The notes beneath the pieces were generated by a model that did no database searches, had not been told where the DNA came from, and saw nothing but the letters and a program-made list of their open reading frames with translations. Shown here one piece after another: positions 1 to 64,000 of a stretch of 64,000 bases of DNA. The position numbers and the translations under genes were made by a program. The DNA lies in the NCBI GenBank assembly GCA_006226495.1, contig SBGU01000031.1, forward strand, positions 1 to 64,000, read 5' to 3'. Position 1 is the first letter of the stretch, and each line of letters starts with the position of its first letter. Source of the DNA: Alphaproteobacteria bacterium. GTDB lineage: Bacteria; Pseudomonadota; Alphaproteobacteria; Sphingomonadales; Kordiimonadaceae.

Positions 1-186
1 CCGTTCCTGCCACATCGCTTTACGGCATCATACTGCGACCGGACCGGATTCCCAACATAAATTACCCAGGGTCATTTATTATTGGCGCGCACCGAATAGC
101 CCCCATCAGGGACAACAGCCTTGATTTGGCCGGAAAGCTCTGGTCCACTGGCGTCGGCGCCGCTTGTGGGGCCACGGAGACCCTGG
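1..186. other. Left edge, no gene recognised
   Basis: No convincing start or protein family is visible here. One plus-strand frame is open from the window edge to a TAA at 58-60, so this could be the last 19 codons of an upstream gene, but the piece is too short to recognise. A GGAGA Shine-Dalgarno at 177-181 belongs to the next gene. Confidence 0.3.
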
Positions 187-642
187 ATGAAAGCGGCCCT
201 GCCCCTCTTGCTGACCGGCATTCTGACCGCCTGCGCCACCGCAGGCAGCCAGGCGCCGCGCGCCCGGGCCGAGGCCATGCTTGGCCAACTGGCACCGCTT
301 CCCGCCGACACGGCAGTCGGCGATGCCTGCGTGCTTGAGGTCGGCCGCGGCGCCGACATCCTGCTGCGACAATCAGCGCCGGGTGCCGACGCCCGGGTGC
401 AAGGCCCGCTCGGGCAGGAGACATTGCCGCCGGTCGGTGCCACCGATGGCGGCTTCGGCCCCTATGCCCGCACGCAACAGTTTGCCAACAGCCATATGGA
501 TGTGCTGCTGTCGCTGAACCCGGCGGACGCCACGGCCCTGTCTGCCCCAGGTATGCTGAAGGTCAGCACACAGGGCGGCATGCAGGCGATCCTGCCCATT
601 GTGGCCCGTATCACCTGCCCCGAAACCATACACCCTTCCTGA
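187..642 (+). CDS. Small lipoprotein of unknown function
   Basis: The protein has 151 residues. Residues 1-15 form a lipoprotein signal with a lipobox ending LTAC, so Cys16 would be lipidated and the mature protein anchored in the periplasm. Two more cysteines lie in the mature part (in GDAC and ITC) and could form a disulfide. I chose the ATG at 187 because GGAGA sits six bases upstream and the signal starts exactly there; a longer frame opening at 121 adds residues without export character. I recognise no family. It is followed by an esterase gene with its own operator, so a shared operon is not obvious. Confidence 0.6.
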   Translation: MKAALPLLLTGILTACATAGSQAPRARAEAMLGQLAPLPADTAVGDACVLEVGRGADILLRQSAPGADARVQGPLGQETLPPVGATDGGFGPYARTQQFANSHMDVLLSLNPADATALSAPGMLKVSTQGGMQAILPIVARITCPETIHPS

Positions 643-679
643 TCGCCACCTCTTGCGTGCCGGCGCCTGCCCCGCGCAT

Positions 680-693
680 TGACACCGGTGTCA
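680..693. promoter_or_regulatory. LacI-type operator before the esterase
   Basis: TGACACCGGTGTCA is a perfect 14-bp palindrome 51 bp upstream of the esterase start. It is identical to the copy at 28065-28078 and matches the family of sites in front of the pectin genes between 15.7 and 28.2 kb. It probably binds the LacI protein encoded at 15846-16979; the assignment is inferred from site sharing. Confidence 0.7.
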
Positions 694-743
694 CAACATG
701 GTCAGATAGCCGTCAATCTGGGAAGAAATGGGGAGACAGCATC

Positions 744-2363
744 ATGACGGACCGTCCTGTTCCGGCATCACACCAGTCCGGCATCAGCCGCCGCAGCCTG
801 ATGGCAGGCGCGGGTGCAGCGGGCCTTATGCTGATGGCGGGCGGCCCATCGGCTTTCGCAAAAGACGCCGACCTGCCGGTCGCGGCCACGGCATATGGCA
901 AGGTGCGCGGCAAAACCAACACCGCCGGCATTCATGTTTTCAAGGGCGTGCGCTATGGCGCCGACACACGCCAGACGCGGTTCCAGGCACCCCTGCCCCC
1001 GACGCCCTGGCCCGACGTTCAGGACGCTTTCGATTATGGCACCGGGTGCCCGCAAACGGGCAACGAAAGCCCGACAAGCGAAGACTGCCTGTTCCTCAAT
1101 GTCTGGACCCCAGCCCTGAAGGACGGCAAGAAGCGCCCGGTGATGGTCTATTTCCATGGCGGCGCTTATGCCCATGGCTCGGGCTCTGACGCGCTGTATG
1201 ACGGCACCTATCTTTGCACCAGGGGCGATGTGGTGGTGGTGACCGTGAACCACCGGCTGAATATTTTTGGTTACCTGTATCTCGCGCGTTTTGACGACCG
1301 GTTCGCCGACAGCGGCAACGCCGGCATGCTGGACCTGATCCTGGCGCTTGAATGGGTGCGCGACAATATCGCCGAATTTGGCGGTGACGCGGACAATGTC
1401 ATGCTGTTCGGCCAGTCAGGCGGCGGCGCCAAGATCGCGACCCTGATGGCCATGCCGGCGGCACGCGGCCTGTTCCACAAGGGCGCCACCATGAGCGGAC
1501 AGCAGGTCACGGCATCCGGCCCTATGAATGCCACCGCGCGCGCTGAAGCGTACCTGGGTGAACTGGGCCTTGACCGCACGCGCCTTGACGACCTGATGGC
1601 CATGGATACCGCGGCCCTGATCCCGGGCATGAAGGTGCGCGACCCGATCCTGCCCTATGGCGGCGCCTATTTTGGCCCGGTGTTTGACGAAAGCAACCTG
1701 CCCCGCCATCCGTTTTTCCCGGATGCGCCGGCGCAGTCGATCGATATCCCGATGATCATCGGCAACACGCATGACGAAACCCGGCTCTTGATCGGCCGGT
1801 CCGAGCCCGACAGTTTCGATCTGACGTGGGAACAATTGCCCGAGCGTATCGCCCGGCATGTGCGCTGCGACATCCTGCCGGAAAAGGTCGTGGCCGAATA
1901 CCGGCGCATCTATCCGGATTACAGCCCGTCGGATGTGTTTTTTGCCGCCACCACCGCCGGCCGGTCCTGGCGCGGTGCCGTGATCGAGGCCGAAGAACGC
2001 GCCAAACAGGGGGCGCCCACCTGGGCCTACCAGCTTGACTGGGGCTCGCCGCGCGACGGCGGCAAATGGGGTGCGTCGCACACGTTCGACATTCCGCTGG
2101 TGTTCGGTACCCTGGACGCCGAACATTCCTGGAGCGGCACCGGACCCGAAGCCCATGCGCTTGTGGACCAGATGGCGGGCGCCTTCCTCGCCTTCGCGCA
2201 CACCGGCAAACCCGACCATGCCGGCATTCCGGCCTGGAACCAGTACCGCCTGCCCGACCGGGCCACCATGGTGTTCGACGTAACCCCGCACCTGGAGAAC
2301 GACCCGCGCGGCCAGGAACGTGAACTGTTCGCCCGCGTGCCCTTCATCCAGTCCGGTACGTAA
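744..2363 (+). CDS. Exported type-B carboxylesterase
   Basis: A 539-residue alpha/beta hydrolase of the carboxylesterase type-B family (PF00135). The N-terminus carries a Tat-like signal (SRRSLM at 15-20, then a hydrophobic stretch ending in SAFA), so it should act in the periplasm or outside. Diagnostic features are the EDCLFLNVW signature near 113-121, the oxyanion HGG near 138-140, the nucleophile Ser225 in GQSGG, an NTHDE segment for the acid and a SHTFDIP segment for the catalytic His. The start at 744 follows GGGGAG; a GTG frame opening at 657 would put the signal about 30 residues inside. A perfect copy of the pectin-locus operator lies just upstream, suggesting it removes ester groups (acetyl, methyl or feruloyl) from pectic material. 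The substrate is inference. Confidence 0.85.
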   Translation: MTDRPVPASHQSGISRRSLMAGAGAAGLMLMAGGPSAFAKDADLPVAATAYGKVRGKTNTAGIHVFKGVRYGADTRQTRFQAPLPPTPWPDVQDAFDYGTGCPQTGNESPTSEDCLFLNVWTPALKDGKKRPVMVYFHGGAYAHGSGSDALYDGTYLCTRGDVVVVTVNHRLNIFGYLYLARFDDRFADSGNAGMLDLILALEWVRDNIAEFGGDADNVMLFGQSGGGAKIATLMAMPAARGLFHKGATMSGQQVTASGPMNATARAEAYLGELGLDRTRLDDLMAMDTAALIPGMKVRDPILPYGGAYFGPVFDESNLPRHPFFPDAPAQSIDIPMIIGNTHDETRLLIGRSEPDSFDLTWEQLPERIARHVRCDILPEKVVAEYRRIYPDYSPSDVFFAATTAGRSWRGAVIEAEERAKQGAPTWAYQLDWGSPRDGGKWGASHTFDIPLVFGTLDAEHSWSGTGPEAHALVDQMAGAFLAFAHTGKPDHAGIPAWNQYRLPDRATMVFDVTPHLENDPRGQERELFARVPFIQSGT

Positions 2364-2375
2364 GGCACAAACAAA

Positions 2376-2400
2376 AAGGGCGCCCGGTCGGGGCGCCCTT
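2376..2400. terminator. Bidirectional intrinsic terminator
   Basis: A 10-bp perfect GC-rich stem (AAGGGCGCCC / GGGCGCCCTT) with a 5-base loop. The A-run on its left becomes a U-run for minus-strand transcripts from the TerB-like gene, and TTT follows on the right for the esterase. It sits between two convergent genes. Confidence 0.8.
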
Positions 2401-2427
2401 TCCTGAATTCGTGTGGCGTAAAGCGCC

Positions 2428-2856
2428 TCAGCCTTTCACGAGGCCGGCAGCTTCTTCCTTCAGGCCCATGGTGGCGGCAACTTCATTGAAGAAATCGGCC
2501 TCAAGCGGGTTCACCTTGCCGTCGGCATAGATGACCGACGCCAGCGCCTTCACGATAACCTTGCGGTCGTCAGCCGAGAGCTTGCCAGCCGCCTTGCTGA
2601 GGTAACGCTCGAGCGACGCTTCCTTGAACAGATCGGAAATGGCGGCAACACGAACGTCCTTGCCGCTGACGTCTTCGCCGGTCACTTCCTTGTAGATGCG
2701 GCAGACGGTTTCAACCTCGAGGGCTGCGATGTTGGCGTCGGAGCTGGTGCCGCGCGCCAGGGTCATGAGCAGCGCTTCGTTGCGCAGCGCGTTTTTGTCT
2801 TCGGCGCCTTTTTCGTCACCGCGGAAAAAGCTCACGATATGGTCAAAGCTAATCAT
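2428..2856 (-). CDS. TerB-like cytoplasmic protein
   Basis: 142 residues, almost entirely helical in character, resembling the TerB/DUF533 family (tellurite-resistance TerB fold). The acidic DGKVNPLEADFF segment near the C-terminus is typical: two four-helix halves with a conserved acidic metal-binding-like stretch. There is no signal peptide or membrane segment. I chose the ATG at 2856 with GAGGGG upstream rather than the 21-codon longer frame, whose extra residues look non-coding. The gene stands alone and no other ter genes are nearby, so tellurite resistance should not be assumed. TerB-like proteins often occur singly with unknown roles. Confidence 0.7.
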   Translation of the reverse strand: MISFDHIVSFFRGDEKGAEDKNALRNEALLMTLARGTSSDANIAALEVETVCRIYKEVTGEDVSGKDVRVAAISDLFKEASLERYLSKAAGKLSADDRKVIVKALASVIYADGKVNPLEADFFNEVAATMGLKEEAAGLVKG

Positions 2857-2998
2857 ACTAAAATGTCCCCTCAAGTTCGGCAGCCCTGCCGGATTCGTCT
2901 TGGGCCGATACCACCCCAAAACGCCCGCACGGTCAAGCCCCGTGTGCCACTAAATTCACCCACGCGGCGGGCCCGGCGCCCGGATCGGGCGATCTGGC

Positions 2999-4930
2999 CT
3001 ACAGCCGTTCGTTCACCGCGTGCCAGGCGGCATCGATGGCGCCGTTCACATAGGCAAAGGCCGCCATGTCCGAACCCGCGAACGAGATACGCCCGAAGCC
3101 GGTGCGCGCCAGGAGATGCGGCCCGTTCTCAGGCGTCCATTCAACCGGGTCATACAGGTCGTTATATTCGTAGGCATAGCCGTGCGGCCAGCGGTTGACC
3201 GTGATGGCCAGGATATCCTCTGCCGGGTCGAAACCGCCCGCCTTCAGGGCACCGCCCAATTGCTCGCGGACCGCGCGCTCATATTCCTCGAACGGTTTGC
3301 CCAGAAGATGGTAACGCGCATAGCGCAATTGCTCGCGCACATCGCCGCCATCCATGGTGCCGTCGGGCACCGCGCTCATATGCACCAGGATCGGTTCGTC
3401 ATCCGACTTCGGGAAAGCGTAACCGCCCATGCTGACCGGGAAATCCAGTTCGGCCCAGTCGAACAGCCCGGCCGGGAAATGAATGGTGCTGATGCCAAGC
3501 TTGCGGAAGGCATGGCGGTTGCGGATCAGCACGTTGGTGTAGACAAGCGGCACCTTGACCCCAAGCCGGATCGCGGCTTTCTGCTCGTCCGGCAGGTCGG
3601 GCACCAGCCAGGGGATGATGCTGCCGTAACCCGCGAAAATCACATTCTTGCCGCGCACGTCCCAGGCCTTGCCAGCCTTCACATAGCGCACCACACCTTC
3701 GGTCGCCGTAGCCACGGGGCCATCGTTGCGGATATTCACCGCCGTGGCGCTGAGCCGAAGCCGGGTTTTCGCGCCGCCCTGATCGAGTTTCGCATAATCG
3801 AACCGCGCCTTCACGATATCCTGCATGTCGTGTCCCGGCGCGGCAGCCGGGATCAGGAGGCGCACCAGCATGCGGGCGATGCCGGCATTGCCGTCCGGAA
3901 AATGGAAGATATAGGGCTCTTCGGGCAGCGGCTTGCGGTAGGGGTCGTCATGTTCCTCGTCGACCACAATGCCCTGGAAACCGGGCACATAACCAAGCCT
4001 TTGGGCCTCCCGCGCCGTGATCGCGTCAGCGCCCACGCCCCAGATGCCCTTGGGCCGGCGCTGGAACAGGCTGACCACAAAATCGGACGCGCCAAAATGT
4101 TTGCGCAGGTAATCGGCATAGGACAAGGTGCGCAGGTAGGCGACCTTCTCCCGCCCGGTCATGGCGGACAGGAAATCCTCGGTCGAGGTGAGGATTTTTG
4201 TCAAGGACGCCCGGTCTTCCGGCGTTTCGGCCAAGGTTTCCACATACTGTTTGACCGCATCCGCGCCACCCGCGTCAGCCGACCAACTGAAGGGGTCGCC
4301 GGTTGCCAGCCGTTCGTGGCCGAAGGTTTCGCCGTCCAGATACACCCCGGCGCCCAGGCCGTCATAAAGTGTCTGGTCGAAGGCCTTGAAGAAGGCGTCG
4401 ACATCAATGCCGATATCCTGCAAGAGGCGTTTGGCCTGCGGACTGTAGCTGGAGGGCGTGTCGATGGCCTGGCTGCCGCCATAACCGATCAGGGTACGGC
4501 TGCCGGTGTCGAATTCGTTGCGTTTGGCGTGGCCGCCGAAGTCGTCATGATTGTCGAGGATCAGTATCTTCGCGTCGGGTTTGGCCTTGCGGTAGAAATA
4601 GGCCGCCGACAGGCCGCTGATGCCGGCGCCGACCACGATCAGGTCAAACACACCTTCGCCCGTGTCGGCGCCCGTGTCCCAGCGCACCCCTTCATGCACC
4701 AGGGCATGGGCGGTCTCAAAGGCGCCATCATGTGTGCCCCTGAGCCCCGTCTTCGCGGGCGGATAATAATCCGGCCCGATTTCCGGGGAGCCGACAAAAC
4801 CATCGGCGCCTTCGGCCCAGACATCGCCGGCGAAACCCATCAGGCTGGCACCAAGACCCACCGAAACACCCTGGCAGAATTGCCGCCGGTCGATGGGCCT
4901 GTTCATGCCCAGCTTGTCATCCTTTGTCAT
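2999..4930 (-). CDS. Exported FAD-dependent amine oxidase, SpdH-like
   Basis: 643 residues. The N-terminus has a twin-arginine motif (DRRQFCQG) and a short hydrophobic stretch, so a folded flavoprotein is probably exported by Tat. A dinucleotide-binding motif (VVGAGISGLSAAY) follows near residue 115, then ILDNHDDFGGHAKRN, typical of the second FAD contact. The stretch DYYPPAKTGLRGTHDGAFE resembles the N-terminal region of bacterial spermidine dehydrogenases, and a C-terminal GRISFAGSDMA segment completes the FAD site of the amine-oxidase superfamily. The start at 4930 has GGGGGAG immediately upstream. It is divergent from an exported cupin gene with a 223-bp shared control region. Polyamine oxidation is a family-based guess; exported flavoprotein is firm. 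Confidence 0.7.
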   Translation of the reverse strand: MTKDDKLGMNRPIDRRQFCQGVSVGLGASLMGFAGDVWAEGADGFVGSPEIGPDYYPPAKTGLRGTHDGAFETAHALVHEGVRWDTGADTGEGVFDLIVVGAGISGLSAAYFYRKAKPDAKILILDNHDDFGGHAKRNEFDTGSRTLIGYGGSQAIDTPSSYSPQAKRLLQDIGIDVDAFFKAFDQTLYDGLGAGVYLDGETFGHERLATGDPFSWSADAGGADAVKQYVETLAETPEDRASLTKILTSTEDFLSAMTGREKVAYLRTLSYADYLRKHFGASDFVVSLFQRRPKGIWGVGADAITAREAQRLGYVPGFQGIVVDEEHDDPYRKPLPEEPYIFHFPDGNAGIARMLVRLLIPAAAPGHDMQDIVKARFDYAKLDQGGAKTRLRLSATAVNIRNDGPVATATEGVVRYVKAGKAWDVRGKNVIFAGYGSIIPWLVPDLPDEQKAAIRLGVKVPLVYTNVLIRNRHAFRKLGISTIHFPAGLFDWAELDFPVSMGGYAFPKSDDEPILVHMSAVPDGTMDGGDVREQLRYARYHLLGKPFEEYERAVREQLGGALKAGGFDPAEDILAITVNRWPHGYAYEYNDLYDPVEWTPENGPHLLARTGFGRISFAGSDMAAFAYVNGAIDAAWHAVNERL

Positions 4931-4951
4931 GGCTCCCCCGAGGCATATATT

Positions 4952-4961
4952 TGTGATCACA
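4952..4961. promoter_or_regulatory. Candidate operator in divergent promoter
   Basis: TGTGATCACA is a perfect palindrome 22 bp upstream of the flavoprotein start, flanked by A/T. A related half-element (GCGATCACATT) recurs at about 5053-5063, nearer the cupin start. The CRP consensus needs a 6-bp spacer and does not fit. The regulator is unknown. Confidence 0.4.
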
Positions 4962-5153
4962 TTTTTGCGATTGTAATCAGACACACCTTGGCAAACAAGG
5001 CTGAATTTGATCAAATTCTTTTGAATTTTGCCACCAACCGCCTGCAGATAATGCGATCACATTCCGCTTTCGCAGGGCCCGTGTTTCCGGCAAGATAGCA
5101 GCATATCACGGTCCGGGCCGCCACGCGCGCCCGTCATGAAGGGGAGACAGTCC

Positions 5154-5603
5154 ATGAAAGCCATCCTTACTGCCGCCTGCCTGCTGATCGCCGGCACCGC
5201 GCACGCCGACGGTGCGAACCATCCGGTGAAAATGTCCAAGGAACAGATTGCCGGCAAGATGTTCACCGACCATAAACCGGTGGTCAGCGAACATTCGGAC
5301 AGCGAATGGGGCCCCTACACCACCCATGACGTCGAAACCTTCCTGTCTGCCGACAAGCAGATGGATACGGGCATGTATAAATCCGGCCCTGTGCGCATGG
5401 TGATCGACGAAGCCTATGGCGTCGACGAATTCATGTATTTCCTGGAAGGCGGCGTGACCCTGACCTCCGAAGACGGCACGGTAACCGAGATCGGGGCCGG
5501 GGATGCCGTCACCATCGGTCGCGACTGGAAGGGCATCTGGGAATCGAAAGGCTATACCAAAATCTATGTGATCTATTCGCCAGAAGGGCCGATCAGCGAA
5601 TAA
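5154..5603 (+). CDS. Exported small cupin protein
   Basis: 149 residues with a clear Sec signal peptide (MKAILTAACLLIAGTAHA), so periplasmic or secreted. The mature part contains one cupin barrel of the DUF861/EutQ type, best seen in the FMYFLEGGVTLTSEDG and GAGDAVTIGRDWKGIWE stretches, which correspond to the two cupin motifs. The usual metal-binding histidines are largely missing (the first motif has Glu but no HxH), so it may bind a ligand rather than act as a metalloenzyme. GGGGAG precedes the ATG at 5154. It is divergent from the flavoprotein at 2999-4930, suggesting a common substrate or signal. It is not an obvious KdgF, which is cytoplasmic. Confidence 0.65.
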   Translation: MKAILTAACLLIAGTAHADGANHPVKMSKEQIAGKMFTDHKPVVSEHSDSEWGPYTTHDVETFLSADKQMDTGMYKSGPVRMVIDEAYGVDEFMYFLEGGVTLTSEDGTVTEIGAGDAVTIGRDWKGIWESKGYTKIYVIYSPEGPISE

Positions 5604-5624
5604 TCGCCTTTTCATCTTTACATA

Positions 5625-5642
5625 TATAAAGATTTCTTTATA
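5625..5642. promoter_or_regulatory. Inverted repeat, possible ArsR-type methionine operator
   Basis: TATAAAGATTTCTTTATA has two 8-bp arms (TATAAAGA/TCTTTATA) around TT, just upstream of the riboswitch where the metE promoter should be. From memory it resembles the ATAAAGATATCTTTAT-type sites assigned to ArsR-family regulators of methionine/SAM metabolism (SahR-like) in alphaproteobacteria. The resemblance is from recall, not from a search. Confidence 0.45.
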
Positions 5643-5650
5643 TTGATTCC

Positions 5651-5860
5651 TGCCGATGGTGCCCGCAAGGGCATAACAGGGAATTCGGTGCGCGTGGGCG
5701 TTTGCCCGCGCCAGTCCGAAGCTGTCCCCGCAACTGTATGCGGTGAAGGGTGTTCAACAAACCACTGGCGGACGGTTCTTGTCCGCCGGGAAGGTGAACC
5801 ACCCCAGGCCCGCAAGCCAGGAGACCTACCACCGGTTCTGGACCCACAATAACCGGTCGG
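5651..5860 (+). promoter_or_regulatory. Cobalamin (B12) riboswitch
   Basis: The leader has the hallmark conserved blocks in order: the GGTGCCC...GGGCATAACAGGGAA region, the core GCTGTCCCCGCAACTGT (5721-5737), CCACTG (5762-5767), GGGAAGGTG (5788-5796) and GCCAGGAGACCTACC (5816-5830). A hairpin-forming CCGGTTCTGG...CCGG element follows and may carry the regulatory pairing. It lies 5' of metE, the B12-independent methionine synthase. The established logic is that adenosylcobalamin or methylcobalamin binding turns off metE when the B12-dependent MetH can work. The exact 3' limit is approximate. Confidence 0.93.
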
Positions 5861-5885
5861 GGTGTACCGGCGGAGACGAACCGAT

Positions 5886-5948
5886 ATGAAGACCTACACA
5901 ATTTCCTCTGGCCGACTGTTCTCAGGCCGAATGCTTCCGGGCGTATAG
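5886..5948 (+). CDS. Possible 20-codon leader ORF
   Basis: An ATG-initiated 20-codon frame ending in TAG lies directly after the riboswitch and 119 bp before metE, with GGAGA 9 bp upstream of the ATG. It resembles no protein I know. It could be a translated leader peptide that couples riboswitch folding to metE expression, or chance. It is too short for coding statistics. Confidence 0.3.
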
Positions 5949-6067
5949 CGGCACCACGGCCCGCCGCCCATTCCCCCTATTCATTTGAAAACGGCTGTAC
6001 CCGGCGTGCAGGCCGCACCCTTGTGTGCGCCCCACGGGGCCAGCCCCTTCTGCCTGAGGACAGAGAC

Positions 6068-8338
6068 ATGACCCAATCCGCAATTCTCGGCTTCCCGCGC
6101 ATCGGCGCGCGGCGCGAGCTGAAACACGCCATTGAAGCCTATTGGAAAGGTGGCAGCGACGCCAATATCCTGCAGGAAACTGCCGCTGGGCTGCGGGCCA
6201 GGCACTGGCGATTGCAGCAAGCCGCCGGAATCGACGTAATCTCCTCGAACGACTTTTCGCTCTATGACCAGATGCTGGACATGACCGCGGCCTTCGGTGC
6301 CGTACCGCCCCGCTTCGGCCATGCCGGCGGGCCGGTGCCACTGGACACCTATTTTGCCATGGCGCGCGGCACTTCAGCGGCGCCAGCAATGGAAATGACC
6401 AAATGGTTCGACACCAATTACCATTATATCGTGCCCGAATTTCACGCGGGCCAGACCTTCGACCTTGTGGGCCAGAAGGCGGTGGACGAGTTTCTGGAAG
6501 CCAGGGCGCTGGGTATCCATACCCGCCCGGTGATCATCGGTCCCGTGACCTACCTCAGCCTCGGCAAAGCCAAGGATGAGGGGCTGGCGCCCCTCTCGCT
6601 CCTGAACGCCATCCTGCCGGCCTATGTCGAGCTGCTGAGGCGCCTCAAAACCGCGGGCGCAGACTGGGTGCAGATCGACGAACCGGTGCTGGCGCTTGAT
6701 CTCGACAAAGCCCAGCGGAAAGCCTTCAAACAGGCCTACCTGACATTTGCGCACGCGGGCCTTGAAATCCTGCTCGCCAACTATTTTGGTGGCCTTGGCG
6801 ACAATATCGCGCTCGTGACCAGCCTGCCGGTCGCGGGCCTGCATCTTGATCTGGTGCGCGGGCAACCGGACCTTGAACAGGTGCTGGCCCTGTGGCCGGC
6901 GGACAGGGTTCTGTCGCTGGGCATTGTCGATGGCCGCAACATCTGGCGCACCGACCTTGAAGCCGCCCACACGCTTCTTGATCAGGTCGCCACACGCCGG
7001 GGCACCAGCCGGCTTCAGGTCGCCAGCAGTTGCAGCCTGTTGCATGCGCCGGTCGACCTCGAGCTTGAAACCACGCTGGACGACGAACTGAAAAGCTGGC
7101 TCGCCTTCGCGCGGCAGAAGCTGGATGAAATTGCGGCCCTGGCCACGGCACTGGACCATGGCCCAGATGCCGCGAGCCAGGCCTTCGTCGCAAGCCGTAC
7201 CGCCAAACAGGCCCGCACCGCATCAGCCCGTGTTCACAACCCGGCAGTTGCCGCGCGTCTGGCGGCTGTCCGCCCGGAAGACAGCGACCGGACCAGCGCG
7301 GCCGATGTCAGGCGTATCCTGCAGCGTGCGGCCCTGCCCCTGCCCGCCTTCCCGACCACGACCATCGGGTCGTTCCCGCAGACGGCTGAGGTCCGGCAGG
7401 CGCGGGCCGCCAACCGGCGCGGCGATCTGGACGATGCGTCCTACGACCGGTTCCTGAAGACCGCGACCGAACAGGCCGTGCGCATCCAGGAACAGCTTGG
7501 CCTTGATGTGCTGGTGCATGGCGAATTTGAACGCAACGACATGGTCGAATATTTCGGGGAACAGCTTGAAGGTTTTGCCTTCACCAGGGGCGGCTGGGTG
7601 CAGTCCTATGGCTCGCGCTGTGTGAAACCACCGGTCATTTTTGGCGATGTCAGCCGCCCGGCAGCCATGACTGTCGCCTGGTCACAATATGCACAGAGCC
7701 TGACCGACAGCCCGGTCAAGGGCATGCTGACCGGACCAGTGACCATCCTGCAATGGTCGTTTGTGCGCGACGACCAGCCGCGCGACGACACCTGCCGCCA
7801 GATCGCCCTCGCGATCCGGGACGAGGTGGCCGACCTTGAAGCCGCCGGCATCCGGCTGATCCAGATCGACGAACCCGCGCTTCGGGAGGGGCTGCCGCTC
7901 CGGCATGCCGACTGGCAGGCGTATCTGGACTGGGCAGTGGACTGTTTCCGCCTGTCGGCTGGCGTTGCGGCGGACACAACCCAGATCCACACCCATATGT
8001 GTTATGCCGAATTCGGCGATATCATGCCCGCCATCGCGGCTCTGGATGCAGACGTGATTTCCATTGAAACCTCGCGCTCCGATATGGAACTTCTGGATGC
8101 CTTCCGGGATTTCCGCTACCCGAACGACATCGGCCCCGGCGTCTATGATATCCATGCCCCGCGCCGGCCGGACGTGGCGGCCATGCGCCAACTTCTGGAA
8201 AAGGCAACCGAACGGTTGCCGGCAGAACGCCTGTGGGTGAACCCGGACTGCGGCCTGAAAACCCGCACCTGGGACGAGGTGATACCGGCCCTGGAGAATA
8301 TGGTCGCCGCAGCCCGCGCCGCCCGGGCGCAAAGCTAG
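6068..8338 (+). CDS. metE: Cobalamin-independent methionine synthase MetE
   Basis: 756 residues, the normal MetE length. It transfers the methyl group of 5-methyl-tetrahydropteroyl-polyglutamate to homocysteine in the cytosol, the last step of methionine synthesis. The N-terminal barrel begins [18 protein letters not shown]. The C-terminal catalytic barrel has [10 protein letters not shown], a [10 protein letters not shown] segment, the zinc ligands in [10 protein letters not shown] and a final NPDCGLKTR cysteine. GAGGA precedes the ATG at 6068. The gene is controlled by the cobalamin riboswitch upstream and possibly by the repeat at 5625. It appears monocistronic: a hairpin follows and the next gene is convergent. 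Confidence 0.97.
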
Positions 8339-8346
8339 AAATGCCT

Positions 8347-8369
8347 GGGGCGGCTTTTTTGGCCGCCCC
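8347..8369. terminator. Hairpin between convergent genes
   Basis: GGGGCGGC / GCCGCCCC stem with a loop containing six T residues, between metE and the convergent MFS gene. There is no U-run after the stem on either side, so termination strength is uncertain. Confidence 0.5.
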
Positions 8370-8375
8370 TCCCCC

Positions 8376-9701
8376 TTAGCCGCGCTCGTCCGCGCTGACC
8401 CAGTCCCTGTCCAGGGTCCGCGACGCCAGATACAGAAGGGCAGCGGCCGCAACATAGAAGGCGGTGCCCACCAGGATTGAATAGCGCAGGGATTCGTCGC
8501 CGTAGCTGGCCTTCAGCGCATCCGAAATCGCACCGATGATCACGGTGCCAAGGCCAATGCCGGTCAGGTTGTTGATGAACAGGAAAATGGCCGACGCGGT
8601 CGAGCGCATGTTCGGCGGCACCAGATGCTGCACGGCGGCCAGCACGGGGCCCAGCCACATGAGGCCAAGGGCCGTCGGCACCAGCATCACCACCATCGCC
8701 AGCTCAAAACTCGGCGCCATGATGCCGGCCATATAGAAGGGGATGGTCAGGATGAAGGCAATCGCCGGGATGCGGGCATAACCTGCCTTCTTGCCGCTCC
8801 TGGCGCTGCGGTCCGCCAGCCAGCCGCCACCCCAGATGCCGATCACACCGCCCACCAGCAGGATGGCACCAAAGGTGGTCGAAGCTTCAAGGATCGTCAG
8901 GTTGAAAGAGCGCACAAACAGGGACGGCAGCCAGAAAAACAGGCCATAACCCATCATGGACGAACAGCCGGCCCCAAACGACAGGAGCCAGAAACCGGGT
9001 TTGGACACCAGCGCCTTGACCACTTCGATCACGCCCGGCTTGTCTTCGCTTGCCAGCGCACCATCAAACTGGCCGCGTTTCGGTTCCTTGACCAGCATGC
9101 GAAAAACGGGGGCGATCAGGATACCGGCAATGCCAACCACAAAAAACGCCACACGCCAGTCGACCTTCGAGGCCATGTAACCGCCAAAGGCAATGCCCAG
9201 CGCGCTGCCGATCGGGATACCGAAACTGTAGATGCTGAGCGCGCGGGCGCGCTGTGATTGCGGGAAAAAGTCGGCGATCAGCGAATAGGCCGGTGCCACA
9301 CCACCCGCTTCACCGACACCGACACCAAGGCGCGCCAGGAAAAGCTGGGTGAAATTTTGCACAAGGCCGCATACGGCGGTCATGCCGGACCAGACCACCA
9401 GCGAGATGGTCATGATCCAGGTCCGGCTTTTGCGGTCCGCGAGCCAGGCGATGGGAATGCCAAGCGAGGTATAAAAGAGCGCAAACGCCAGCCCGCCCAT
9501 CAGGCCAAGCTGGGTATCGCTCAGCCCCAGGTCTTCCTTGATCGGCACCGCCAGGATGCCGATGATCTGCCGGTCGATGAAATTGAAGGTGTAAACCAGC
9601 ACCAGCATGAACAGCACCAGGGCGTTCTTGCGGAAAATGCCGTCCTCATTCTGCGGGGACAGGCTGGCCGGGCCTTTGGCGGGCATGTCTGTGTCGGTCA
9701 T
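8376..9701 (-). CDS. MFS transporter, Spinster-like
   Basis: 441 residues with about 12 hydrophobic segments and the major-facilitator loop signature between helices 2 and 3 (GIPIAWLADRKSR). The N-terminal FNFIDRQIIGILAVPIKEDLGLSDTQLGLMGG stretch is characteristic of the Spinster-like proton-coupled branch that is expanded in sphingomonads and relatives. It is an inner-membrane carrier; the substrate cannot be read from sequence. The ATG at 9701 has AGGAG upstream. It lies 93 bp downstream of an alpha/beta hydrolase in the same direction, so the pair may share a transcript and a substrate class. Confidence 0.85.
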   Translation of the reverse strand: MTDTDMPAKGPASLSPQNEDGIFRKNALVLFMLVLVYTFNFIDRQIIGILAVPIKEDLGLSDTQLGLMGGLAFALFYTSLGIPIAWLADRKSRTWIMTISLVVWSGMTAVCGLVQNFTQLFLARLGVGVGEAGGVAPAYSLIADFFPQSQRARALSIYSFGIPIGSALGIAFGGYMASKVDWRVAFFVVGIAGILIAPVFRMLVKEPKRGQFDGALASEDKPGVIEVVKALVSKPGFWLLSFGAGCSSMMGYGLFFWLPSLFVRSFNLTILEASTTFGAILLVGGVIGIWGGGWLADRSARSGKKAGYARIPAIAFILTIPFYMAGIMAPSFELAMVVMLVPTALGLMWLGPVLAAVQHLVPPNMRSTASAIFLFINNLTGIGLGTVIIGAISDALKASYGDESLRYSILVGTAFYVAAAALLYLASRTLDRDWVSADERG

Positions 9702-9794
9702 CGGTCGTTCACTCCTGAAACTGAAAACAGGAGCATCGGCTGAACGCGCAACGGACCTCCCCTCCCAATCATCCGGCCTTCCCGGGCCGGGCCC

Positions 9795-10625
9795 CTATGC
9801 GGGCGGCGCCAACGATAGACCAAATTCAACGATTGTTGAATTAAATTCTTCCGGCTCCTCAAGATGCGGGGCATGGCCTGAGTTTTCAAAGGCTTTCAGC
9901 CGCACATCGGGCACATGCTCTGCGAACCAGTCGAACACTTCGGGGCCATAGAACTGGCTTTTTTCACCGTAAGCCACCAGCATCGGCACCTGGCAGTCGG
10001 ACAGGAAATCGCGGTAGTCGGTATCGAGAAGCGCCATCCACAACAGCTTCATGGAGGCGGGGTCGTCCTTGATAGCCTCAGCCGCCAGGCGGTCGATCTG
10101 GCTTTCCGCCGGACTGCCATCGCGGGCCAGCGAGCGGCGCACCAATGCGCGGGTCAGGTCGGCCCAGGGGCGTTCGAACATCGGCAAGGCCGACACGCGG
10201 TCCACCGCACCGCGCGATCCCAGGTCCCAGCCGTTTTCGTTCAGCACCTTGGGCGACATGTCCTCGACCACCACAGCAAGGATGCGGTTGTCGTCATGAT
10301 TTTCAAGGTAACTCCAGGCCGTGCTTGCGCCCATCGACCAGCCGACAAGAATGACATGCCTGAGATCAAGCGCCGTCATCAGTTCGGCGATATCGCCCGC
10401 AAGGGTGTCGATGCCGCCGCCGTCCGGCAGCGCGCTTGACGCACCGTGCCCGCGCAGGTCGGGCACCAGAACCCGGTGGCTGTCGCCCAGTGCGGCCACC
10501 TGGCCGTCCCAGAAGGCACCGCCCGTGACCCAGCCATGCAGGAACAGGAACGTCACGCCGCCAGCCGTTGCGCCTGTGTCGCGGTAGGCCATGCGGCCCC
10601 CGTCAGAAAGAATGAAATCCGGCAT
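9795..10625 (-). CDS. Alpha/beta hydrolase
   Basis: 276 residues, cytoplasmic, with no signal peptide. It shows the oxyanion LHGW segment, the DLRGHGAS turn, the nucleophile elbow GWSMG and the late NSGHAPHLEEP stretch carrying the catalytic histidine, as in the hydrolase/haloperoxidase-like alpha/beta family. Substrate unknown. I start at the ATG at 10625 because GGGAGGG lies just before it; an in-frame ATG at 10664 lacks a ribosome site. It sits between a GabT-like aminotransferase and the MFS carrier, all minus strand with short gaps. Confidence 0.8.
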   Translation of the reverse strand: MPDFILSDGGRMAYRDTGATAGGVTFLFLHGWVTGGAFWDGQVAALGDSHRVLVPDLRGHGASSALPDGGGIDTLAGDIAELMTALDLRHVILVGWSMGASTAWSYLENHDDNRILAVVVEDMSPKVLNENGWDLGSRGAVDRVSALPMFERPWADLTRALVRRSLARDGSPAESQIDRLAAEAIKDDPASMKLLWMALLDTDYRDFLSDCQVPMLVAYGEKSQFYGPEVFDWFAEHVPDVRLKAFENSGHAPHLEEPEEFNSTIVEFGLSLAPPA

Positions 10626-10702
10626 TGTCCCTCCCCGCCGTTCGGTATCCCTAACATCGGTCATACCGGTGGCGGGGCAAGGGTGCCAGACAGAAGTTTC
10701 TT

Positions 10703-11983
10703 TTATGCGGCAGCCACCAGGGCGGCCTCAAGGATATCCAGCCCTTCCTCGAGCTGGTCTTCGGGAATGGTCAGCGGCACCAGAAGCCGGATGGTATTGG
10801 CCCAATAACCGCAGCTCAGGATAATCAGGCCACGTATCAGCGCCTCGGCGGTCAGTTTGCCGACCAGCAGCGGGTCGGGCTTGTTGCCGCCCTTCTCTGC
10901 AACCAGTTCAAAAGCCACCATGGCGCCCAGGCCGCGGATATCGCCGATGGGCATGGTATCGGCCCGGTCCTTCATGGCCTGCAGGCGTTCTTTCATGCGC
11001 GCGCCCAGCTTGTCAGCGCGGGCACACAGGCCTTCTTCGGCGATCACATCCATCACAGCGTGGGCCGCAGCACAACCGATCGGGCTGCCGCCATAGGTGC
11101 CGCCCATGCCACCCGGCGCCGGCGTGTCGATGACCGAGCGTTTGCCGATCAGGCCCGACAGCGGGAAACCGCCCGCCAGGGCCTTGGCCACCGTGATCAT
11201 GTCGGGTTCGATATCATAATATTCGGTCGCGAACAGTTTGCCGGTGCGGGCAAAGCCGGTCTGGATCTCGTCGCAGATCAGCATGATGCCATGCAGGTCG
11301 CAGAGCGCGCGCAGGCGGGCCATGAAATCCTTGGGCGCAATATAAAAACCACCCTCGCCCTGCACGGGTTCAAGGATGATGGCGGCCACATCTTTGGCCT
11401 CGATATCGGTTTTAAACAGCGCTTCAAGGTGCGCAAAACTGTCGTCCACGCTGATGCCATGATGTTCAACCGGGAACGGCGCATGGTAAATGCCCGGCAC
11501 CCCAAGGCCCGCGCCCGTGCGGTAGGGCATGATCTTGCCGGTCAGCGAACCGGTGAGCGCCGTGCGGCCATGGAAAGCACCGCGGAACGCAATCACGCCC
11601 GGCCGGCCGGTGTGGCTGCGCGCCACCTTGATGGCGTTTTCCACCGCTTCGGCACCGGTGGTGAAAAAAATCGTCTTGGCATCGGCAATGGGGGCGGCGT
11701 CGTTCAGACGTTCGGCCAGCGCCACATAGGGTTCATACTGCACCACCTGGAACGCGGTATGGGTATATTGGTCAAGCTGCTTGCGCACCGCCTCGATCAC
11801 CTTCTGGTGCCGATGGCCGGTGTTGCAGACCGCGATGCCCACGGCGAAGTCGAGGAAGCGGCGGCCGTCGGCGTCCCACAGTTCGGCATTTTCAGCGCGT
11901 TCGACAAAGACAGATGTTGCCGATGCAACACCTTGCGGCACGGCCGCCTTGCGGCGGGCGAGAAGATTTTCGTTATTGCTCAT
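10703..11983 (-). CDS. Class III omega-aminotransferase, GabT-like
   Basis: 426 residues, the size of 4-aminobutyrate aminotransferases. It transfers an amino group from an omega-amino acid (GABA or beta-alanine) to 2-oxoglutarate using PLP. Visible features are the FFTTGAEAVENAIK segment that cradles the phosphate, IILEPVQGEGGF, CDEIQTGFARTG with the PLP-ring Asp, and AKALAGG with the Schiff-base lysine. GGAGAG precedes the ATG at 11983. A LysR regulator is divergent, a classic arrangement for control of this gene. Because the window also encodes pyrimidine degradation producing beta-alanine, it could serve that route, but the two loci are 27 kb apart. Confidence 0.87.
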   Translation of the reverse strand: MSNNENLLARRKAAVPQGVASATSVFVERAENAELWDADGRRFLDFAVGIAVCNTGHRHQKVIEAVRKQLDQYTHTAFQVVQYEPYVALAERLNDAAPIADAKTIFFTTGAEAVENAIKVARSHTGRPGVIAFRGAFHGRTALTGSLTGKIMPYRTGAGLGVPGIYHAPFPVEHHGISVDDSFAHLEALFKTDIEAKDVAAIILEPVQGEGGFYIAPKDFMARLRALCDLHGIMLICDEIQTGFARTGKLFATEYYDIEPDMITVAKALAGGFPLSGLIGKRSVIDTPAPGGMGGTYGGSPIGCAAAHAVMDVIAEEGLCARADKLGARMKERLQAMKDRADTMPIGDIRGLGAMVAFELVAEKGGNKPDPLLVGKLTAEALIRGLIILSCGYWANTIRLLVPLTIPEDQLEEGLDILEAALVAAA

Positions 11984-12120
11984 GGTCACTCTCCGGCGCC
12001 GGGCGCGCGCATGGCTCCGGCATATCTGGCGGTTTCCAGCATATTGCCAGAGACTTTCCCTTGAATACATGACCAGCTTCAGCGATATATTTGACATTTT
12101 ATACAAACAAGGACCGATCC

Positions 12121-13011
12121 ATGGCCACCCCCCTTGCCGCCCGGTTGGGTGATGTCGATATCCGGCTGTTGCGCGTCTATGTCGCGGTGGCGGAAAGCGG
12201 CGGTGTGACCGGCGCCGCCCTGACCCTGAACCTGGACCCGTCCACCATCAGCCGACAATTGACCGAGCTTGAAACACGGCTTGGTCTCAGGCTCTGTGAA
12301 CGCAGCCGCGCCGGTTTCTGGCTCACGGAAGAAGGCCGGGCGGTGTTGTCCCACGCCCGCACCCTGTTGGCCGCGCTCCGCGATTTCAGCCAGCATATCG
12401 GCGAAATCCACAAGGAACTGGAGGGCGAATTCGCGATTGCGGTGGCCGATACCATCATCTGGGACCCCCGCCTGAGGTTGCCCGCCGCCATCGGGGGCCT
12501 GAAGACGCACAGCCCGAAGGTGGAACCGATGATCGAGATCCTGCCGCCCGACGATGTGGAACGCGCGGTCGCCGGCAAGGATTGCCATATCGGCCTGATG
12601 CCGGCGATCACACGGCGCCCGAGCCTGAAATACGACACCCTGTACCAGGAAGAAAACGCGCTGTATGCCGTGCCTGGCTGCCCGGCGGCGGGTGCAGTGG
12701 ATATCCAGTCGCTGATGGCAACACCGGTTGCGACCGTGCGGTACGAATCGCGCATGGCCGCCATGGTGCAGAAGCTGGGCCTGAAGGCCGGTCCGCGCAC
12801 CAACACCACCGAAGGCGTGGCCGCACTCATTCGCACCGGCCTCTATCTCGGATATTTCCCGACCTATTACGGCGCGATATTCGAAGCGCGGGGCGAATTG
12901 GCGCGCCTTGCCATTGCCGATACGACTTATGAAGTGGACATTTGTGCCGTGACCGCAGACAGCGACCAGCCGTCCACACTCACGAACCTGTTCCTCGGTT
13001 TCCTGAAATAG
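12121..13011 (+). CDS. LysR-family regulator
   Basis: 296 residues: an N-terminal winged helix-turn-helix (RLLRVYVAVAESGGVTGAALTLNLDPSTISRQLTELE, about residues 16-52), followed by a periplasmic-binding-type effector domain. It is transcribed divergently from the GabT-like aminotransferase, with about 137 bp between the two starts, and is probably its regulator and autoregulator. The ATG at 12121 has a weak AAGGA upstream; the frame extends ten codons further. The effector is unknown, perhaps an amine or amino acid. Confidence 0.87.
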   Translation: MATPLAARLGDVDIRLLRVYVAVAESGGVTGAALTLNLDPSTISRQLTELETRLGLRLCERSRAGFWLTEEGRAVLSHARTLLAALRDFSQHIGEIHKELEGEFAIAVADTIIWDPRLRLPAAIGGLKTHSPKVEPMIEILPPDDVERAVAGKDCHIGLMPAITRRPSLKYDTLYQEENALYAVPGCPAAGAVDIQSLMATPVATVRYESRMAAMVQKLGLKAGPRTNTTEGVAALIRTGLYLGYFPTYYGAIFEARGELARLAIADTTYEVDICAVTADSDQPSTLTNLFLGFLK

Positions 13012-13014
13012 CCG

Positions 13015-14037
13015 TCAGCGGCTGACGTCCAGCCCGCTGTCGGCCAGAAGCTGTTCCACCTGCTGCAGGGTCACAAGGTTGAAATCACCCGGGATGGAAT
13101 GTTTGAGGGTCGCAGCGGCCGTGCCAAAATCGATGGCATATTGTTCGCCCTTGCCCGACACCAGGCCATGCAGCACACCGGCCGCGAAGGCATCGCCGGT
13201 ACCGATCCGGTCGACAATGCCGTCCAGCGGATAGGTCCGGGCGTGCCAGACCGCCTCCCGCGTGAACATGGCGGCGGACAATTCGTGATATTCTACCCCG
13301 TGCTGGGTACGGAAGGTGGCCGAGATATGGCTGAGCTTCGGGAAGGTCTCGAACGCCAGCGCACAGGCCTTCTGGCGCCGGTCCATGACATCAGGGTCCG
13401 CGAAGTTTTGTCCCAGGATCAGCGCCACATCCTTTTCATTGATGAAGGCATAAGTGGCGTGGCCCAGGATTTCCCTGAGGATCGCCACCTTGTCGCCATT
13501 CCACTGGGACCACAGTAGCTCGCGGTAGTTGCCATCGAATGACACGGCAACACCCGCGCGCACGGCGGCCTGCACCGCCTTCAGGCAGCTTTCCGCCGCC
13601 CTGGGGCCGATGGCCGGCGTAACACCCGACACATGCAACAGCGATGCACCATCGAAGATGGCATCCCAGTCGCGGCTGTCGGGTTCGGCCAGCGCGAAGG
13701 CCGAATTGGCCCGGTCGTAGATGACTTCCGACCGGCGCAACACCGCCCCGTGCGACAGGAAATATTGCCCCATGCGGCCCACACCGGTGGCGACATGGCG
13801 CACATCGACACCGTAGCGGCGCAGGGCTTCGACGGCACCCGAGCCCAGCGCATTCGCCGGGATGGTGCTGACCGAGCGCACGTCATGGCCGAACCGGGCC
13901 AGGGAGACGGCGACATTGGCCTCCGCCCCGCCAAAATGGGCCTCCAGCCGTGGCGACTGCAGCAGGATTTCACGCCCCGGCGGGCTGAACCGCACCAGAA
14001 GTTCGCCAAAACAGACGATATGACCGGCCCTATTCAT
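13015..14037 (-). CDS. kdgK: 2-dehydro-3-deoxygluconate kinase
   Basis: 340 residues of the PfkB/ribokinase sugar-kinase family. It phosphorylates KDG to KDPG with ATP, the entry to the Entner-Doudoroff aldolase step. Visible are the N-terminal FGELLVRFSPPG and FGGAEANVAVSLARFG substrate-binding stretches, and the C-terminal PfkB signature RIGTGDAFAAG with the catalytic Asp. The assignment to KdgK rather than another sugar kinase rests on the sequence and on its position as third gene after kduI and kduD. The ATG at 14037 has GGGGAAGG about 8 bases upstream. The KDPG aldolase gene eda is not in this window. Confidence 0.9.
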   Translation of the reverse strand: MNRAGHIVCFGELLVRFSPPGREILLQSPRLEAHFGGAEANVAVSLARFGHDVRSVSTIPANALGSGAVEALRRYGVDVRHVATGVGRMGQYFLSHGAVLRRSEVIYDRANSAFALAEPDSRDWDAIFDGASLLHVSGVTPAIGPRAAESCLKAVQAAVRAGVAVSFDGNYRELLWSQWNGDKVAILREILGHATYAFINEKDVALILGQNFADPDVMDRRQKACALAFETFPKLSHISATFRTQHGVEYHELSAAMFTREAVWHARTYPLDGIVDRIGTGDAFAAGVLHGLVSGKGEQYAIDFGTAAATLKHSIPGDFNLVTLQQVEQLLADSGLDVSR

Positions 14038-14075
14038 AGCATGCCTTCCCCTAGAAGCCCTTGACCCCAATGATG

Positions 14076-14834
14076 TTAGCGCGCGAGCCAGCCGCCGTCG
14101 ACCGGGATCACCGCCCCGTTCACATAGGCCGCCGCGTCGGACGCCAGGAACACGGCCGCGCCGCCCAGGTCCTTCGGGTCACCCCACCGCCCGGCCGGGA
14201 TACGGCCCAGGATTTCGGCATTGCGCTTTTCATCCGCCCGCAGTGCGGTCGTGTTGTTGGTCGCAAAATAACCGGGGGCGATGGCGTTCGTCGTGATGCC
14301 CTTCGATGCCCATTCGTTCGCCAGCAGTTTGGTAAGGCCCGCCACGCCGCTTTTGGACGATGTGTAGGACGCCACACGGATACCGCCCTGGAACGACAGC
14401 ATGGACGCGATATTGATGATGCGGCCCGGCTTGTTCGCAGCCACCAGATGCCGCGCCACGGCCTGGCTGAGGAAGAACACGGTCTTGAGGTTGACATTCA
14501 TCACCTCGTCCCAGTCCTGCTCCGTGAAATCGAGCGCGTCATTGCGGCGGATGGTGCCAGCGTTGTTGACAAGGATGTCGACACTGCCAAGGGCCGCCAC
14601 GGCTTCATCGACCACCCGGGTCGACACAGACGCATCCCCCAAGTCGGCCTGGATGAAATGGAACTTGCGTCCAAGGGCTTTCACCTCGGCTTCGGTTTCC
14701 GTGGGCACACTGCGGCCCGCGGCCGCGATGTCGGCACCTGCGGCGGCAAGCGCCACCGCAAGGGCCTGGCCAAGGCCGGTGTTGGCGCCGGTTACCAGCG
14801 CCACACGACCCGAAAGGCTGAAAAGATTACTCAT
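14076..14834 (-). CDS. kduD: 2-dehydro-3-deoxy-D-gluconate 5-dehydrogenase
   Basis: 252-residue short-chain dehydrogenase that reduces 2,5-diketo-3-deoxygluconate to KDG with NAD(P)H. It has the Rossmann TGANTGLG motif near residue 15, NNAG near 91, the catalytic YTSSK (Tyr/Lys) and the C-terminal PVDGGW. The FQGGIRVASY and SKGITTNAIAPGYFATNNT stretches are typical of KduD. It lies between kduI (12 bp upstream) and kdgK in one minus-strand operon, which supports the specific name. It acts in the cytoplasm. Confidence 0.93.
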   Translation of the reverse strand: MSNLFSLSGRVALVTGANTGLGQALAVALAAAGADIAAAGRSVPTETEAEVKALGRKFHFIQADLGDASVSTRVVDEAVAALGSVDILVNNAGTIRRNDALDFTEQDWDEVMNVNLKTVFFLSQAVARHLVAANKPGRIINIASMLSFQGGIRVASYTSSKSGVAGLTKLLANEWASKGITTNAIAPGYFATNNTTALRADEKRNAEILGRIPAGRWGDPKDLGGAAVFLASDAAAYVNGAVIPVDGGWLAR

Positions 14835-14845
14835 GGTCCCTGCCC

Positions 14846-15694
14846 CTATTTCAGTTGGCAGATATCGAGCACATGCATGTCGGTATAGTCGAGGTTTTCC
14901 CCGCCCATGGCCCAGATGAAGGCATAATTCTGCGTGCCGGAGCCCATATGGATCGACCAGGGTGGCGAAATCACGGCTTCTTCGTTTTCAACCACGATAT
15001 GGCGTGCCTTGTCGGGTTCACCCATGAAGTGGAATACGCGGTCGCCGCCCTTAAGGTCGAAATAGAAATAGATTTCCGACCGGCGGTCATGCAGGTGTGG
15101 CGGCATGGTGTTCCAGACACTGCCGGTCTCGAGGATCGTGAGACCCAGGAGCAGTTGGCAGGACTTGCAGGTTTCCGGCACGATATACTGGTAGATCGTG
15201 CGTTCGTTCGAGGTTTCGAGCGCGCCGCGCTTCAGGGGCACGGCCTTGTCGATCGAGATTTTTACCACCTCGTAACGGTGGTGCGCCGGCGTGGACGCCA
15301 GATAGAATTTGGCCGGGTTTGCGGAGTCGAGGCTTTCGAACACCACATCCTTCGACCCCATCGGGATATAAAGGCCGTCACGCGGCTTCATTTCGTAGAC
15401 CGTGCCATCGACCGTGATGCGGCCTTCGCCGCCACCGACGTTCACGGCGCCCATCTCGCGGCGCTCAAGGAACGGATGGTCCTTGGCCGACGCCGGCACT
15501 TGCTGCAGCGGCAGGGCAACCGGGCCATCCACGGGTGCGGCGCCACCGATCACAAAACGCTCATTATGCGAATAATTCAGGGTCACCTTGCCGGCCACGA
15601 ACATGCCGGTCACAAGATAGCGGTCGCGCAGGTCGTCGTTACTGACACCATCCATCATGGACGGATGGGTTGCCTGATAGGTCTTTTCAAACAT
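14846..15694 (-). CDS. kduI: 5-dehydro-4-deoxy-D-glucuronate isomerase
   Basis: 282 residues, matching KduI length. It isomerises 5-keto-4-deoxyuronate, released from unsaturated pectin oligomers, to 2,5-diketo-3-deoxygluconate. The cupin-like fold is seen in the [18 protein letters not shown] stretch, with the HxH and Glu metal ligands, and a later WSIHMGSGT with a further His. It is first in kduI-kduD-kdgK. The start at 15694 has GAGGAG six bases upstream; the longer frame lacks a ribosome site and runs through the operator region. The LacI-type operator at 15757-15770 precedes it. Confidence 0.95.
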
Positions 15695-15756
15695 GGTTTT
15701 CTCCTCAACTCCTGGAGGCCCCTTCCCGGGCCGTTTCCGGTTCATGTCCTGAATAA

Positions 15757-15770
15757 GGTAACCGGTGTCA
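15757..15770. promoter_or_regulatory. LacI-type operator before kduI
   Basis: GGTAACCGGTGTCA, whose minus-strand reading TGACACCGGTTACC is identical to the site at 18577-18590 before the hydratase-TRAP operon. It lies 63 bp upstream of the kduI start and between kduI and the LacI gene's 3' end. Confidence 0.75.
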
Positions 15771-15845
15771 TTTTTCGGAACCATATCGTGCGGACCGCGT
15801 CCGCGCAACGGATTTCCGAGATTATTTTTGTGCCCGCCGCTCGCC

Positions 15846-16979
15846 TCAGCGCGAGGGTTTGGCGGACGATTCCCTGATCACCAGTTCCGGCGTGAAACTG
15901 ATGGGTTCGCTGCGTTTCGGCGCGTCGCGGTCCGCCAGCAGCATGGCCGCTGCGGTCTTGCCCATTTCGCGGATCGGCAGCTTTACGGTCGTCAGCGTCG
16001 GCGAAATGCGCGAGGCAATCGGCGTATCGTCGAAACCAACCACGGTGATGTCGTATGGCACCCGCACGCCCACTTCGCGCGCGGCCTGGTAAACACCCAG
16101 CGCCATCTCGTCGTTACCGGCGAAAATGGCGGTCGGCCGGTCGGGCCGCCCCAAGAGCCGGCGCGCACATTCAACGCCGGAATCGAAGGTATAACCACCC
16201 TCTTCCACCATGTCGGGAGCGAGGGTCAGGCCAAATTCGGCAAGGCCGGCTTCGAAGCCGCGCTGGCGTTCGTGGGCCGAGCGGAACATATCAGGGCCGT
16301 GGATGTGGCCGATGCGGGTATGGCCCAGTTTTGCAATATGGCGCGCGGCCTGGCGCGCGCCCTCGGCATCATGGGTGCGGATCATGCGGTCGGGCGTATC
16401 CAGTTCGACCGACGCAATGCGCACATAGGGGCAATTGGCCTCGCGCAACAGGTCGGCGACCTTTTCATCCTCCGACACCGACGGTGGCAGGATGGCGCCA
16501 AACAGGCGCTGCTGTTCGATAAAACTGCCCATGGCCTCATAAAAACGCGGCGCATTCCGGTCGCAGGGGCGCACCACCAGTTGGAAGCTGGTGTCCTCAA
16601 GTGTATCGAGGATGCCGCGCTGCATGTTCACCACATATTGCGGACTCGGGTTATCATAGATCATGGCCACAAGGAACGAGCGGCGAAACGCCAGCGCCCG
16701 CGCCTGCAGGTCGGGCGAGAAGTCATGCTCGGCGATGATTTCCTTGATCTTCTTGCGGGTTTCCTCACGCACACGCGGCGATTCATTGATCACCCGCGAC
16801 ACGGTTTTTTTGGAAACATTCGCCAGCCTGGCGATATCGTTGATCGTCAGTTTGGTCCTGGTTTTTTCGCCGGCTGGCGCCCCGGTATTCTGGAGGCCGT
16901 CTGCCTGGTCGGATGCCTGATGCTTGTCTTTATCTGTTGGCACGCCCTGAACTCCTGCCCCTACCCCATTTTTGGTCAT
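15846..16979 (-). CDS. LacI-family regulator of the pectin locus
   Basis: 377 residues. After a polar N-terminal extension of about 43 residues comes the LacI helix-turn-helix ([24 protein letters not shown]), the hinge helix region ([10 protein letters not shown]) and a sugar-binding-protein-like core ending in [18 protein letters not shown]. It lies between the kdu operon and pectate lyase. The recurrent TGACACCGGTGTCA sites in the locus have a CG-centred palindrome, as expected for LacI operators, and probably bind it. KdgR-type LacI regulators of pectin use exist in other proteobacteria; identity with them is inference. The start is uncertain because in-frame starts exist further in, closer to the helix-turn-helix. 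Confidence 0.85.
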
Positions 16980-17040
16980 GCCCCCGAAATCTAGAGGGCA
17001 TGACCATCTTTAGCCAGTTTTATTTAAGGCTGGCAGCCTG

Positions 17041-18417
17041 TTAGGTCCCGTGCGCCTTGGCGCCACTGTCCAGCGCACCGTCGGCCGCTGGTTCCATGGT
17101 ATCGAGGTTCCACAGCGCCGGATCGAACTTGCGGTAGCTTTCCTTCATCACTGGATACCCGCCGACTTCCTGTTCGCTGTCGATGATGGTGCCACGCCCT
17201 TCGGCCACGTCGGCCAGAACACGCACGTCATTCTGGTCGCGGTCCCACGGCCGTGCACCCACGGTTGCCAGCACCCAGGCTTCGACATCCTCGGCCGGTT
17301 TCGCATTCAGGCCTTCGGGCCAGTCGAGCGGTTTTTTGGACGGGATGATCCTGGCAGGGCCGGTTTCATAATGGCCGATTTCCGGCAGCGGCTGGCCAAT
17401 GCGGTCGACCGCAATATTGTCGCGGCCATGATACCGAAGGTCGCCATTGCCACCCAGCATCAGGAAGCTGGACACGGTCGGTGTCGACGGCCCGGCGCGC
17501 AGCACGTTGCCAACCGCCGTCATGCGGCCATCCTGGGGCGGTACCGCGCCCCATTCCAGGCCCTGCAGGTTATAATGCACACCACGCTGGCCGGGGTTGT
17601 AGATGAAATTGTTGACGATGGCGCCGTGCACGCCGCCCTTGAACAGCGGGTTGCGCTCGAAGTTATGCGCATACAGGTTGGCATAGATCAGGATGTCGCT
17701 GACATTGTCATGGATCAGCGAGCCCTTCGAATGCTCGCCCTTCGCGTGGGTCGAATGCGACAGGCCCTCGGCAATCAGGTTATGGCTGAAGGTGATCGCA
17801 TGCGAGGTGCCCTTGCGCCATTCTTCCGGCGTGTCGCCGGTGAAGCGCGGGCCGGAGGCCGAAAGGTTCTCGTCGGTCGCCCAGGTCAGCGAATTATGAT
17901 CGACAATCACGTTCCAGGCGCCCGCCGTGGTGGTGATGGCATCGATGTCGTGCCCGCTGCGTTTGGGGTACCCGCCTTCGCCCGGACGAATGCGCAGGTG
18001 CTGCACAATCACATCATGGGTCGCGATGGTCAGGCCGCCCTTGATGATGGTGATGCCGGGTGACGGCGCGGTTTGGCCTGCGATGGTCAGGAACGGTTCC
18101 GAAATCTTGAATTCGGTGGCGCCAAGGTCGATCACCCCGCCCACTTCGAACACCACAATCCGTGGCCCCTTCGCGGCCAGCGCTTCGGTGAGCGAGCCCG
18201 GACCATGCGGTGCCAGGGTCGTAACCCTGATAATCTGGCCGCCACGGCCACCGGGTGTGTTTTTGGCCCAGCCTTCGGCGCCGGCAAAGGCCAGCGTCTT
18301 GTCGTTCTGTCCGGTATCGGCGCTTGCGGTTGCCGGGAACGCCGGACTCAGGCCCGCAAATACAACAAGGCCCGCGGCCATCAGGCGCCGCGCGCCTGAC
18401 ATCCTGGATCGTTTCAT
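17041..18417 (-). CDS. Secreted pectate lyase, PL1 family
   Basis: 458 residues with a signal peptide (positive start, hydrophobic core, cleavage near ATASA). The mature enzyme starts AFAGAEGWAKNTPGGRGG, typical of PL1 pectate lyases, and continues as a parallel beta-helix. The GHDIDAI and VDHNSLTWATDEN stretches carry the calcium-binding acids. It cleaves polygalacturonate by beta-elimination, giving unsaturated oligomers that feed kduI/kduD. The start at 18417 has GGGGAG upstream. The operator at 18499-18512 lies 81 bp before it. LacI is the next gene downstream in the same direction. Confidence 0.9.
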   Translation of the reverse strand: MKRSRMSGARRLMAAGLVVFAGLSPAFPATASADTGQNDKTLAFAGAEGWAKNTPGGRGGQIIRVTTLAPHGPGSLTEALAAKGPRIVVFEVGGVIDLGATEFKISEPFLTIAGQTAPSPGITIIKGGLTIATHDVIVQHLRIRPGEGGYPKRSGHDIDAITTTAGAWNVIVDHNSLTWATDENLSASGPRFTGDTPEEWRKGTSHAITFSHNLIAEGLSHSTHAKGEHSKGSLIHDNVSDILIYANLYAHNFERNPLFKGGVHGAIVNNFIYNPGQRGVHYNLQGLEWGAVPPQDGRMTAVGNVLRAGPSTPTVSSFLMLGGNGDLRYHGRDNIAVDRIGQPLPEIGHYETGPARIIPSKKPLDWPEGLNAKPAEDVEAWVLATVGARPWDRDQNDVRVLADVAEGRGTIIDSEQEVGGYPVMKESYRKFDPALWNLDTMEPAADGALDSGAKAHGT

Positions 18418-18498
18418 ACTTTTACTCCCCTTCCTCTGCCCCGCCACAATATGACCTTTGGGGCGTTTCCGAGATACAAAACCGATATTATTTGCAAA

Positions 18499-18512
18499 TG
18501 ACACCGGTTTCC
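18499..18512. promoter_or_regulatory. LacI-type operator before pectate lyase
   Basis: TGACACCGGTTTCC, an 11/14 match to the palindromic consensus, between the divergent pectate lyase and hydratase genes and nearer the lyase. Confidence 0.65.
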
Positions 18513-18576
18513 TATAGCGTTTTTCGTGTCTCCCGGAGGCAACAGTACCTAAGCACCTATTAACATAAACTCAAAA

Positions 18577-18590
18577 TGACACCGGTTACC
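18577..18590. promoter_or_regulatory. LacI-type operator before hydratase-TRAP operon
   Basis: TGACACCGGTTACC, identical to the kduI site read in the opposite direction, 59 bp upstream of the hydratase start. Together with the site at 18499 it gives a 78-bp centre-to-centre pair in the divergent promoter, which would allow looping. Confidence 0.7.
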
Positions 18591-18649
18591 ATAGTTTTTG
18601 ACACAAAAATATCGGCGGGCCGAATACCCGAAGGAACAGGGGAGAGGGA

Positions 18650-19516
18650 ATGAGTAAAGGATCAATTGCCGATTCGGCGTTTTCGCCGAAGGCAATCGCC
18701 GGCCGTTTTGTAACGGCACGGTCTGAAGGCCGCGCACTGGACGGATATCCAGGCACCCTGCCCGCCACGCTTGCGGACGCCTACCGGGTGCAGGATGCCG
18801 CCATCGGCCTGTGGCAGGACACCATAGGCGGCTGGAAGGTCGGCCGCATCATGGAACCGCTTGCCAGCGAATTCGGGACCGACCGCCTGGCCGGCCCCAT
18901 CTTCGACCGCCATATCTGGCGCGCCGGGTCGGGCGTGCTGGACTTCCCCATTTTTGTGGGTGGTTTTGGTGCGGTTGAAGCCGAATATATCCTGGAAATC
19001 GGCACCGACACACCAGCCGGCAAAACCAACTGGAGCCGCGCCGAAGCGGCGGCTGTGGTCAGCAATGTCTATATCGGTGTCGAAATCGCCAGCAGCCCCC
19101 TGGCCACCATCAACCAGCTTGGCCCGCGCTGCATCGTGTCCGACTTCGGCAACAATGCCAGCCTGATCGTGGGGCCCGAGTTGAAGAACTGGCGCACCCG
19201 CGCCTTCGAGGACTGGACTTGCGAAACCTGGATCGAAGGCAAACAGATTGCCACGGGCAACGCCGGTATCCTGCCGGGCGGCCCGTTCGAATCGGTCCGC
19301 TTCCTGCTTGAACTGTCGGCCCACCGTGGTATGCCCTTGAAGAAGGGATGCCTGGTGTCGTCAGGTGCGATCACCGGCGTGCATGATATCGTGGTCGGCG
19401 AAAGCTCAAGCATCCGCTTTGGCGCCGACGGCGAGATCAAGTGCCGTGCCGTCGCCAGCGATGGCGAAAGCGAAGCCCTGGCATCCGCCGCACGAGGGGG
19501 AGAGACCGCATGCTGA
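18650..19516 (+). CDS. 2-keto-4-pentenoate hydratase-like (FAH superfamily)
   Basis: 288 residues of the MhpD/fumarylacetoacetase-fold group. The FGAVEAEYILEIG stretch carries the ExE metal-ligand pair of this family, and IATGNAG and KGCLVSSGAITGVH are typical of the hydratase branch. Such enzymes add or remove water on 2-keto acids with Mg2+. It heads an operon with a TRAP transporter, controlled by the pectin operator, so the substrate is probably a 2-keto-3-deoxy or unsaturated sugar acid, not an aromatic ring-cleavage product. No known pectin step requires this enzyme. GGGGAGAGGG precedes the ATG, and the stop overlaps the next start. Confidence 0.75.
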   Translation: MSKGSIADSAFSPKAIAGRFVTARSEGRALDGYPGTLPATLADAYRVQDAAIGLWQDTIGGWKVGRIMEPLASEFGTDRLAGPIFDRHIWRAGSGVLDFPIFVGGFGAVEAEYILEIGTDTPAGKTNWSRAEAAAVVSNVYIGVEIASSPLATINQLGPRCIVSDFGNNASLIVGPELKNWRTRAFEDWTCETWIEGKQIATGNAGILPGGPFESVRFLLELSAHRGMPLKKGCLVSSGAITGVHDIVVGESSSIRFGADGEIKCRAVASDGESEALASAARGGETAC

Positions 19517-20499
19517 ACCGCCGAAACCTGCTGACCGGCCTGGCCGCAACCCTTGCGGCCCCGACCGCAGCGGCGCTCGCCGCCGCCGCGCCGGCCCAGC
19601 GCCTGTTGCGTGTGGCGGAAGTGCATGTCTCCGATTTCCCGACCGTGAAAGCCATGCAGTGGATGAACGCTGAACTCATGGCGTCCTACCCCGACACAGC
19701 GCTTCGGGTCTATCACTCCGGCCAGTTGGGCCGCGAGAAAGACACGATCGAACTGGCCCGCATCGGCGCGCTGGCCTGCACGCGGGTGCATAGTTCTGCG
19801 CTCAATAATGCCGTGCCGGCCACACGCATCATGTCCCTGCCCTATGTGTTCGATTCCACCGATCACATGCGCCGGGTTTACGACAGCCCGGTGGGTGCCG
19901 AAATCCTGGCCGCGTTCGACAGAATAGGCCTGATCGGCCTTGCGATCTACGATTCTGGTTCGCGCAACTTCTACAACACCCGCCACAAGATCGAAGGCCC
20001 TGCCGACATGCATGGCCTGAAGCTTCGGGTGCCGCAGTCGGACATTTTCATCGAAACGGTCGCGGCCCTGGGCGGCAACCCGACACCGCTGTCGTATGGC
20101 GAGGTCTTCTCCTCGTTGCAGACGCACCTGATCGACGGCGCCGAAAACAACTGGCCCAGCTTCCAGACCAGCCAGCAATACAAGATCGCCAGTTACTGGT
20201 CGGAAAGTGAACATTCGTTTGCGCCCGATATCCTGTTGATGTCGAAAAAGGTCGCGGCAGAAATCGGCGCCGACAGAAGCGAGTTCATCATCGACGCCGC
20301 CCGCCGGTCCCTGCCGGTGATGCGCGAAGCCTGGGATGCCCAGGTCGAAAAATCGCGCCGCATCGTCATCGACGCCGGCGCCCAGATCAACGCGGTCGAC
20401 AAGGATGCCTTCCGCAAGGCGGCCTGGCCGATGCTGGAACAACATTTGAAGGACCCGGAAATCCGGCGCCTTTACGAAGCCATTCGCGCGCTGGCCTGA
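19510..20499 (+). CDS. TRAP transporter substrate-binding protein DctP
   Basis: 329 residues of the DctP family. The N-terminus is a signal peptide with an RR pair (MLNRRNLLTGLAATLAAP), so it is periplasmic. Family marks include the central SRNFYNTRHKIEGPADMHGLKLRVPQS region (the Arg that binds a carboxylate lies in LRVP), and FQTSQQYKIASYW. Sugar-acid TRAP binding proteins have this layout. The ATG at 19510 lies inside the end of the hydratase gene (7-bp overlap), indicating translational coupling. The ligand is probably a uronate or unsaturated uronate. Confidence 0.9.
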   Translation: MLNRRNLLTGLAATLAAPTAAALAAAAPAQRLLRVAEVHVSDFPTVKAMQWMNAELMASYPDTALRVYHSGQLGREKDTIELARIGALACTRVHSSALNNAVPATRIMSLPYVFDSTDHMRRVYDSPVGAEILAAFDRIGLIGLAIYDSGSRNFYNTRHKIEGPADMHGLKLRVPQSDIFIETVAALGGNPTPLSYGEVFSSLQTHLIDGAENNWPSFQTSQQYKIASYWSESEHSFAPDILLMSKKVAAEIGADRSEFIIDAARRSLPVMREAWDAQVEKSRRIVIDAGAQINAVDKDAFRKAAWPMLEQHLKDPEIRRLYEAIRALA

Positions 20500-20567
20500 G
20501 CGGCCTTACGCGCCTGAACCCATAACCGGGCCCGCCCCGGTACAGTCAAAACCCTGGGGAGGGATGT

Positions 20568-21065
20568 ATGACAGACAGTGACGGCCTCGACGCGGGCCCC
20601 TTCCAATTTCTGGCCAGGCTGGCCCTTGTGGGCGCCTGTGTTTCGCTTGTCGCCCTTGTGCTTGTGGAAGCCTGGCAGGTGATCGGGCGGTATGCGCTTG
20701 AAGCCTCGCCCAGTTGGACCGAACCTGTGGCCCTGGTGATGATCAAGTTCGCCCTGATGTTCGGCGCCGCCGTCGGCGTGCGGGCCGAAGCGCATTTCCG
20801 CTTCCAGCTTCTGGTCGATGCCGTGCCCGGTGCCCTACACGGCGCCCTCGAAGCCTTCGCCCGCATCATCTGTGCGCTGATCGGCGCGGCGCTGGCCATC
20901 TGGTCTGCCGTCATGGCCGCGGAAACCTGGGGCGTGAAGGTCGCGGGTGCGCCGCTGCCGATGGGCTTCTATTTTGTACCTTTCCTTGTGGGCGGCAGCC
21001 TGATCTGCCTGTTCGCGCTTGAACGCCTGTTCCTCGCGCGCGCCCACACCCCTGTTGCGGAGTAA
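20568..21065 (+). CDS. TRAP transporter small permease DctQ
   Basis: 165 residues with four predicted transmembrane helices and the DctQ features: WQVIGRYALEASPSWTEP after helix 1 and GVRAEAHFRFQ following helix 2. It stabilises the large permease DctM in the inner membrane. GGGGAGGG precedes the ATG. It is 68 bp after dctP and 5 bp before dctM. Confidence 0.9.
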   Translation: MTDSDGLDAGPFQFLARLALVGACVSLVALVLVEAWQVIGRYALEASPSWTEPVALVMIKFALMFGAAVGVRAEAHFRFQLLVDAVPGALHGALEAFARIICALIGAALAIWSAVMAAETWGVKVAGAPLPMGFYFVPFLVGGSLICLFALERLFLARAHTPVAE

Positions 21066-21070
21066 AGCCC

Positions 21071-22351
21071 ATGGCCATCAGTCTCCTGTTCCTGAGCTTC
21101 ATCCTCCTCCTGCTTATCGGGGTGCCGGTTGCCTTCGCGCTGGCGACAGCCTCGTTCCTGACCGTGCTCTATCTCGGCCTGCCGCCCGCCGTGTTCGTGA
21201 TCGAAACAGCCGCCGGCACCGACAGCTCGACCCTGATTGCCATTCCGCTGTTTATCTTTGCGGGGCAATTGATGCTGTCCGGCGGCATTTCAGCCAAGCT
21301 GATCTCGCTGGCGTCGGCCCTTGTCGGCCATATCCGCGGCGGCCTGGGCCAGGTGAACGTGCTGTCGTGCCTGTTCTTCGGCGGTGTGTCCGGCTCGGCG
21401 CTTGCGGACGTGTCCGCCGTCGGTGGTGCCATGATCCCGCAGATGGTGGAACGCAAATACGACCGGGATTATGCGGTGAACGTAACGGTCGCCTCGGCGC
21501 TCGTGGCGCTTCTGGTGCCACCGTCCCATAACCTGATCCTGTTTTCGGCGTCTGCCGGTGGCTCGATCTCGATTGCCGACCTGTTCGCGGCCGGCATCAT
21601 CCCCGCGCTGATGCTGATGCTGTCGGTCATGGCCACCGCCTATATCCTCGCGCGCAAACGCGGGTATGAAACTGCCAAATTCCCGGGCTTCGCCGAACTG
21701 GGCATCCGTTTCATCGCCGCCCTGCCCGGCTTGCTCTTGATCTTCGTCATCTTCGGCGGTATCCGCGCCGGCATCTTCACGGCGGTTGAAAGCGCGTCGG
21801 TAGCGGTGCTGTATGCCCTTGCCGTGACCGCACTTTTGTACCGCGACCTGCCGAAGAAGGAATTCTTCGGCGCCTGCATGCGCGCCGCGCGCATGAGCGG
21901 GGTGATCCTGTTCGTGATCAGCGCCGCCGCCGGGTTCGGCTGGCTGATGGCCTATCTTGAAGTGCCAACCAAGGCCGTTGCAGCCATCAGCTCGATTGCC
22001 GACAACCCGCTGGGCATCCTGATCATGATCAATATCGTGATCCTGATCCTGGGCACCTTCATGGACATGGCGCCCCTGATCATCATCTGCACACCGATCT
22101 TCCTGCCGGTCGCCAAGGCGTTCGGGGTCGACCCCGTGCAGTTCGGCATCATCCTGGTGCTGAATGCTGGCATCGGCCTGATCACACCGCCCGTGGGCTC
22201 GGTGCTGTTCGTCGGCACCGCCATCGGCAAGATCAGTATCCCCGAGACACTGAAGACCCTGTGGCCCTTCTATATCGCGGGTCTCGCGGTCCTGATCCTC
22301 GTCACCTACGTGCCGGCCTTCTCCTTGTGGCTGCCCAGCCTCCTGAAATGA
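21071..22351 (+). CDS. TRAP transporter large permease DctM
   Basis: 426 residues with about 12 hydrophobic segments. Diagnostic stretches are PLFIFAGQLMLSGGIS, FFGGVSGSALADVSAVGGAMIP, and the C-terminal GTFMDMAPLIIICTPIFLPVAKAFGVDP and GLITPPVGSVLFVG, all typical of DctM. It carries out sodium-driven import of the DctP ligand. The stop overlaps the start of the next gene (ATGA), extending the operon. Confidence 0.93.
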   Translation: MAISLLFLSFILLLLIGVPVAFALATASFLTVLYLGLPPAVFVIETAAGTDSSTLIAIPLFIFAGQLMLSGGISAKLISLASALVGHIRGGLGQVNVLSCLFFGGVSGSALADVSAVGGAMIPQMVERKYDRDYAVNVTVASALVALLVPPSHNLILFSASAGGSISIADLFAAGIIPALMLMLSVMATAYILARKRGYETAKFPGFAELGIRFIAALPGLLLIFVIFGGIRAGIFTAVESASVAVLYALAVTALLYRDLPKKEFFGACMRAARMSGVILFVISAAAGFGWLMAYLEVPTKAVAAISSIADNPLGILIMINIVILILGTFMDMAPLIIICTPIFLPVAKAFGVDPVQFGIILVLNAGIGLITPPVGSVLFVGTAIGKISIPETLKTLWPFYIAGLAVLILVTYVPAFSLWLPSLLK

Positions 22352-23220
22352 TCCGGCATGCCGCCTGCCTCCTGACCGTCGCCTCCGGCCTGTTGCTTGC
22401 CGGATGCGACGGTACCGGCCTGGAAACCGACATCATGCCGGCCAAGGTGGACATCACCGAAGCCGGCAAACCTGTGCTGACCTACCAGCTTGCGCCACCA
22501 CCCGGTGCCGAGGCCTGGCGCGCCAATTACCTGCATCCGGTTTATGCGCCTTCAGGCACGGTGATCACCGAAAACGCCCCCACGGACCATATCCACCACC
22601 GGGGCCTGTTCTGGGCCTGGCGTGGCGTGTTTCTGGACGGTAAAAGCGCCGGTGACGCCTGGGTGGGCGACCATATCCGCTATGCCACCAGCCTCGTGTC
22701 TGCGGATGAATGGCAGGACGGCAGCCTGCGCCTGATCACCCGCACCAACTGGACCACCGATGCCTTTGGCGAACCCCTCGCTTTCATGACCGAACAGACG
22801 GATGTCACCATCTGGCCGCTTGACGATGGCAAACGCCGGCTGGATATCCGGGTGGCGCTCAGGGCGCTGGTCTCGGGCGTGTCGCTCGCGGGCTCGGACA
22901 ATGAAAAAGGCTATGGCGGCCTGTCGTTCCGCTTCGGCCATGCCGACACGGTGCAGATTGCCTCCGACGGTCAGACCCTCACCGCCACGCCTGCCCCGGT
23001 CCAGACCGGCGACACCGTAGAGTTCAGCTTTCCCGACGTAGCAGAACCCGGCTGGCCGACCGAAATTGCCATAAGCTGCAAGGCCGATGGCGTGCCCTGG
23101 CACAACTGGATCATCCGGCAGGAACTCAGCATGCAAAACTGCGCTTGGCCCGGCCGCGCCGCCGCCCAAATCCCCACCGACCGCGACACGGTCCTGGAAG
23201 CCAGCCTGATTATTGGCTGA
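22348..23220 (+). CDS. DUF6807/PmoA-like lipoprotein
   Basis: 290 residues. The signal ends in a lipobox (LLAGC), so it is a periplasmic lipoprotein, unlike most cytoplasmic members of this family. The HPVYAPSGTVITENAPTDHIHHRGLFWAW stretch is the characteristic core of DUF6807 proteins (annotated historically as PmoA family), often found beside sugar oxidoreductases in polysaccharide-utilisation loci. Function is not established. The histidine cluster (DHIHHRG) looks like a metal or active site. It is translationally coupled to dctM by ATGA overlap, which ties it to uptake of the pectin-derived substrate. Confidence 0.75.
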   Translation: MIRHAACLLTVASGLLLAGCDGTGLETDIMPAKVDITEAGKPVLTYQLAPPPGAEAWRANYLHPVYAPSGTVITENAPTDHIHHRGLFWAWRGVFLDGKSAGDAWVGDHIRYATSLVSADEWQDGSLRLITRTNWTTDAFGEPLAFMTEQTDVTIWPLDDGKRRLDIRVALRALVSGVSLAGSDNEKGYGGLSFRFGHADTVQIASDGQTLTATPAPVQTGDTVEFSFPDVAEPGWPTEIAISCKADGVPWHNWIIRQELSMQNCAWPGRAAAQIPTDRDTVLEASLIIG

Positions 23221-23263
23221 TAGCCACGCTGGCCGCCCCGACATCCGCGCATCCATAAAAAAA

Positions 23264-23293
23264 GCCCGAAGCGGCTTGGAGGTCCGCTTCGGG
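23264..23293 (-). terminator. Intrinsic terminator after the GH43 gene
   Basis: An 11-bp perfect stem (GCCCGAAGCGG / CCGCTTCGGGC) with a 8-base loop. On the minus strand it is followed by seven Ts, ending the GH43 transcript. It also separates that gene from the convergent TRAP operon. Confidence 0.85.
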
Positions 23294-23387
23294 CCGAGGG
23301 TGGGAACCAGGGCGAGGCAGGTGACCTTGGGAGGCGCCCCGCCCTGACTTGGGTTACTTCCGGTGCCGCGCCGGCCTGGCCGTGCGG

Positions 23388-25052
23388 CTATTCGTCATAA
23401 AGCGCCTCGTAGGTGAAATTGGCGAAGCGCGCCTCGCCCGTGCCGGCGGCATAGAAGGCCGGCCTGAGGCTCAGGAAATCGTAGGCAACATTATGGTGGT
23501 AGCCCGACACTTCCATCTGGACATCGAACTTGTGCCAGCTTTGGCCGTCGTCGCGGCTGGTGTGGATGGTCAGGATATTCTGCCGGTTGGTGAGCCTGAG
23601 GCGGAGCTTGCGCACCGGCGTGTCCGGCTGGCCCGGCTCACGCTGGCCCGGAATGCGCCCGCGCGGCCGCGCGAGGCCGTAACGATGCATCATCAGGCCT
23701 TCGGGCCCAAGGCCAAGCCCGGCATACAGGCGGCGGTTATAAAACAAAAGCAGCCCGGCTTCCGTGTGGTCGTCGATGCTGATATCGGCTTCGATCCGGT
23801 AGGACTGATCGCCCGAGATACAACTGACCGGGGAACAATTGGATGGTTCGGTGCCCTTGCCCTTCAGATACAGGCCGCCGTCGACATAACGCACCCGTTT
23901 CATCTCGTCCGGCGCGGGGTCGTAAAAAGCCCACTGGACACCGAAGCGGTTCGTGGAAAAATCGTCGCTGAGCGGCATGCCATGCGGCTGCGGCCCGAGA
24001 TCAATCGGCTTTCTGATCGGCGCCGACAGGTCGCCGCCCAAGGGTTTCACCCAGCCGTCGGCGGTCCATTCAACGGGTTCCAGAAGCGTCTGGCGGCCCA
24101 GGGTCCAATAGCCGTTTTCATAACCGTGATAGATCATCCACCACTGGCCGCCGGGGCCTTCAAACAGGGTTGCATGTCCGCGCGACCACCATTTTTCGGT
24201 GGCGCTTTCGGTCCGGAGAACCGGGTTGTTGGGCGCATTTTCCCACGGGCCTTCGAGGAATTTGGAGCGCGCCATAATGACCATATGGCCGGTGGGCGGG
24301 CCGGCGGTGCCGCCAACCGCGGTGACGATATAGAACCAGTCGCCGCGTTTCATCACCTTCGGGCCTTCAGGCGCAAAGGTTTCCACCACCCAGTCTTCCG
24401 GGTAGCGCCAGGGGTCGTAGACATGTTCGACCGCGCCCGCGAGCGACAAGCCGTCTGCCGACAGTTTCACCCGGTCGCCGCCCGACAGGAACAGCCAGCG
24501 GGTGCCGTCCGTATCCACCACATGGCCGGGGTCGATATGCTGGTGCAGCTTCAGGTCGATGGGCGCAGACCAGGGGCCGTTGATGTCGTCGGCATGAATG
24601 ACATAAATGGAGCGGTAATCCGGGAAGCGCGCCGGAATGTAACAGAAATAGCGCCCGTCATGCTTGACGAGTTCGGGCGCCCAGACCGACCCGATGGGGG
24701 TGGTCAGCGCCGCCGTCACCGGCTGCCAGTTCACCAGGTCGCGGCTGTGCCAGATCACGATGCCCGGGTAACTGTCGAAGCTGGAGAAGGTCAGGTAATA
24801 ATCGTCGCCGTCCTTCATGATGGACGGGTCGGGATGGTCGCCCGCGAACACGGGGTTCAGGAAGGTGCCATTGCCAAGGTCGGCCTTGCGCTGACCTTCA
24901 AAACCGCGGCCCCAGACCATGTCGGCATAGGGATCGAGGGACGATGTCGCACGCGAACCCTGGGCCGCCACGCCAGCAAACGGCAGGGCCGGCAGGGCGG
25001 CCAGGGCGCTGGTGCCCAGAAGGCTTTTCAGAAGGCTGCGTCGGTTCATCAT
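23388..25052 (-). CDS. Secreted glycoside hydrolase family 43
   Basis: 554 residues with a signal peptide beginning MMNRRSLLKSLLG. The five-bladed propeller starts at NPVFAGDHPDPSIMKDGDDYYL, with the catalytic base Asp in HPDPS. The WAPELVKHDGRYF blade follows, and the EGPKVMKRGDWFY stretch carries the general acid Glu. A C-terminal beta-sandwich of about 180 residues (SDDFSTNRFGVQWAFYDP onward) is typical of GH43 enzymes of the xylosidase/arabinofuranosidase type. It should remove arabinose or a similar side-chain sugar from pectin. The start at 25052 follows GGGGGA. It lies downstream of the TonB receptor on the same strand. Confidence 0.88.
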   Translation of the reverse strand: MMNRRSLLKSLLGTSALAALPALPFAGVAAQGSRATSSLDPYADMVWGRGFEGQRKADLGNGTFLNPVFAGDHPDPSIMKDGDDYYLTFSSFDSYPGIVIWHSRDLVNWQPVTAALTTPIGSVWAPELVKHDGRYFCYIPARFPDYRSIYVIHADDINGPWSAPIDLKLHQHIDPGHVVDTDGTRWLFLSGGDRVKLSADGLSLAGAVEHVYDPWRYPEDWVVETFAPEGPKVMKRGDWFYIVTAVGGTAGPPTGHMVIMARSKFLEGPWENAPNNPVLRTESATEKWWSRGHATLFEGPGGQWWMIYHGYENGYWTLGRQTLLEPVEWTADGWVKPLGGDLSAPIRKPIDLGPQPHGMPLSDDFSTNRFGVQWAFYDPAPDEMKRVRYVDGGLYLKGKGTEPSNCSPVSCISGDQSYRIEADISIDDHTEAGLLLFYNRRLYAGLGLGPEGLMMHRYGLARPRGRIPGQREPGQPDTPVRKLRLRLTNRQNILTIHTSRDDGQSWHKFDVQMEVSGYHHNVAYDFLSLRPAFYAAGTGEARFANFTYEALYDE

Positions 25053-25087
25053 GGCGGTTCCCCCAGGTGTCATCTGGTCAAAGAAAA

Positions 25088-25119
25088 GGCCGGGACGCGC
25101 TGAATACCGCCTCCCGGCC
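25088..25119 (-). terminator. Terminator between TonB receptor and GH43
   Basis: Stem GGCCGGGA / TCCCGGCC. On the minus strand TTTTCTTT follows immediately. It would stop most transcripts from the receptor gene and reduce GH43 expression relative to the receptor, unless GH43 has its own promoter. Confidence 0.65.
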
Positions 25120-25166
25120 ATTGTTTCCCCCGGCGTGCAGACCGGGGGTCGGGTGGGAAGTCCCGA

Positions 25167-27953
25167 TTACATTTTGTAACGGACGCCGAACAGGATCACG
25201 CGACCGAAGTGATTGTACTCGTAGTTACGGTCGACATAGAGGTCGGCGTAACGATCACGATAGTCGTCGGTCAGGTTGATGCCCTCGAGCGACAGTTCGA
25301 CCTGGTCGTTGAGCTGGTAGCGAATGGCCGCATCGACGTTGATCGAGCTGTTGTAACCTTCGAACCGGCTGCCCGTCGCACTGGTAGCGTCGGCGAAGCC
25401 GTTCCGGTAGGCCACCGAAACACGAGCCGAGAATTTCTCGTCCTCGTAATACAGGGTGCCGTTGGCCGAGGTTTTCGACAGACCGAACAACGGCTCGGTG
25501 CGGGCTTCGGGGATCAGAACCGGGAACGAACCGGATGTCGGGACCGGATCGGTTGCCGGACCACTTACCTCGTAATCCACATCGCTTGTGACCAGGGTCA
25601 GGTTCAGGATCGTACCGAAATTCTTCAGCGCACCCGGCAGGAAGGTGAACGGCGTCTGGATGGAAAATTCCACGCCCTTCAGGTTCGCGCCAGGGCCATC
25701 GCCGATGGAACGGATTTCCCAGTCCTGTCCGGTCGGGTTCAGCGCACCCGGCGACCCGGGCGGGATCAGCGACAGCGGCAGCCCTGTCGATGCATAGGTA
25801 CCCTGCACACTGGAGCTGATCGGGAAGCTTTTCACATCCTTGGCGAACAGGGCAACCGACGCAATGGCTTGCGGCGCGAAATAATATTCGAACGACAGGT
25901 CATAGGTGGTGGCGCGGAACGGGCTCAGGTTCGGGTTGCCCGAGCTGACCCGGTAGTTGAAGCCGTCAACCGAACCGCCCGGCGTCAGGTTGCCGAGGGT
26001 CGGACGGGTGATCACTTTGGCAGCCGCAGCCCGGATCACGAACGTGTCGGTCGGCCAGATGGCCAGGTTCGCGGACGGCAGCCAATCGTCGTAGGTGCGC
26101 TTCACTTCGACTTCGGCACCGTTATTGTAGCCGGTGGACGACTGTTTGGTGCGCGCGTAACGAACGCCGGCATTGAAGGCAACACGGGTATCGCCCATGT
26201 TGGTGTCGCCATTGAGCTGCAGGTACCCGCCTGTCACCGCCTCGACAACGCCCCTGTCCTCTGTCGGCTGGAACACCGCCTCGCGGTCATAGAGGCCGAT
26301 CACATCTGCTGCGGCATCGATATTGGGGATGATCCAGCTCGTGGTCGTGCCCGAGGGCTGACCGGCATCACCCAGTTCGAAAAGCTGGGCAATCTGGTCG
26401 GTGACCTGCAGGCCATAGGTGCCTGAGGCACAGGTGAAAGCGGAACAGTAGGCAGAGTCGCGGCGATAGCCTTCGGTCTCGAAGCTGAAGCGCCGATACA
26501 TGGCCCCGCCTTCAAGCTGCAGGTGTTCGCTCAGGTCCCATTCGCCATTCAGGGCCAGGGTCCGGAACTTGTTGGTCAGGTAGGACGGACGGTCACGGAA
26601 TTCGGCGAGCTGGAACGATGACGCCTGGTCGACGCCGCTGCCGAAGGTCAGGACCGGGCTGTTCATGTTGCTATAGTCGAAGCTGTAGCCCATATGGTCG
26701 CGATCGTCGAAAATGATCGTGGTTTCAACCGGGATATCAGCGTCGGACCGCGAGAAGCCGCCAAGCACCTCGAAACGGAAGCTGTCTGTGACGTCCTGTT
26801 CCCAGCGGCTGGACAACTGGTAGAATTCGGTTTCGCTTTCGCGGCGATAGGCTTCGGTGCGCACCCACGCGTTATCAAAGGTACCCGAAACCATGGTGCC
26901 GTTTTCATCAACGGTATAGTCGCGTACATCGATTGTGCGTTCGTTGCTGCGGAACAGGACCTCGCCCCAGCTTTCCTCGCGGGTTTCCTTGAAGTTGGAA
27001 TAGAGGCCGTCGATCGAGACCTTGGTACCTTCGCTGGGTGCAAACTGCACGGACGCGGTGGCGCCAAGACGTTCCCGGTCGTGGCTGACTTCGCCGTAGC
27101 GCGGGATACGCGGGTGCATGGCCAAGGCAGCTTCGTTACAGACGTCGCTCGGCACATAGGTGGAGCCGTTGAGACAGGACGTGCCCTCAACCGAACGGAA
27201 ACGCGCCTGCGCCCAGCGCACGGTGTTGTTGCCAAGCTCGGACGTGGTGTAGTCGGACCAGGCCACCGACGCGGAAATGCCGAACGTGCGCTCCGGGTTC
27301 ACATAAGCGCCAAGGGCGGCAAGGCGCGGGCTCAGGTCGTCGCTCAGGTCGTTATACTGACCCTTGGCCGAAAGCACCAGCGAGGTACCTTCCTTCAGGG
27401 ACAGCGGGCTGCCGGTGTTGAGGTCGACCACGGCACCCAGCGAGCCTTCGTCAAGCGAGGCTTCTGCAGTCTTGTGCACAATGATCGAGCTGAACAGTTC
27501 GGACGCAAACACGTTGAAGTCGAACGCGCGGTCGCGGTTGGCGGAAGCCCCATCGGTGGAAGTGGCGATGGTTTCCATGCCGTTCAGGCGAACGCGGGTG
27601 AACTGCGCACCCAGGCCGCGGACCGAGATGGCACGGCCTTCACCCGCGTCACGGGCGATGGCAATACCGGGAATACGCTGCAGCGCTTCCGCAAGGTTCT
27701 GGTCCGGGAATTTGGCAATATCTTCCGCCACGATGGCGTCTACCGCCGAAACCGACTCTTTTTTCACACCGATAGCGGCCTGAAGGCTGCTGCGGTAGCC
27801 GGTTACGGTGATTTCTTCAAGGGTGCCGATACCGTCCGTATCAGCCTGTGAATCCTGCGCCAGAACCGATTGCGGCAAAGCGGCGGCCACGACAAGTGAC
27901 GACAGCGCCGTACCGAAAAGGAATGCACCAGGGCGTGTTTTTAGAATCTTCAT
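25167..27953 (-). CDS. TonB-dependent outer-membrane receptor, pectin locus
   Basis: 928 residues. A signal peptide ends near VLAQ. The TonB box region is EEITVTGYRSSLQAAI, and the plug is recognisable from AEDIAKFPDQNLAEALQRIPGIAI and ISVRGLGAQFTRVRLNG. The rest is a 22-strand barrel ending in the aromatic-rich FGRVILFGVRYKM. This is the Caulobacter-type receptor family (TIGR01782-like) used for oligosaccharide import. Three copies of the pectin operator lie upstream, so oligogalacturonides or related oligomers are the likely cargo. No SusD partner is present, as is usual in proteobacteria. Confidence 0.93.
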   Translation of the reverse strand: MKILKTRPGAFLFGTALSSLVVAAALPQSVLAQDSQADTDGIGTLEEITVTGYRSSLQAAIGVKKESVSAVDAIVAEDIAKFPDQNLAEALQRIPGIAIARDAGEGRAISVRGLGAQFTRVRLNGMETIATSTDGASANRDRAFDFNVFASELFSSIIVHKTAEASLDEGSLGAVVDLNTGSPLSLKEGTSLVLSAKGQYNDLSDDLSPRLAALGAYVNPERTFGISASVAWSDYTTSELGNNTVRWAQARFRSVEGTSCLNGSTYVPSDVCNEAALAMHPRIPRYGEVSHDRERLGATASVQFAPSEGTKVSIDGLYSNFKETREESWGEVLFRSNERTIDVRDYTVDENGTMVSGTFDNAWVRTEAYRRESETEFYQLSSRWEQDVTDSFRFEVLGGFSRSDADIPVETTIIFDDRDHMGYSFDYSNMNSPVLTFGSGVDQASSFQLAEFRDRPSYLTNKFRTLALNGEWDLSEHLQLEGGAMYRRFSFETEGYRRDSAYCSAFTCASGTYGLQVTDQIAQLFELGDAGQPSGTTTSWIIPNIDAAADVIGLYDREAVFQPTEDRGVVEAVTGGYLQLNGDTNMGDTRVAFNAGVRYARTKQSSTGYNNGAEVEVKRTYDDWLPSANLAIWPTDTFVIRAAAAKVITRPTLGNLTPGGSVDGFNYRVSSGNPNLSPFRATTYDLSFEYYFAPQAIASVALFAKDVKSFPISSSVQGTYASTGLPLSLIPPGSPGALNPTGQDWEIRSIGDGPGANLKGVEFSIQTPFTFLPGALKNFGTILNLTLVTSDVDYEVSGPATDPVPTSGSFPVLIPEARTEPLFGLSKTSANGTLYYEDEKFSARVSVAYRNGFADATSATGSRFEGYNSSINVDAAIRYQLNDQVELSLEGINLTDDYRDRYADLYVDRNYEYNHFGRVILFGVRYKM

Positions 27954-28064
27954 GTGGTTTACCTCCCCAGGTTTATGACGCGCCCGCTGCTTGTAACACA
28001 GCCAGCACGCCCGCGATCATGAAACATGATTGCCAGGACGGTTCCTTCCCAATGTCCCGGCCAA

Positions 28065-28078
28065 TGACACCGGTGTCA
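28065..28078. promoter_or_regulatory. LacI-type operator 1 before TonB receptor
   Basis: TGACACCGGTGTCA, a perfect palindrome identical to the esterase site, 112 bp upstream of the receptor start. Confidence 0.75.
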
Positions 28079-28096
28079 CGACCTAATACACAAAAA

Positions 28097-28110
28097 TGAC
28101 ACCGGTGACA
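28097..28110. promoter_or_regulatory. LacI-type operator 2 before TonB receptor
   Basis: TGACACCGGTGACA, 32 bp (about three helical turns) from operator 1, on the same face of the DNA. Confidence 0.65.
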
Positions 28111-28165
28111 TTTCCACCCTTTTTAGCCCAGTTCAGATCGCGTGACAAGCAATTTATGACAAAAA

Positions 28166-28179
28166 TGATACCGGGGTCA
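28166..28179. promoter_or_regulatory. LacI-type operator 3 before TonB receptor
   Basis: TGATACCGGGGTCA, a weaker match 69 bp from operator 2. Confidence 0.5.
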
Positions 28180-28399
28180 TTGGCGGCATTCCTCAGTTTT
28201 AGCGCTACCATAGCCATGGCGCGCAAACAGCCGTAACGGCGCGGGCCGACATCGGGCCCGTGTGCAAACCATTGCAGGGCGTCCTGATGGCCTGGCCGGC
28301 AGCGGGTGATTCATCGAGTGTGGGGGGATGACGCACGCACAGGCTGGGACAGGCAAGCCCGAAAGGCCGCCCCGCCAGCAGACAAAATCTTTTTGGAAA

Positions 28400-28684
28400 T
28401 CAGTCCTCGTCGGACCGGCGTTCATAGATGCGTTCGCTCCAGCGCCACATCAGGGCACCAAACACCACACCGGCCAGGGCCCAGATCACCAGATGCATCG
28501 GGTCGAATACCGTGGCGAGGATGCTTTCCACCCTGCCCTCGACCCAGCCACGGATCAGGCTGAACAGCAAGAGGGTTGGCAGCCCCCAGCCCAGCACCCC
28601 GTATAAAAGGATATAGCGCATACGGCCACCCCGGCGGATTTTCTCCCACCGGTCAAGCTGGCCAGATGTCCATGCAGTCTCCAT
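28400..28684 (-). CDS. Small two-helix membrane protein
   Basis: 94 residues with two hydrophobic segments (ILLYGVLGWGLPTLLLFSLI and MHLVIWALAGVVFGALMW) separated by a short polar loop. The ends are charged, so it is a small inner-membrane protein. I recognise no family. GGGGGA lies before the ATG at 28684. It stands alone between the pectin receptor control region and a divergent CPBP gene. Confidence 0.6.
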   Translation of the reverse strand: METAWTSGQLDRWEKIRRGGRMRYILLYGVLGWGLPTLLLFSLIRGWVEGRVESILATVFDPMHLVIWALAGVVFGALMWRWSERIYERRSDED

Positions 28685-28925
28685 CAGTCCCCCTTCCCGG
28701 CCGTGGTGACAGCATAAACGCGCGACCGAGGCGCCCAGAATAGCGCAAATTGGAACAAAATTGCAAATTCGGGCCAAACCGGCCGCACCGAAACGGTGCC
28801 GGCATCCGGATCAGGCCCTGAAATCATTTTTCATTTTGCGCCGATTCTGCACCGGCTTATTGTACGCGGGCACGCCAGCACAGAAAACCAGACCGGCGGC
28901 AACGACAGTGAGAGGACACATCATC

Positions 28926-29843
28926 ATGACACAGACACAGGGGTTCAGCCCCCGCGTTGCTGTTCCGGCCTATGCCCTTATCTGGGCGGCGTCGACAGCC
29001 TACCTTTATACAGCCGGTGCGGACTGGACCTTCCCGTTCGTCTCGCTGGCCGTGTTTGGCCTCGGCCTTGGTGGCCTGGCCTGGTTCCTGACCCGGGGCG
29101 CCGACGTGCCCACCACCTCCGTGCCCCGGCCCGGCTTTGAGACCATGGCTATCTTCGGCTATTTGATCCTCTATGCCTTCCTGTTCCTTGGCTTCGGGCT
29201 TTCCTGGCTGAAAACCGAGATCGAGCCCGGACGCGAGCGCGACCTGGCGGTACTGGCCGCCAAGCTCGTCGCCCATGTCGGCCTGCCGGTCCTTTTGATC
29301 CTTGCGCTTCGCGCGCCCCTGAAACCCTTGATGGACCACACCATCCGCCGTCGGCGTTTCTGGCGCACCTTCCTGGTGCTGGCCGGCATTCTTCTGGGCC
29401 TGCAGGCGGCCGTAAGCCCCAGCCTGAAGAATATTGCCGACACCGGCATCGGCACCGGGGCCCTGTTGTGGGTCGCGCCCGCAACCTATCTGTGGCTGAT
29501 TCTGGAAGTGGGGGTGACGGAAGAATTCCTGTTCCGCTCGGTGCTGCAGACACGGCTGAGCGCGCTCTTTCGCTCACATATCAGCGGCATCCTGGTCACG
29601 TCGGTCCTGTTTGCGCTTGTACATGCACCGGGGCTTTATCTGCGCGCCGGTCCCGATGCCTATGGCAGCAGCACCGACCCGTTGCAGGTTGCCGCCTATA
29701 CCATTGCCGTGTTGTCGCCCATCAGCCTGCTGTTCGGGGTCTTGTGGGCGCGCACTCGCAGCTTCCTGTTGATCGTCCTGTTGCATGCGGTCGTGGACTG
29801 GCTGCCCATCATGAGCGAGTTCATCCACACCTGGGCGCTTTAG
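28926..29843 (+). CDS. CPBP-family intramembrane metalloprotease
   Basis: 305 residues with about eight hydrophobic segments. The CPBP/Abi motifs are present: EEFLFRSVLQTRL (the EExxxR glutamates), FALVHAPGL (motif-2 His) and LLHAVVDW (motif-3 His). These residues coordinate the metal within the membrane in Rce1-like proteases. The target is unknown. The ATG at 28926 has GAGGA nine bases upstream. No bacteriocin or prenylated substrate is seen nearby. Confidence 0.85.
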   Translation: MTQTQGFSPRVAVPAYALIWAASTAYLYTAGADWTFPFVSLAVFGLGLGGLAWFLTRGADVPTTSVPRPGFETMAIFGYLILYAFLFLGFGLSWLKTEIEPGRERDLAVLAAKLVAHVGLPVLLILALRAPLKPLMDHTIRRRRFWRTFLVLAGILLGLQAAVSPSLKNIADTGIGTGALLWVAPATYLWLILEVGVTEEFLFRSVLQTRLSALFRSHISGILVTSVLFALVHAPGLYLRAGPDAYGSSTDPLQVAAYTIAVLSPISLLFGVLWARTRSFLLIVLLHAVVDWLPIMSEFIHTWAL

Positions 29844-29857
29844 CCCCTTTCGGGGAT

Positions 29858-29896
29858 GGGCGGGGCAGTGCTATTCCGGCAGACACTGCCCCACCC
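29858..29896. terminator. Hairpin between convergent CPBP and GH3 genes
   Basis: A 13-bp near-perfect stem (GGGCGGGGCAGTG / CACTGCCCCACCC) with a 13-base loop. It lacks a clear U-run, so it is a probable but unproven terminator for one or both convergent genes. Confidence 0.45.
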
Positions 29897-29932
29897 GTCA
29901 GGGGAAGGACCCCTGAATTCCTGTCACGCGAC

Positions 29933-32467
29933 CTAGTCCTGCGCCTCGCACTGGAAGGCGGCATTGCCGCGATCCGCGACAGTTATGTCGGCCACCGAAA
30001 TGCTGGCCGCCCCTTCGCTCGTGAGCCGGAAGGGCACGTCCACGGCTTTCATCTCCAGGGGCGTGCCGAAACAGGAAAGCTTCAGCGCCACATGCTGCCA
30101 GCCCTGGCCCACCAGCGCCCGGATATGGTCGGTCAGGTCCACCGTGGCGCCACAGCCTTCACCACAGGTCATGGCCACGCCAACGGACCCCGTGGGCAGG
30201 CTGTCGAGCTTCATCTCGAAACTCAGAACCCCGCCCGCCTGCCGGTAGGCCGACAGGTCCAGGGGATCGGTGCCGCCAGAAATTTCGACAAAACCGGGTT
30301 TGGCGCCGGTCCAGTCGACCAGAAGCGCATCTTCCTGCACCTTCATGTCGGCGGTGCGGATGGTCATGCCGTCATCCGGCAGTTTGGCATAGGGCCCGCT
30401 CATGATCTGGGGCGTGTCGCCGTCACCGATATAGACCCGCCAGGGCGCCAGGGGCCGGCCTGCATAAAGCGCAAGCCGGTCGGCCATGCCATGCTGAACA
30501 CCTTCCACATCTTCCGGCAGCATACCCGGGCCTTCTTCACCGCCCGCATACGACAGGCCATAACCGAAGGCGAACAGCGGGTCATAATTCGGATGGCGCC
30601 GGTCCAGAACCGCCTGCAAGGGCGTTTTGGGCCAACTGAAGGACAGGCGGCCCGTGAAATCATGGGCTGGTGTGCCGTCCGCGCCTGCAACCAGCACATC
30701 GGCCACCCCTGCCCCCTGGCTGCCCGGCAACCAGGCGGCCACAAAGGCGTCTGATGCATTCATTTCGGGGTTCACCCACAAGGGACGCCCTGACAGGAAC
30801 ACGCTGACCACAGGAATACCCGCGTCATGCCAGGGTTTGACAAGCGCCAGATCGGTCTTGTCGCCCGGTTCATACTCGAGCGTATCGCGGTCGCCCTGGA
30901 ATTCGGCATAGGGGTTTTCGCCATACACCGCGATCACCACATCGGGTTTGACATCCGTTTTGCCATCTGCTGCCAGCACCACCGTGCCGCCTGCGGCTTC
31001 CACCCGTTCCTTGATGCCATCATAGATACTGGTGCCGCCCGGGAAATCGCTGTTCTGGTTGCCCGTGCCCTGCCAGCTTATGGTCCAGCCGCCGGCCTGT
31101 TTGCCGATATTGTCGGCGCCGTCGCCGATCACCAGCACGGTCTTGCCGGGCTGGATCGGCAGCACATGGTCCTTGTTCTTCAGAAGCACCAGCGACTTGC
31201 GCACCGCCTCGCGCGCCAGTGCCTTGTGGGCCGGCTGGCCGATGATACCGTCCTTGCCGGCCACCCCGCGCGCAGACGGGCGCGGCTTGTCGAACAGCCC
31301 GGCGCGGAATTTCATGCGCAGGATGCGGCGCACGGCTTCGTCCAGCCGCGCGCTGCTGATGATGCCGGCCTTCGCATCCTGCAGGGTGTTTTCATAAAAA
31401 CCCTTCCAGTCCTGCGGCACCATGACGATATCGATGCCGGCATTGACCGACTGGGCGCAGGATACGTTCGAACAGCCTTTCACCTGCCCGTGGGCATTCC
31501 AGTCGCTGACCACAGGGCCATCAAAGCCCATACGGCCCTTCAGGATGTCGTCCAGCAGATATTTATGGCCATGCAGCTTGACCCCGTTCCAGCTTGAGAA
31601 GCTGGCCATGGCGGTCTGCACACCGGCCTCGATCGCACTTTCATAGCCCGCGGCATGAATGTCCCGAAGCTCCTGTTCGGAGACCTTGGCATCACCCTGG
31701 TCGTCGCCACCTTCGGTGCCGCCGTCGCCGACAAAATGTTTGGCCGTGGCCACCACATGGTTGACGTCCAGGAATTCCGGCGTGCCCACCACACCCTGCA
31801 GGCCTTCGACCATGGCACCGCCATAGGCTTTCACCAGTTCGGGCGCCTCGGAATAGCTTTCATAGGTGCGGCCCCAGCGATCGTCCTGCACCACGGCAAG
31901 GGTGGGCGCGAAGGTCCAGTCGATGCCGGTGACACGCATTTCAAGCGCGGTCACCCCGCCGATCCGGCGCATCAGGTCAACATCATGGGCGGCGCCAAGG
32001 CCGATATTGTGCGGGAAGATGGTAGCACCGATGACATTATTATGGCCATGCACGGCGTCCGAGCCCCAGAGCAGCGGGATCTTCGGTCGGTCGGGCGCAA
32101 CATCCAGCGAGGCATCATAGAAAGCGTCCGCCATCGCCAGCCATTCGCCCGGCGTGGCATATTTGTTCCGGTGCGGCAGCGAGCCACCGCCATTGAGGAT
32201 GGAACCGATATGGTAGTCCCGTACTTCTTTTGGCGTGATATACTGGATTTCCGGCTGCACGATCTGGCCGACTTTTTCTTCGACCGTCATGGCCGCGATC
32301 AGCGCATCGATTTTGGCTTCCATTGCCGGGTCCTGTTTCACCGGGCTCTCGAGCACCGGCCAGATTTCCGGCTGGTTGGCTGATGCGGGCAGGCATGGTG
32401 CGACCAAAAGGCTGCTCGCCATCAGGGCCACGGCAAACGAACGGTATTTACGAGACAGGGATGTCAC
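29933..32467 (-). CDS. Exported glycoside hydrolase family 3 (beta-glucosidase-like)
   Basis: 844 residues from a GTG at 32467 with AGGA upstream. The ATG-initiated frame opening at 32800 overlaps the halogenase and has non-coding character before the signal. The signal peptide (YRSFAVALMASSLLVAPCLPASA) sends it to the periplasm. The GH3 barrel has the LLWGSDAVHGHN and ATAKHFVGDGG sequences and the nucleophile Asp in FDGPVVSDWNAHG. The second GH3 domain (KSLVLLKNKDHVLP, PGGTSIYDGI) and a C-terminal beta-sandwich of about 150 residues follow. It resembles 1,4-beta-glucan glucohydrolases. It is the last gene after the receptor and halogenase genes. Confidence 0.9.
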   Translation of the reverse strand: MTSLSRKYRSFAVALMASSLLVAPCLPASANQPEIWPVLESPVKQDPAMEAKIDALIAAMTVEEKVGQIVQPEIQYITPKEVRDYHIGSILNGGGSLPHRNKYATPGEWLAMADAFYDASLDVAPDRPKIPLLWGSDAVHGHNNVIGATIFPHNIGLGAAHDVDLMRRIGGVTALEMRVTGIDWTFAPTLAVVQDDRWGRTYESYSEAPELVKAYGGAMVEGLQGVVGTPEFLDVNHVVATAKHFVGDGGTEGGDDQGDAKVSEQELRDIHAAGYESAIEAGVQTAMASFSSWNGVKLHGHKYLLDDILKGRMGFDGPVVSDWNAHGQVKGCSNVSCAQSVNAGIDIVMVPQDWKGFYENTLQDAKAGIISSARLDEAVRRILRMKFRAGLFDKPRPSARGVAGKDGIIGQPAHKALAREAVRKSLVLLKNKDHVLPIQPGKTVLVIGDGADNIGKQAGGWTISWQGTGNQNSDFPGGTSIYDGIKERVEAAGGTVVLAADGKTDVKPDVVIAVYGENPYAEFQGDRDTLEYEPGDKTDLALVKPWHDAGIPVVSVFLSGRPLWVNPEMNASDAFVAAWLPGSQGAGVADVLVAGADGTPAHDFTGRLSFSWPKTPLQAVLDRRHPNYDPLFAFGYGLSYAGGEEGPGMLPEDVEGVQHGMADRLALYAGRPLAPWRVYIGDGDTPQIMSGPYAKLPDDGMTIRTADMKVQEDALLVDWTGAKPGFVEISGGTDPLDLSAYRQAGGVLSFEMKLDSLPTGSVGVAMTCGEGCGATVDLTDHIRALVGQGWQHVALKLSCFGTPLEMKAVDVPFRLTSEGAASISVADITVADRGNAAFQCEAQD

Positions 32468-32504
32468 AGCGGTCCTTTCAAGACGGGTCCAGCCGGGGTC
32501 GCCT

Positions 32505-34037
32505 TCAGGCGACACGGCTTGCCCTCGATATCTGGAATTTGATGAAGTCTTCATGGGGCGGCAGGCGCATGGCGGTGTCGCGCAGGCGCGCGCGGTCGCC
32601 GTCCAGCCGGGCACGGATGTCCGACAGATTGTGCGCATCCACCAGCGGGTCATAGGCGACGGGTTCAACCCCCTGCCCCAGGAATACGGCGATCCAGCTT
32701 GTGCTGGTGAACAGGTCATAGGCACGGGGCGGAATGCGGCCTTCGGCGGCAAACAGCGCCATGCGGTGCCTGAGCGTTTCAGGAATTTCCATGTCCGCAC
32801 AATAGCGCCAGAACGCGCTGTCCCGCCGGCGTGTGGCCTTATAGTGCAGGATCAGGAAATCGCGGATTTCCTCGAATTCGATGCGCGCGAGGCGGTTATA
32901 TTCCGCTGTGCCGGCCTCGGAAAATCCGGTCGAGGGGAAAAAGTCCAACAGTTTGGTGATGCCGGCCTGGATCAGGTGAATGCTGGTGCTTTCCAAGGGT
33001 TCCAGGAACCCGGAAGACAGGCCGATGGCGACACAGTTCCTGTCCCACACCTTGTCGCGCATACCGGTGGTGAAGCGCAGGAGATTGGGTTCCGCCAAAG
33101 CTTCACCATCAAGGTTCGCGAGCAAGTCTGCGGTCGCTTCCTCGTCGCTCATGTGATGGCTTGCATAGACACTGCCGTTGCCGGTGCGGTGCTGCAGCGG
33201 AATACGCCAGCGCCAGCCAGCCGTGTGGGCGGTCGAACGGGTATAGGGGATGGCAGGTCCCACTTTGGCGCAGGGGATGGCAACCGCACGGTCGCACGGC
33301 AGCCAGTGGCGCCAGTCCTGATAGCCGACCCCCAGCGCACCGCCGATCAACAGCGCGCGGAAACCGGAACAATCGACAAAAAAATCGGCCTCCAGCACCC
33401 GCCCGCCTTCAAGCTGCACGCCGGTGATGAAACCGCTGTCGCCCTCTTGCAAAACCCCCGTGACCTTGCCTTCAACTCGGGTCACGCGCCGGGCTTCGGC
33501 ATAGGTGCGCAGGAAGCGGGCATAAAGGCTCGCATCAAAATGAAAGGCCGAACCGAAGGCCGACAGGGGCGAGCGCGGATCGGCAGCGGGGGCGGCACAC
33601 CGACCGGCTTTTGCGGCCAGCGCACAGATGGAAAAATCGTCCAGCGGCGCCGTATATCCCGCGCGGCGGAGCTTCAGCCAATAATGATGCAGGTAACGCG
33701 CATCCGGGCTGGCGCCATGCAGACCGAACGGATGGAAATAGCTGTGGCCTTCCTCCAGCCAGTTCGTGAATTCGATGCCCAGCTTGTAGGTCCCCCGGGT
33801 GGCGGCCAGGAATTCGCCTTCATCAATACCCAGGAGATTGTTGAACGTGCGAATGGGCGGGATCGTGGCCTCGCCAACCCCCACGGTGCCGATATCGGCG
33901 GATTCCACCAGCGTGATCTCCACCACATGGCCGAACATACGGCTCATGGCGGCGGCGGTCATCCAGCCGGCGGTACCGCCCCCCACAATCAGGAGGCGCC
34001 GCGGCAATATGCGGTCAGGCAGATGGCTTTGGCTCAT
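32505..34037 (-). CDS. Flavin-dependent tryptophan-type halogenase
   Basis: 510 residues. The FAD motif GGGTAGW is at 19-25, the catalytic Lys that carries the hypohalous intermediate fits K85 in GTYKLGIEF, the family signature WxWxIP is WRWRIP at 275-280, and GFLEPLESTSIH carries the Glu that helps position the halogen. All key residues of PrnA-like enzymes seem intact. It uses reduced FAD from a separate reductase, not found nearby, to halogenate an indole-like ring. The start at 34037 has AGGTG upstream. It sits between a TonB receptor and a GH3 glycosidase, a context seen for other orphan halogenases of caulobacters and xanthomonads; the natural substrate is unknown. Confidence 0.9.
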   Translation of the reverse strand: MSQSHLPDRILPRRLLIVGGGTAGWMTAAAMSRMFGHVVEITLVESADIGTVGVGEATIPPIRTFNNLLGIDEGEFLAATRGTYKLGIEFTNWLEEGHSYFHPFGLHGASPDARYLHHYWLKLRRAGYTAPLDDFSICALAAKAGRCAAPAADPRSPLSAFGSAFHFDASLYARFLRTYAEARRVTRVEGKVTGVLQEGDSGFITGVQLEGGRVLEADFFVDCSGFRALLIGGALGVGYQDWRHWLPCDRAVAIPCAKVGPAIPYTRSTAHTAGWRWRIPLQHRTGNGSVYASHHMSDEEATADLLANLDGEALAEPNLLRFTTGMRDKVWDRNCVAIGLSSGFLEPLESTSIHLIQAGITKLLDFFPSTGFSEAGTAEYNRLARIEFEEIRDFLILHYKATRRRDSAFWRYCADMEIPETLRHRMALFAAEGRIPPRAYDLFTSTSWIAVFLGQGVEPVAYDPLVDAHNLSDIRARLDGDRARLRDTAMRLPPHEDFIKFQISRASRVA

Positions 34038-34063
34038 GTTGCACCTGTGGCACTGGTTTGTCG

Positions 34064-34100
34064 GAAAAATTGGGTGCGGTGAGGGAAGACACCGCACCCA
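34064..34100 (-). terminator. Terminator between TonB receptor 2 and halogenase
   Basis: An 11-bp perfect stem (TGGGTGCGGTG / CACCGCACCCA) with an 8-base loop. On the minus strand it is followed by AATTTTT. It lies just after the receptor stop and 27 bp before the halogenase start. Confidence 0.8.
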
Positions 34101-34115
34101 GTGCCCCTTGGAGAG

Positions 34116-37088
34116 CTAGAAGCGGAACCGGCCACCGAGCAGGAACCGGCGCGGACCCGAGTTATAGCGGAAAGGCAGATTCTCGAACTGGAGATACTCG
34201 CTCTGCGCTTCCTTGGTGATATTCACCGCTTCGGCCGTCAGGTCGAAATTGTCGGTGACATGTACCACAAGCTGGGCGTCGAGTTGGCCGTAGGGCCTGA
34301 TCCAGCGGCCGAGCGAGCGGCTGACATCGCCGTCGTTGAAGCCGAAGTTGCCGTTATAACGCTTGCTGCGCCAGGTGTAGGACACGCGGGCCTCGAACAG
34401 GTCCTGCTGGTAATAGACCTGGGCGTTGGCCGAATGTTTGGATACGCCCGGGATCGGCAGGCCTTCGTCGAAATCGTTGTAGCTCGAGCTCGTGCTGTCC
34501 GAGAAGGTATAGTTGGCGATGAAACCGCCGCCCCACTCGAAGGCATATTGCCCGCCGATTTCGAAACCGCGGATGCGGCCGCCCTCGCCGTTTTCAGGCA
34601 GGGATACCGGGCCAAGGCGCCCGCCAGCCTGGTCGTTCACGAAAATCGGCACGGTGTTGGTGACAATGAAGCTGTCCACCTCTTTCCAGAAGCCGCTGAC
34701 CGAGATCAGGCCTTCGCTGCCGATATAATATTCGTACCCGAGGTCCATCTGGGTGGCGCGGAACGGGTCAAGCTCCGGGTTGCCCGAGCTGCCGTTCACG
34801 AACTCGAACAGGTTGGTGTCCGGGTTGCGGTTGAAGAAGGTTTCGAAACCGCGGCCCAGGTCAAAGAGGCGCTGGCGCGCAACCACGCGGGCGGCAGATG
34901 CCCGTACCTTCGAGTTTTCATCCAGGTTCAGGACCACGTTGGCGCTGGGCAGGATGTCGGTGTAGGAGCGCGAGGTGCGGATGGTATCCGCGTCCCGAAG
35001 CACGCCGTTCCAGCTATCGGTCCCCCAATAGGTGGGGTCTGCGCCCGCCGGCGTGCCCTGGTCGACCGTCAGGTCGGTGCGCACGATGCGGACACCCACA
35101 TTCACATGGTAGGTATCGGCTTCATCGCCGACATCTGCCATCAGGTAACCGGACGTGGTTTTTTCCTTCACCTTGAAGCTGTTCAGCGGGTCAATGAAAC
35201 GGCTGAACGGGGTATCGGGATACAGCGACTGTATCCAGGCAAGGCCGTCGACCATCTGGCCGCGGTCCTGCGCCAGAAGGGTGTCGGTGCCGCCACCGCC
35301 ATTGCCGCCCCAGAAACCGTTGATGGTTTCAACCCGGCCCGAATTGGACGTGAAGGTATCGAACGGCGTGATAAGGGGCGGGCTGTTGCCAAAACGGTTG
35401 TCACAGCCACCCGGGATACCCGGCGTACCGGCCGGCAATTCACAGGACTTGAAGCCGATGGCGCCATCCTGGAAATAGCCGTAGGGCGTCCAGTTCTGGC
35501 CAAAGTCGGTGCCGTCCAGTTCGCCCTTGCCGGAATAGTCGGCCAGGTAACGCGCCTGTTCGAAATCGATATCGCGCACGGCATAGCGCGCACCGGCACT
35601 GATGGTCACATTGCCCGACGAAATGAATTCGGGATCGTAGGCAATGTCGCCGCGTACCGAATAGTTCTCGAGGTCGGAGGCATTGTCGAACAACCAGTGC
35701 GACTTGAAGAAGCCATACGCCGGGTTGGTGAACAGGTCCGGCACATCCACGAGCGTGAACGAAGGCAGGGTGCCGTCGCCATTGTCGTAGGTATAGCGGA
35801 AGTTCGCCGGCGCATCCGGGTTGGCCGCCTGGTGGCTGTAGCCGGTCGAGCTCGATGCATCGGCGGTCGGTACACTATATTGTGTGTAACGCACGTCGTT
35901 GTTGGCATTCAGGCTGGTCATGCTGGATTTGGCATAAGCACCCTTGATGCTGCCGCGCCAGCGCCCGCCATCATCGAAATTCATGCCGAGCTGGATATTG
36001 TCAGCCTTGGTTTTTGTGGTCTGCACGAAGGAAATCGCTTCAGCAGAATTGGCGATGAAGGTACCGCGTTCGAGCACATTGTTGGCGCCGATCACGATAT
36101 CATAGTCCGGATCGAGACCCGGGCTCTCGAGGTTCATCGGATATTTGATCGATGCTTCCTGGGTTGCGACCGTCAGGTCCGAATGGAACCAGTTGGCTTC
36201 GACCGTAAAGGCCTCGGTTACACGCGCTTCGGCACCCAGGCTGAAACCCCAGCGCTCGCGCTCCTCGTCCCGGTCGGTGACATAGCGGTATTCCGGTGCG
36301 TAATAATTCTGCACCGTGCCCGCGTCGGCCCGGTTCGACAGCACCCAGTTGCCGCGGTTGTCGCCGCCCATGACGTTGGTATGCAGGTTCTGCTTGTCGT
36401 AGGACGCGGTCGCGATCAGGCCGAATTTATCCTCGTTCTTGTAACCGACAGCCACGGCACCCGTGGGTTCCCAGCCGCCGATTTCCGACCCCTTGCTCAT
36501 GCGGCCGTTGCCGGCGACGGTCAGGCCGTCGTCAAGCGCGAGCGGGCTGCGGGTCTTGAGGTTGATGATACCGCCAAGGCCGCCTTCAAGGAGCGAGGCA
36601 TTGGGGCTTTTATACACATCCACACCGCCGATCAGTTCGGCCGGGATGCCTTCCAGCGAGTCCTGCTTGCGGTCGCCGCCTTCACCCAGGCGGAATACCT
36701 CGAGGCCGGTCAGGAACACTTCGCCGTTCAACACGGTGACGTTCTGGTCAAGGCCGCGGATACGCACCGTGGTGCCCTGCCCGTTGTCGCGGTCGATCTG
36801 TACACCCGAAAGGCGCTGCAGGGATTCCGCCACGTTCTGGTCCGGGAACTTGCCGATATCCTCGGCAGTCACGGATTCCAGAAACAAGTTGGAGTTGCGT
36901 TTATTGGAAAGCGCATCGGCAAGCGAAGCCCGGAAACCGGTAACGGTGATTTCCTCGATTTCCTTCGCGTCGCTGTCGGCGCTGGTATCCTGGGCAAGCG
37001 CGGGATGCGCAGCCAGAAGGCCGCACAGGGACGTGGCGGCCAGAAGCGCTTGGCGCCGGGCAAACCGGCGGCGTGATAGTACGGTCAT
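34116..37088 (-). CDS. TonB-dependent outer-membrane receptor, beta-glucoside locus
   Basis: 990 residues. The signal peptide ends near PALAQ. The TonB box region is EEITVTGFRASLADAL, and the plug is seen in AEDIGKFPDQNVAESLQRLSGVQIDRDNG. The long barrel ends with FLLGGRFRF, the correct terminal aromatic for outer-membrane assembly. It belongs to the same family as the pectin receptor but is clearly a different paralogue. The start at 37088 has GGAGGAGA seven bases upstream. LacI-type palindromes lie 43 and 100 bp upstream. With GH3 it probably imports a beta-linked oligoglucoside. Confidence 0.92.
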   Translation of the reverse strand: MTVLSRRRFARRQALLAATSLCGLLAAHPALAQDTSADSDAKEIEEITVTGFRASLADALSNKRNSNLFLESVTAEDIGKFPDQNVAESLQRLSGVQIDRDNGQGTTVRIRGLDQNVTVLNGEVFLTGLEVFRLGEGGDRKQDSLEGIPAELIGGVDVYKSPNASLLEGGLGGIINLKTRSPLALDDGLTVAGNGRMSKGSEIGGWEPTGAVAVGYKNEDKFGLIATASYDKQNLHTNVMGGDNRGNWVLSNRADAGTVQNYYAPEYRYVTDRDEERERWGFSLGAEARVTEAFTVEANWFHSDLTVATQEASIKYPMNLESPGLDPDYDIVIGANNVLERGTFIANSAEAISFVQTTKTKADNIQLGMNFDDGGRWRGSIKGAYAKSSMTSLNANNDVRYTQYSVPTADASSSTGYSHQAANPDAPANFRYTYDNGDGTLPSFTLVDVPDLFTNPAYGFFKSHWLFDNASDLENYSVRGDIAYDPEFISSGNVTISAGARYAVRDIDFEQARYLADYSGKGELDGTDFGQNWTPYGYFQDGAIGFKSCELPAGTPGIPGGCDNRFGNSPPLITPFDTFTSNSGRVETINGFWGGNGGGGTDTLLAQDRGQMVDGLAWIQSLYPDTPFSRFIDPLNSFKVKEKTTSGYLMADVGDEADTYHVNVGVRIVRTDLTVDQGTPAGADPTYWGTDSWNGVLRDADTIRTSRSYTDILPSANVVLNLDENSKVRASAARVVARQRLFDLGRGFETFFNRNPDTNLFEFVNGSSGNPELDPFRATQMDLGYEYYIGSEGLISVSGFWKEVDSFIVTNTVPIFVNDQAGGRLGPVSLPENGEGGRIRGFEIGGQYAFEWGGGFIANYTFSDSTSSSYNDFDEGLPIPGVSKHSANAQVYYQQDLFEARVSYTWRSKRYNGNFGFNDGDVSRSLGRWIRPYGQLDAQLVVHVTDNFDLTAEAVNITKEAQSEYLQFENLPFRYNSGPRRFLLGGRFRF

Positions 37089-37130
37089 GTTATCTCCTCC
37101 CAGACTGTGAACAGCACTGACCCTTCCAAC

Positions 37131-37144
37131 TGACAGCGCTGTCA
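37131..37144. promoter_or_regulatory. LacI-type operator, receptor 2, proximal
   Basis: TGACAGCGCTGTCA is a perfect palindrome 43 bp before the receptor start. Its centre (AGCGCT) differs from the pectin operators (CCGG), so a different LacI protein, the one at 37260-38291, should bind. Confidence 0.7.
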
Positions 37145-37187
37145 AGAATGTGTGTAATACATGCCGGAGACTGAGTCCAGAATTTTC

Positions 37188-37201
37188 TGAAAGCGCTTCC
37201 A
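37188..37201. promoter_or_regulatory. LacI-type operator, receptor 2, distal
   Basis: TGAAAGCGCTTCCA, 57 bp from the proximal site. A third, weaker element (GTTAGCGCTATCA, 37250-37262) overlaps the LacI stop codon. Confidence 0.6.
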
Positions 37202-37259
37202 TATTTTTTCAGAAACGCATGACGGCATGGGGAGGCATGCCGCCGGAACGTTAGCGCTA

Positions 37260-38291
37260 TCATTTCTGGCGTGGCGGTACCACCGAATGGCGTTCGATGA
37301 ATTCCACCTTCATCACGGTGGGCAGTTCGGCACCGATATCGGTGCCTTCGCGCATGGCCAACAACCGCTCCACCGCCTGGGCCGCCATTTCCTCGACCGG
37401 CTGCCGCACGGTCGTAAGGGGCGGGGAAACGCGGGAGGCCAAGGCAATGTCGTCATATCCGGCCACCGAAAGGTCTGCCGGCACATGCAGGCCGATCTCG
37501 TCTGCCGCCACAATCACGCCCGCTGCCATATCGTCGTTGCAGGCAAAAATGGCGGTCGGTTTTTCCGCGTTCGACAGGATTTTCCGGGCCGCGGCGACAC
37601 CACTTTCAAAACTGTAGTCGCCCTGCCCGACCCACTGGTCGCGGACCGGCAAACCATGCTTTTGCATCACGTCTCTGAAAGCGTTTTCACGCTCGTGGGC
37701 GTCCGCATGTTCACGGTCTCCCCGGATGAATCCAATGTCCTTATGGCCCTTGGCGATCAGATATTCAGCCACCTCGCCGGCGGCATGGAAATCGTCGATC
37801 ACCACCGACGGCATGCCGTCATAGGGCGCACTGGGGGCAATGCGCACGGTGGGGATGCGTTTCTTGTGCAGGGCGGCCAGCACCACCTTGTTGTCGCACA
37901 CGGGCGGCGCCAGGATAACCCCGGTCAGTTGCAGCTTGGTCAGGAACGATTCGATGTCGGCAAGGCTGCTGCCTTTTTCGAACAATTCCACCACCAGATG
38001 CAAACCGGCTTTCTGGGACCGCTGCATGGCACCACGCTGCATGCCGGACAGATAGTCGCCGCGCGGGTCGTCGAACAACAGCCCGATCAGGTAGGAGCGG
38101 TCGCCCGCTAGGCTGCGCGCAAACAGGTTGGGCTGATACTGCAGCTTGGACACAGCCGCCATCACGGCGTTTTTCTTGTCCTCGCGCACATATTTTTCAC
38201 CGTTCAATACCCGCGACACGGTGGTAACCGAAACGCCGGCCACCCGCGCCACGTCAGCGATGGTAATTTTTGCGGATTTATCGTCACTCAT
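37260..38291 (-). CDS. LacI-family regulator of the beta-glucoside locus
   Basis: 343 residues. The helix-turn-helix lies at residues 8-33 (KITIADVARVAGVSVTTVSRVLNGE), the hinge helix around LFARSLAGDRS, followed by a sugar-binding core ending in GYDDIALASRVSPPLTTVRQP. It sits directly upstream of the TonB receptor 2 gene on the same strand and is probably the local repressor. An operator-like palindrome 31 bp upstream of its own start suggests autoregulation. Confidence 0.9.
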   Translation of the reverse strand: MSDDKSAKITIADVARVAGVSVTTVSRVLNGEKYVREDKKNAVMAAVSKLQYQPNLFARSLAGDRSYLIGLLFDDPRGDYLSGMQRGAMQRSQKAGLHLVVELFEKGSSLADIESFLTKLQLTGVILAPPVCDNKVVLAALHKKRIPTVRIAPSAPYDGMPSVVIDDFHAAGEVAEYLIAKGHKDIGFIRGDREHADAHERENAFRDVMQKHGLPVRDQWVGQGDYSFESGVAAARKILSNAEKPTAIFACNDDMAAGVIVAADEIGLHVPADLSVAGYDDIALASRVSPPLTTVRQPVEEMAAQAVERLLAMREGTDIGAELPTVMKVEFIERHSVVPPRQK

Positions 38292-38321
38292 TCAGCTTGA
38301 TGCCCCGATACTGTGGACCCA

Positions 38322-38335
38322 TGGAAACGTTTTCA
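38322..38335. promoter_or_regulatory. LacI-type operator before the second lacI gene
   Basis: TGGAAACGTTTTCA lies 31-44 bp upstream of the regulator start. Read on the other strand (TGAAAACGTTTCCA) it differs from the site at 37188 at only two central positions, as expected for autoregulation. Confidence 0.65.
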
Positions 38336-38376
38336 TATCACCGTTTTCCGGGCAGTCCAAGACCGTGGGCACAAGC

Positions 38377-39831
<1,455 letters not shown>

Positions 39832-39861
39832 TCAAACTGCACAACGGTTACCCAAAACACT

Positions 39862-39937
39862 GTTCGGGCTGAACCTGTCGAAGCCCATGGCCACCACTTG
39901 AGCGCAGGCAATGCCCTTCGACAGGCTCAGGGCGAAC
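39862..39937. repeat. Dispersed intergenic palindromic repeat
   Basis: Inverted arms GTTCGGGCTGAACCTGTCG and CGACAGGCTCAGGGCGAAC lie at either end, separated by about 30 bases. This CCCTTCGACAGGCTCAGGGC-type element is widespread between genes in sphingomonads and related alphaproteobacteria. It lies inside the pyrimidine operon between hydA and the permease and may form a transcript hairpin. Confidence 0.8.
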
Positions 39938-39946
39938 GGAACACTG

Positions 39947-41392
39947 TCAGGCCGCGCGCTTCTTGGCTTTCGGCTTCGGCAACACCAGATAAAGCCCGCC
40001 GGCCACAAACAGCCCGACAAACCAGGCATAACCGTAGATCGCATCAAAAATGGCCGGCACGCTGTCCAGAGCGCCCGCCGCGTGCAGGAAACCCGGCAGG
40101 TTGGGCAGCACACCCACCACCAGTGCAATCAGGCCTGCCCGGTTCCAGGTGCCATAAGCTCCGTCGTGCCGGAAGGCATCCTCCAGCTTCAGCGCGCATT
40201 TGCGCACGATGAAATAGTCCACCAGCAGGATGCCGGCGATCGGCCCCAGAAGCGCCGAATAACCGATCAGCCAGGTGAACAGGAAACCACCCGCAGTTTC
40301 CAACAGCTTCCAGGGGAAGATGGCAATGCCGATACCGGCGGTGATGTAACCACCCATGGTGTAGCTGATGCGGCTGGGTGCCAGGTTCGAGAAACCATAA
40401 GCCGGCGCCACCACGTTGGCGGCCAGGTTGGTGGTCAGGGTCGCGACAATCAGCGCAAACAGCGCGATCACGACACCAAAGCCGCCCATGCGGCCCGCAA
40501 GGGTGACCGGGTCCCAGATCGCTTCACCATAAATGGTCACGGTCGCGGATGTTACCGCCACGCCGATGAAACAGAACAGCGCCATGGGAATCGGCAGTCC
40601 GATGGCCTGGCCCAGCATCTGGTCCTTCTGGGTTTTGGCGAAGCGCGTGAAATCGGGGATATTGAGCGCGACCGTGGCCCAGAAGCCGACCATGGCGGTC
40701 AGGCTGGCGATGAACACAGCCATGAACTGGCCTTCGCGCGCGCCGCCCGGGCCAAACTGGCTGGGCGCCGACAGCATGGCACCGAAGCCGCCCGCCTTCA
40801 GGTAGGCCCACAGAAGAAGCGCAAGCCCCATCAGGATCAGGAACGGCGCGGCGTAGGTTTCGAGCCAGCGGATCGATTCCGTGCCGTTTTTGATGAAATA
40901 GAGATGGATGGCCCAGAAACCCAGGAAACACAGGGTCTGGACAATATCGATGCCCAGAAACGGCAAGGGTGTGCCGGCCACGGCGCCGTCCGTCAGGCTG
41001 GAAAGGATCACATAGATGGCCGAGCCGCCAACCCAGGTCTGGATACCGAACCAGCCACAGGCGACCAGCCCACGCGCCAGGGCGGGAATACGCGCCCCCT
41101 TGGTGCCGAAGGCCGAACGCAACAGCACCGGGAACGGGATGCCGTGTTTGGCGCCGGCATGGCCGATCAGCACCATCGGGATCAGTACGATCATATTGCC
41201 CAAAAGCACGGTCAGCACCGCCTGCCACCAGTTCATGCCTTCACTGACCAGCCCTGCGGCCAGCATATAGGTGGGCACACACACCACCATGGCGACCCAA
41301 AGGGCGGCATAGGCCTTCCAGTCCCAGGTGCGGGTGGCTTCGGTTGTGGGCGCAAGGTCGGTGTTCCACAGGTCGGCGTCGTAATTCTGCAT
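39947..41392 (-). CDS. NCS1-family pyrimidine/hydantoin permease
   Basis: 481 residues with about 12 hydrophobic segments. The N-terminal LWNTDLAPT, then GCAA-rich helices with FGIQTWVGGSAIY, are typical of the NCS1 uracil/cytosine/allantoin family, and the later VALNIPDFTRFAKTQKDQ marks the conserved inter-helix loop. It should import uracil, thymine or dihydropyrimidines. GGGGGA lies just before the ATG at 41392. It is between the beta-ureidopropionase and hydA genes. Confidence 0.9.
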   Translation of the reverse strand: MQNYDADLWNTDLAPTTEATRTWDWKAYAALWVAMVVCVPTYMLAAGLVSEGMNWWQAVLTVLLGNMIVLIPMVLIGHAGAKHGIPFPVLLRSAFGTKGARIPALARGLVACGWFGIQTWVGGSAIYVILSSLTDGAVAGTPLPFLGIDIVQTLCFLGFWAIHLYFIKNGTESIRWLETYAAPFLILMGLALLLWAYLKAGGFGAMLSAPSQFGPGGAREGQFMAVFIASLTAMVGFWATVALNIPDFTRFAKTQKDQMLGQAIGLPIPMALFCFIGVAVTSATVTIYGEAIWDPVTLAGRMGGFGVVIALFALIVATLTTNLAANVVAPAYGFSNLAPSRISYTMGGYITAGIGIAIFPWKLLETAGGFLFTWLIGYSALLGPIAGILLVDYFIVRKCALKLEDAFRHDGAYGTWNRAGLIALVVGVLPNLPGFLHAAGALDSVPAIFDAIYGYAWFVGLFVAGGLYLVLPKPKAKKRAA

Positions 41393-41672
41393 CAGTCCCC
41401 CCTGCCCGCACGGTGCGGGCGTCAGCTTGTGTCTGTTGTCTACTCCTGACTTCTGTACGCTTTACTGGCTGACACGGGCGGTACCGGTCCCTCCGGTCCG
41501 CGCCTTATATGGTCGTGCGGGGCACCCCCACGCGCCCCAACTGGTCTTGTCTCCGTCAACTGGATTCGCCGGTCAAGCCGGCGAATGACGAGAGTAATAA
41601 GCCCTCTCTTCTGTCGTCACCCGCCGACTTGATCGGCGGGTCCAGCAGCTCGGCCTCTGCCACCCGGAAGCC
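41393..41672. repeat. Intergenic stretch with two inverted repeats
   Basis: It contains two palindromic elements: TTCGCCGG/CCGGCGAA at 41565-41585 and ACCCGCCGA/TCGGCGGGT at 41619-41641. Both have a TCAAG/CTTGA loop and resemble the GGATTCCCGC-type dispersed repeats of alphaproteobacteria. A short stem (GCCCGCA/TGCGGGC) lies at 41404-41420. They interrupt the pyrimidine operon upstream of the permease gene. Confidence 0.7.
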
Positions 41673-42542
41673 CTATTCCCCCGCCACCAGCGGGCCATAG
41701 GTATCGGGCCGGCGGTCGCGGAAGAACTGCCACAGGTTCCGCACTTCCCGAACCATGCCCATATCCATGTCATGGATCAACAGTTCGTCTTCGGTGCGGC
41801 TGGCCTGTTTTTCGATCTGGCCGCGCGGGTTCACAAAATAGCTCTGGCCGTAAAACTCGCCGATATTCCAAGGCGCTTCGGTGCCGACCCGGTTGATGGC
41901 GCCGATGAAACAGCCATTGGCTGCGGCGGACGCCGGCTGCTCCAGCTTCCACAGATATTCCGAAAGCCCGGCCACGGTGGCGGACGGGTTGACGATATAT
42001 TCGGCACCGTTCAGCGCCAGCGCACGCCAGCCTTCCGGGAAGTGACGGTCGTAACAGATATAGACCCCCAGCTTGCAATATTGGGTCTGGAACACCGGCC
42101 AGTTGGAGGCACCGGGCTTGAAGAAAAATTTCTCCCAGAAGCCGGCCACCTGCGGGATATGCGTCTTCCTGTATTTGCCGAGGTACGAGCCATCGGCGTC
42201 GATCACCGCAGCGGTGTTATAGTAGATGCCGGTCACCGCATCCTGCTCGTAGATCGGCACCACGATCACCATGCGGTATTTTTTGGCATATTCCTGCATC
42301 AGCCTGGTGGTCGGGCCATCGGGGATCGCTTCTGCGGCATCGTACCATTTGGCGTCCTGGCTCGGGCAAAAATAGGGCTGGGTGAACACTTCCTGGAAGC
42401 ACAGGACCTGCACCCCGGCTTCGCCCGCCTTTTCGATATAGGGAATATGCGCCTCGATCATCGCCTTGCGGATGGTCTCCGGGCTTTCATCGGTGGATGC
42501 CTTCAGGCCCAACTGGATCAGCCCGCCCCTCAGTGTCGACAT
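41673..42542 (-). CDS. Beta-ureidopropionase (N-carbamoyl-beta-alanine amidohydrolase)
   Basis: 289 residues of the nitrilase superfamily. The catalytic triad is readable as Glu in CFQEVFTQPYF, Lys in KYRKTHIP and Cys in YICYDRHFPEG. It cleaves N-carbamoyl-beta-alanine (or the isobutyrate form) to the beta-amino acid, CO2 and ammonia, the third step after HydA. It acts in the cytoplasm. It lies 28 bp after mmsA. Putrescine-pathway carbamoylases are close relatives, but the neighbours make the pyrimidine role much more likely. Confidence 0.9.
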   Translation of the reverse strand: MSTLRGGLIQLGLKASTDESPETIRKAMIEAHIPYIEKAGEAGVQVLCFQEVFTQPYFCPSQDAKWYDAAEAIPDGPTTRLMQEYAKKYRMVIVVPIYEQDAVTGIYYNTAAVIDADGSYLGKYRKTHIPQVAGFWEKFFFKPGASNWPVFQTQYCKLGVYICYDRHFPEGWRALALNGAEYIVNPSATVAGLSEYLWKLEQPASAAANGCFIGAINRVGTEAPWNIGEFYGQSYFVNPRGQIEKQASRTEDELLIHDMDMGMVREVRNLWQFFRDRRPDTYGPLVAGE

Positions 42543-42570
42543 GGATGTTTCTCCCTCTCGGACCCGGCCG

Positions 42571-44064
42571 TCAGTGGCTCGGGAATGTAAATTGTGCGCC
42601 GGCGCGGATGCCCGTCGGCCAGCGGGATGTAACGGTCTTCAGCCGGGTGTAGAAATGCACCGCTTCGGGTCCATAAATGCCATGGGCCCCGAAGATGGAG
42701 CGTTTCCAGCCGCCAAAACTGTGATACGCCACCGGCACCGGGATCGGCACATTGATGCCGACCATGCCGACCTGGATGCGGGCGGCAAAATCGCGCGCTG
42801 CGTCGCCGTCGCGGGTGAAGATGGCGGTGCCGTTGCCATACTGATGTTTGTTGATCAGATCGACCGCGCTGTCATAGCTGTCGGCCCTGAGCACACTTAA
42901 GACCGGGCCGAATATTTCCTCGCGGTACACGGTCATCTCGGGCGTGACATGGTCCAGAAGCGTACCGCCAACCCAGAAACCGCCTTCATAGCCCTGCAGC
43001 CGCAGGCCCCGGCCATCGACGACAACCCTGGCGCCTTCTTCCGCGCCCTTCGAGATCAGGCTTTCGATACGTTCCTGCGCGGCGCGGGTGATCACCGGGC
43101 CCATTTCGGCCTGCGGGTCGGTCGCGGGACCGATCTTGAGCGCGCTCACACGCGGCGCTAGTTTCTTGACCAATTTGTCGGCGGTTTCCTGCCCCACCGG
43201 CACGGCAACCGAAATGGCCATGCAGCGTTCGCCGGCAGACCCGAAACCCGCGCCCATCAGCGCATCCGCCGCCTGGTCCATGTCGGCGTCCGGCAGGATC
43301 ACCATATGGTTCTTGGCACCGCCCAGCGCCTGCACCCGTTTGCCCGCCGCGCAGCCGCGGGTATAGACATATTCGGCAATGGGGGTCGACCCCACGAAGC
43401 TGACCGCCTGGATATCGCCATGATCCAGCACCGCATCCACCGCATCCTTGCCGCCATGCACCACGTTCAGGACACCCGCCGGCAGGCCGGCTTCGGCGAA
43501 CAGGTCATGCACCAGGTTGGCGCTCGAAGGATCACGCTCCGACGGTTTCAGGATGAAGGTATTGCCGCATGCCACCGCCATCGGGATCATCCACAAGGGC
43601 ACCATGGCCGGGAAATTGAAGGGCGTGATGCCGGCCACAACCCCCAGCGCCTGCCGGTCGGCCATGGTGTCGATGCCGGGACCGACATCGCGGCTATAGT
43701 CGCCCTTCAACAGTTCGGGGATGCCGGCGGCATATTCCACCACCTCCAGCGCGCGCGCCACTTCCCCCAGCGCATCATCATGGGTTTTGCCATGTTCCTC
43801 TGAAATCGCACGCGCAACATCGTCCTTGCGGGCTTCGAGAATCTCGCGCAGGCGGAACATCACCCGCGCACGTTTGGCAGGCGGCGTGCCGGCCCAGTCC
43901 GGCAGGGCTTCCTTGGCGGCGGCCACGGCAGCAGCGACATCCTCGGCCGTGCCCATGCAGACGGTGCCGGTCTGTTCCCCGGTCGCCGGGTTGTAAACCG
44001 GGCTCACGCTGGCGCTGATGCCCGGGGTGCGGTGGCCCGCGATGATATGTTCAATGCGTTTCAT
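42571..44064 (-). CDS. mmsA: CoA-acylating (methyl)malonate-semialdehyde dehydrogenase
   Basis: 497 residues of the ALDH superfamily. GVVAGITPFNFPAMVPLWMIP is typical of the MmsA branch, and the catalytic Cys is in GSAGERCMAIS. MmsA converts methylmalonate or malonate semialdehyde with CoA and NAD+ to propionyl- or acetyl-CoA. In this operon it would finish the breakdown of thymine or uracil after transamination of the beta-amino acid. The aminotransferase is absent from the cluster; the GabT-like enzyme at 10.7 kb is a candidate. It acts in the cytoplasm. Confidence 0.93.
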   Translation of the reverse strand: MKRIEHIIAGHRTPGISASVSPVYNPATGEQTGTVCMGTAEDVAAAVAAAKEALPDWAGTPPAKRARVMFRLREILEARKDDVARAISEEHGKTHDDALGEVARALEVVEYAAGIPELLKGDYSRDVGPGIDTMADRQALGVVAGITPFNFPAMVPLWMIPMAVACGNTFILKPSERDPSSANLVHDLFAEAGLPAGVLNVVHGGKDAVDAVLDHGDIQAVSFVGSTPIAEYVYTRGCAAGKRVQALGGAKNHMVILPDADMDQAADALMGAGFGSAGERCMAISVAVPVGQETADKLVKKLAPRVSALKIGPATDPQAEMGPVITRAAQERIESLISKGAEEGARVVVDGRGLRLQGYEGGFWVGGTLLDHVTPEMTVYREEIFGPVLSVLRADSYDSAVDLINKHQYGNGTAIFTRDGDAARDFAARIQVGMVGINVPIPVPVAYHSFGGWKRSIFGAHGIYGPEAVHFYTRLKTVTSRWPTGIRAGAQFTFPSH

Positions 44065-44084
44065 GCACGTGCCTTCCGTCTTTT

Positions 44085-45359
44085 CTATTCCGCCGCTTTC
44101 ATGGGATTGAGCGGATGGTCCGGCCAGGTGATATAGGGCTTGCCGTTATCGACCGGGCGCATGTCGATACAGTCGGGCACCGGGCACACCATGGCGCACA
44201 GGTTGCAGCCGACACAGTCGTCATCCACCACCGTGAAGCTGCGTTTGCCGCCCTCGTCCACCTTGAACTCGATGGCCTGGTGCGAGGTGTCCTCGCACGC
44301 GATGTGGCAGCGGCCGCATTCGATGCATTTGTCCGGGTCGATGAAGGCCTTGGTATCAAAATTCATGTTGAGTTCGTTCCAGTTGACGGTGTTTTTCACC
44401 GCCAGCCCCCGGAAGTCCTCGATGGAGCGATAGCCCTTGTCGTCCATGAACTGTTTCAGCCCGTCGATCATGTCGTCGACAATGCGGAAACCATAGAGCA
44501 TGGCCGCGGTGCAGACCTGCACGGCAGACGCACCGAGCGAGATGAATTCCGCCGCGTCGCGCCAGGTCTCGATGCCGCCGATTGCGGAAATCTCGAGCCC
44601 CGCACATTCCTGCGCGCGGGCGATTTCGGCCACCATGTTGAGGGCAATCGGCTTGACCGCCGTGCCGCAATAACCGCCGTGTGTGCCCTTGCCGCCCACC
44701 ACCGGGTTCGGCGCCATAACATCCAGGTCCACCGACACGATGCTGTTCACCGTGTTGATCAGGCTGACCGCATGGGCACCGCCCAGCTTCGCGGCCTCGG
44801 CCGGCCACAGGATGTTGGTGATGTTGGGCGTCAGTTTGGTGAACACCGGGATATCCACGGCTTCCCGCACCCAGCGTGTGACCTTTTCCACCATCTCGGG
44901 CACCTGCCCGATGGCTGAGCCCATGCCGCGTTCGCACATGCCGTGCGGGCAACCCAGGTTCAGTTCGATGCCGTGCACACCACTGTTGGCGATACGGATG
45001 GCCAGTTCCTTCCAGGCCTGTTCGTCGATCACCGCCATCATCGAGCCGATGATCACCCGGTCCGGCCATTCCTTGCGCGCCTGTTCGATCTCCCTGAGGT
45101 TGGTATCCAGCGGCCGGTCGGAAATCAGCTCGATATTGTTGATGCCGATGGCGCCACGCGACGCGTCATGATGCACGCCGTAGCGGCTGGAAACATTCAC
45201 CACCGGCGGGTCGATGCCCAGGGTTTTCCAGACCACACCACCCCAGCCGGCCTCGAAGGCCCTGACAACATTGTAATATTTGTCGGTGGGCGGCGCGGAC
45301 GCCAGCCAGAAGGGGTTCACACTTTCAATCCCGGCGATGGCACAGCGAAGGTCGCTCAT
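44085..45359 (-). CDS. preA: NAD-dependent dihydropyrimidine dehydrogenase, subunit PreA
   Basis: 424 residues. The FMN-binding TIM barrel (NPFWLASAPPTDKYYNV near the start, then GIELNLGCPHGM with the active region) is followed by a C-terminal ferredoxin-like domain with two 4Fe-4S sets (CIECGRCHIACE and CVGCNLCAMVCPVPDC). It reduces uracil and thymine to the 5,6-dihydro forms, with electrons delivered by PreT. Its ATG overlaps the preT stop by 4 bp, ensuring a 1:1 complex. Confidence 0.96.
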   Translation of the reverse strand: MSDLRCAIAGIESVNPFWLASAPPTDKYYNVVRAFEAGWGGVVWKTLGIDPPVVNVSSRYGVHHDASRGAIGINNIELISDRPLDTNLREIEQARKEWPDRVIIGSMMAVIDEQAWKELAIRIANSGVHGIELNLGCPHGMCERGMGSAIGQVPEMVEKVTRWVREAVDIPVFTKLTPNITNILWPAEAAKLGGAHAVSLINTVNSIVSVDLDVMAPNPVVGGKGTHGGYCGTAVKPIALNMVAEIARAQECAGLEISAIGGIETWRDAAEFISLGASAVQVCTAAMLYGFRIVDDMIDGLKQFMDDKGYRSIEDFRGLAVKNTVNWNELNMNFDTKAFIDPDKCIECGRCHIACEDTSHQAIEFKVDEGGKRSFTVVDDDCVGCNLCAMVCPVPDCIDMRPVDNGKPYITWPDHPLNPMKAAE

Positions 45360-46696
45360 TGGTCGCCTCCTTTCAGGTAGGCATCGATGGCATGGGCGGC
45401 ATCGCGGCCGTCGGCCACCGCCTGCACGGTCAGGTCCTCGCCCGATTTCACACAGTCGCCGCCCGCGAACACGCCCTTCAGGCTGGTCATGAAACTGTCG
45501 TCCGTCACCAGCTTGCCGCGTTCGGTCGCCAGCCCGTCAGGGGCCACCAGTTTCTGGCCGATGGCTTTCAGGACCATATCGGCGGCCACAGTGAAGGTTT
45601 CGCCCGTGCCGACCAGTTTACCATCTTCAAGCCGCGTGCGCTCGAATGTCATCGCGCGCACCGCCGTGCCGCCCTCGATAGCGACCGGTTTGGCCCAGGT
45701 GCGCACGGCAACGCCGTTCTGGCGCGCAAGGTCAACCTCCCATGGTGTTGCGCTCATGGCGTCCTCGCCCCGGCGGTACACCAGGGTCACGTCCCCCGCA
45801 CCCAGGCATTTGGCCTGCACGGCGGCATCGATGGCGGTATTGCCGCCGCCGATCACCACCACGGCCTTACCTACAGCCACAGTCGCCTTGTCCGCTGCCT
45901 GGCGCACGTCCTCAATGAAGCGGATGGCGTCCAGCACGCCTTCCTTGCCTTCGCCATCCAGGCCAAGGCTGTTGGTGGCGCCCAGCCCGACCCCGATGAA
46001 CACGGCATCGAACGTGTCGCGCAGTTCATTGAGGGCAAGGTTATCGCCCAGCCGCTGGTGGTATTTGATCTCGATCCCGCCGATGGCGCTGATGAAATCC
46101 ACCTCGCGCGCCGCGAACTCGTCAGTCATCTTGTAGGCCGCAAGGCCATATTCGTTCAGGCCGCCGGGTTTGCCCTTGGCTTCAAATACCGTGACCGTGT
46201 GGCCGAGCATCGCCAGCCGGTGCGCGCATGACAGGCCGGCCGGCCCCGCGCCCACAATGGCGACACGTTTGCCGCTGTCCGCCGCACGCTCGAACGGATG
46301 TTTGCCGCCTTTTGCCATCAGGTGATCGACCGCATAACGCTGCAACAGGCCGATCTCGACCGGGTCGCCCTCGCCCGCGTTGCGGACACAGGCCTGTTCG
46401 CACAATACCTCGGTCGGGCAGGCCCGCGCGCAGGTGCCGCCCATGATATTCTGCGACAATATGGTGCGCGCCGAACCGGCAATATTGCCGGAGCGTATCT
46501 GGTGGATGAAGGTCGGGATATCGATCCCGGTCGGGCACGCCTGAATACAGGGTGCGTCGTAACAATACAGGCAATGGTCTGCGGCCTTCATGGCGCTCAG
46601 CGCCGTCAAGGGTGTATGCAGATCACCGAAATTGGCCGCTATCTCGTCGGATGACAGCGGGCCACCGGATGCCTGGCGACAGACAGAGTGCGCCAT
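45356..46696 (-). CDS. preT: NAD-dependent dihydropyrimidine dehydrogenase, subunit PreT
   Basis: 446 residues of the glutamate-synthase small-subunit-like family. The N-terminal domain has cysteine clusters for 4Fe-4S (CLYCYDAPCIQACP, CARACPTEVLCEQACVR), then FAD (VAIVGAGPAGLSCAHRLA) and pyridine-nucleotide (VVVIGGGNTAIDAA) binding motifs. It takes electrons from NAD(P)H to PreA. It is the first gene of the pyrimidine cluster. I start at the ATG at 46696, with GAGGAAG six bases upstream; a GTG five codons earlier is possible. The RutR-type palindrome is 44 bp upstream. Confidence 0.95.
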   Translation of the reverse strand: MAHSVCRQASGGPLSSDEIAANFGDLHTPLTALSAMKAADHCLYCYDAPCIQACPTGIDIPTFIHQIRSGNIAGSARTILSQNIMGGTCARACPTEVLCEQACVRNAGEGDPVEIGLLQRYAVDHLMAKGGKHPFERAADSGKRVAIVGAGPAGLSCAHRLAMLGHTVTVFEAKGKPGGLNEYGLAAYKMTDEFAAREVDFISAIGGIEIKYHQRLGDNLALNELRDTFDAVFIGVGLGATNSLGLDGEGKEGVLDAIRFIEDVRQAADKATVAVGKAVVVIGGGNTAIDAAVQAKCLGAGDVTLVYRRGEDAMSATPWEVDLARQNGVAVRTWAKPVAIEGGTAVRAMTFERTRLEDGKLVGTGETFTVAADMVLKAIGQKLVAPDGLATERGKLVTDDSFMTSLKGVFAGGDCVKSGEDLTVQAVADGRDAAHAIDAYLKGGDQ

Positions 46697-46739
46697 AAGC
46701 CACTTCCTCACGTTTTCCCCAAAAAAACGCTAACCAATC

Positions 46740-46755
46740 CTGACCATATGGTCAA
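46740..46755. promoter_or_regulatory. RutR-type operator before preT
   Basis: CTGACCATATGGTCAA contains the perfect palindrome TGACCATATGGTCA. It matches the known RutR consensus (TTGACCA-NN-TGGTCAA) except for the first base. RutR is a TetR-family repressor that senses uracil/thymine. No RutR gene is in the window. Confidence 0.8.
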
Positions 46756-46981
46756 GAATATAAATTTACCCGTGCTGACTGTATTTTAGGTCCGATCCTG
46801 CGCAATTTCCGACCCCTTTGCAATCCTGCAGCAATCCTGCCGTTCCGCTGTTACGCCAACATGACCGGATGGCCGTCCCTGTCACGGAAACTTAACGCCC
46901 AAAAGTTGAACATACAGGTTTTACGTCTCGTAGAAATGGTGTTTTATTGCTGGATCAGACGAGCAACGGGAAGCAGCTAAA

Positions 46982-49729
46982 ATGACCGCAGACATTCTTG
47001 GCACAGCCAACAGCGATACCCTGGAAGGCACCAGCAGCAATCAGGATATCGATGGCCTGGGTGGCAACGACGTCATCTATGGCCGCTTCGCCTATAATGA
47101 TATCGACGGCGGCGACGGCAATGACCACCTGTTCAGCGGCGGCGCCTACAATGTCGTGCATGGCGGCAATGGCAACGACAACCTGTCAGCGGGGTCCGGC
47201 ACTTCGTTCTATGAAAGCCTGTACGGTGATGCCGGCAACGACATCCTGTATGGATATTATGGCGGCGACTATCTGGACGGCGGCGACGGCAACGACATCA
47301 TCCTGTCGAACCATGGGCACGATACCCTGGTCGGCGGCGCAGGCGACGACACATTGAATGTCTATCAAAGCAGCCTCGTAGTGCATACCGTTTCGACCGG
47401 CCCCACCGTTGTAAGCGGCGGCGACGGCGCGGATGTATTTGTCAATTCCTTCGCAACCGATGTCACGGTCACCGATTTCGAGGTCGGGGTCGATCTCATC
47501 GACCTGGAACGCGATCACATCGACTATGCAGATGTCAGCATTAGCGACAATGGCAACAATGATGCCGTTATCAGCTATAACGGCTACAGCATGACCCTGA
47601 CCGGCGTTTCCGCGAGCGAGCTTGACAGCAGCAGCTTCACGCACCTGCCGACCGTCGGCGGCAATACACTGACGGCCACGGAAGACACGACCTATGTCTT
47701 TTCGGTCGCGGATTTCAATGTCGCCGACGCTGACGGCGACACGCTCGATTATATCACCGTCACCAGCCTGCCGGACAACGGCACCCTTTATTATTATGAC
47801 GCGGCCTATACGGCCGGGACCCCGGTATCCACGGGCAGCCTGGCGGGCGGCTATCTGACATTTGTGCCGGATTCAAACGAGAACGGCGAAGACTATGCCA
47901 CCCTGTCCGTGACCGTCGCGGTCGACCGCGACATCCAGAACCCCGGCTATGGCAGCGGCACCATCACCATCGATGTTGCGGCTGCGCCAGAACGCCCGTC
48001 CATATCGGGGACCGCCAACAGTGACACGCTGGAGGCAACAGCCAGCGGTCAGGATATCAACGGCCTTGGCAGCGATGACGTCATTTACAGCCGCTTCAGC
48101 GATACCTGGCTCGATGGCGGCGACGGCAGCGACACGCTTATCGCCAGCGGCGGCTCCAATGTCCTGCAGGGCGGCGATGGCAACGACTTTATGCGGTCGA
48201 GCGGGTACCATGACACGTTGGAAGGCGGTGACGGAGACGACACAATTTCGGTTGTCTTTCGATCGGCTGAAGGCAATTCGGATGGCACCGACACTGTTCT
48301 TACCGGCGGCAATGGCAACGACCTGTTCTTGTCGGACTTTCATTGGGATGCGACGATTTCCGACTTTGAGACCGGCAGCGACCGGATCGACCTGATGGGG
48401 TCGGAAATTCTTTTTGACGAGATAGCAATATCCGAGAATGGCTCAGGCGATGCCGTCATTTCCTATGGCGGACATTCATTGACCCTCGAGGGTGTTTCCG
48501 CCGATGCGCTGGACAGCAGCGACTTTGTGATCCCCGAATCCCTGGCCGGCACAACGGTAACGACTGCGGAAGACGCGAGCTATACCTTCACCCTCGATGA
48601 TATCGCCGACGGGGTCACCCACACCGACGGCGATACGATCTATTATGTTGTCACAGTGATGCCGGAGCACGGCACCTTGCTTCTGAACGGCGAGACCAAT
48701 GTCCTTGGTGTCGCTTTCACGGCAGAAACCATAAGCAATAGCGGCCTGACTTTCACGCCTGCCGAAAATGAAAATGGGGATGCATACGCCAGCTTCGACA
48801 TCGAACTTCTTGTCGTGGGATCTGGCACTGAATGGAGCAAGGGCACCATCACCATCGATGTCGGCGCGGTGAACGACGCGCCGTCCGGTCTGACCCTCAG
48901 CGGCAGCACGGTCAGTGAAAATGACGAAGGGGCGGTGATCGGCAGCCTGTCCGTCACCGATATCGACAGCAGCAGTTTCACATACAGCGTCAATGACAGC
49001 CGCTTTGTCGTCGAGGACGGCGTCCTGCGCCTCGCCGACGGGGTCGCGCTTGATTATGAAGACGCCGCGTCTGCATCCTTCCGTATCACGGTCACCGATA
49101 GCGGCGGCCTGAACTATATCAAGAATGTCACCATCAGTGTCACCGATGTGTTGGAACAGGAAACCCTGCAGGGCAGCGATGGCGACGACACCCTGGCTGC
49201 CACGGATGCAGGCGACCAGGTATGGGCACGGGGCGGCAACGACAGCCTTACAGGGGGCAGTGGCGACGACACACTGGGTGGTGGCGCCGGCAACGACGAC
49301 ATCGAGGGCGGGGCCGGGGCCGACCGGTTGTTTGGCGCCGCCGGCAATGACACCGTGTCGGGCGGCGCGGGCGACGATACCCTGTTTGGCGGCGCGGGCG
49401 ATGACACCGTTTCAGGCGGTACCGGTGACGACCTGATCTATGCCGGCGCGGGCGACGATATACTGGCGGGCGGCGCCGGGACAGACGCCTTCTATTTTGG
49501 CGCCACGTCGGGCAACGACACGGTCAGCGATTTCGACACCGGCGAGGATGTCCTGAACCTGGCCTTCTCCGGCGCAGGTTTCGCGACCCTGGCCGCGGTT
49601 ACAGCGGCGGCCAGCGAAACCAGCCAGGACGGCGAGGACGGTTTGCTGATCGATCTTGGCGGCGGCCAGAGCGTATTCCTCGTGGGTCTCGGCCTCGACG
49701 ACCTCGCAGGCATGGATATCCTGCTTTAG
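46982..49729 (+). CDS. Modular RTX/cadherin-like secreted protein
   Basis: 915 residues, acidic, with no N-terminal signal, so it is probably exported by type I secretion via its C-terminus. It is built of two similar modules. Each has calcium-binding nonapeptide repeats (GGDGNDHLF, GGAGDDTLN type), a short domain ending in NDAVISYNGYSMTL or GDAVISYGGHSLTL, and a cadherin/Ig-like domain with PDNGTLYY or PEHGTLLL. A further cadherin-like domain (GLTLSGSTVSENDEGAVIGSLSVTD) precedes a dense C-terminal RTX block (GGAGDDTLFGGAGDDTVSGG) and a final FDTGEDVLNL stretch. It is likely a calcium-folded adhesin or matrix protein. No ABC exporter genes are nearby. Confidence 0.88.
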   Translation: MTADILGTANSDTLEGTSSNQDIDGLGGNDVIYGRFAYNDIDGGDGNDHLFSGGAYNVVHGGNGNDNLSAGSGTSFYESLYGDAGNDILYGYYGGDYLDGGDGNDIILSNHGHDTLVGGAGDDTLNVYQSSLVVHTVSTGPTVVSGGDGADVFVNSFATDVTVTDFEVGVDLIDLERDHIDYADVSISDNGNNDAVISYNGYSMTLTGVSASELDSSSFTHLPTVGGNTLTATEDTTYVFSVADFNVADADGDTLDYITVTSLPDNGTLYYYDAAYTAGTPVSTGSLAGGYLTFVPDSNENGEDYATLSVTVAVDRDIQNPGYGSGTITIDVAAAPERPSISGTANSDTLEATASGQDINGLGSDDVIYSRFSDTWLDGGDGSDTLIASGGSNVLQGGDGNDFMRSSGYHDTLEGGDGDDTISVVFRSAEGNSDGTDTVLTGGNGNDLFLSDFHWDATISDFETGSDRIDLMGSEILFDEIAISENGSGDAVISYGGHSLTLEGVSADALDSSDFVIPESLAGTTVTTAEDASYTFTLDDIADGVTHTDGDTIYYVVTVMPEHGTLLLNGETNVLGVAFTAETISNSGLTFTPAENENGDAYASFDIELLVVGSGTEWSKGTITIDVGAVNDAPSGLTLSGSTVSENDEGAVIGSLSVTDIDSSSFTYSVNDSRFVVEDGVLRLADGVALDYEDAASASFRITVTDSGGLNYIKNVTISVTDVLEQETLQGSDGDDTLAATDAGDQVWARGGNDSLTGGSGDDTLGGGAGNDDIEGGAGADRLFGAAGNDTVSGGAGDDTLFGGAGDDTVSGGTGDDLIYAGAGDDILAGGAGTDAFYFGATSGNDTVSDFDTGEDVLNLAFSGAGFATLAAVTAAASETSQDGEDGLLIDLGGGQSVFLVGLGLDDLAGMDILL

Positions 49730-50688
49730 GCAAGGCCTAGGCGGGACAGGAGGCGGCGCCAGCGGCTCAAGGGGGCTGGCGTCTGCCGAAGGCCTGCAGA
49801 TGCGGCCTGCAGCCGGCTTTCGGTCAGTGCGATGGCGTCCGCATCCAGCGGTGCGTCCTGCGGCACGAAAGCCCGGCGTGCAGCCTCGGCCACCGGGTCC
49901 AGCCCCAACGTATGGCACACGGCCTCGAAACTGGCCTGGCTGTGGCGCAGCGGGGTGCCGGTGAAGGGATAGTTTTCGATCAGGTGATCCGAAAGGATAC
50001 GCGCGGTGTCGGCGTCGCCATGCTCGGCTTTCAGGGCCAGAAGACAATGCGCCTCCTCGCGCGACAGGGCCCGGTTGATACGCTCGGCCGGCACCTGGGG
50101 CAAGCTGGCGGCATCAAAACCCAACGGCGAAAAAAACGCGCCCGCCAGGTCGTCGCGGGCCGTTTCATAGGAAATCACGGTCAGCGGCAGGCTTTGTGCC
50201 AGCCGGGCCTCGACCGCCAGCGCGTCACCAAGCCGGCCGGTGCAGGCTTCCTCAAACCGGGGGCTGCGTTCGCCGCGTTTCACATTCTGCAGATACAGCG
50301 AAATGGCAAAATCGAACGGGTCGCGCTTGAAGGCGATGGCCTCGACCGCGTAGCCACGCGCGTCGGCAATGGCCACAATGGCGCGGTTATGTTCGGGCAA
50401 CAGCTTGCCCCACATTTCGCTCGAGATCAGGCTGGCGGCACAGCCGTCGTCCAGATAGCGGTCCAGCACGGCCCCGACCGCCTCGCCTTCGAGTATGCGG
50501 CTCACAAGCCCGGCGCCGTTGCCGGACGAAATGCCGCCCGCCCGCATGCGTGCCGCCGCGTTGCCGGACCCGAGCCGGTAATTCAGGCTCCAACTGTCCC
50601 GCATGAAGGCCGCATTGCGGGCAAACAGCACCTGCAGGAAACTGCTGCCTGTTTTCGGGAACCCGACATGAAGATAGAGCTTTTTCAC
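49726..50688 (-). CDS. Sulfotransferase-like protein B
   Basis: 320 residues from a GTG at 50688 with AGGA seven bases upstream. It begins KKLYLHVGFPKTGSSFLQ, whose GFPKTGSS is a 5'-phosphosulfate-binding loop of PAPS-dependent sulfotransferases. A second motif appears in RDPFDFAISLYLQN (the 3'-phosphate-binding Arg and Ser). It is a paralogue of the next gene upstream, with the same start and a shorter C-terminus. Its stop overlaps the RTX stop by 4 bp (convergent). Acceptor unknown; a surface polysaccharide or protein is plausible. Confidence 0.75.
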   Translation of the reverse strand: MKKLYLHVGFPKTGSSFLQVLFARNAAFMRDSWSLNYRLGSGNAAARMRAGGISSGNGAGLVSRILEGEAVGAVLDRYLDDGCAASLISSEMWGKLLPEHNRAIVAIADARGYAVEAIAFKRDPFDFAISLYLQNVKRGERSPRFEEACTGRLGDALAVEARLAQSLPLTVISYETARDDLAGAFFSPLGFDAASLPQVPAERINRALSREEAHCLLALKAEHGDADTARILSDHLIENYPFTGTPLRHSQASFEAVCHTLGLDPVAEAARRAFVPQDAPLDADAIALTESRLQAASAGLRQTPAPLSRWRRLLSRLGLA

Positions 50689-50723
50689 CAGGACATCCTG
50701 CGATCCGTCTGCCACGTGTGGCG

Positions 50724-51983
50724 TTATCCCTGTTGCTGGCCCAAGCCGCGCCGGAACAGGCTCCACACGGCGCCCAGCCCGCCGCGTCCGCCCGGCGCGG
50801 GTGGCAGGCTTGCACGGTCATGGCCTGCGGCAACGGCCAGCGCAATAACCTGCGCAGCTTCCTCCGCCATGCCAGCCTTGATAAAAAACGCGGCCAGCCG
50901 ACGGAATTCAAGCACCGTCTGCATGATGGCACACAGGGCCGCCACCTCGGCCTTGCGTTCGGCACGCGGCAACTCACGCAGGTTTTCGGCATGGTGCCGC
51001 ACATATTTCATGCGCCGCCGTTCCTGGAACTGTTCGGGCAGGTCGTCGATATCCTCAAGCGCGTCGGCGCCCGCGGTGTATTTGGCCTGCGCCGACCTGA
51101 CCCGGTCGCGCAGCAGCACCTGGATGCGTTCCGCGGTCTCAAGCAGCGCGTCATTATCGAGCGCGGCATCCTGCGGCACAAAATTTTGCTGCGCGGCGGC
51201 GGTCGCAGGGTCCAGCTTGAGGGCACGGCACAGGGCGTCGAACGTTTCGCGCGTGTGCGCCAGTCTGGTACCGGAAAATGGATAGCTTTCCGCGAGCGTA
51301 ATCGCGAGATAATTGGCCATTTCGTCGTCCCGCGCGCGCATCTTCAGAATCCAGTGCGCCTCCTCGCGCGACAGCGAGCGGTTCACCTGCGCCTGCACCG
51401 GGTTGGGCAGCGCTGCGGCATCATGGCCAAGCGCCGAAAAAAACGCCTGCGCCAGGTTGGTTTTGGCGGCATCATAATCAAGCACATCAAGGGGCAGCAC
51501 AGCCCCGATCCGGTCGGCAGAGTCATGCGCCTTGTCGCTAAACCCCTGGCAATGTTCCAGGAACGTGCCCACGCCGGGATTGCGTTTCACATTCTGCAGG
51601 TAGGCGGCAATGGCCATGTCAAAGGGGTTCCTGCGGAAACCGATGGCATGCACGCGGTAGCCGTGGCTGGTGGCGTGGGCAAGAACCGCTTCATTTTGTG
51701 CGTGCGACAACTGGCTCCAGAATTCGGTCGAAATCAGGCTCGCGGGTGCGTCGGTGTCCAGGTACGGGGCCAAAAGCGGCGCCAGCGGTTTACCGGCGGC
51801 AATATCCTGCACCAGCGACACACTGTTGCCGGGGCGCCGGGCCAGTGTGCTGGCCGCCACCGGCGGCAGGTGGAAATGAATGCCCCACTGCTGTTTCAGG
51901 AACGCCGCATTGGCCCAGAACAGCTCCTGCAGGTAGCTGCTGCCGGTCTTCGGAAACCCGACATGAAGATAAAGCTTTTTCAA
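50724..51983 (-). CDS. Sulfotransferase-like protein A
   Basis: 419 residues. I favour a TTG start at 51983 with GGAG six bases before it, because the protein then begins LKKLYLHVGFPKTGSS, exactly parallel to its paralogue; an ATG at 52004 is the alternative. The GFPKTGSS phosphate loop and RRNPFDMAIAAYLQNVKR motif match PAPS-dependent sulfotransferases. Beyond about residue 310 a helical, charged tail rich in Arg and Glu (ALEDIDDLPEQFQERRR) is unique to this copy. It precedes the paralogue by 35 bp, probably in one operon. Confidence 0.75.
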   Translation of the reverse strand: MKKLYLHVGFPKTGSSYLQELFWANAAFLKQQWGIHFHLPPVAASTLARRPGNSVSLVQDIAAGKPLAPLLAPYLDTDAPASLISTEFWSQLSHAQNEAVLAHATSHGYRVHAIGFRRNPFDMAIAAYLQNVKRNPGVGTFLEHCQGFSDKAHDSADRIGAVLPLDVLDYDAAKTNLAQAFFSALGHDAAALPNPVQAQVNRSLSREEAHWILKMRARDDEMANYLAITLAESYPFSGTRLAHTRETFDALCRALKLDPATAAAQQNFVPQDAALDNDALLETAERIQVLLRDRVRSAQAKYTAGADALEDIDDLPEQFQERRRMKYVRHHAENLRELPRAERKAEVAALCAIMQTVLEFRRLAAFFIKAGMAEEAAQVIALAVAAGHDRASLPPAPGGRGGLGAVWSLFRRGLGQQQG

Positions 51984-52127
51984 GGGGCGCTCCGCTGCGA
52001 ACATTCGGTTTGGCACAGCCTTACGGGCGCGCCCCTGCCCTGTCAAGCCGGGTGGCGGCAATCAGGCGGTTGAAACCACAGGCGTTTCGCGCTTCAGTAG
52101 GGCAATCACAAGGGGCGGGAGAAGACC

Positions 52128-53252
52128 ATGCGACATTTTCTGGCGGCGCTGACCATCACCATCGGGCTTGCGGGGCCGGCCATGGCGGCGGAAACGGAAC
52201 CGGCCGTCGCCGAACAGGCGCCGCTGGCGGAAGCGGAAGCCATTGCCGCCCTTGAAATCTTTGTGGACGACATGGCGGGGCGGGACGAATTTTCCGGCAC
52301 CATCCTGGTCACACGCGGGGGCGAACGGCTGTATGGCGCGGCCTTTGGCCTCGCGAGCAAACGGTTCGATGTGCCCGCCAGCCTGGAGACCCGTTTCAAC
52401 CTGGGTTCCGTGAACAAGATGTTCACCGCCATCGGCATCCTGCAACTGGCCGAAGCCGGCAAACTGCACCTGGGCGACAGGCTGGGCCAGTATCTGGACG
52501 AAAGCTGGCTGCCGCATGACGTGACCGACCGGATCGAGCTTCGGCACCTTTTGACCCACGCCTCGGGCCTCGGCAGCTATTTCAGCGATGCGTTTTTTGC
52601 GGCCTCCAAAACCCGGTTCCGCACGGTGGACGATTTCAAACCCCTGATCGCGGGCGACAGGCCCGAGTTTGAACCCGGCACCGGCTATCGCTACAGCAAC
52701 ACCGGCATGCTGCTTCTGGGCGCGGTGATCGAAAAGGTTTCCGGCCAGTCGTATGACGACTATATCCGCGACCATATCCTGGCGCCCGCCGGCATGAAGC
52801 TGACCGGCTGTTTTGCCATGGACGATGCGGTCAAAAACGTCGCCATCGGTTATGACGCCAACAAGGACACAGAAAGCGGCTGGCAGACCAACCTGTTTTT
52901 CCATTCCATCAAGGGCGGCCCCGCCGGCGGCTGTTTCTCGACCGTTGGCGACCTGCAACTGTTTGCCGCCGCGCTGACCGCCAACCGGTACCTGAGCCCC
53001 GAAGGCACCGCCAGCCTGTTTGTGCCCCGCACCGAATTCCACACCGAACCCTATGGGTACGGCTTCAAGATCAAGGGCACAGCCGGGCACCGCATCGTCG
53101 GCCACACCGGCGGTTTCATGGGCATCAGCGCCAGCCTGGATATTTTCCTGGACGACGATTATGTGGTCGCCGTCCTGTCCAACTATGGCGGTGCCGCCCA
53201 CCAGGTGGCCGAAAAAGCGCGGGACCTGCTCATGCGCGTGCCCACGCCCTGA
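52128..53252 (+). CDS. Exported serine hydrolase, beta-lactamase class C fold
   Basis: 374 residues with a signal peptide (MRHFLAALTITIGLAGPAMA). The catalytic elements are SVNK (SxxK, near residue 90), YSN in GYRYSNTG, and HTGG near the C-terminus, as in class C beta-lactamases, esterases and DD-peptidases. It acts in the periplasm. The substrate cannot be stated; many such genes are esterases or peptidases and not antibiotic resistance genes. It is convergent with a second, only distantly similar serine hydrolase. Confidence 0.85.
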   Translation: MRHFLAALTITIGLAGPAMAAETEPAVAEQAPLAEAEAIAALEIFVDDMAGRDEFSGTILVTRGGERLYGAAFGLASKRFDVPASLETRFNLGSVNKMFTAIGILQLAEAGKLHLGDRLGQYLDESWLPHDVTDRIELRHLLTHASGLGSYFSDAFFAASKTRFRTVDDFKPLIAGDRPEFEPGTGYRYSNTGMLLLGAVIEKVSGQSYDDYIRDHILAPAGMKLTGCFAMDDAVKNVAIGYDANKDTESGWQTNLFFHSIKGGPAGGCFSTVGDLQLFAAALTANRYLSPEGTASLFVPRTEFHTEPYGYGFKIKGTAGHRIVGHTGGFMGISASLDIFLDDDYVVAVLSNYGGAAHQVAEKARDLLMRVPTP

Positions 53253-53291
53253 GGCATGAACTGACCCGCCGTCAGGACGGCGGCGGCGCTT

Positions 53292-54488
53292 TCACGGGCC
53301 GGCCTCCTGTTTCCTGTCCTTGGCGCGGGCATGGGCCCGCATGCGGTTATATTCCTGCAGGAAGGGCGAATTGGCATCGAGGGCGGCCAGCATGTCGGGC
53401 ATGGCGTCGAGCGCGCGGCGCACAGGGGCGTTCAGAAACAGGATCAGCCCGTCACCCGTCGGTTCATAGACATAGGCGACTGTCAGTTGCGCCCAGTCGT
53501 AACCGCCATGGCCGACCAGCGTGACATCGCCATATTTCAGCACATTGAAACCAAGGCCATAGCCCTGCGCGTCGGGACAAGGGGTGCCGCCCGGCTCGTC
53601 GCAGCGCACCAGCCGGTCGTCGCCCCGGTCGGCCTGTATGCGGTCGCGCTCGGCCTTCATCGGGGCGCCATAGCCGTCGCCGCGCCAGACGGCGGCCAGG
53701 AATTTGGCATAGTCCGGCACGCTGACCACCATATCGCCGGCGGCGGACCAACTGCCCTCGTCCCGGCACCAGCCTTTTGGCTGGTCGCGGCAGTACCAGC
53801 CGGGGAAATTGCCGTGCGCGTCCACGGGGCGTGCCATATGCGCGACCCGGTCGCGCCGCACATCAACCGCCGCGCTTTTCATGCCAAGGGGACCAAACAC
53901 CATCGCCTGCACCAGCGCCGGGAACGGCTGCCCCAGCCGGGTTTCGGCATAGTGCGCCAGATACTGAAACCCCTCCCCCGAATAACCATAGCGTTCGCCG
54001 GGGTCGTGCTCGAACACCAGCTTGCCGTCGCGCCGGAAAAAGCGCCAGTTGGGGAAACCGCTGGTGTGGGTCAGCACCATGCGCGGCGTAAGCTTCAGGT
54101 GGCGCCGGTCGGCGGCCACATCCGGGTCGACCCAAAAGGGCGCCATCGGTTCGTCGAGCGGCAGGCGGCCCCGGTCCACAAGCCGCAGCACGGTTTCCGC
54201 CGCCACGGTCTTGGTGATCGAGGCCACATTGAAACGGGTATCGGGGCCGGCCGGCACCCCCGGCGCCTCGACACCATAATAGCCGGCCCATACAAGCTTG
54301 CCGCCCTGAAGCACACCCGCCCCGGCGGTCACAATGCCGTCGCGTGCCACGACCTGGCCCAGCCGGGCATCCACCGCTGCGCCGGGCGCCGGTACATGGC
54401 CGAAGGTCGGGCCGTCCGCCTGTGCGGGGCCGTTCGCAGGCCCGGCGCAGGCCATCAGTATCATCGCTGTCATGATCCGGTTTTTCAT
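53292..54488 (-). CDS. Exported serine hydrolase, beta-lactamase class C fold
   Basis: 398 residues from the ATG at 54488, which puts the signal peptide (MKNRIMTAMILMACAGP) at the start; an ATG at 54497 is an alternative. Active-site elements are SITK (SxxK), YSG in RYGYSGEG and HGG in LVGHGGYD. The middle holds a cysteine-containing insert (WYCRDQPKGWCRDEGSW, plus RCDEPGGTPC) that suggests two disulfides, rare in this family. It is periplasmic, with unknown substrate. It is convergent with the gene at 52128. Confidence 0.82.
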   Translation of the reverse strand: MKNRIMTAMILMACAGPANGPAQADGPTFGHVPAPGAAVDARLGQVVARDGIVTAGAGVLQGGKLVWAGYYGVEAPGVPAGPDTRFNVASITKTVAAETVLRLVDRGRLPLDEPMAPFWVDPDVAADRRHLKLTPRMVLTHTSGFPNWRFFRRDGKLVFEHDPGERYGYSGEGFQYLAHYAETRLGQPFPALVQAMVFGPLGMKSAAVDVRRDRVAHMARPVDAHGNFPGWYCRDQPKGWCRDEGSWSAAGDMVVSVPDYAKFLAAVWRGDGYGAPMKAERDRIQADRGDDRLVRCDEPGGTPCPDAQGYGLGFNVLKYGDVTLVGHGGYDWAQLTVAYVYEPTGDGLILFLNAPVRRALDAMPDMLAALDANSPFLQEYNRMRAHARAKDRKQEAGP

Positions 54489-54574
54489 GTCTGTCATCCC
54501 TGTGCTGGCCTCCCTGTACAGGCCTTCCTTCACTCGAACGCCAAAGCGCTAGCAATCTCAGGGACCGGACGGAG

Positions 54575-54598
54575 AAAAAACCCGTGAACCGACACGGG
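54575..54598 (-). terminator. Orphan minus-strand intrinsic terminator
   Basis: Stem CCCGTG / CACGGG with a 6-base loop, followed on the minus strand by six Ts. No minus-strand gene ends here; the nearest upstream gene on that strand ends at 55187 beyond a plus-strand gene. It may end a small RNA or act as leader attenuator for the serine hydrolase. Confidence 0.55.
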
Positions 54599-54751
54599 CG
54601 GAACCTGAACCGACAGGAGAAACCGGTGAAATGACAGCGCCACCGGTCCCTTGCCGGAACCGGCGCGTCAGCCCCGTTTGGCAGGCCGCCGACCGGTGTA
54701 ACCCATGGTAGCGCAAACAGGGAATATACAGCCCCCGGGCGACCTGTCGCC

Positions 54752-54780
54752 TTGCCAAAAGTTGCACCTTGTTATATAAT
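54752..54780 (+). promoter_or_regulatory. Sigma-70-type promoter for the ubiquitin-like gene
   Basis: TTGCCA (54752-54757), a 17-bp spacer and TATAAT (54775-54780). It lies 33 bp upstream of the ATG at 54813. It is unusually close to consensus for this high-GC genome. Confidence 0.7.
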
Positions 54781-54812
54781 CACAATCATTATCAAACGAG
54801 CAGGAGGATAGA

Positions 54813-55139
54813 ATGCGCATGTCCCTGATGAGCAAAGCCGCTGTTGTTACCCTTGCCGGCCTGATGGCCGCCGTGCCCGCCTTCGCGGAAACCATCAAGG
54901 TTCGCGTCGGTGAAGACAGGATTGTCGAAATCAAGGACCTGCGCCTGCAGGCGCCCGTCGGTGCCAGCGTTTGCAGCCTCAAGGTAAAGGTTGCCAAGGC
55001 GCTGGACATGGACATGAAGGATTTCGACCTTGTCGACAATGGCGTGAAGCTGGACCGCGCGCGCAGCCTTGAGGACCATGGCATCCGCAATCTGTCGACC
55101 CTGGACATCCGGGCCGCCGAAAATTCCAAACAGTGCTAG
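54813..55139 (+). CDS. Exported ubiquitin-like small protein
   Basis: 108 residues with a strong ribosome site (AGGAGG). Residues 1-25 are a signal peptide ending AFA, so the protein is periplasmic or secreted. The mature part (about 27-101) reads like a beta-grasp/ubiquitin fold. The segment DLVDNGVKLDRARSLEDHGI and the following STLDI align without gaps to ubiquitin residues 43-69 with about ten identities (Leu, Gly, Leu, Arg, Leu, Asp, Ile, Ser-Thr-Leu). The preceding LKVKVAK helix matches the VKAKIQD helix. There is no C-terminal GG; it ends ENSKQC. Two cysteines (54 and 108) could form a disulfide. Function unknown; conjugation is unlikely. Confidence 0.72.
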   Translation: MRMSLMSKAAVVTLAGLMAAVPAFAETIKVRVGEDRIVEIKDLRLQAPVGASVCSLKVKVAKALDMDMKDFDLVDNGVKLDRARSLEDHGIRNLSTLDIRAAENSKQC

Positions 55140-55186
55140 GCCACTAGGCCGGCAATACGGGCAGGCCGCCAAAACGGCCTGTCCCT

Positions 55187-56089
55187 TCAGACAGTCTGTT
55201 CCTTCAACAGCCGCGCCCCGGCGCGGCTGGTTGTCAGACACTCCCCACCTTCAAGCCTGAGCAACAATTTGCCGCCGCCCGCCGGTTCGGCCGTCAATAT
55301 CGCGCCCAGCCGCACGATATGGGACCGGTGTACGCGCACAAAACGGTCAGCCGGCAGGATTTCCGCGAAGCGCGCCAGGGACGTTGTCGACAGGATGCGC
55401 CGGTTCTTCATCACCACCTCGGCATAACCGTCCGCGCCCTTGATGCAGCAGATATCGCCGAGCGCGACCGGCACCACGTCCTTTTCCGCCCGCACGAGCA
55501 GCGAACCGTCGCCCGCGTCCGGCCCCGTGCGCCTTTCCGCCCGTGGTGCGCTTGCCGCGTCGCGGGCCCTGACCGCCTTTTCAAGGACGTCGATACGCTC
55601 CAAGGCCACCCGCCAATAGACAAACAGCGCCAGCGCGGCATAAAGGGTGACCGCCTCCATCAGGTGCCAGGCAAAGGCCACCAGCCCGAACGGCGCCACC
55701 GCCAGCCCGTCGCGGGTCCAGGCCGGCCCGATGCTGTAGCCCACAAGAATGCAGAAATACCAGAGCAGGCCGAACGCCGCCGAAAGCGGCGGATGCAACA
55801 GCAGCACAAGACGCCCGCTGCGCGGCAACAGCCAGCGCCTGAGCAAATGGTAAAACACAAAACCCGCGACCGCCGCGCCCGCCGTGTTCACCCCGGCATA
55901 ACGCAGGGACTGCAGAAGCGGTATGTCGAGGGTGCTGGCAAACGCCAGCATGTAACCGGCAAAAAGCAGCCCCAGCGCCACAAGCGCCGCCCGCGCCGCG
56001 CCCGATGCCGGCACAAGGCGGTGCAGGCCATGCGGGGCCGTCTTCGGAGGCGCGGTCTCGCCAGATGCGGCCTCAGCGCCCCCGGTCAT
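55187..56089 (-). CDS. Membrane-bound LytTR transcription regulator
   Basis: 300 residues: four hydrophobic segments between about residues 30 and 160, a short coiled linker (VALERIDVLEKAVRARD), and a C-terminal LytTR DNA-binding domain. The latter is seen in DICCIKGADGYAEVVMKNRRIL and FVRVHRSHIVRLG, the family's core motif. It has no receiver domain, so the membrane part probably senses directly. Its ATG overlaps the stop of the upstream exported-protein gene (ATGA), so the two are translated together and may interact. Confidence 0.85.
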   Translation of the reverse strand: MTGGAEAASGETAPPKTAPHGLHRLVPASGAARAALVALGLLFAGYMLAFASTLDIPLLQSLRYAGVNTAGAAVAGFVFYHLLRRWLLPRSGRLVLLLHPPLSAAFGLLWYFCILVGYSIGPAWTRDGLAVAPFGLVAFAWHLMEAVTLYAALALFVYWRVALERIDVLEKAVRARDAASAPRAERRTGPDAGDGSLLVRAEKDVVPVALGDICCIKGADGYAEVVMKNRRILSTTSLARFAEILPADRFVRVHRSHIVRLGAILTAEPAGGGKLLLRLEGGECLTTSRAGARLLKEQTV

Positions 56090-56565
56090 CGGGCACCGCG
56101 GTCGAGCGCGTCCTTCAGGGCTTCGAGCGCCGGGATCAGCTTGCGGATCAGGTCCGCCTCTTTTGCGCGCGCATCGGCATCCTTGTCGCCCGTCTGGATG
56201 GCGGCCTGATTCTGGCCCAGCATGTCCCGAAGCTGCGGGATGGCATTGGACGATATCATGCCGCCGAGCGCCGCCAGCCGGCCTGTGGTCATGGCATCGG
56301 CGCCATTTGCCAGCCTGTCGGCCCGCCTTACGATTTCGGGCAATATGCCCTTCAGCACCGTTTCAGGAAAATTGCGGCCGTCGCGCCGGTCGATCGATTG
56401 GGTCAACTGGTCGGCCAGCAGGCTGACATCGCGCACCGCAATGGTCAGGCCCGGGCTGGCGTCCGCCACCAGGCGCGGCGCTTCGCCTGCGTGCGCCATG
56501 GCACCCATGGCTGGCATCACCAGCGCTGCCGCCAGCATTGCTCCCAGAACCTGGCTGTGCTTCAT
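56086..56565 (-). CDS. Exported helical protein of unknown function
   Basis: 159 residues with a signal peptide (MKHSQVLGAMLAAALVMPAMGAMA). The mature protein is predicted helical, with heptad-like hydrophobic spacing in VRDVSLLADQLTQSI and DLIRKLIPALEALKDAL. I recognise no family. It is coupled to the membrane LytTR regulator gene by an ATGA overlap, which makes it a candidate signal input or inhibitor for that regulator. Confidence 0.65.
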   Translation of the reverse strand: MKHSQVLGAMLAAALVMPAMGAMAHAGEAPRLVADASPGLTIAVRDVSLLADQLTQSIDRRDGRNFPETVLKGILPEIVRRADRLANGADAMTTGRLAALGGMISSNAIPQLRDMLGQNQAAIQTGDKDADARAKEADLIRKLIPALEALKDALDRGAR

Positions 56566-56819
56566 GCCGCCGCCTCCTCTTGAACCTGATCTTCTGCCGG
56601 CAGCCTAGCCGCCCCATGGGCCACCCGCAAGATCGCGATGGCCGGAGGATGCAATGCCCCGGCGCGACCCCCGCGCGAACACGCGCCCCTGCCGTGCAGC
56701 CATTCCCGCTTTACACGCATTGACAAGTCCCGCAAGCCTCAGCACTATCCTCCCGCACCTGCGCGCTAAATCATTCTGGCGGCAGGCATTTATTGATTTG
56801 TGATTTTGGCGGCCGCTTT

Positions 56820-58511
56820 ATGACCATCATCGGTATCGACCTTGGCACCACCAACAGCGCCTGTGGCGTCTGGCGCGATGGTGCCGTACACCTGATCCCC
56901 AATCGCCACGGCGACAAACTGACCCCGTCGGTCGTCGGCTTTGACGCGGGCGGCGAACTGATCGTGGGCAAAACCGCCCAGAACCGGCTGATCACGCACC
57001 CGCGCGACACGGTGGCCACCTTCAAGCGCCTGATGGGCACCAAACACCGGATCGAGGTCAGCAAGACCAGCTTCACCGCCACCGAACTGTCTGCCGCCGT
57101 GCTGAGGTCCCTGAAGGAAGATGCCGAAGCCTTTCTGGGGGAGCCGGTGAGCGAAGCCATCATCAGCGTGCCGGCCTATTTCAACGACAACCAGCGCCAT
57201 GCCACCAAACAGGCGGGCGAGATTGCCGGTATGAAGGTGCAGCGGCTGATCAACGAACCGACGGCAGCGGCGCTGGCCTATGGCCTGCATGACAAACCCG
57301 AAGGCGTGTTTGTGGTGCTGGATATGGGCGGCGGCACCTTCGATGTGTCGGTGATCGAATATTTCGACGGCGTGATGGAAGTGCACGCCAGCGCCGGCGA
57401 CAATTACCTGGGCGGCGAGGATTTCCTTGAAGCCATGGTCGAACGTTTCCTGGCCGACCGGAAAATCGAGCGCGCGGGCCTGGACAAGGGCGCGCTGCAG
57501 GTGCTGTTCGATGCCATGGAACGCGCCAAACGCGCCATCGGCCGCAGCCCGGCGCCGCGTGTTGCGATCGAACTTGCCGGCACGGCCCATGATGTCGAAA
57601 TCACCGAACCCTGGTTCCGCGACGCGGTCGCCGGATTGCTTTTGCGGGTGCGGGCGCCCATCGAACAGGCGCTTCGGGATGCCCGCATCCCGCTTGCCGA
57701 CATTGCCGATGTGCTGCTGGTCGGCGGCGCCACCCGCATGGCGGTGTTCCGCAATGCCGCCGGCAAGCTGTTCGGGCGCATCCCCTCCAGCTACCTGGAC
57801 CCGGACCTGGTGGTCGCGATGGGCGCCACCGTGCAGGCCGGCCTGAAGGCGCGCGACAGTTCGCTGGACGATGTGGTGCTGACCGATGTCTGCCCCTACA
57901 CCCTGGGCACCGAAGTGGTCGACCCCGCCGGCAGCGGCAAACCCGGCTTTTTCCTGCCGCTGATTGAACGCAACAGCGTGGTGCCCACCAGCCGCGTCGA
58001 ACGCCTGTTCACCGTGGCCGACAAACAGGCGCGCATGCAGGTGAATGTGTTCCAGGGCGAAAACCGCATGGTGGAGCGCAATGTTTTCCTGGGCGAAATC
58101 GATGTCACGGTACCGAAGCGCAAAGCCGGCGAAGAATCCATCGATGTGCGTTTCAGCTACGACATGAATGGCCTTTTGGAGGTTGACGTGAAGGTCAACA
58201 GTTCAGGCGAGACCATCAACAAGGTGATCCAGCAGGCGCCGGGCGCCCTGTCGGACGACGAAATGGCCCGGTCGCGCCAGCGGCTGGCCGCGCTGAAGTT
58301 CCACCCGCGTGAACGCGAGGAAAACCTGCAGCTTCTGAGCCAGGGCGAACGGCTGTACCTGACCCACCTTGGCGACACCCGTGCCGCCATCGGCGATGCA
58401 CTGGCCGCCTTCGAGGCCGTGCTGGACCGCCAGCGCGACAGCGAGATCGGGCGCGCGCGCGACGAGTTGAAGGCCTTCCTGGACCGGTTCGACGGGGACC
58501 TGTTGCCATGA
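56820..58511 (+). CDS. hscC: Hsp70-family chaperone HscC
   Basis: 563 residues, shorter than DnaK (about 640). The ATPase domain has IGIDLGTTNSACGVW, the INEPTAAALAYGL and VLDMGGGTFDVSVIEY phosphate motifs and VLLVGGATRMAV. The substrate domain is NVFQGENRMVERNVFLGE, followed by a truncated helical lid without the EEVD-like DnaK tail. This matches the HscC group, which has specialised clients. The start at 56820 precedes MTIIGIDLGTTN. The stop overlaps the J-domain gene start (ATGA), so this Hsp70 and its co-chaperone are co-translated. Confidence 0.9.
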   Translation: MTIIGIDLGTTNSACGVWRDGAVHLIPNRHGDKLTPSVVGFDAGGELIVGKTAQNRLITHPRDTVATFKRLMGTKHRIEVSKTSFTATELSAAVLRSLKEDAEAFLGEPVSEAIISVPAYFNDNQRHATKQAGEIAGMKVQRLINEPTAAALAYGLHDKPEGVFVVLDMGGGTFDVSVIEYFDGVMEVHASAGDNYLGGEDFLEAMVERFLADRKIERAGLDKGALQVLFDAMERAKRAIGRSPAPRVAIELAGTAHDVEITEPWFRDAVAGLLLRVRAPIEQALRDARIPLADIADVLLVGGATRMAVFRNAAGKLFGRIPSSYLDPDLVVAMGATVQAGLKARDSSLDDVVLTDVCPYTLGTEVVDPAGSGKPGFFLPLIERNSVVPTSRVERLFTVADKQARMQVNVFQGENRMVERNVFLGEIDVTVPKRKAGEESIDVRFSYDMNGLLEVDVKVNSSGETINKVIQQAPGALSDDEMARSRQRLAALKFHPREREENLQLLSQGERLYLTHLGDTRAAIGDALAAFEAVLDRQRDSEIGRARDELKAFLDRFDGDLLP

Positions 58512-59857
58512 GCTTCCCCTGGGACGTGCTGGGGATCGATGCCACGAACGACCAGCGCGCCATCAAACGCGCCTATGCCGCGCGCCTGAAGGTCAGCCGC
58601 CCCGACGACGGCGACGGCAGCGCGTTCCAGGAGCTGCACGAGGCTTACAAATTTGCGGTCATGCTGGCCCGGCAGGGTGCGGCAGCCCCCGATGACGGGC
58701 CCGGGCACAGCGGCGCACAGGACGGGGATGCCCCGCCCGCGTCGTCAGACGGCCAAAGCCATGTCGCGGACCAGACAGCCAGCCTGGCCGCTGTCAATGC
58801 CGCCATCACCCAGGATGCCAGACTGGCGGCGATGGCAGGGGACGCTGGTGCCGCGCCCGGCCAGGCCGAACCCATGCGCCTGAATGCCGAGACAATGATC
58901 GAGGCCTTCGGGCCACCCGACCGGGACGACGGCACGAGGGTATCGTGGGACATCGACCTGACGCTGGCGCCATCAGGCGAACCTGTACCGGTCACGCCCG
59001 AAAACCCGGCCTTCAGGGAACCGCTTGGGCTTCTGGACCAGCTTCTGGCCAGCAGCCAGAACCTGCATATGCTGGCCAACTGGCAGCCGCTTGAACGCCA
59101 TATGGCGGCGCTGGGGTTCGATGAACAGAAACAACTGTCCGAGCGCGTGCTCAGGCGTGTGATCGCGCACCAGAAATCCTGCCGGGGCAAAAATGGGCGC
59201 TATCGCCGGCTGGGTGCGAAGGTGCTGGTGTGGCTTGATGGCCTGATGGGCTGGCGCACCGGCTATTACGACCTTCTGGACCGGTTCCCGCAAGACGAGC
59301 TTGCGTTCCTTCTGGACCTGCCGGACACAAACCCGGTGCAGCATGCCAACCATGGCCTGCGTGGCGGCGGCGCCCTGTTCCAGGTTGCCGAACCCAGGCC
59401 GGAACACAATAGTGTCATGCAACTGGCGTCCTGGCTCCGGCGCATCGGCGCCTTCCTGATCGACATTGTCCCGCTGGCGTTCCTGTTGCTTCTGCTGCCC
59501 TACATGATCTGGCAGGAACTGCCGCCCCGGCCCATGACCCTGCTTTTTGCCTGTTATGTTGTCGTGACCGGTGTGACCGAAGGTCTGACCGGCAACGCCT
59601 CGTTCGGCAAACGCGCCATGGGCATCAAGGTCATGGACCGCTATCTCGGCAAGATTGGCATGGGCCTGTCGCTGTGGCGCGCCGCAAGCCTGTTCCTGTG
59701 CATGGCAGCGCTTGAGGTTGCCACCTCCCTGTGGCTGGGCTTCGAAAGGCCGAACTACCTGACCCACGTGCTGCCATTCCAGCTTTGTTTCTGGTTCACG
59801 GAAGGACGCCTGCCGCAGGATCTGATATCCCGGACCCTCGTGGTCGAGAAAAACTGA
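58508..59857 (+). CDS. J-domain protein with C-terminal RDD membrane domain
   Basis: 449 residues. The N-terminal J-domain (PWDVLGIDATNDQRAIKRAYAARLKVSRPDDGD) keeps helices I-III, but the HPD tripeptide that stimulates Hsp70 ATPase is RPD. After a low-complexity region (about 55-120) comes a helical domain, then from about 300 an RDD domain (WLRRIGAFLIDIVPLAFLLLLL, GNASFGKRAMGIKVMDR) with three or four transmembrane segments. E. coli HscC also works with J-proteins that are membrane-tethered (DjlB/DjlC). The likely role is to bring HscC to the inner membrane. It is coupled to hscC by 4-bp overlap. Confidence 0.82.
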   Translation: MSFPWDVLGIDATNDQRAIKRAYAARLKVSRPDDGDGSAFQELHEAYKFAVMLARQGAAAPDDGPGHSGAQDGDAPPASSDGQSHVADQTASLAAVNAAITQDARLAAMAGDAGAAPGQAEPMRLNAETMIEAFGPPDRDDGTRVSWDIDLTLAPSGEPVPVTPENPAFREPLGLLDQLLASSQNLHMLANWQPLERHMAALGFDEQKQLSERVLRRVIAHQKSCRGKNGRYRRLGAKVLVWLDGLMGWRTGYYDLLDRFPQDELAFLLDLPDTNPVQHANHGLRGGGALFQVAEPRPEHNSVMQLASWLRRIGAFLIDIVPLAFLLLLLPYMIWQELPPRPMTLLFACYVVVTGVTEGLTGNASFGKRAMGIKVMDRYLGKIGMGLSLWRAASLFLCMAALEVATSLWLGFERPNYLTHVLPFQLCFWFTEGRLPQDLISRTLVVEKN

Positions 59858-59874
59858 CGCAGTTGGCCGCATTC

Positions 59875-59922
59875 TGTTGCATCTGCAACAGCAGAATCCC
59901 TGCTTTTGTTGCAGATGCAACA
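59875..59922. repeat. Paired palindromes TGTTGCA-NN-TGCAACA
   Basis: TGTTGCATCTGCAACA (59875-59890) and TGTTGCAGATGCAACA (59907-59922) are each 7-bp arm palindromes, centred 32 bp apart (three helical turns), and are reverse complements of each other. They lie between the J-domain gene and the unknown gene at 60048. Their form suggests a two-dimer operator; the pair could also fold as a long hairpin. Confidence 0.6.
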
Positions 59923-59927
59923 AGTTG

Positions 59928-59951
59928 ACACGCCGTCAGCGTGTGGTTTTT
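59928..59951 (+). terminator. Intrinsic terminator after the hscC/J-domain operon
   Basis: Stem ACACGC / GCGTGT with loop CGTCA, followed by GG and five Ts. The short stem makes this a moderate-strength candidate. Confidence 0.45.
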
Positions 59952-60047
59952 CAGTGCCGGAAATCGCGCAATGATTGCATCGCTTCACACACCCTTCACA
60001 GGTCCGTCCACACTGCCTATATGTAGGAAAAGCATGGGGGAAACAGG

Positions 60048-60569
60048 ATGGCCAAACGACTGCCGGAAATATTCGAGGACCTGCGCCAGGCTTTCATGGG
60101 CCGGCGCGGCGGCATGGGCTGGAAAGCGACTGCGGCTGAAGCTTATGGCGCAACCGTCAATGAAATCAAGGATTTGGGCAGCAGCACCCTGACCGGCACC
60201 GCGGAAAAATTCAATGCCGCCCTCCCGTATATCGAACGCGCGGGATACAGTGTCACCGAAATCGAGGTCGGGCTTGGCCTGTCGCCCAAACTGACCGCGC
60301 ACCTGAAGCTTGAGGACCAGATCACAAAGGCGGAGGAAGAGGCCCTTCTCCTTGAAACCAAAGACAAAAAACTGGCCAACACCATCCTGAGCGCGCTGTT
60401 CCATGCCAGCGCCGCCCGCACAAAACTGAAATTCAACAAGTTTCATTTTGCCGCGCTGGAGCTGGAACTCAGCATCCTGCCAACCGCCGTCTTGCGCTTC
60501 CGGCCCAATATCGAGGCGCTGCCCGATGCCGGTACAAAAACCAAGGGCAAGGGCCTGACTGTCCGCTAA
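60048..60569 (+). CDS. Unknown 173-residue cytoplasmic protein
   Basis: No signal peptide or membrane segment. The protein is a mixed alpha/beta chain starting MAKRLPEIFEDLRQAF, with a helical middle (ITKAEEEALLLETKDKKLANTIL) and a beta-rich C-terminus (FNKFHFAALELELSILPTAVLRFRP). I recognise no family. GGGGGAA lies nine bases before the ATG. Paired palindromes lie 126-173 bp upstream and could control it. It is convergent with the histidine kinase gene, with 20 bp between their ends. Confidence 0.65.
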   Translation: MAKRLPEIFEDLRQAFMGRRGGMGWKATAAEAYGATVNEIKDLGSSTLTGTAEKFNAALPYIERAGYSVTEIEVGLGLSPKLTAHLKLEDQITKAEEEALLLETKDKKLANTILSALFHASAARTKLKFNKFHFAALELELSILPTAVLRFRPNIEALPDAGTKTKGKGLTVR

Positions 60570-60589
60570 AGTTATTCGGAAACAGTGCC

Positions 60590-62548
60590 TCAGGATGCCG
60601 TGCGGGCGGCTTTATGGTCCAGCACCCTGGCAATTTCGAACCTGAGCTTGTCGATCTCGATCGGTTTCGAGACGAACCCGTCCATGCCGGCGGCCCGGAA
60701 GGCCTCGCGCTGTTCAATCAGGGCATCGGCGGTCAGCGCAATGATCGGGATGTGCGCCCGGGCGTCGTGCCGTGCCCGGATGCGGGTTGCGGTTTCGATG
60801 CCGCCCAGGACAGGCATCTGGTTATCGAGGAGGATCAAGTCGAACGCATCGGCGGGCGATGTCTCGATTTTTTCAAGCACTTCCTGCCCATTCTGGGCCA
60901 GGGTCACATTATGGCCAAGCCGGGTCAGCATCTTGGTGATCAGCATCTGGTTGATGGCCACATCCTCGGCCAGCAGGATCTCCAGCTTCTCGGGCTCGGA
61001 ATCGATCGCGACACGGCCGGAAACAGCCGCATTGGCGGCCCGAATTTCCACCGGCATCCGGAACCAGAAAATACTGCCTTCGCCCAGCGTGCTCTCGACA
61101 CCGATTTCGCCGCCCATCAATTGCACCAGTTGCTGGCTGATGGCGAGACCAAGACCGGTACCGCCGGTTTTGCGTTTGCCCTGGTTTTCCAACTGGCTGA
61201 AACGCTTGAACAGCCGGTCCAGGTCGTTTGGCGCAATGCCCGCGCCCGTGTCCTCGACCCGCACCTCGAGGATAGGTGTGCCTTCGGTCACAAGCCGCGC
61301 ATGCACAGTGACGGTACCGACCTCGGTGAATTTGATGGCGTTGCTGACAAGATTGTTGATCACCTGCCGGAGCCGGACCTCGTCCGCCACGATCCAGACA
61401 TCGCAGGCGCCGTCCATATCCAGCACAAGCTGGGTCCGGCGCTCTGCCGCCATGGGCCGCATCAGCACATGAATATCCTTCAGCATGCGTGCCAGCAGGA
61501 ACGGCGCCGGGCTGATGCTCAGTTGCCCGGCCTCCAGCTTCGAAAAATCCAGCACATCGTTGATGATGTTCAAAAGCGCATGGGCGGAACTGAGCGCCGC
61601 AGAGGTCAGTTCCGTCTTTTCATGTTCGTCGGTCGAGCTCAGGAGCAGGTTCAGCCCGCTCAGCACCCCGTTCATCGGGGTCCTGATCTCGTGGCTCATG
61701 TTCGACAGGAATTCCGATTTGGCAACATTGGCCGCCTCGGCATTTTCAAGCGCCGCAGTCAGGCTGGCGCGCTGTTCCTGAAGCAAACCCGCGGTTTTCT
61801 GCAGTTCGGATGCAATCTGGCCAAACTCGTCATGCCCTGTCAGCGTTCCTTCAGCCAGGGCATGGGTTTCGGACGCCAGTTGTTTGGACACGTTCAGCAG
61901 CCGGGCAACACGCAGGTCGATCTTGGTCCGGATCATCATGCCGATACACAGCGCGAGAAACAGCAAGGTGCCACCCATGATGGTGATCGACTGGGTGGCA
62001 ACACTCTTGATTTCGTTGCTGAGCGCCCGCGAGCTTTCCGCATACACCAGCGCATATTTGGCCATGCGGCCATTTTCCAGATAGCCCAGGCCGGCATACC
62101 CGACCAGGGTATCGGTCTCGCGGTCCAGCACATAAAAAACCTGCCCCGTGGCGCGCACACGCTCCAGGAGCGCGGGGTCGATCGGGAAACCGGCGTTTTT
62201 GGCGGGGCGCCCTTCAAGGGTGCCGCTGCTGGCCATGCGCACGATATCCTGTTCGTCGACCACAAGTACGCCCATGACGGAGGGTTTGTCGGCGGTGATA
62301 TAGATATCCTGATTGACCGCCTGCCGGTTGCCCTGGGCAAGCAGCATGTTGAAACGGCCGCGCATGTCGTTGATCGTGCGGTCGAAATCCCGTTCCGTAA
62401 TGGCGAAAGCCGTCTCTTCGGCGCGCGGCAGGGCTGCGAACACATATACCAGCAAGGATATGAGCGCAGCCGCCAGGAACCCCAGAGGCAGGAAATGCCG
62501 TATCGGAATATTGTTTATGATGGCCCGGATATCGCGCCCTTTCTTCAT
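60590..62548 (-). CDS. Hybrid sensor histidine kinase
   Basis: 652 residues. A transmembrane helix (about 18-40), a periplasmic sensor domain of about 150 residues, a second helix (ITIMGGTLLFLALCIGMMI), then a HAMP-like region. The kinase core has SNMSHEIRTPMNG (phospho-His), NLVSNAIKFTE (N-box), VRVEDTGAGI (G1), a KRFSQL F-box and GGTGLGLAI (G2). A C-terminal receiver with LILLDNQMP (phospho-Asp) ends in KPI. It is divergent from a periplasmic binding protein that may feed its sensor. The start is at 62548; a weak GTG three codons earlier is possible. The output partner is not in the window. Confidence 0.9.
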   Translation of the reverse strand: MKKGRDIRAIINNIPIRHFLPLGFLAAALISLLVYVFAALPRAEETAFAITERDFDRTINDMRGRFNMLLAQGNRQAVNQDIYITADKPSVMGVLVVDEQDIVRMASSGTLEGRPAKNAGFPIDPALLERVRATGQVFYVLDRETDTLVGYAGLGYLENGRMAKYALVYAESSRALSNEIKSVATQSITIMGGTLLFLALCIGMMIRTKIDLRVARLLNVSKQLASETHALAEGTLTGHDEFGQIASELQKTAGLLQEQRASLTAALENAEAANVAKSEFLSNMSHEIRTPMNGVLSGLNLLLSSTDEHEKTELTSAALSSAHALLNIINDVLDFSKLEAGQLSISPAPFLLARMLKDIHVLMRPMAAERRTQLVLDMDGACDVWIVADEVRLRQVINNLVSNAIKFTEVGTVTVHARLVTEGTPILEVRVEDTGAGIAPNDLDRLFKRFSQLENQGKRKTGGTGLGLAISQQLVQLMGGEIGVESTLGEGSIFWFRMPVEIRAANAAVSGRVAIDSEPEKLEILLAEDVAINQMLITKMLTRLGHNVTLAQNGQEVLEKIETSPADAFDLILLDNQMPVLGGIETATRIRARHDARAHIPIIALTADALIEQREAFRAAGMDGFVSKPIEIDKLRFEIARVLDHKAARTAS

Positions 62549-62734
62549 TTCCGCCACACTATGGCGCCAACCTGTGGTTGGGGCCCTTCCCGGCTGCCAT
62601 TCTTGTGCGCGCCCAGTATTCTGGCAACTGGTAAATATTAGGTTGACGACCGTAAACTTGTGGCGCCGCAACGTCTGCCTGGCCACAAAGGCTATTGTGT
62701 CCCGAAGGGCTTCATACTACGGTCTCGCTTAGCC

Positions 62735-63517
62735 ATGAAACAGTATCTGACGATATTCCTGTCCAGCCTTCTGGCGGTGCAGGCCCAGACGGCAAATGCG
62801 GCGGATGTCAAAGTCGCCGTTCCCGTGTTGTCGGGCCATTTTGACGCAACCGGAGATGGCAGAAGCGCCGCCGCCCTCAGGGCCACATTCCGACAATGCA
62901 AGCTGAAACCGCAGTTTGTGCCGACCCGCTGGGGCCAGCATTGGCAGGCCTACGAACAGGACAAATCGTTCGATGCGGTTGCTGTTGTCTGGGACAGCGC
63001 CAGCCTCCATGGCTTCACCTCCGATGCCTTCATCCACCAGCAGAACGGCGTCGCCATGCTGGCGGATTCCAAGTTCAAGGTGCGCACGATTTCCGATCTC
63101 AAGGGCATGAAAGTCCTGGGTTTTGGTGGCGCGACAGAGATGTTCCCGTCGCTTGCCACCGTGCTGCCCGACCTCAAGAGCTATTGGGAGGCACCTTCCG
63201 GGTTTTCAACCACGCAGGCGCTGGTGAACGGCGATGTGGATGCCTTCATCACCGATGGCCTGATATTCGCGATCGATTATATGGTCCGGGTCAAAACCAC
63301 GGGCGCCACCTATGGCGACACCAACTGGCCCAAGGTCAAATTTGTCGGGCTTTTTCCCGCAAATGGCGACTATGTCACCTTCCGCAGCAAGGACCTCAGG
63401 GACCGTTTCAACACCTGCCTCGCCGCCGCGCAGGAATCCGGTGCCATCTCCATGGCGACCCACGATTATGTTCTGCCCTACAAGGATATCGTCGGCGACC
63501 AGATTCCGCCCTACTGA
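62735..63517 (+). CDS. Periplasmic solute-binding protein (family 3-like)
   Basis: 260 residues with a signal peptide ending TANA. The chain resembles extracellular solute-binding proteins of family 3: VPVLSGHFDATGDGRSAAALR near the start, the ISDLKGMKVLGFGGATE stretch at the mid-hinge and ALVNGDVDAFITDGLIFAIDYM for the second lobe. No ABC permease or ATPase lies nearby. It is divergent from a hybrid kinase with a periplasmic sensor domain, 186 bp away, so it may be the ligand-loaded partner of that kinase and not a transporter component. Confidence 0.75.
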   Translation: MKQYLTIFLSSLLAVQAQTANAADVKVAVPVLSGHFDATGDGRSAAALRATFRQCKLKPQFVPTRWGQHWQAYEQDKSFDAVAVVWDSASLHGFTSDAFIHQQNGVAMLADSKFKVRTISDLKGMKVLGFGGATEMFPSLATVLPDLKSYWEAPSGFSTTQALVNGDVDAFITDGLIFAIDYMVRVKTTGATYGDTNWPKVKFVGLFPANGDYVTFRSKDLRDRFNTCLAAAQESGAISMATHDYVLPYKDIVGDQIPPY

Positions 63518-63533
63518 GCGGCCTGACGCCGGT

Positions 63534-64000
63534 TCAGGACTGCATCTCGGGCTCGTTCACAAACACCTGCACACACATGGACAGCTTGCGCTGGCAACTG
63601 TCGCGCAATTGTTCGGCCAACAGGCGGTACAGCCCCCGGTGCGCCGAGTTCGGACGCCAGGCCAGCACGATCTCGCGGTCCAGGGGCGCATCGGCCATCT
63701 CCAGCACCACCACATCCTCACGCGGGTCGATTTCGCTTCGGATATAAAGGGTTGGCAGGAAGGCAAGGCCAAAACCGGTCGCGATCATCTGGCGCACGGC
63801 ATCAAGGCTTGTGCCTTCATAATCGCGCATCAGGCGGGCATCGAACCGGCGCGCCAGTTGTTGCATCTGATAAAACATGCGGTGCCGGTCCTCGATGGCG
63901 ATCAGGCGTTCGCCGGCTATGTCGCGCGCCTCGACCACGGGTTTTGTGGCCAGCATATGGTCGGGCGGCGCACACAGCCGGAACGGTTCGGCAAACAGAC
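63534..64000 (-). CDS. LysR-family regulator, OxyR-like effector domain (5' end missing)
   Basis: The gene runs off the right edge: its open frame continues to base 64000, leaving about 155 C-terminal residues. What is seen is the second half of a LysR effector domain (EPFRLCAPPDHMLA, LIAIEDRHRMFYQ, EGTSLDAVRQMIATGFGLAFLP). The EDxH and TSLDAVRQMIATG pattern is that of the OxyR branch, but the position of OxyR's peroxide-sensing Cys199 (EDGHC) is Arg here. It may sense something other than peroxide, or be a relative. The stop is 17 bp from the binding-protein stop (convergent). Confidence 0.8.
   Translation of the reverse strand, partial: LFAEPFRLCAPPDHMLATKPVVEARDIAGERLIAIEDRHRMFYQMQQLARRFDARLMRDYEGTSLDAVRQMIATGFGLAFLPTLYIRSEIDPREDVVVLEMADAPLDREIVLAWRPNSAHRGLYRLLAEQLRDSCQRKLSMCVQVFVNEPEMQS

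Follow-up and report, generated by a model that had tools for sequence, protein, structure and literature searches.

The gene at positions 54813 to 55139 of the window (the whole 64,000-nucleotide stretch of DNA analysed here, from a marine bacterium) encodes a member of a family of small, apparently exported proteins that combines the ubiquitin fold with an invariant pair of cysteines, and whose genes in relatives usually lie within a tailed-phage structural cluster, close to LexA-type boxes. Such a usual home, in a virus-like cluster near a DNA-damage control site, suggests that the protein is probably a helper of the element that acts in the cell envelope. We consider, with a probability of roughly 45%, that it is an exported, disulfide-locked ubiquitin-fold binder, which would serve as an accessory of an SOS-linked element resembling gene transfer agents (GTAs) and restrain a component of the envelope.

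An earlier reading of this DNA, made from sequence only, had proposed a 108-residue protein with a Sec signal, preceded by a near-consensus promoter and a very strong ribosome site. All three descriptions hold, with the following features:

54752..54780, + strand: sigma-70-type promoter TTGCCA-17-TATAAT (11/12 consensus positions)
54775..54793, + strand: putative Fur-box-like sequence overlapping the -10 element (3 mismatches to the 19-mer)
54802..54807, + strand: Shine-Dalgarno sequence AGGAGG, 5 nt before the ATG (read from the sequence)
54813..55139, + strand: gene of the exported ubiquitin-like protein, 108 aa (open reading frame list and translation; homologues found)
54813..54887, + strand: Sec-type signal peptide of 25 aa, cut between AFA and ET (read by eye)
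54888..55136, + strand: mature ubiquitin-fold (beta-grasp) domain, 83 aa (profile search and fold model)
54972..54974, + strand: codon of the invariant Cys54, at the start of the main helix (alignment and model)
55131..55136, + strand: codons of Gln107-Cys108, the invariant C-terminal QC (alignment)

A promoter scan of an 801-base stretch returned two promoter-like sites (shuffle mean 0.0), the other lying on the - strand with 9/12 positions. Both flanking genes are on the opposite strand, so that the gene looks like a single-gene unit. The N termini of the homologues also appear signal-like in the alignment, by eye, except for the truncated frame of G018.

Residues 45-99 of the protein align to residues 15-69 of ubiquitin over equal lengths, in agreement with the gap-free alignment claimed previously. 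Taken singly, the protein matches the Pfam ubiquitin family PF00240 weakly (E 0.006, 16.8 bits), and neither it nor the best of 10 relatives scanned (22.6 bits) reaches the gathering cut-off of 25.4 bits. PF00240 was matched at E <= 1 by 7/10 of these relatives, each under the cut-off (best 9.4e-5); among the other three, L005 had no ubiquitin-type match, L009 no match whatever, and L010 matched Ubiquitin_5 at 0.043 and, better, Phage_OMP at 1e-4, below the Phage_OMP cut-off. These Pfam searches thus gave sub-threshold ubiquitin matches and no placement in an unrelated family. Single-sequence matches in the PDB at 1e-8 are sums across nine tandem ubiquitins, each of which contributes about 3 bits, and the polyubiquitin matches of a family profile (16 rows, 15 distinct proteins) searched against PDB sequences are likewise sums over repeats. 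The profile gave 125 matches at E <= 1; the 60 listed are all ubiquitin or ubiquitin-like-domain proteins by name, and they include single-domain chains (2mlb, 79 aa, E 6.6e-5; 6kna, 76 aa, E 3.2e-4). Structure prediction followed by a fold search, which could have returned another fold, agrees: the model has a beta-grasp topology that superposes on ubiquitin, with identities to the ubiquitin chains listed of about 15-21% in this family. The resemblance to ubiquitin therefore exceeds chance at the family level, and the proposal of a beta-grasp protein with a signal peptide and without a GG end is borne out by the profile search, the fold model and the alignment together.

ThiS/MoaD and BIL-type ubiquitin-like proteins, with which the window protein shares the beta-grasp fold, are cytoplasmic and mostly end in GG. 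None of the PADLOC families matched any of the 16 rows at E <= 1. To our knowledge, one secreted bacterial ubiquitin is known, BfUbb of Bacteroides fragilis. The premise of the sequence-only reading that known bacterial ubiquitin-like proteins are cytoplasmic fails on this example: excerpts of two papers describe BfUbb as having a signal sequence, occurring in the culture supernatant, lacking GG, ending in Cys and antagonising sister strains (PMC3352274; PMC5705921). The window protein resembles it, as far as those excerpts go, in its signal peptide (by eye), its ubiquitin fold (compared with 8hm2), the lack of GG and a Cys at or near the C terminus; the comparison extends to the C-terminal Cys only, and in the window family a further invariant Cys stands where the helix begins. 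It differs from BfUbb in being tied to a GTA-like cluster and in its divergence, BfUbb being 63% identical to human ubiquitin according to its authors, who suggest an inter-kingdom transfer.

The mature part contains exactly two cysteines in each of the 15 distinct proteins, 53-55 residues apart. The first marks the start of the main helix and the second lies within a Q-C pair that is terminal in 6/15 proteins and has 1-3 residues after the Cys in 9/15. C-terminal GG is absent from all 16 aligned rows and the window protein ends in QC, its terminal Cys and lack of GG having been noted from its sequence; lacking a GG end, these proteins are without the feature needed for ubiquitin-type conjugation. 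The conserved pair fits a Cys54-Cys108 disulfide that would tie the tail back in an exported protein and probably locks the ubiquitin-fold domain, which would then work through non-covalent binding, either in the periplasm or extracellularly. We regard as very unlikely a covalent modifier whose terminal Cys forms a mixed disulfide or thioester with its targets. Such a role would suit the invariant QC, which stands at the C terminus or close to it, and recalls the covalent complex that recombinant BfUbb and human E1 form under non-reducing conditions, as stated in an excerpt of PMC3352274, but the second Cys and the spacing of 53-55 residues fit an internal disulfide better, and a Cys followed by further residues in 9/15 copies also argues against it.

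The gene neighbourhood in relatives brought out what is invisible from the window alone, namely a GTA-like structural cluster with LexA-type boxes. The gene is found inside a tailed-phage cluster in 13/14 genomes, Kordiimonas aquimaris JCM 16665 being one carrier of a cluster copy, and on contig L032; it stands between the prohead protease and capsid genes, in the order terminase, portal, prohead protease, c2 (on the opposite strand), ubiquitin-like gene and capsid. It directly precedes the capsid gene in 11 of the 13 genomes with a cluster copy, a long stretch separating the two in G020 and G027. For G005, G018, G020, L032 and the window, where automatic choice of reading frames masked the gene by antisense frames, positions come from other searches. 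Terminase large subunit (TerL), portal, protease and capsid were named by Pfam and PHROGs in G017, whose cluster runs on with a tail tube protein, a Phage-tail_3 protein, an M15 peptidase and GTA_holin_3TM; tblastn relatives of the last two occur in 9/11 chosen genomes. Among the 29 genomes of the family, 24 have the capsid and 26 the portal, mostly in single copy, and about half of the 26 portal-bearing genomes carry the ubiquitin-like gene in the cluster. Decayed copies also exist: the portal gene is incomplete in G010 and split in two in G014, and G021 has an incomplete capsid gene with stops.

Across 11 genomes chosen for their assemblies, the same HTH gene lies upstream and the same 4'-phosphopantetheinyl-transferase-type gene downstream of the cluster in 10/11. 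Next to the latter come genes with Pfam names that we take to be KdsA-like (8/11) and also KdsC- and KdsB-like (7/11); no downstream flank marker was found in G027 within the span examined. Its loci include L038, L074-L076, L082 and others (G000:C47, G017:C11 and G028:C1 among them), with HTH/DUF1376 on one flank and PPTase/Kds-like genes on the other. Judged by its genes, the cluster behaves like a GTA-like element that is kept by vertical descent at one fixed place in the chromosome. GTAs are vertically inherited according to part of PMC10883770. In its genes, the element shares with RcGTA-type agents the vertically kept head-tail cluster and a GTA-type holin, and differs from them in having lysis genes in the same cluster. 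Searches of the literature that left aside most subscription papers and all preprints found neither gene transfer agents together with Kordiimonas or Kordiimonadales, nor Kordiimonas together with ubiquitin; three papers that mention both gene transfer agents and ubiquitin-like proteins deal with other subjects, judging from their titles.

Ubiquitin-like domains in phage clusters have a precedent in TAPI, which part of PMC1779556 describes as encoded in tailed-phage structural clusters, flanked by TAPK (JAB and NlpC/P60) and TAPJ, with a conserved Gly at the C terminus and a Gly-rich linker that leads to a second domain. The likeness, so far as that part of the paper allows comparison, is a ubiquitin-like domain in a tailed-phage structural cluster; the window family differs in its place in the head region (prohead protease, c2 and capsid), its signal peptide and its single 83-aa domain. 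Identity with TAPI was considered and rejected on the lack of adjoining JAB/NlpC tail genes and of a second C-terminal domain. Secreted ubiquitin and phage-cluster ubiquitin-like domains are thus already known, and what did not turn up in the literature searched is their combination, a Cys-paired, signal-bearing ubiquitin family within a GTA-like head module.

Exact GAAC-N7-GAAC motifs, or GTTC-N7-GTTC as the LexA direct repeat is written, occur within 320 nt upstream of the gene in 11/14 cluster copies (13 genomes and L032), where shuffling predicts 0.003-0.017 exact boxes per copy. A section of PMC3323433 gives this motif as the alphaproteobacterial LexA motif. The same motif stands before recA, exact in 8/27 loci and with at most one mismatch in 27/27, compared with 10 of up to 108 control windows; against such a background, little weight attaches to the one-mismatch sites of G008 and G011. 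G003 has no LexA-type box at up to 1 mismatch, and neither do the 320 nt upstream of the window copy. LexA-type boxes are also found upstream of further copies of c2, which suggests that c2, rather than the ubiquitin-like gene, may be the main LexA target. In the cluster of the window genome, a 37-aa frame with one hydrophobic stretch (L075:6521-6634), opposite to the head genes, lies downstream of an exact LexA-type box (6426) at the position of c2 in relatives.

The c2 gene is present in 16/29 genomes: the 13 whose cluster carries a ubiquitin-like gene, and G016, G006 and G024. It reaches three copies each in G005, G018 and G020; the window genome has no match. The proteins (L036:2007-2699 and 22 others) are fast-evolving and many are encoded at LexA-type boxes inside the cluster. 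An N-terminal hydrophobic stretch was detected in 19/22 sequences by a simple threshold, and two cysteines are invariant in 23/23 aligned sequences (alignment A3). The predicted c2 model (pLDDT 86.6) has as its best fold match, a weak one, the P1 domain of SecDF. Extra copies of a stretch similar to the C-terminal part of the prohead protease were seen beside c2 genes at L036, L037, L044 and L032.

With these data a secreted antibacterial toxin of the BfUbb type can be weighed, which would be released and inhibit close relatives via an envelope target, c2 being a possible immunity protein in relatives. We rate this as rather unlikely, as the window genome has the protein without c2, while c2 is present where the protein was not found (G016, G006 and G024), and the family is, in the comparisons that could be drawn, much further from ubiquitin than BfUbb is.

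Two closely similar elements differ in whether they carry the gene. G012 and G016 share 95.7% identity as far as the protease gene and 92.6% from just before the capsid gene onward, and blastn found no match between their protease-capsid intervals (about 1.7 and 1.2 kb), which hold c2 and the ubiquitin-like gene in G012 and a different c2 without a ubiquitin-like gene in G016 (L042 versus L077, in clusters otherwise 93-96% identical). Median identity among 13 genomes, with G018 and L032 left out, is 33% for the mature ubiquitin-like protein versus 71% for the capsid (78 pairs each); it is 74% for the portal (45 pairs). The low identity and the swapped interval suggest that the gene evolves fast or is often exchanged. 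In the close pair G005/G018, a dN/dS of about 0.16 over 75 codons points to constraint, the G018 copy (L012/L024) having a broken N-terminal part and a still conserved domain; dS is saturated for the pair G020/G027. The position directly upstream of the capsid gene in most cluster copies could suggest a head assembly factor or a structural decoration of the particle. However, the signal peptides, read by eye, would remove the protein from the cytoplasm, where heads form, the closely similar particle genes of G012 and G016 go with and without the ubiquitin-like gene, and the window copy sits outside the cluster, all of which makes a role in the head highly improbable.

The reading that we favour is the envelope binder. 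The family would be a 'moron'-like accessory of a GTA-like element that Kordiimonadaceae inherit vertically; linked to the SOS response, it would sit in a swappable cassette between the prohead protease and capsid genes, together with c2, which is divergent and mostly membrane-anchored. Its most likely job would be to bind and restrain an envelope component on induction of the element, candidate targets being the enzymes of lysis, the activity by which the particle itself cuts the wall, or a receptor used by particles or phages. The T4 proteins Spackle and RI act from the periplasm, and either may be an analogue of such a restraining role.

A rival proposal, which we hold to be on the unlikely side, is that the protein regulates lysis or the cell-wall hydrolase of the particle, in the manner of a periplasmic antiholin or lysozyme inhibitor. 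The M15 peptidase and GTA_holin_3TM encoded by the element, the signal peptide and the LexA link in relatives are in its favour, whereas the distance of the gene from the lysis genes (about 15-17 kb) and its absence from many elements are not. A bolder extension of the envelope binder seems to us a tentative possibility: the ubiquitin-fold protein and c2, as a membrane-anchored mimic of the SecD P1 domain, might form a new SOS-induced envelope module of the GTA-like element that guards or reworks the envelope of the producer, whether in lysis, in the uptake of particles or at phage receptors; the window species would have freed the ubiquitin-fold half from SOS control.

If an envelope role is correct, this would be the first ubiquitin-fold protein known to us that acts for a domesticated phage outside the cytoplasm, and ubiquitin-fold proteins would extend to the envelope biology of domesticated phages through a signal-peptide family much more diverged than BfUbb and tied to a GTA-like element and DNA-damage control. 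G012 and G016 offer a natural pair, with and without the gene, for studying effects of the cassette on producers and recipients.

The window copy is probably not a simple relocation of the copy expected by vertical descent: judging from identities, its protein comes closest to that of G001 (40%), whereas for the genome the closest is G011 by portal (83%) and G007 by capsid (75%); the ubiquitin-like copies of these two are 25% and 28% identical to the window protein. The window genome keeps its GTA-like element on a separate contig (C47), where both the ubiquitin-like gene and c2 are lacking. Among six neighbours of the window gene scanned with Pfam there are no phage genes: two beta-lactamase-family proteins are encoded on one side and, on the other, a LytTR protein, a protein that matched nothing, an Hsp70-type protein and an RDD protein whose DnaJ match is weak. 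As it lacks a LexA-type box, a phage gene among the scanned neighbours and c2 in its genome, its link to the element is drawn from relatives. On the favoured reading it is a detached member of the family with its own strong promoter; this promoter and the absence of a LexA box suggest that its expression would not depend on the element.

Re-use of the window copy in iron-related physiology under Fur, with the element link lost, would suit its detached position and the sequence across the -10 element, which agrees with a 19-mer Fur consensus at 16/19 positions. We give it little credence: no second site within 3 mismatches occurs in the 4.3 Mb genome, so that a regulon gives it no support, and a relaxed motif occurs at 4 places including that of the window, one of them after a frame that resembles a TonB receptor by eye. 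Elsewhere in the window, a 915-aa open reading frame at 46982-49729 was seen by eye to be rich in RTX-like glycine/aspartate repeats.
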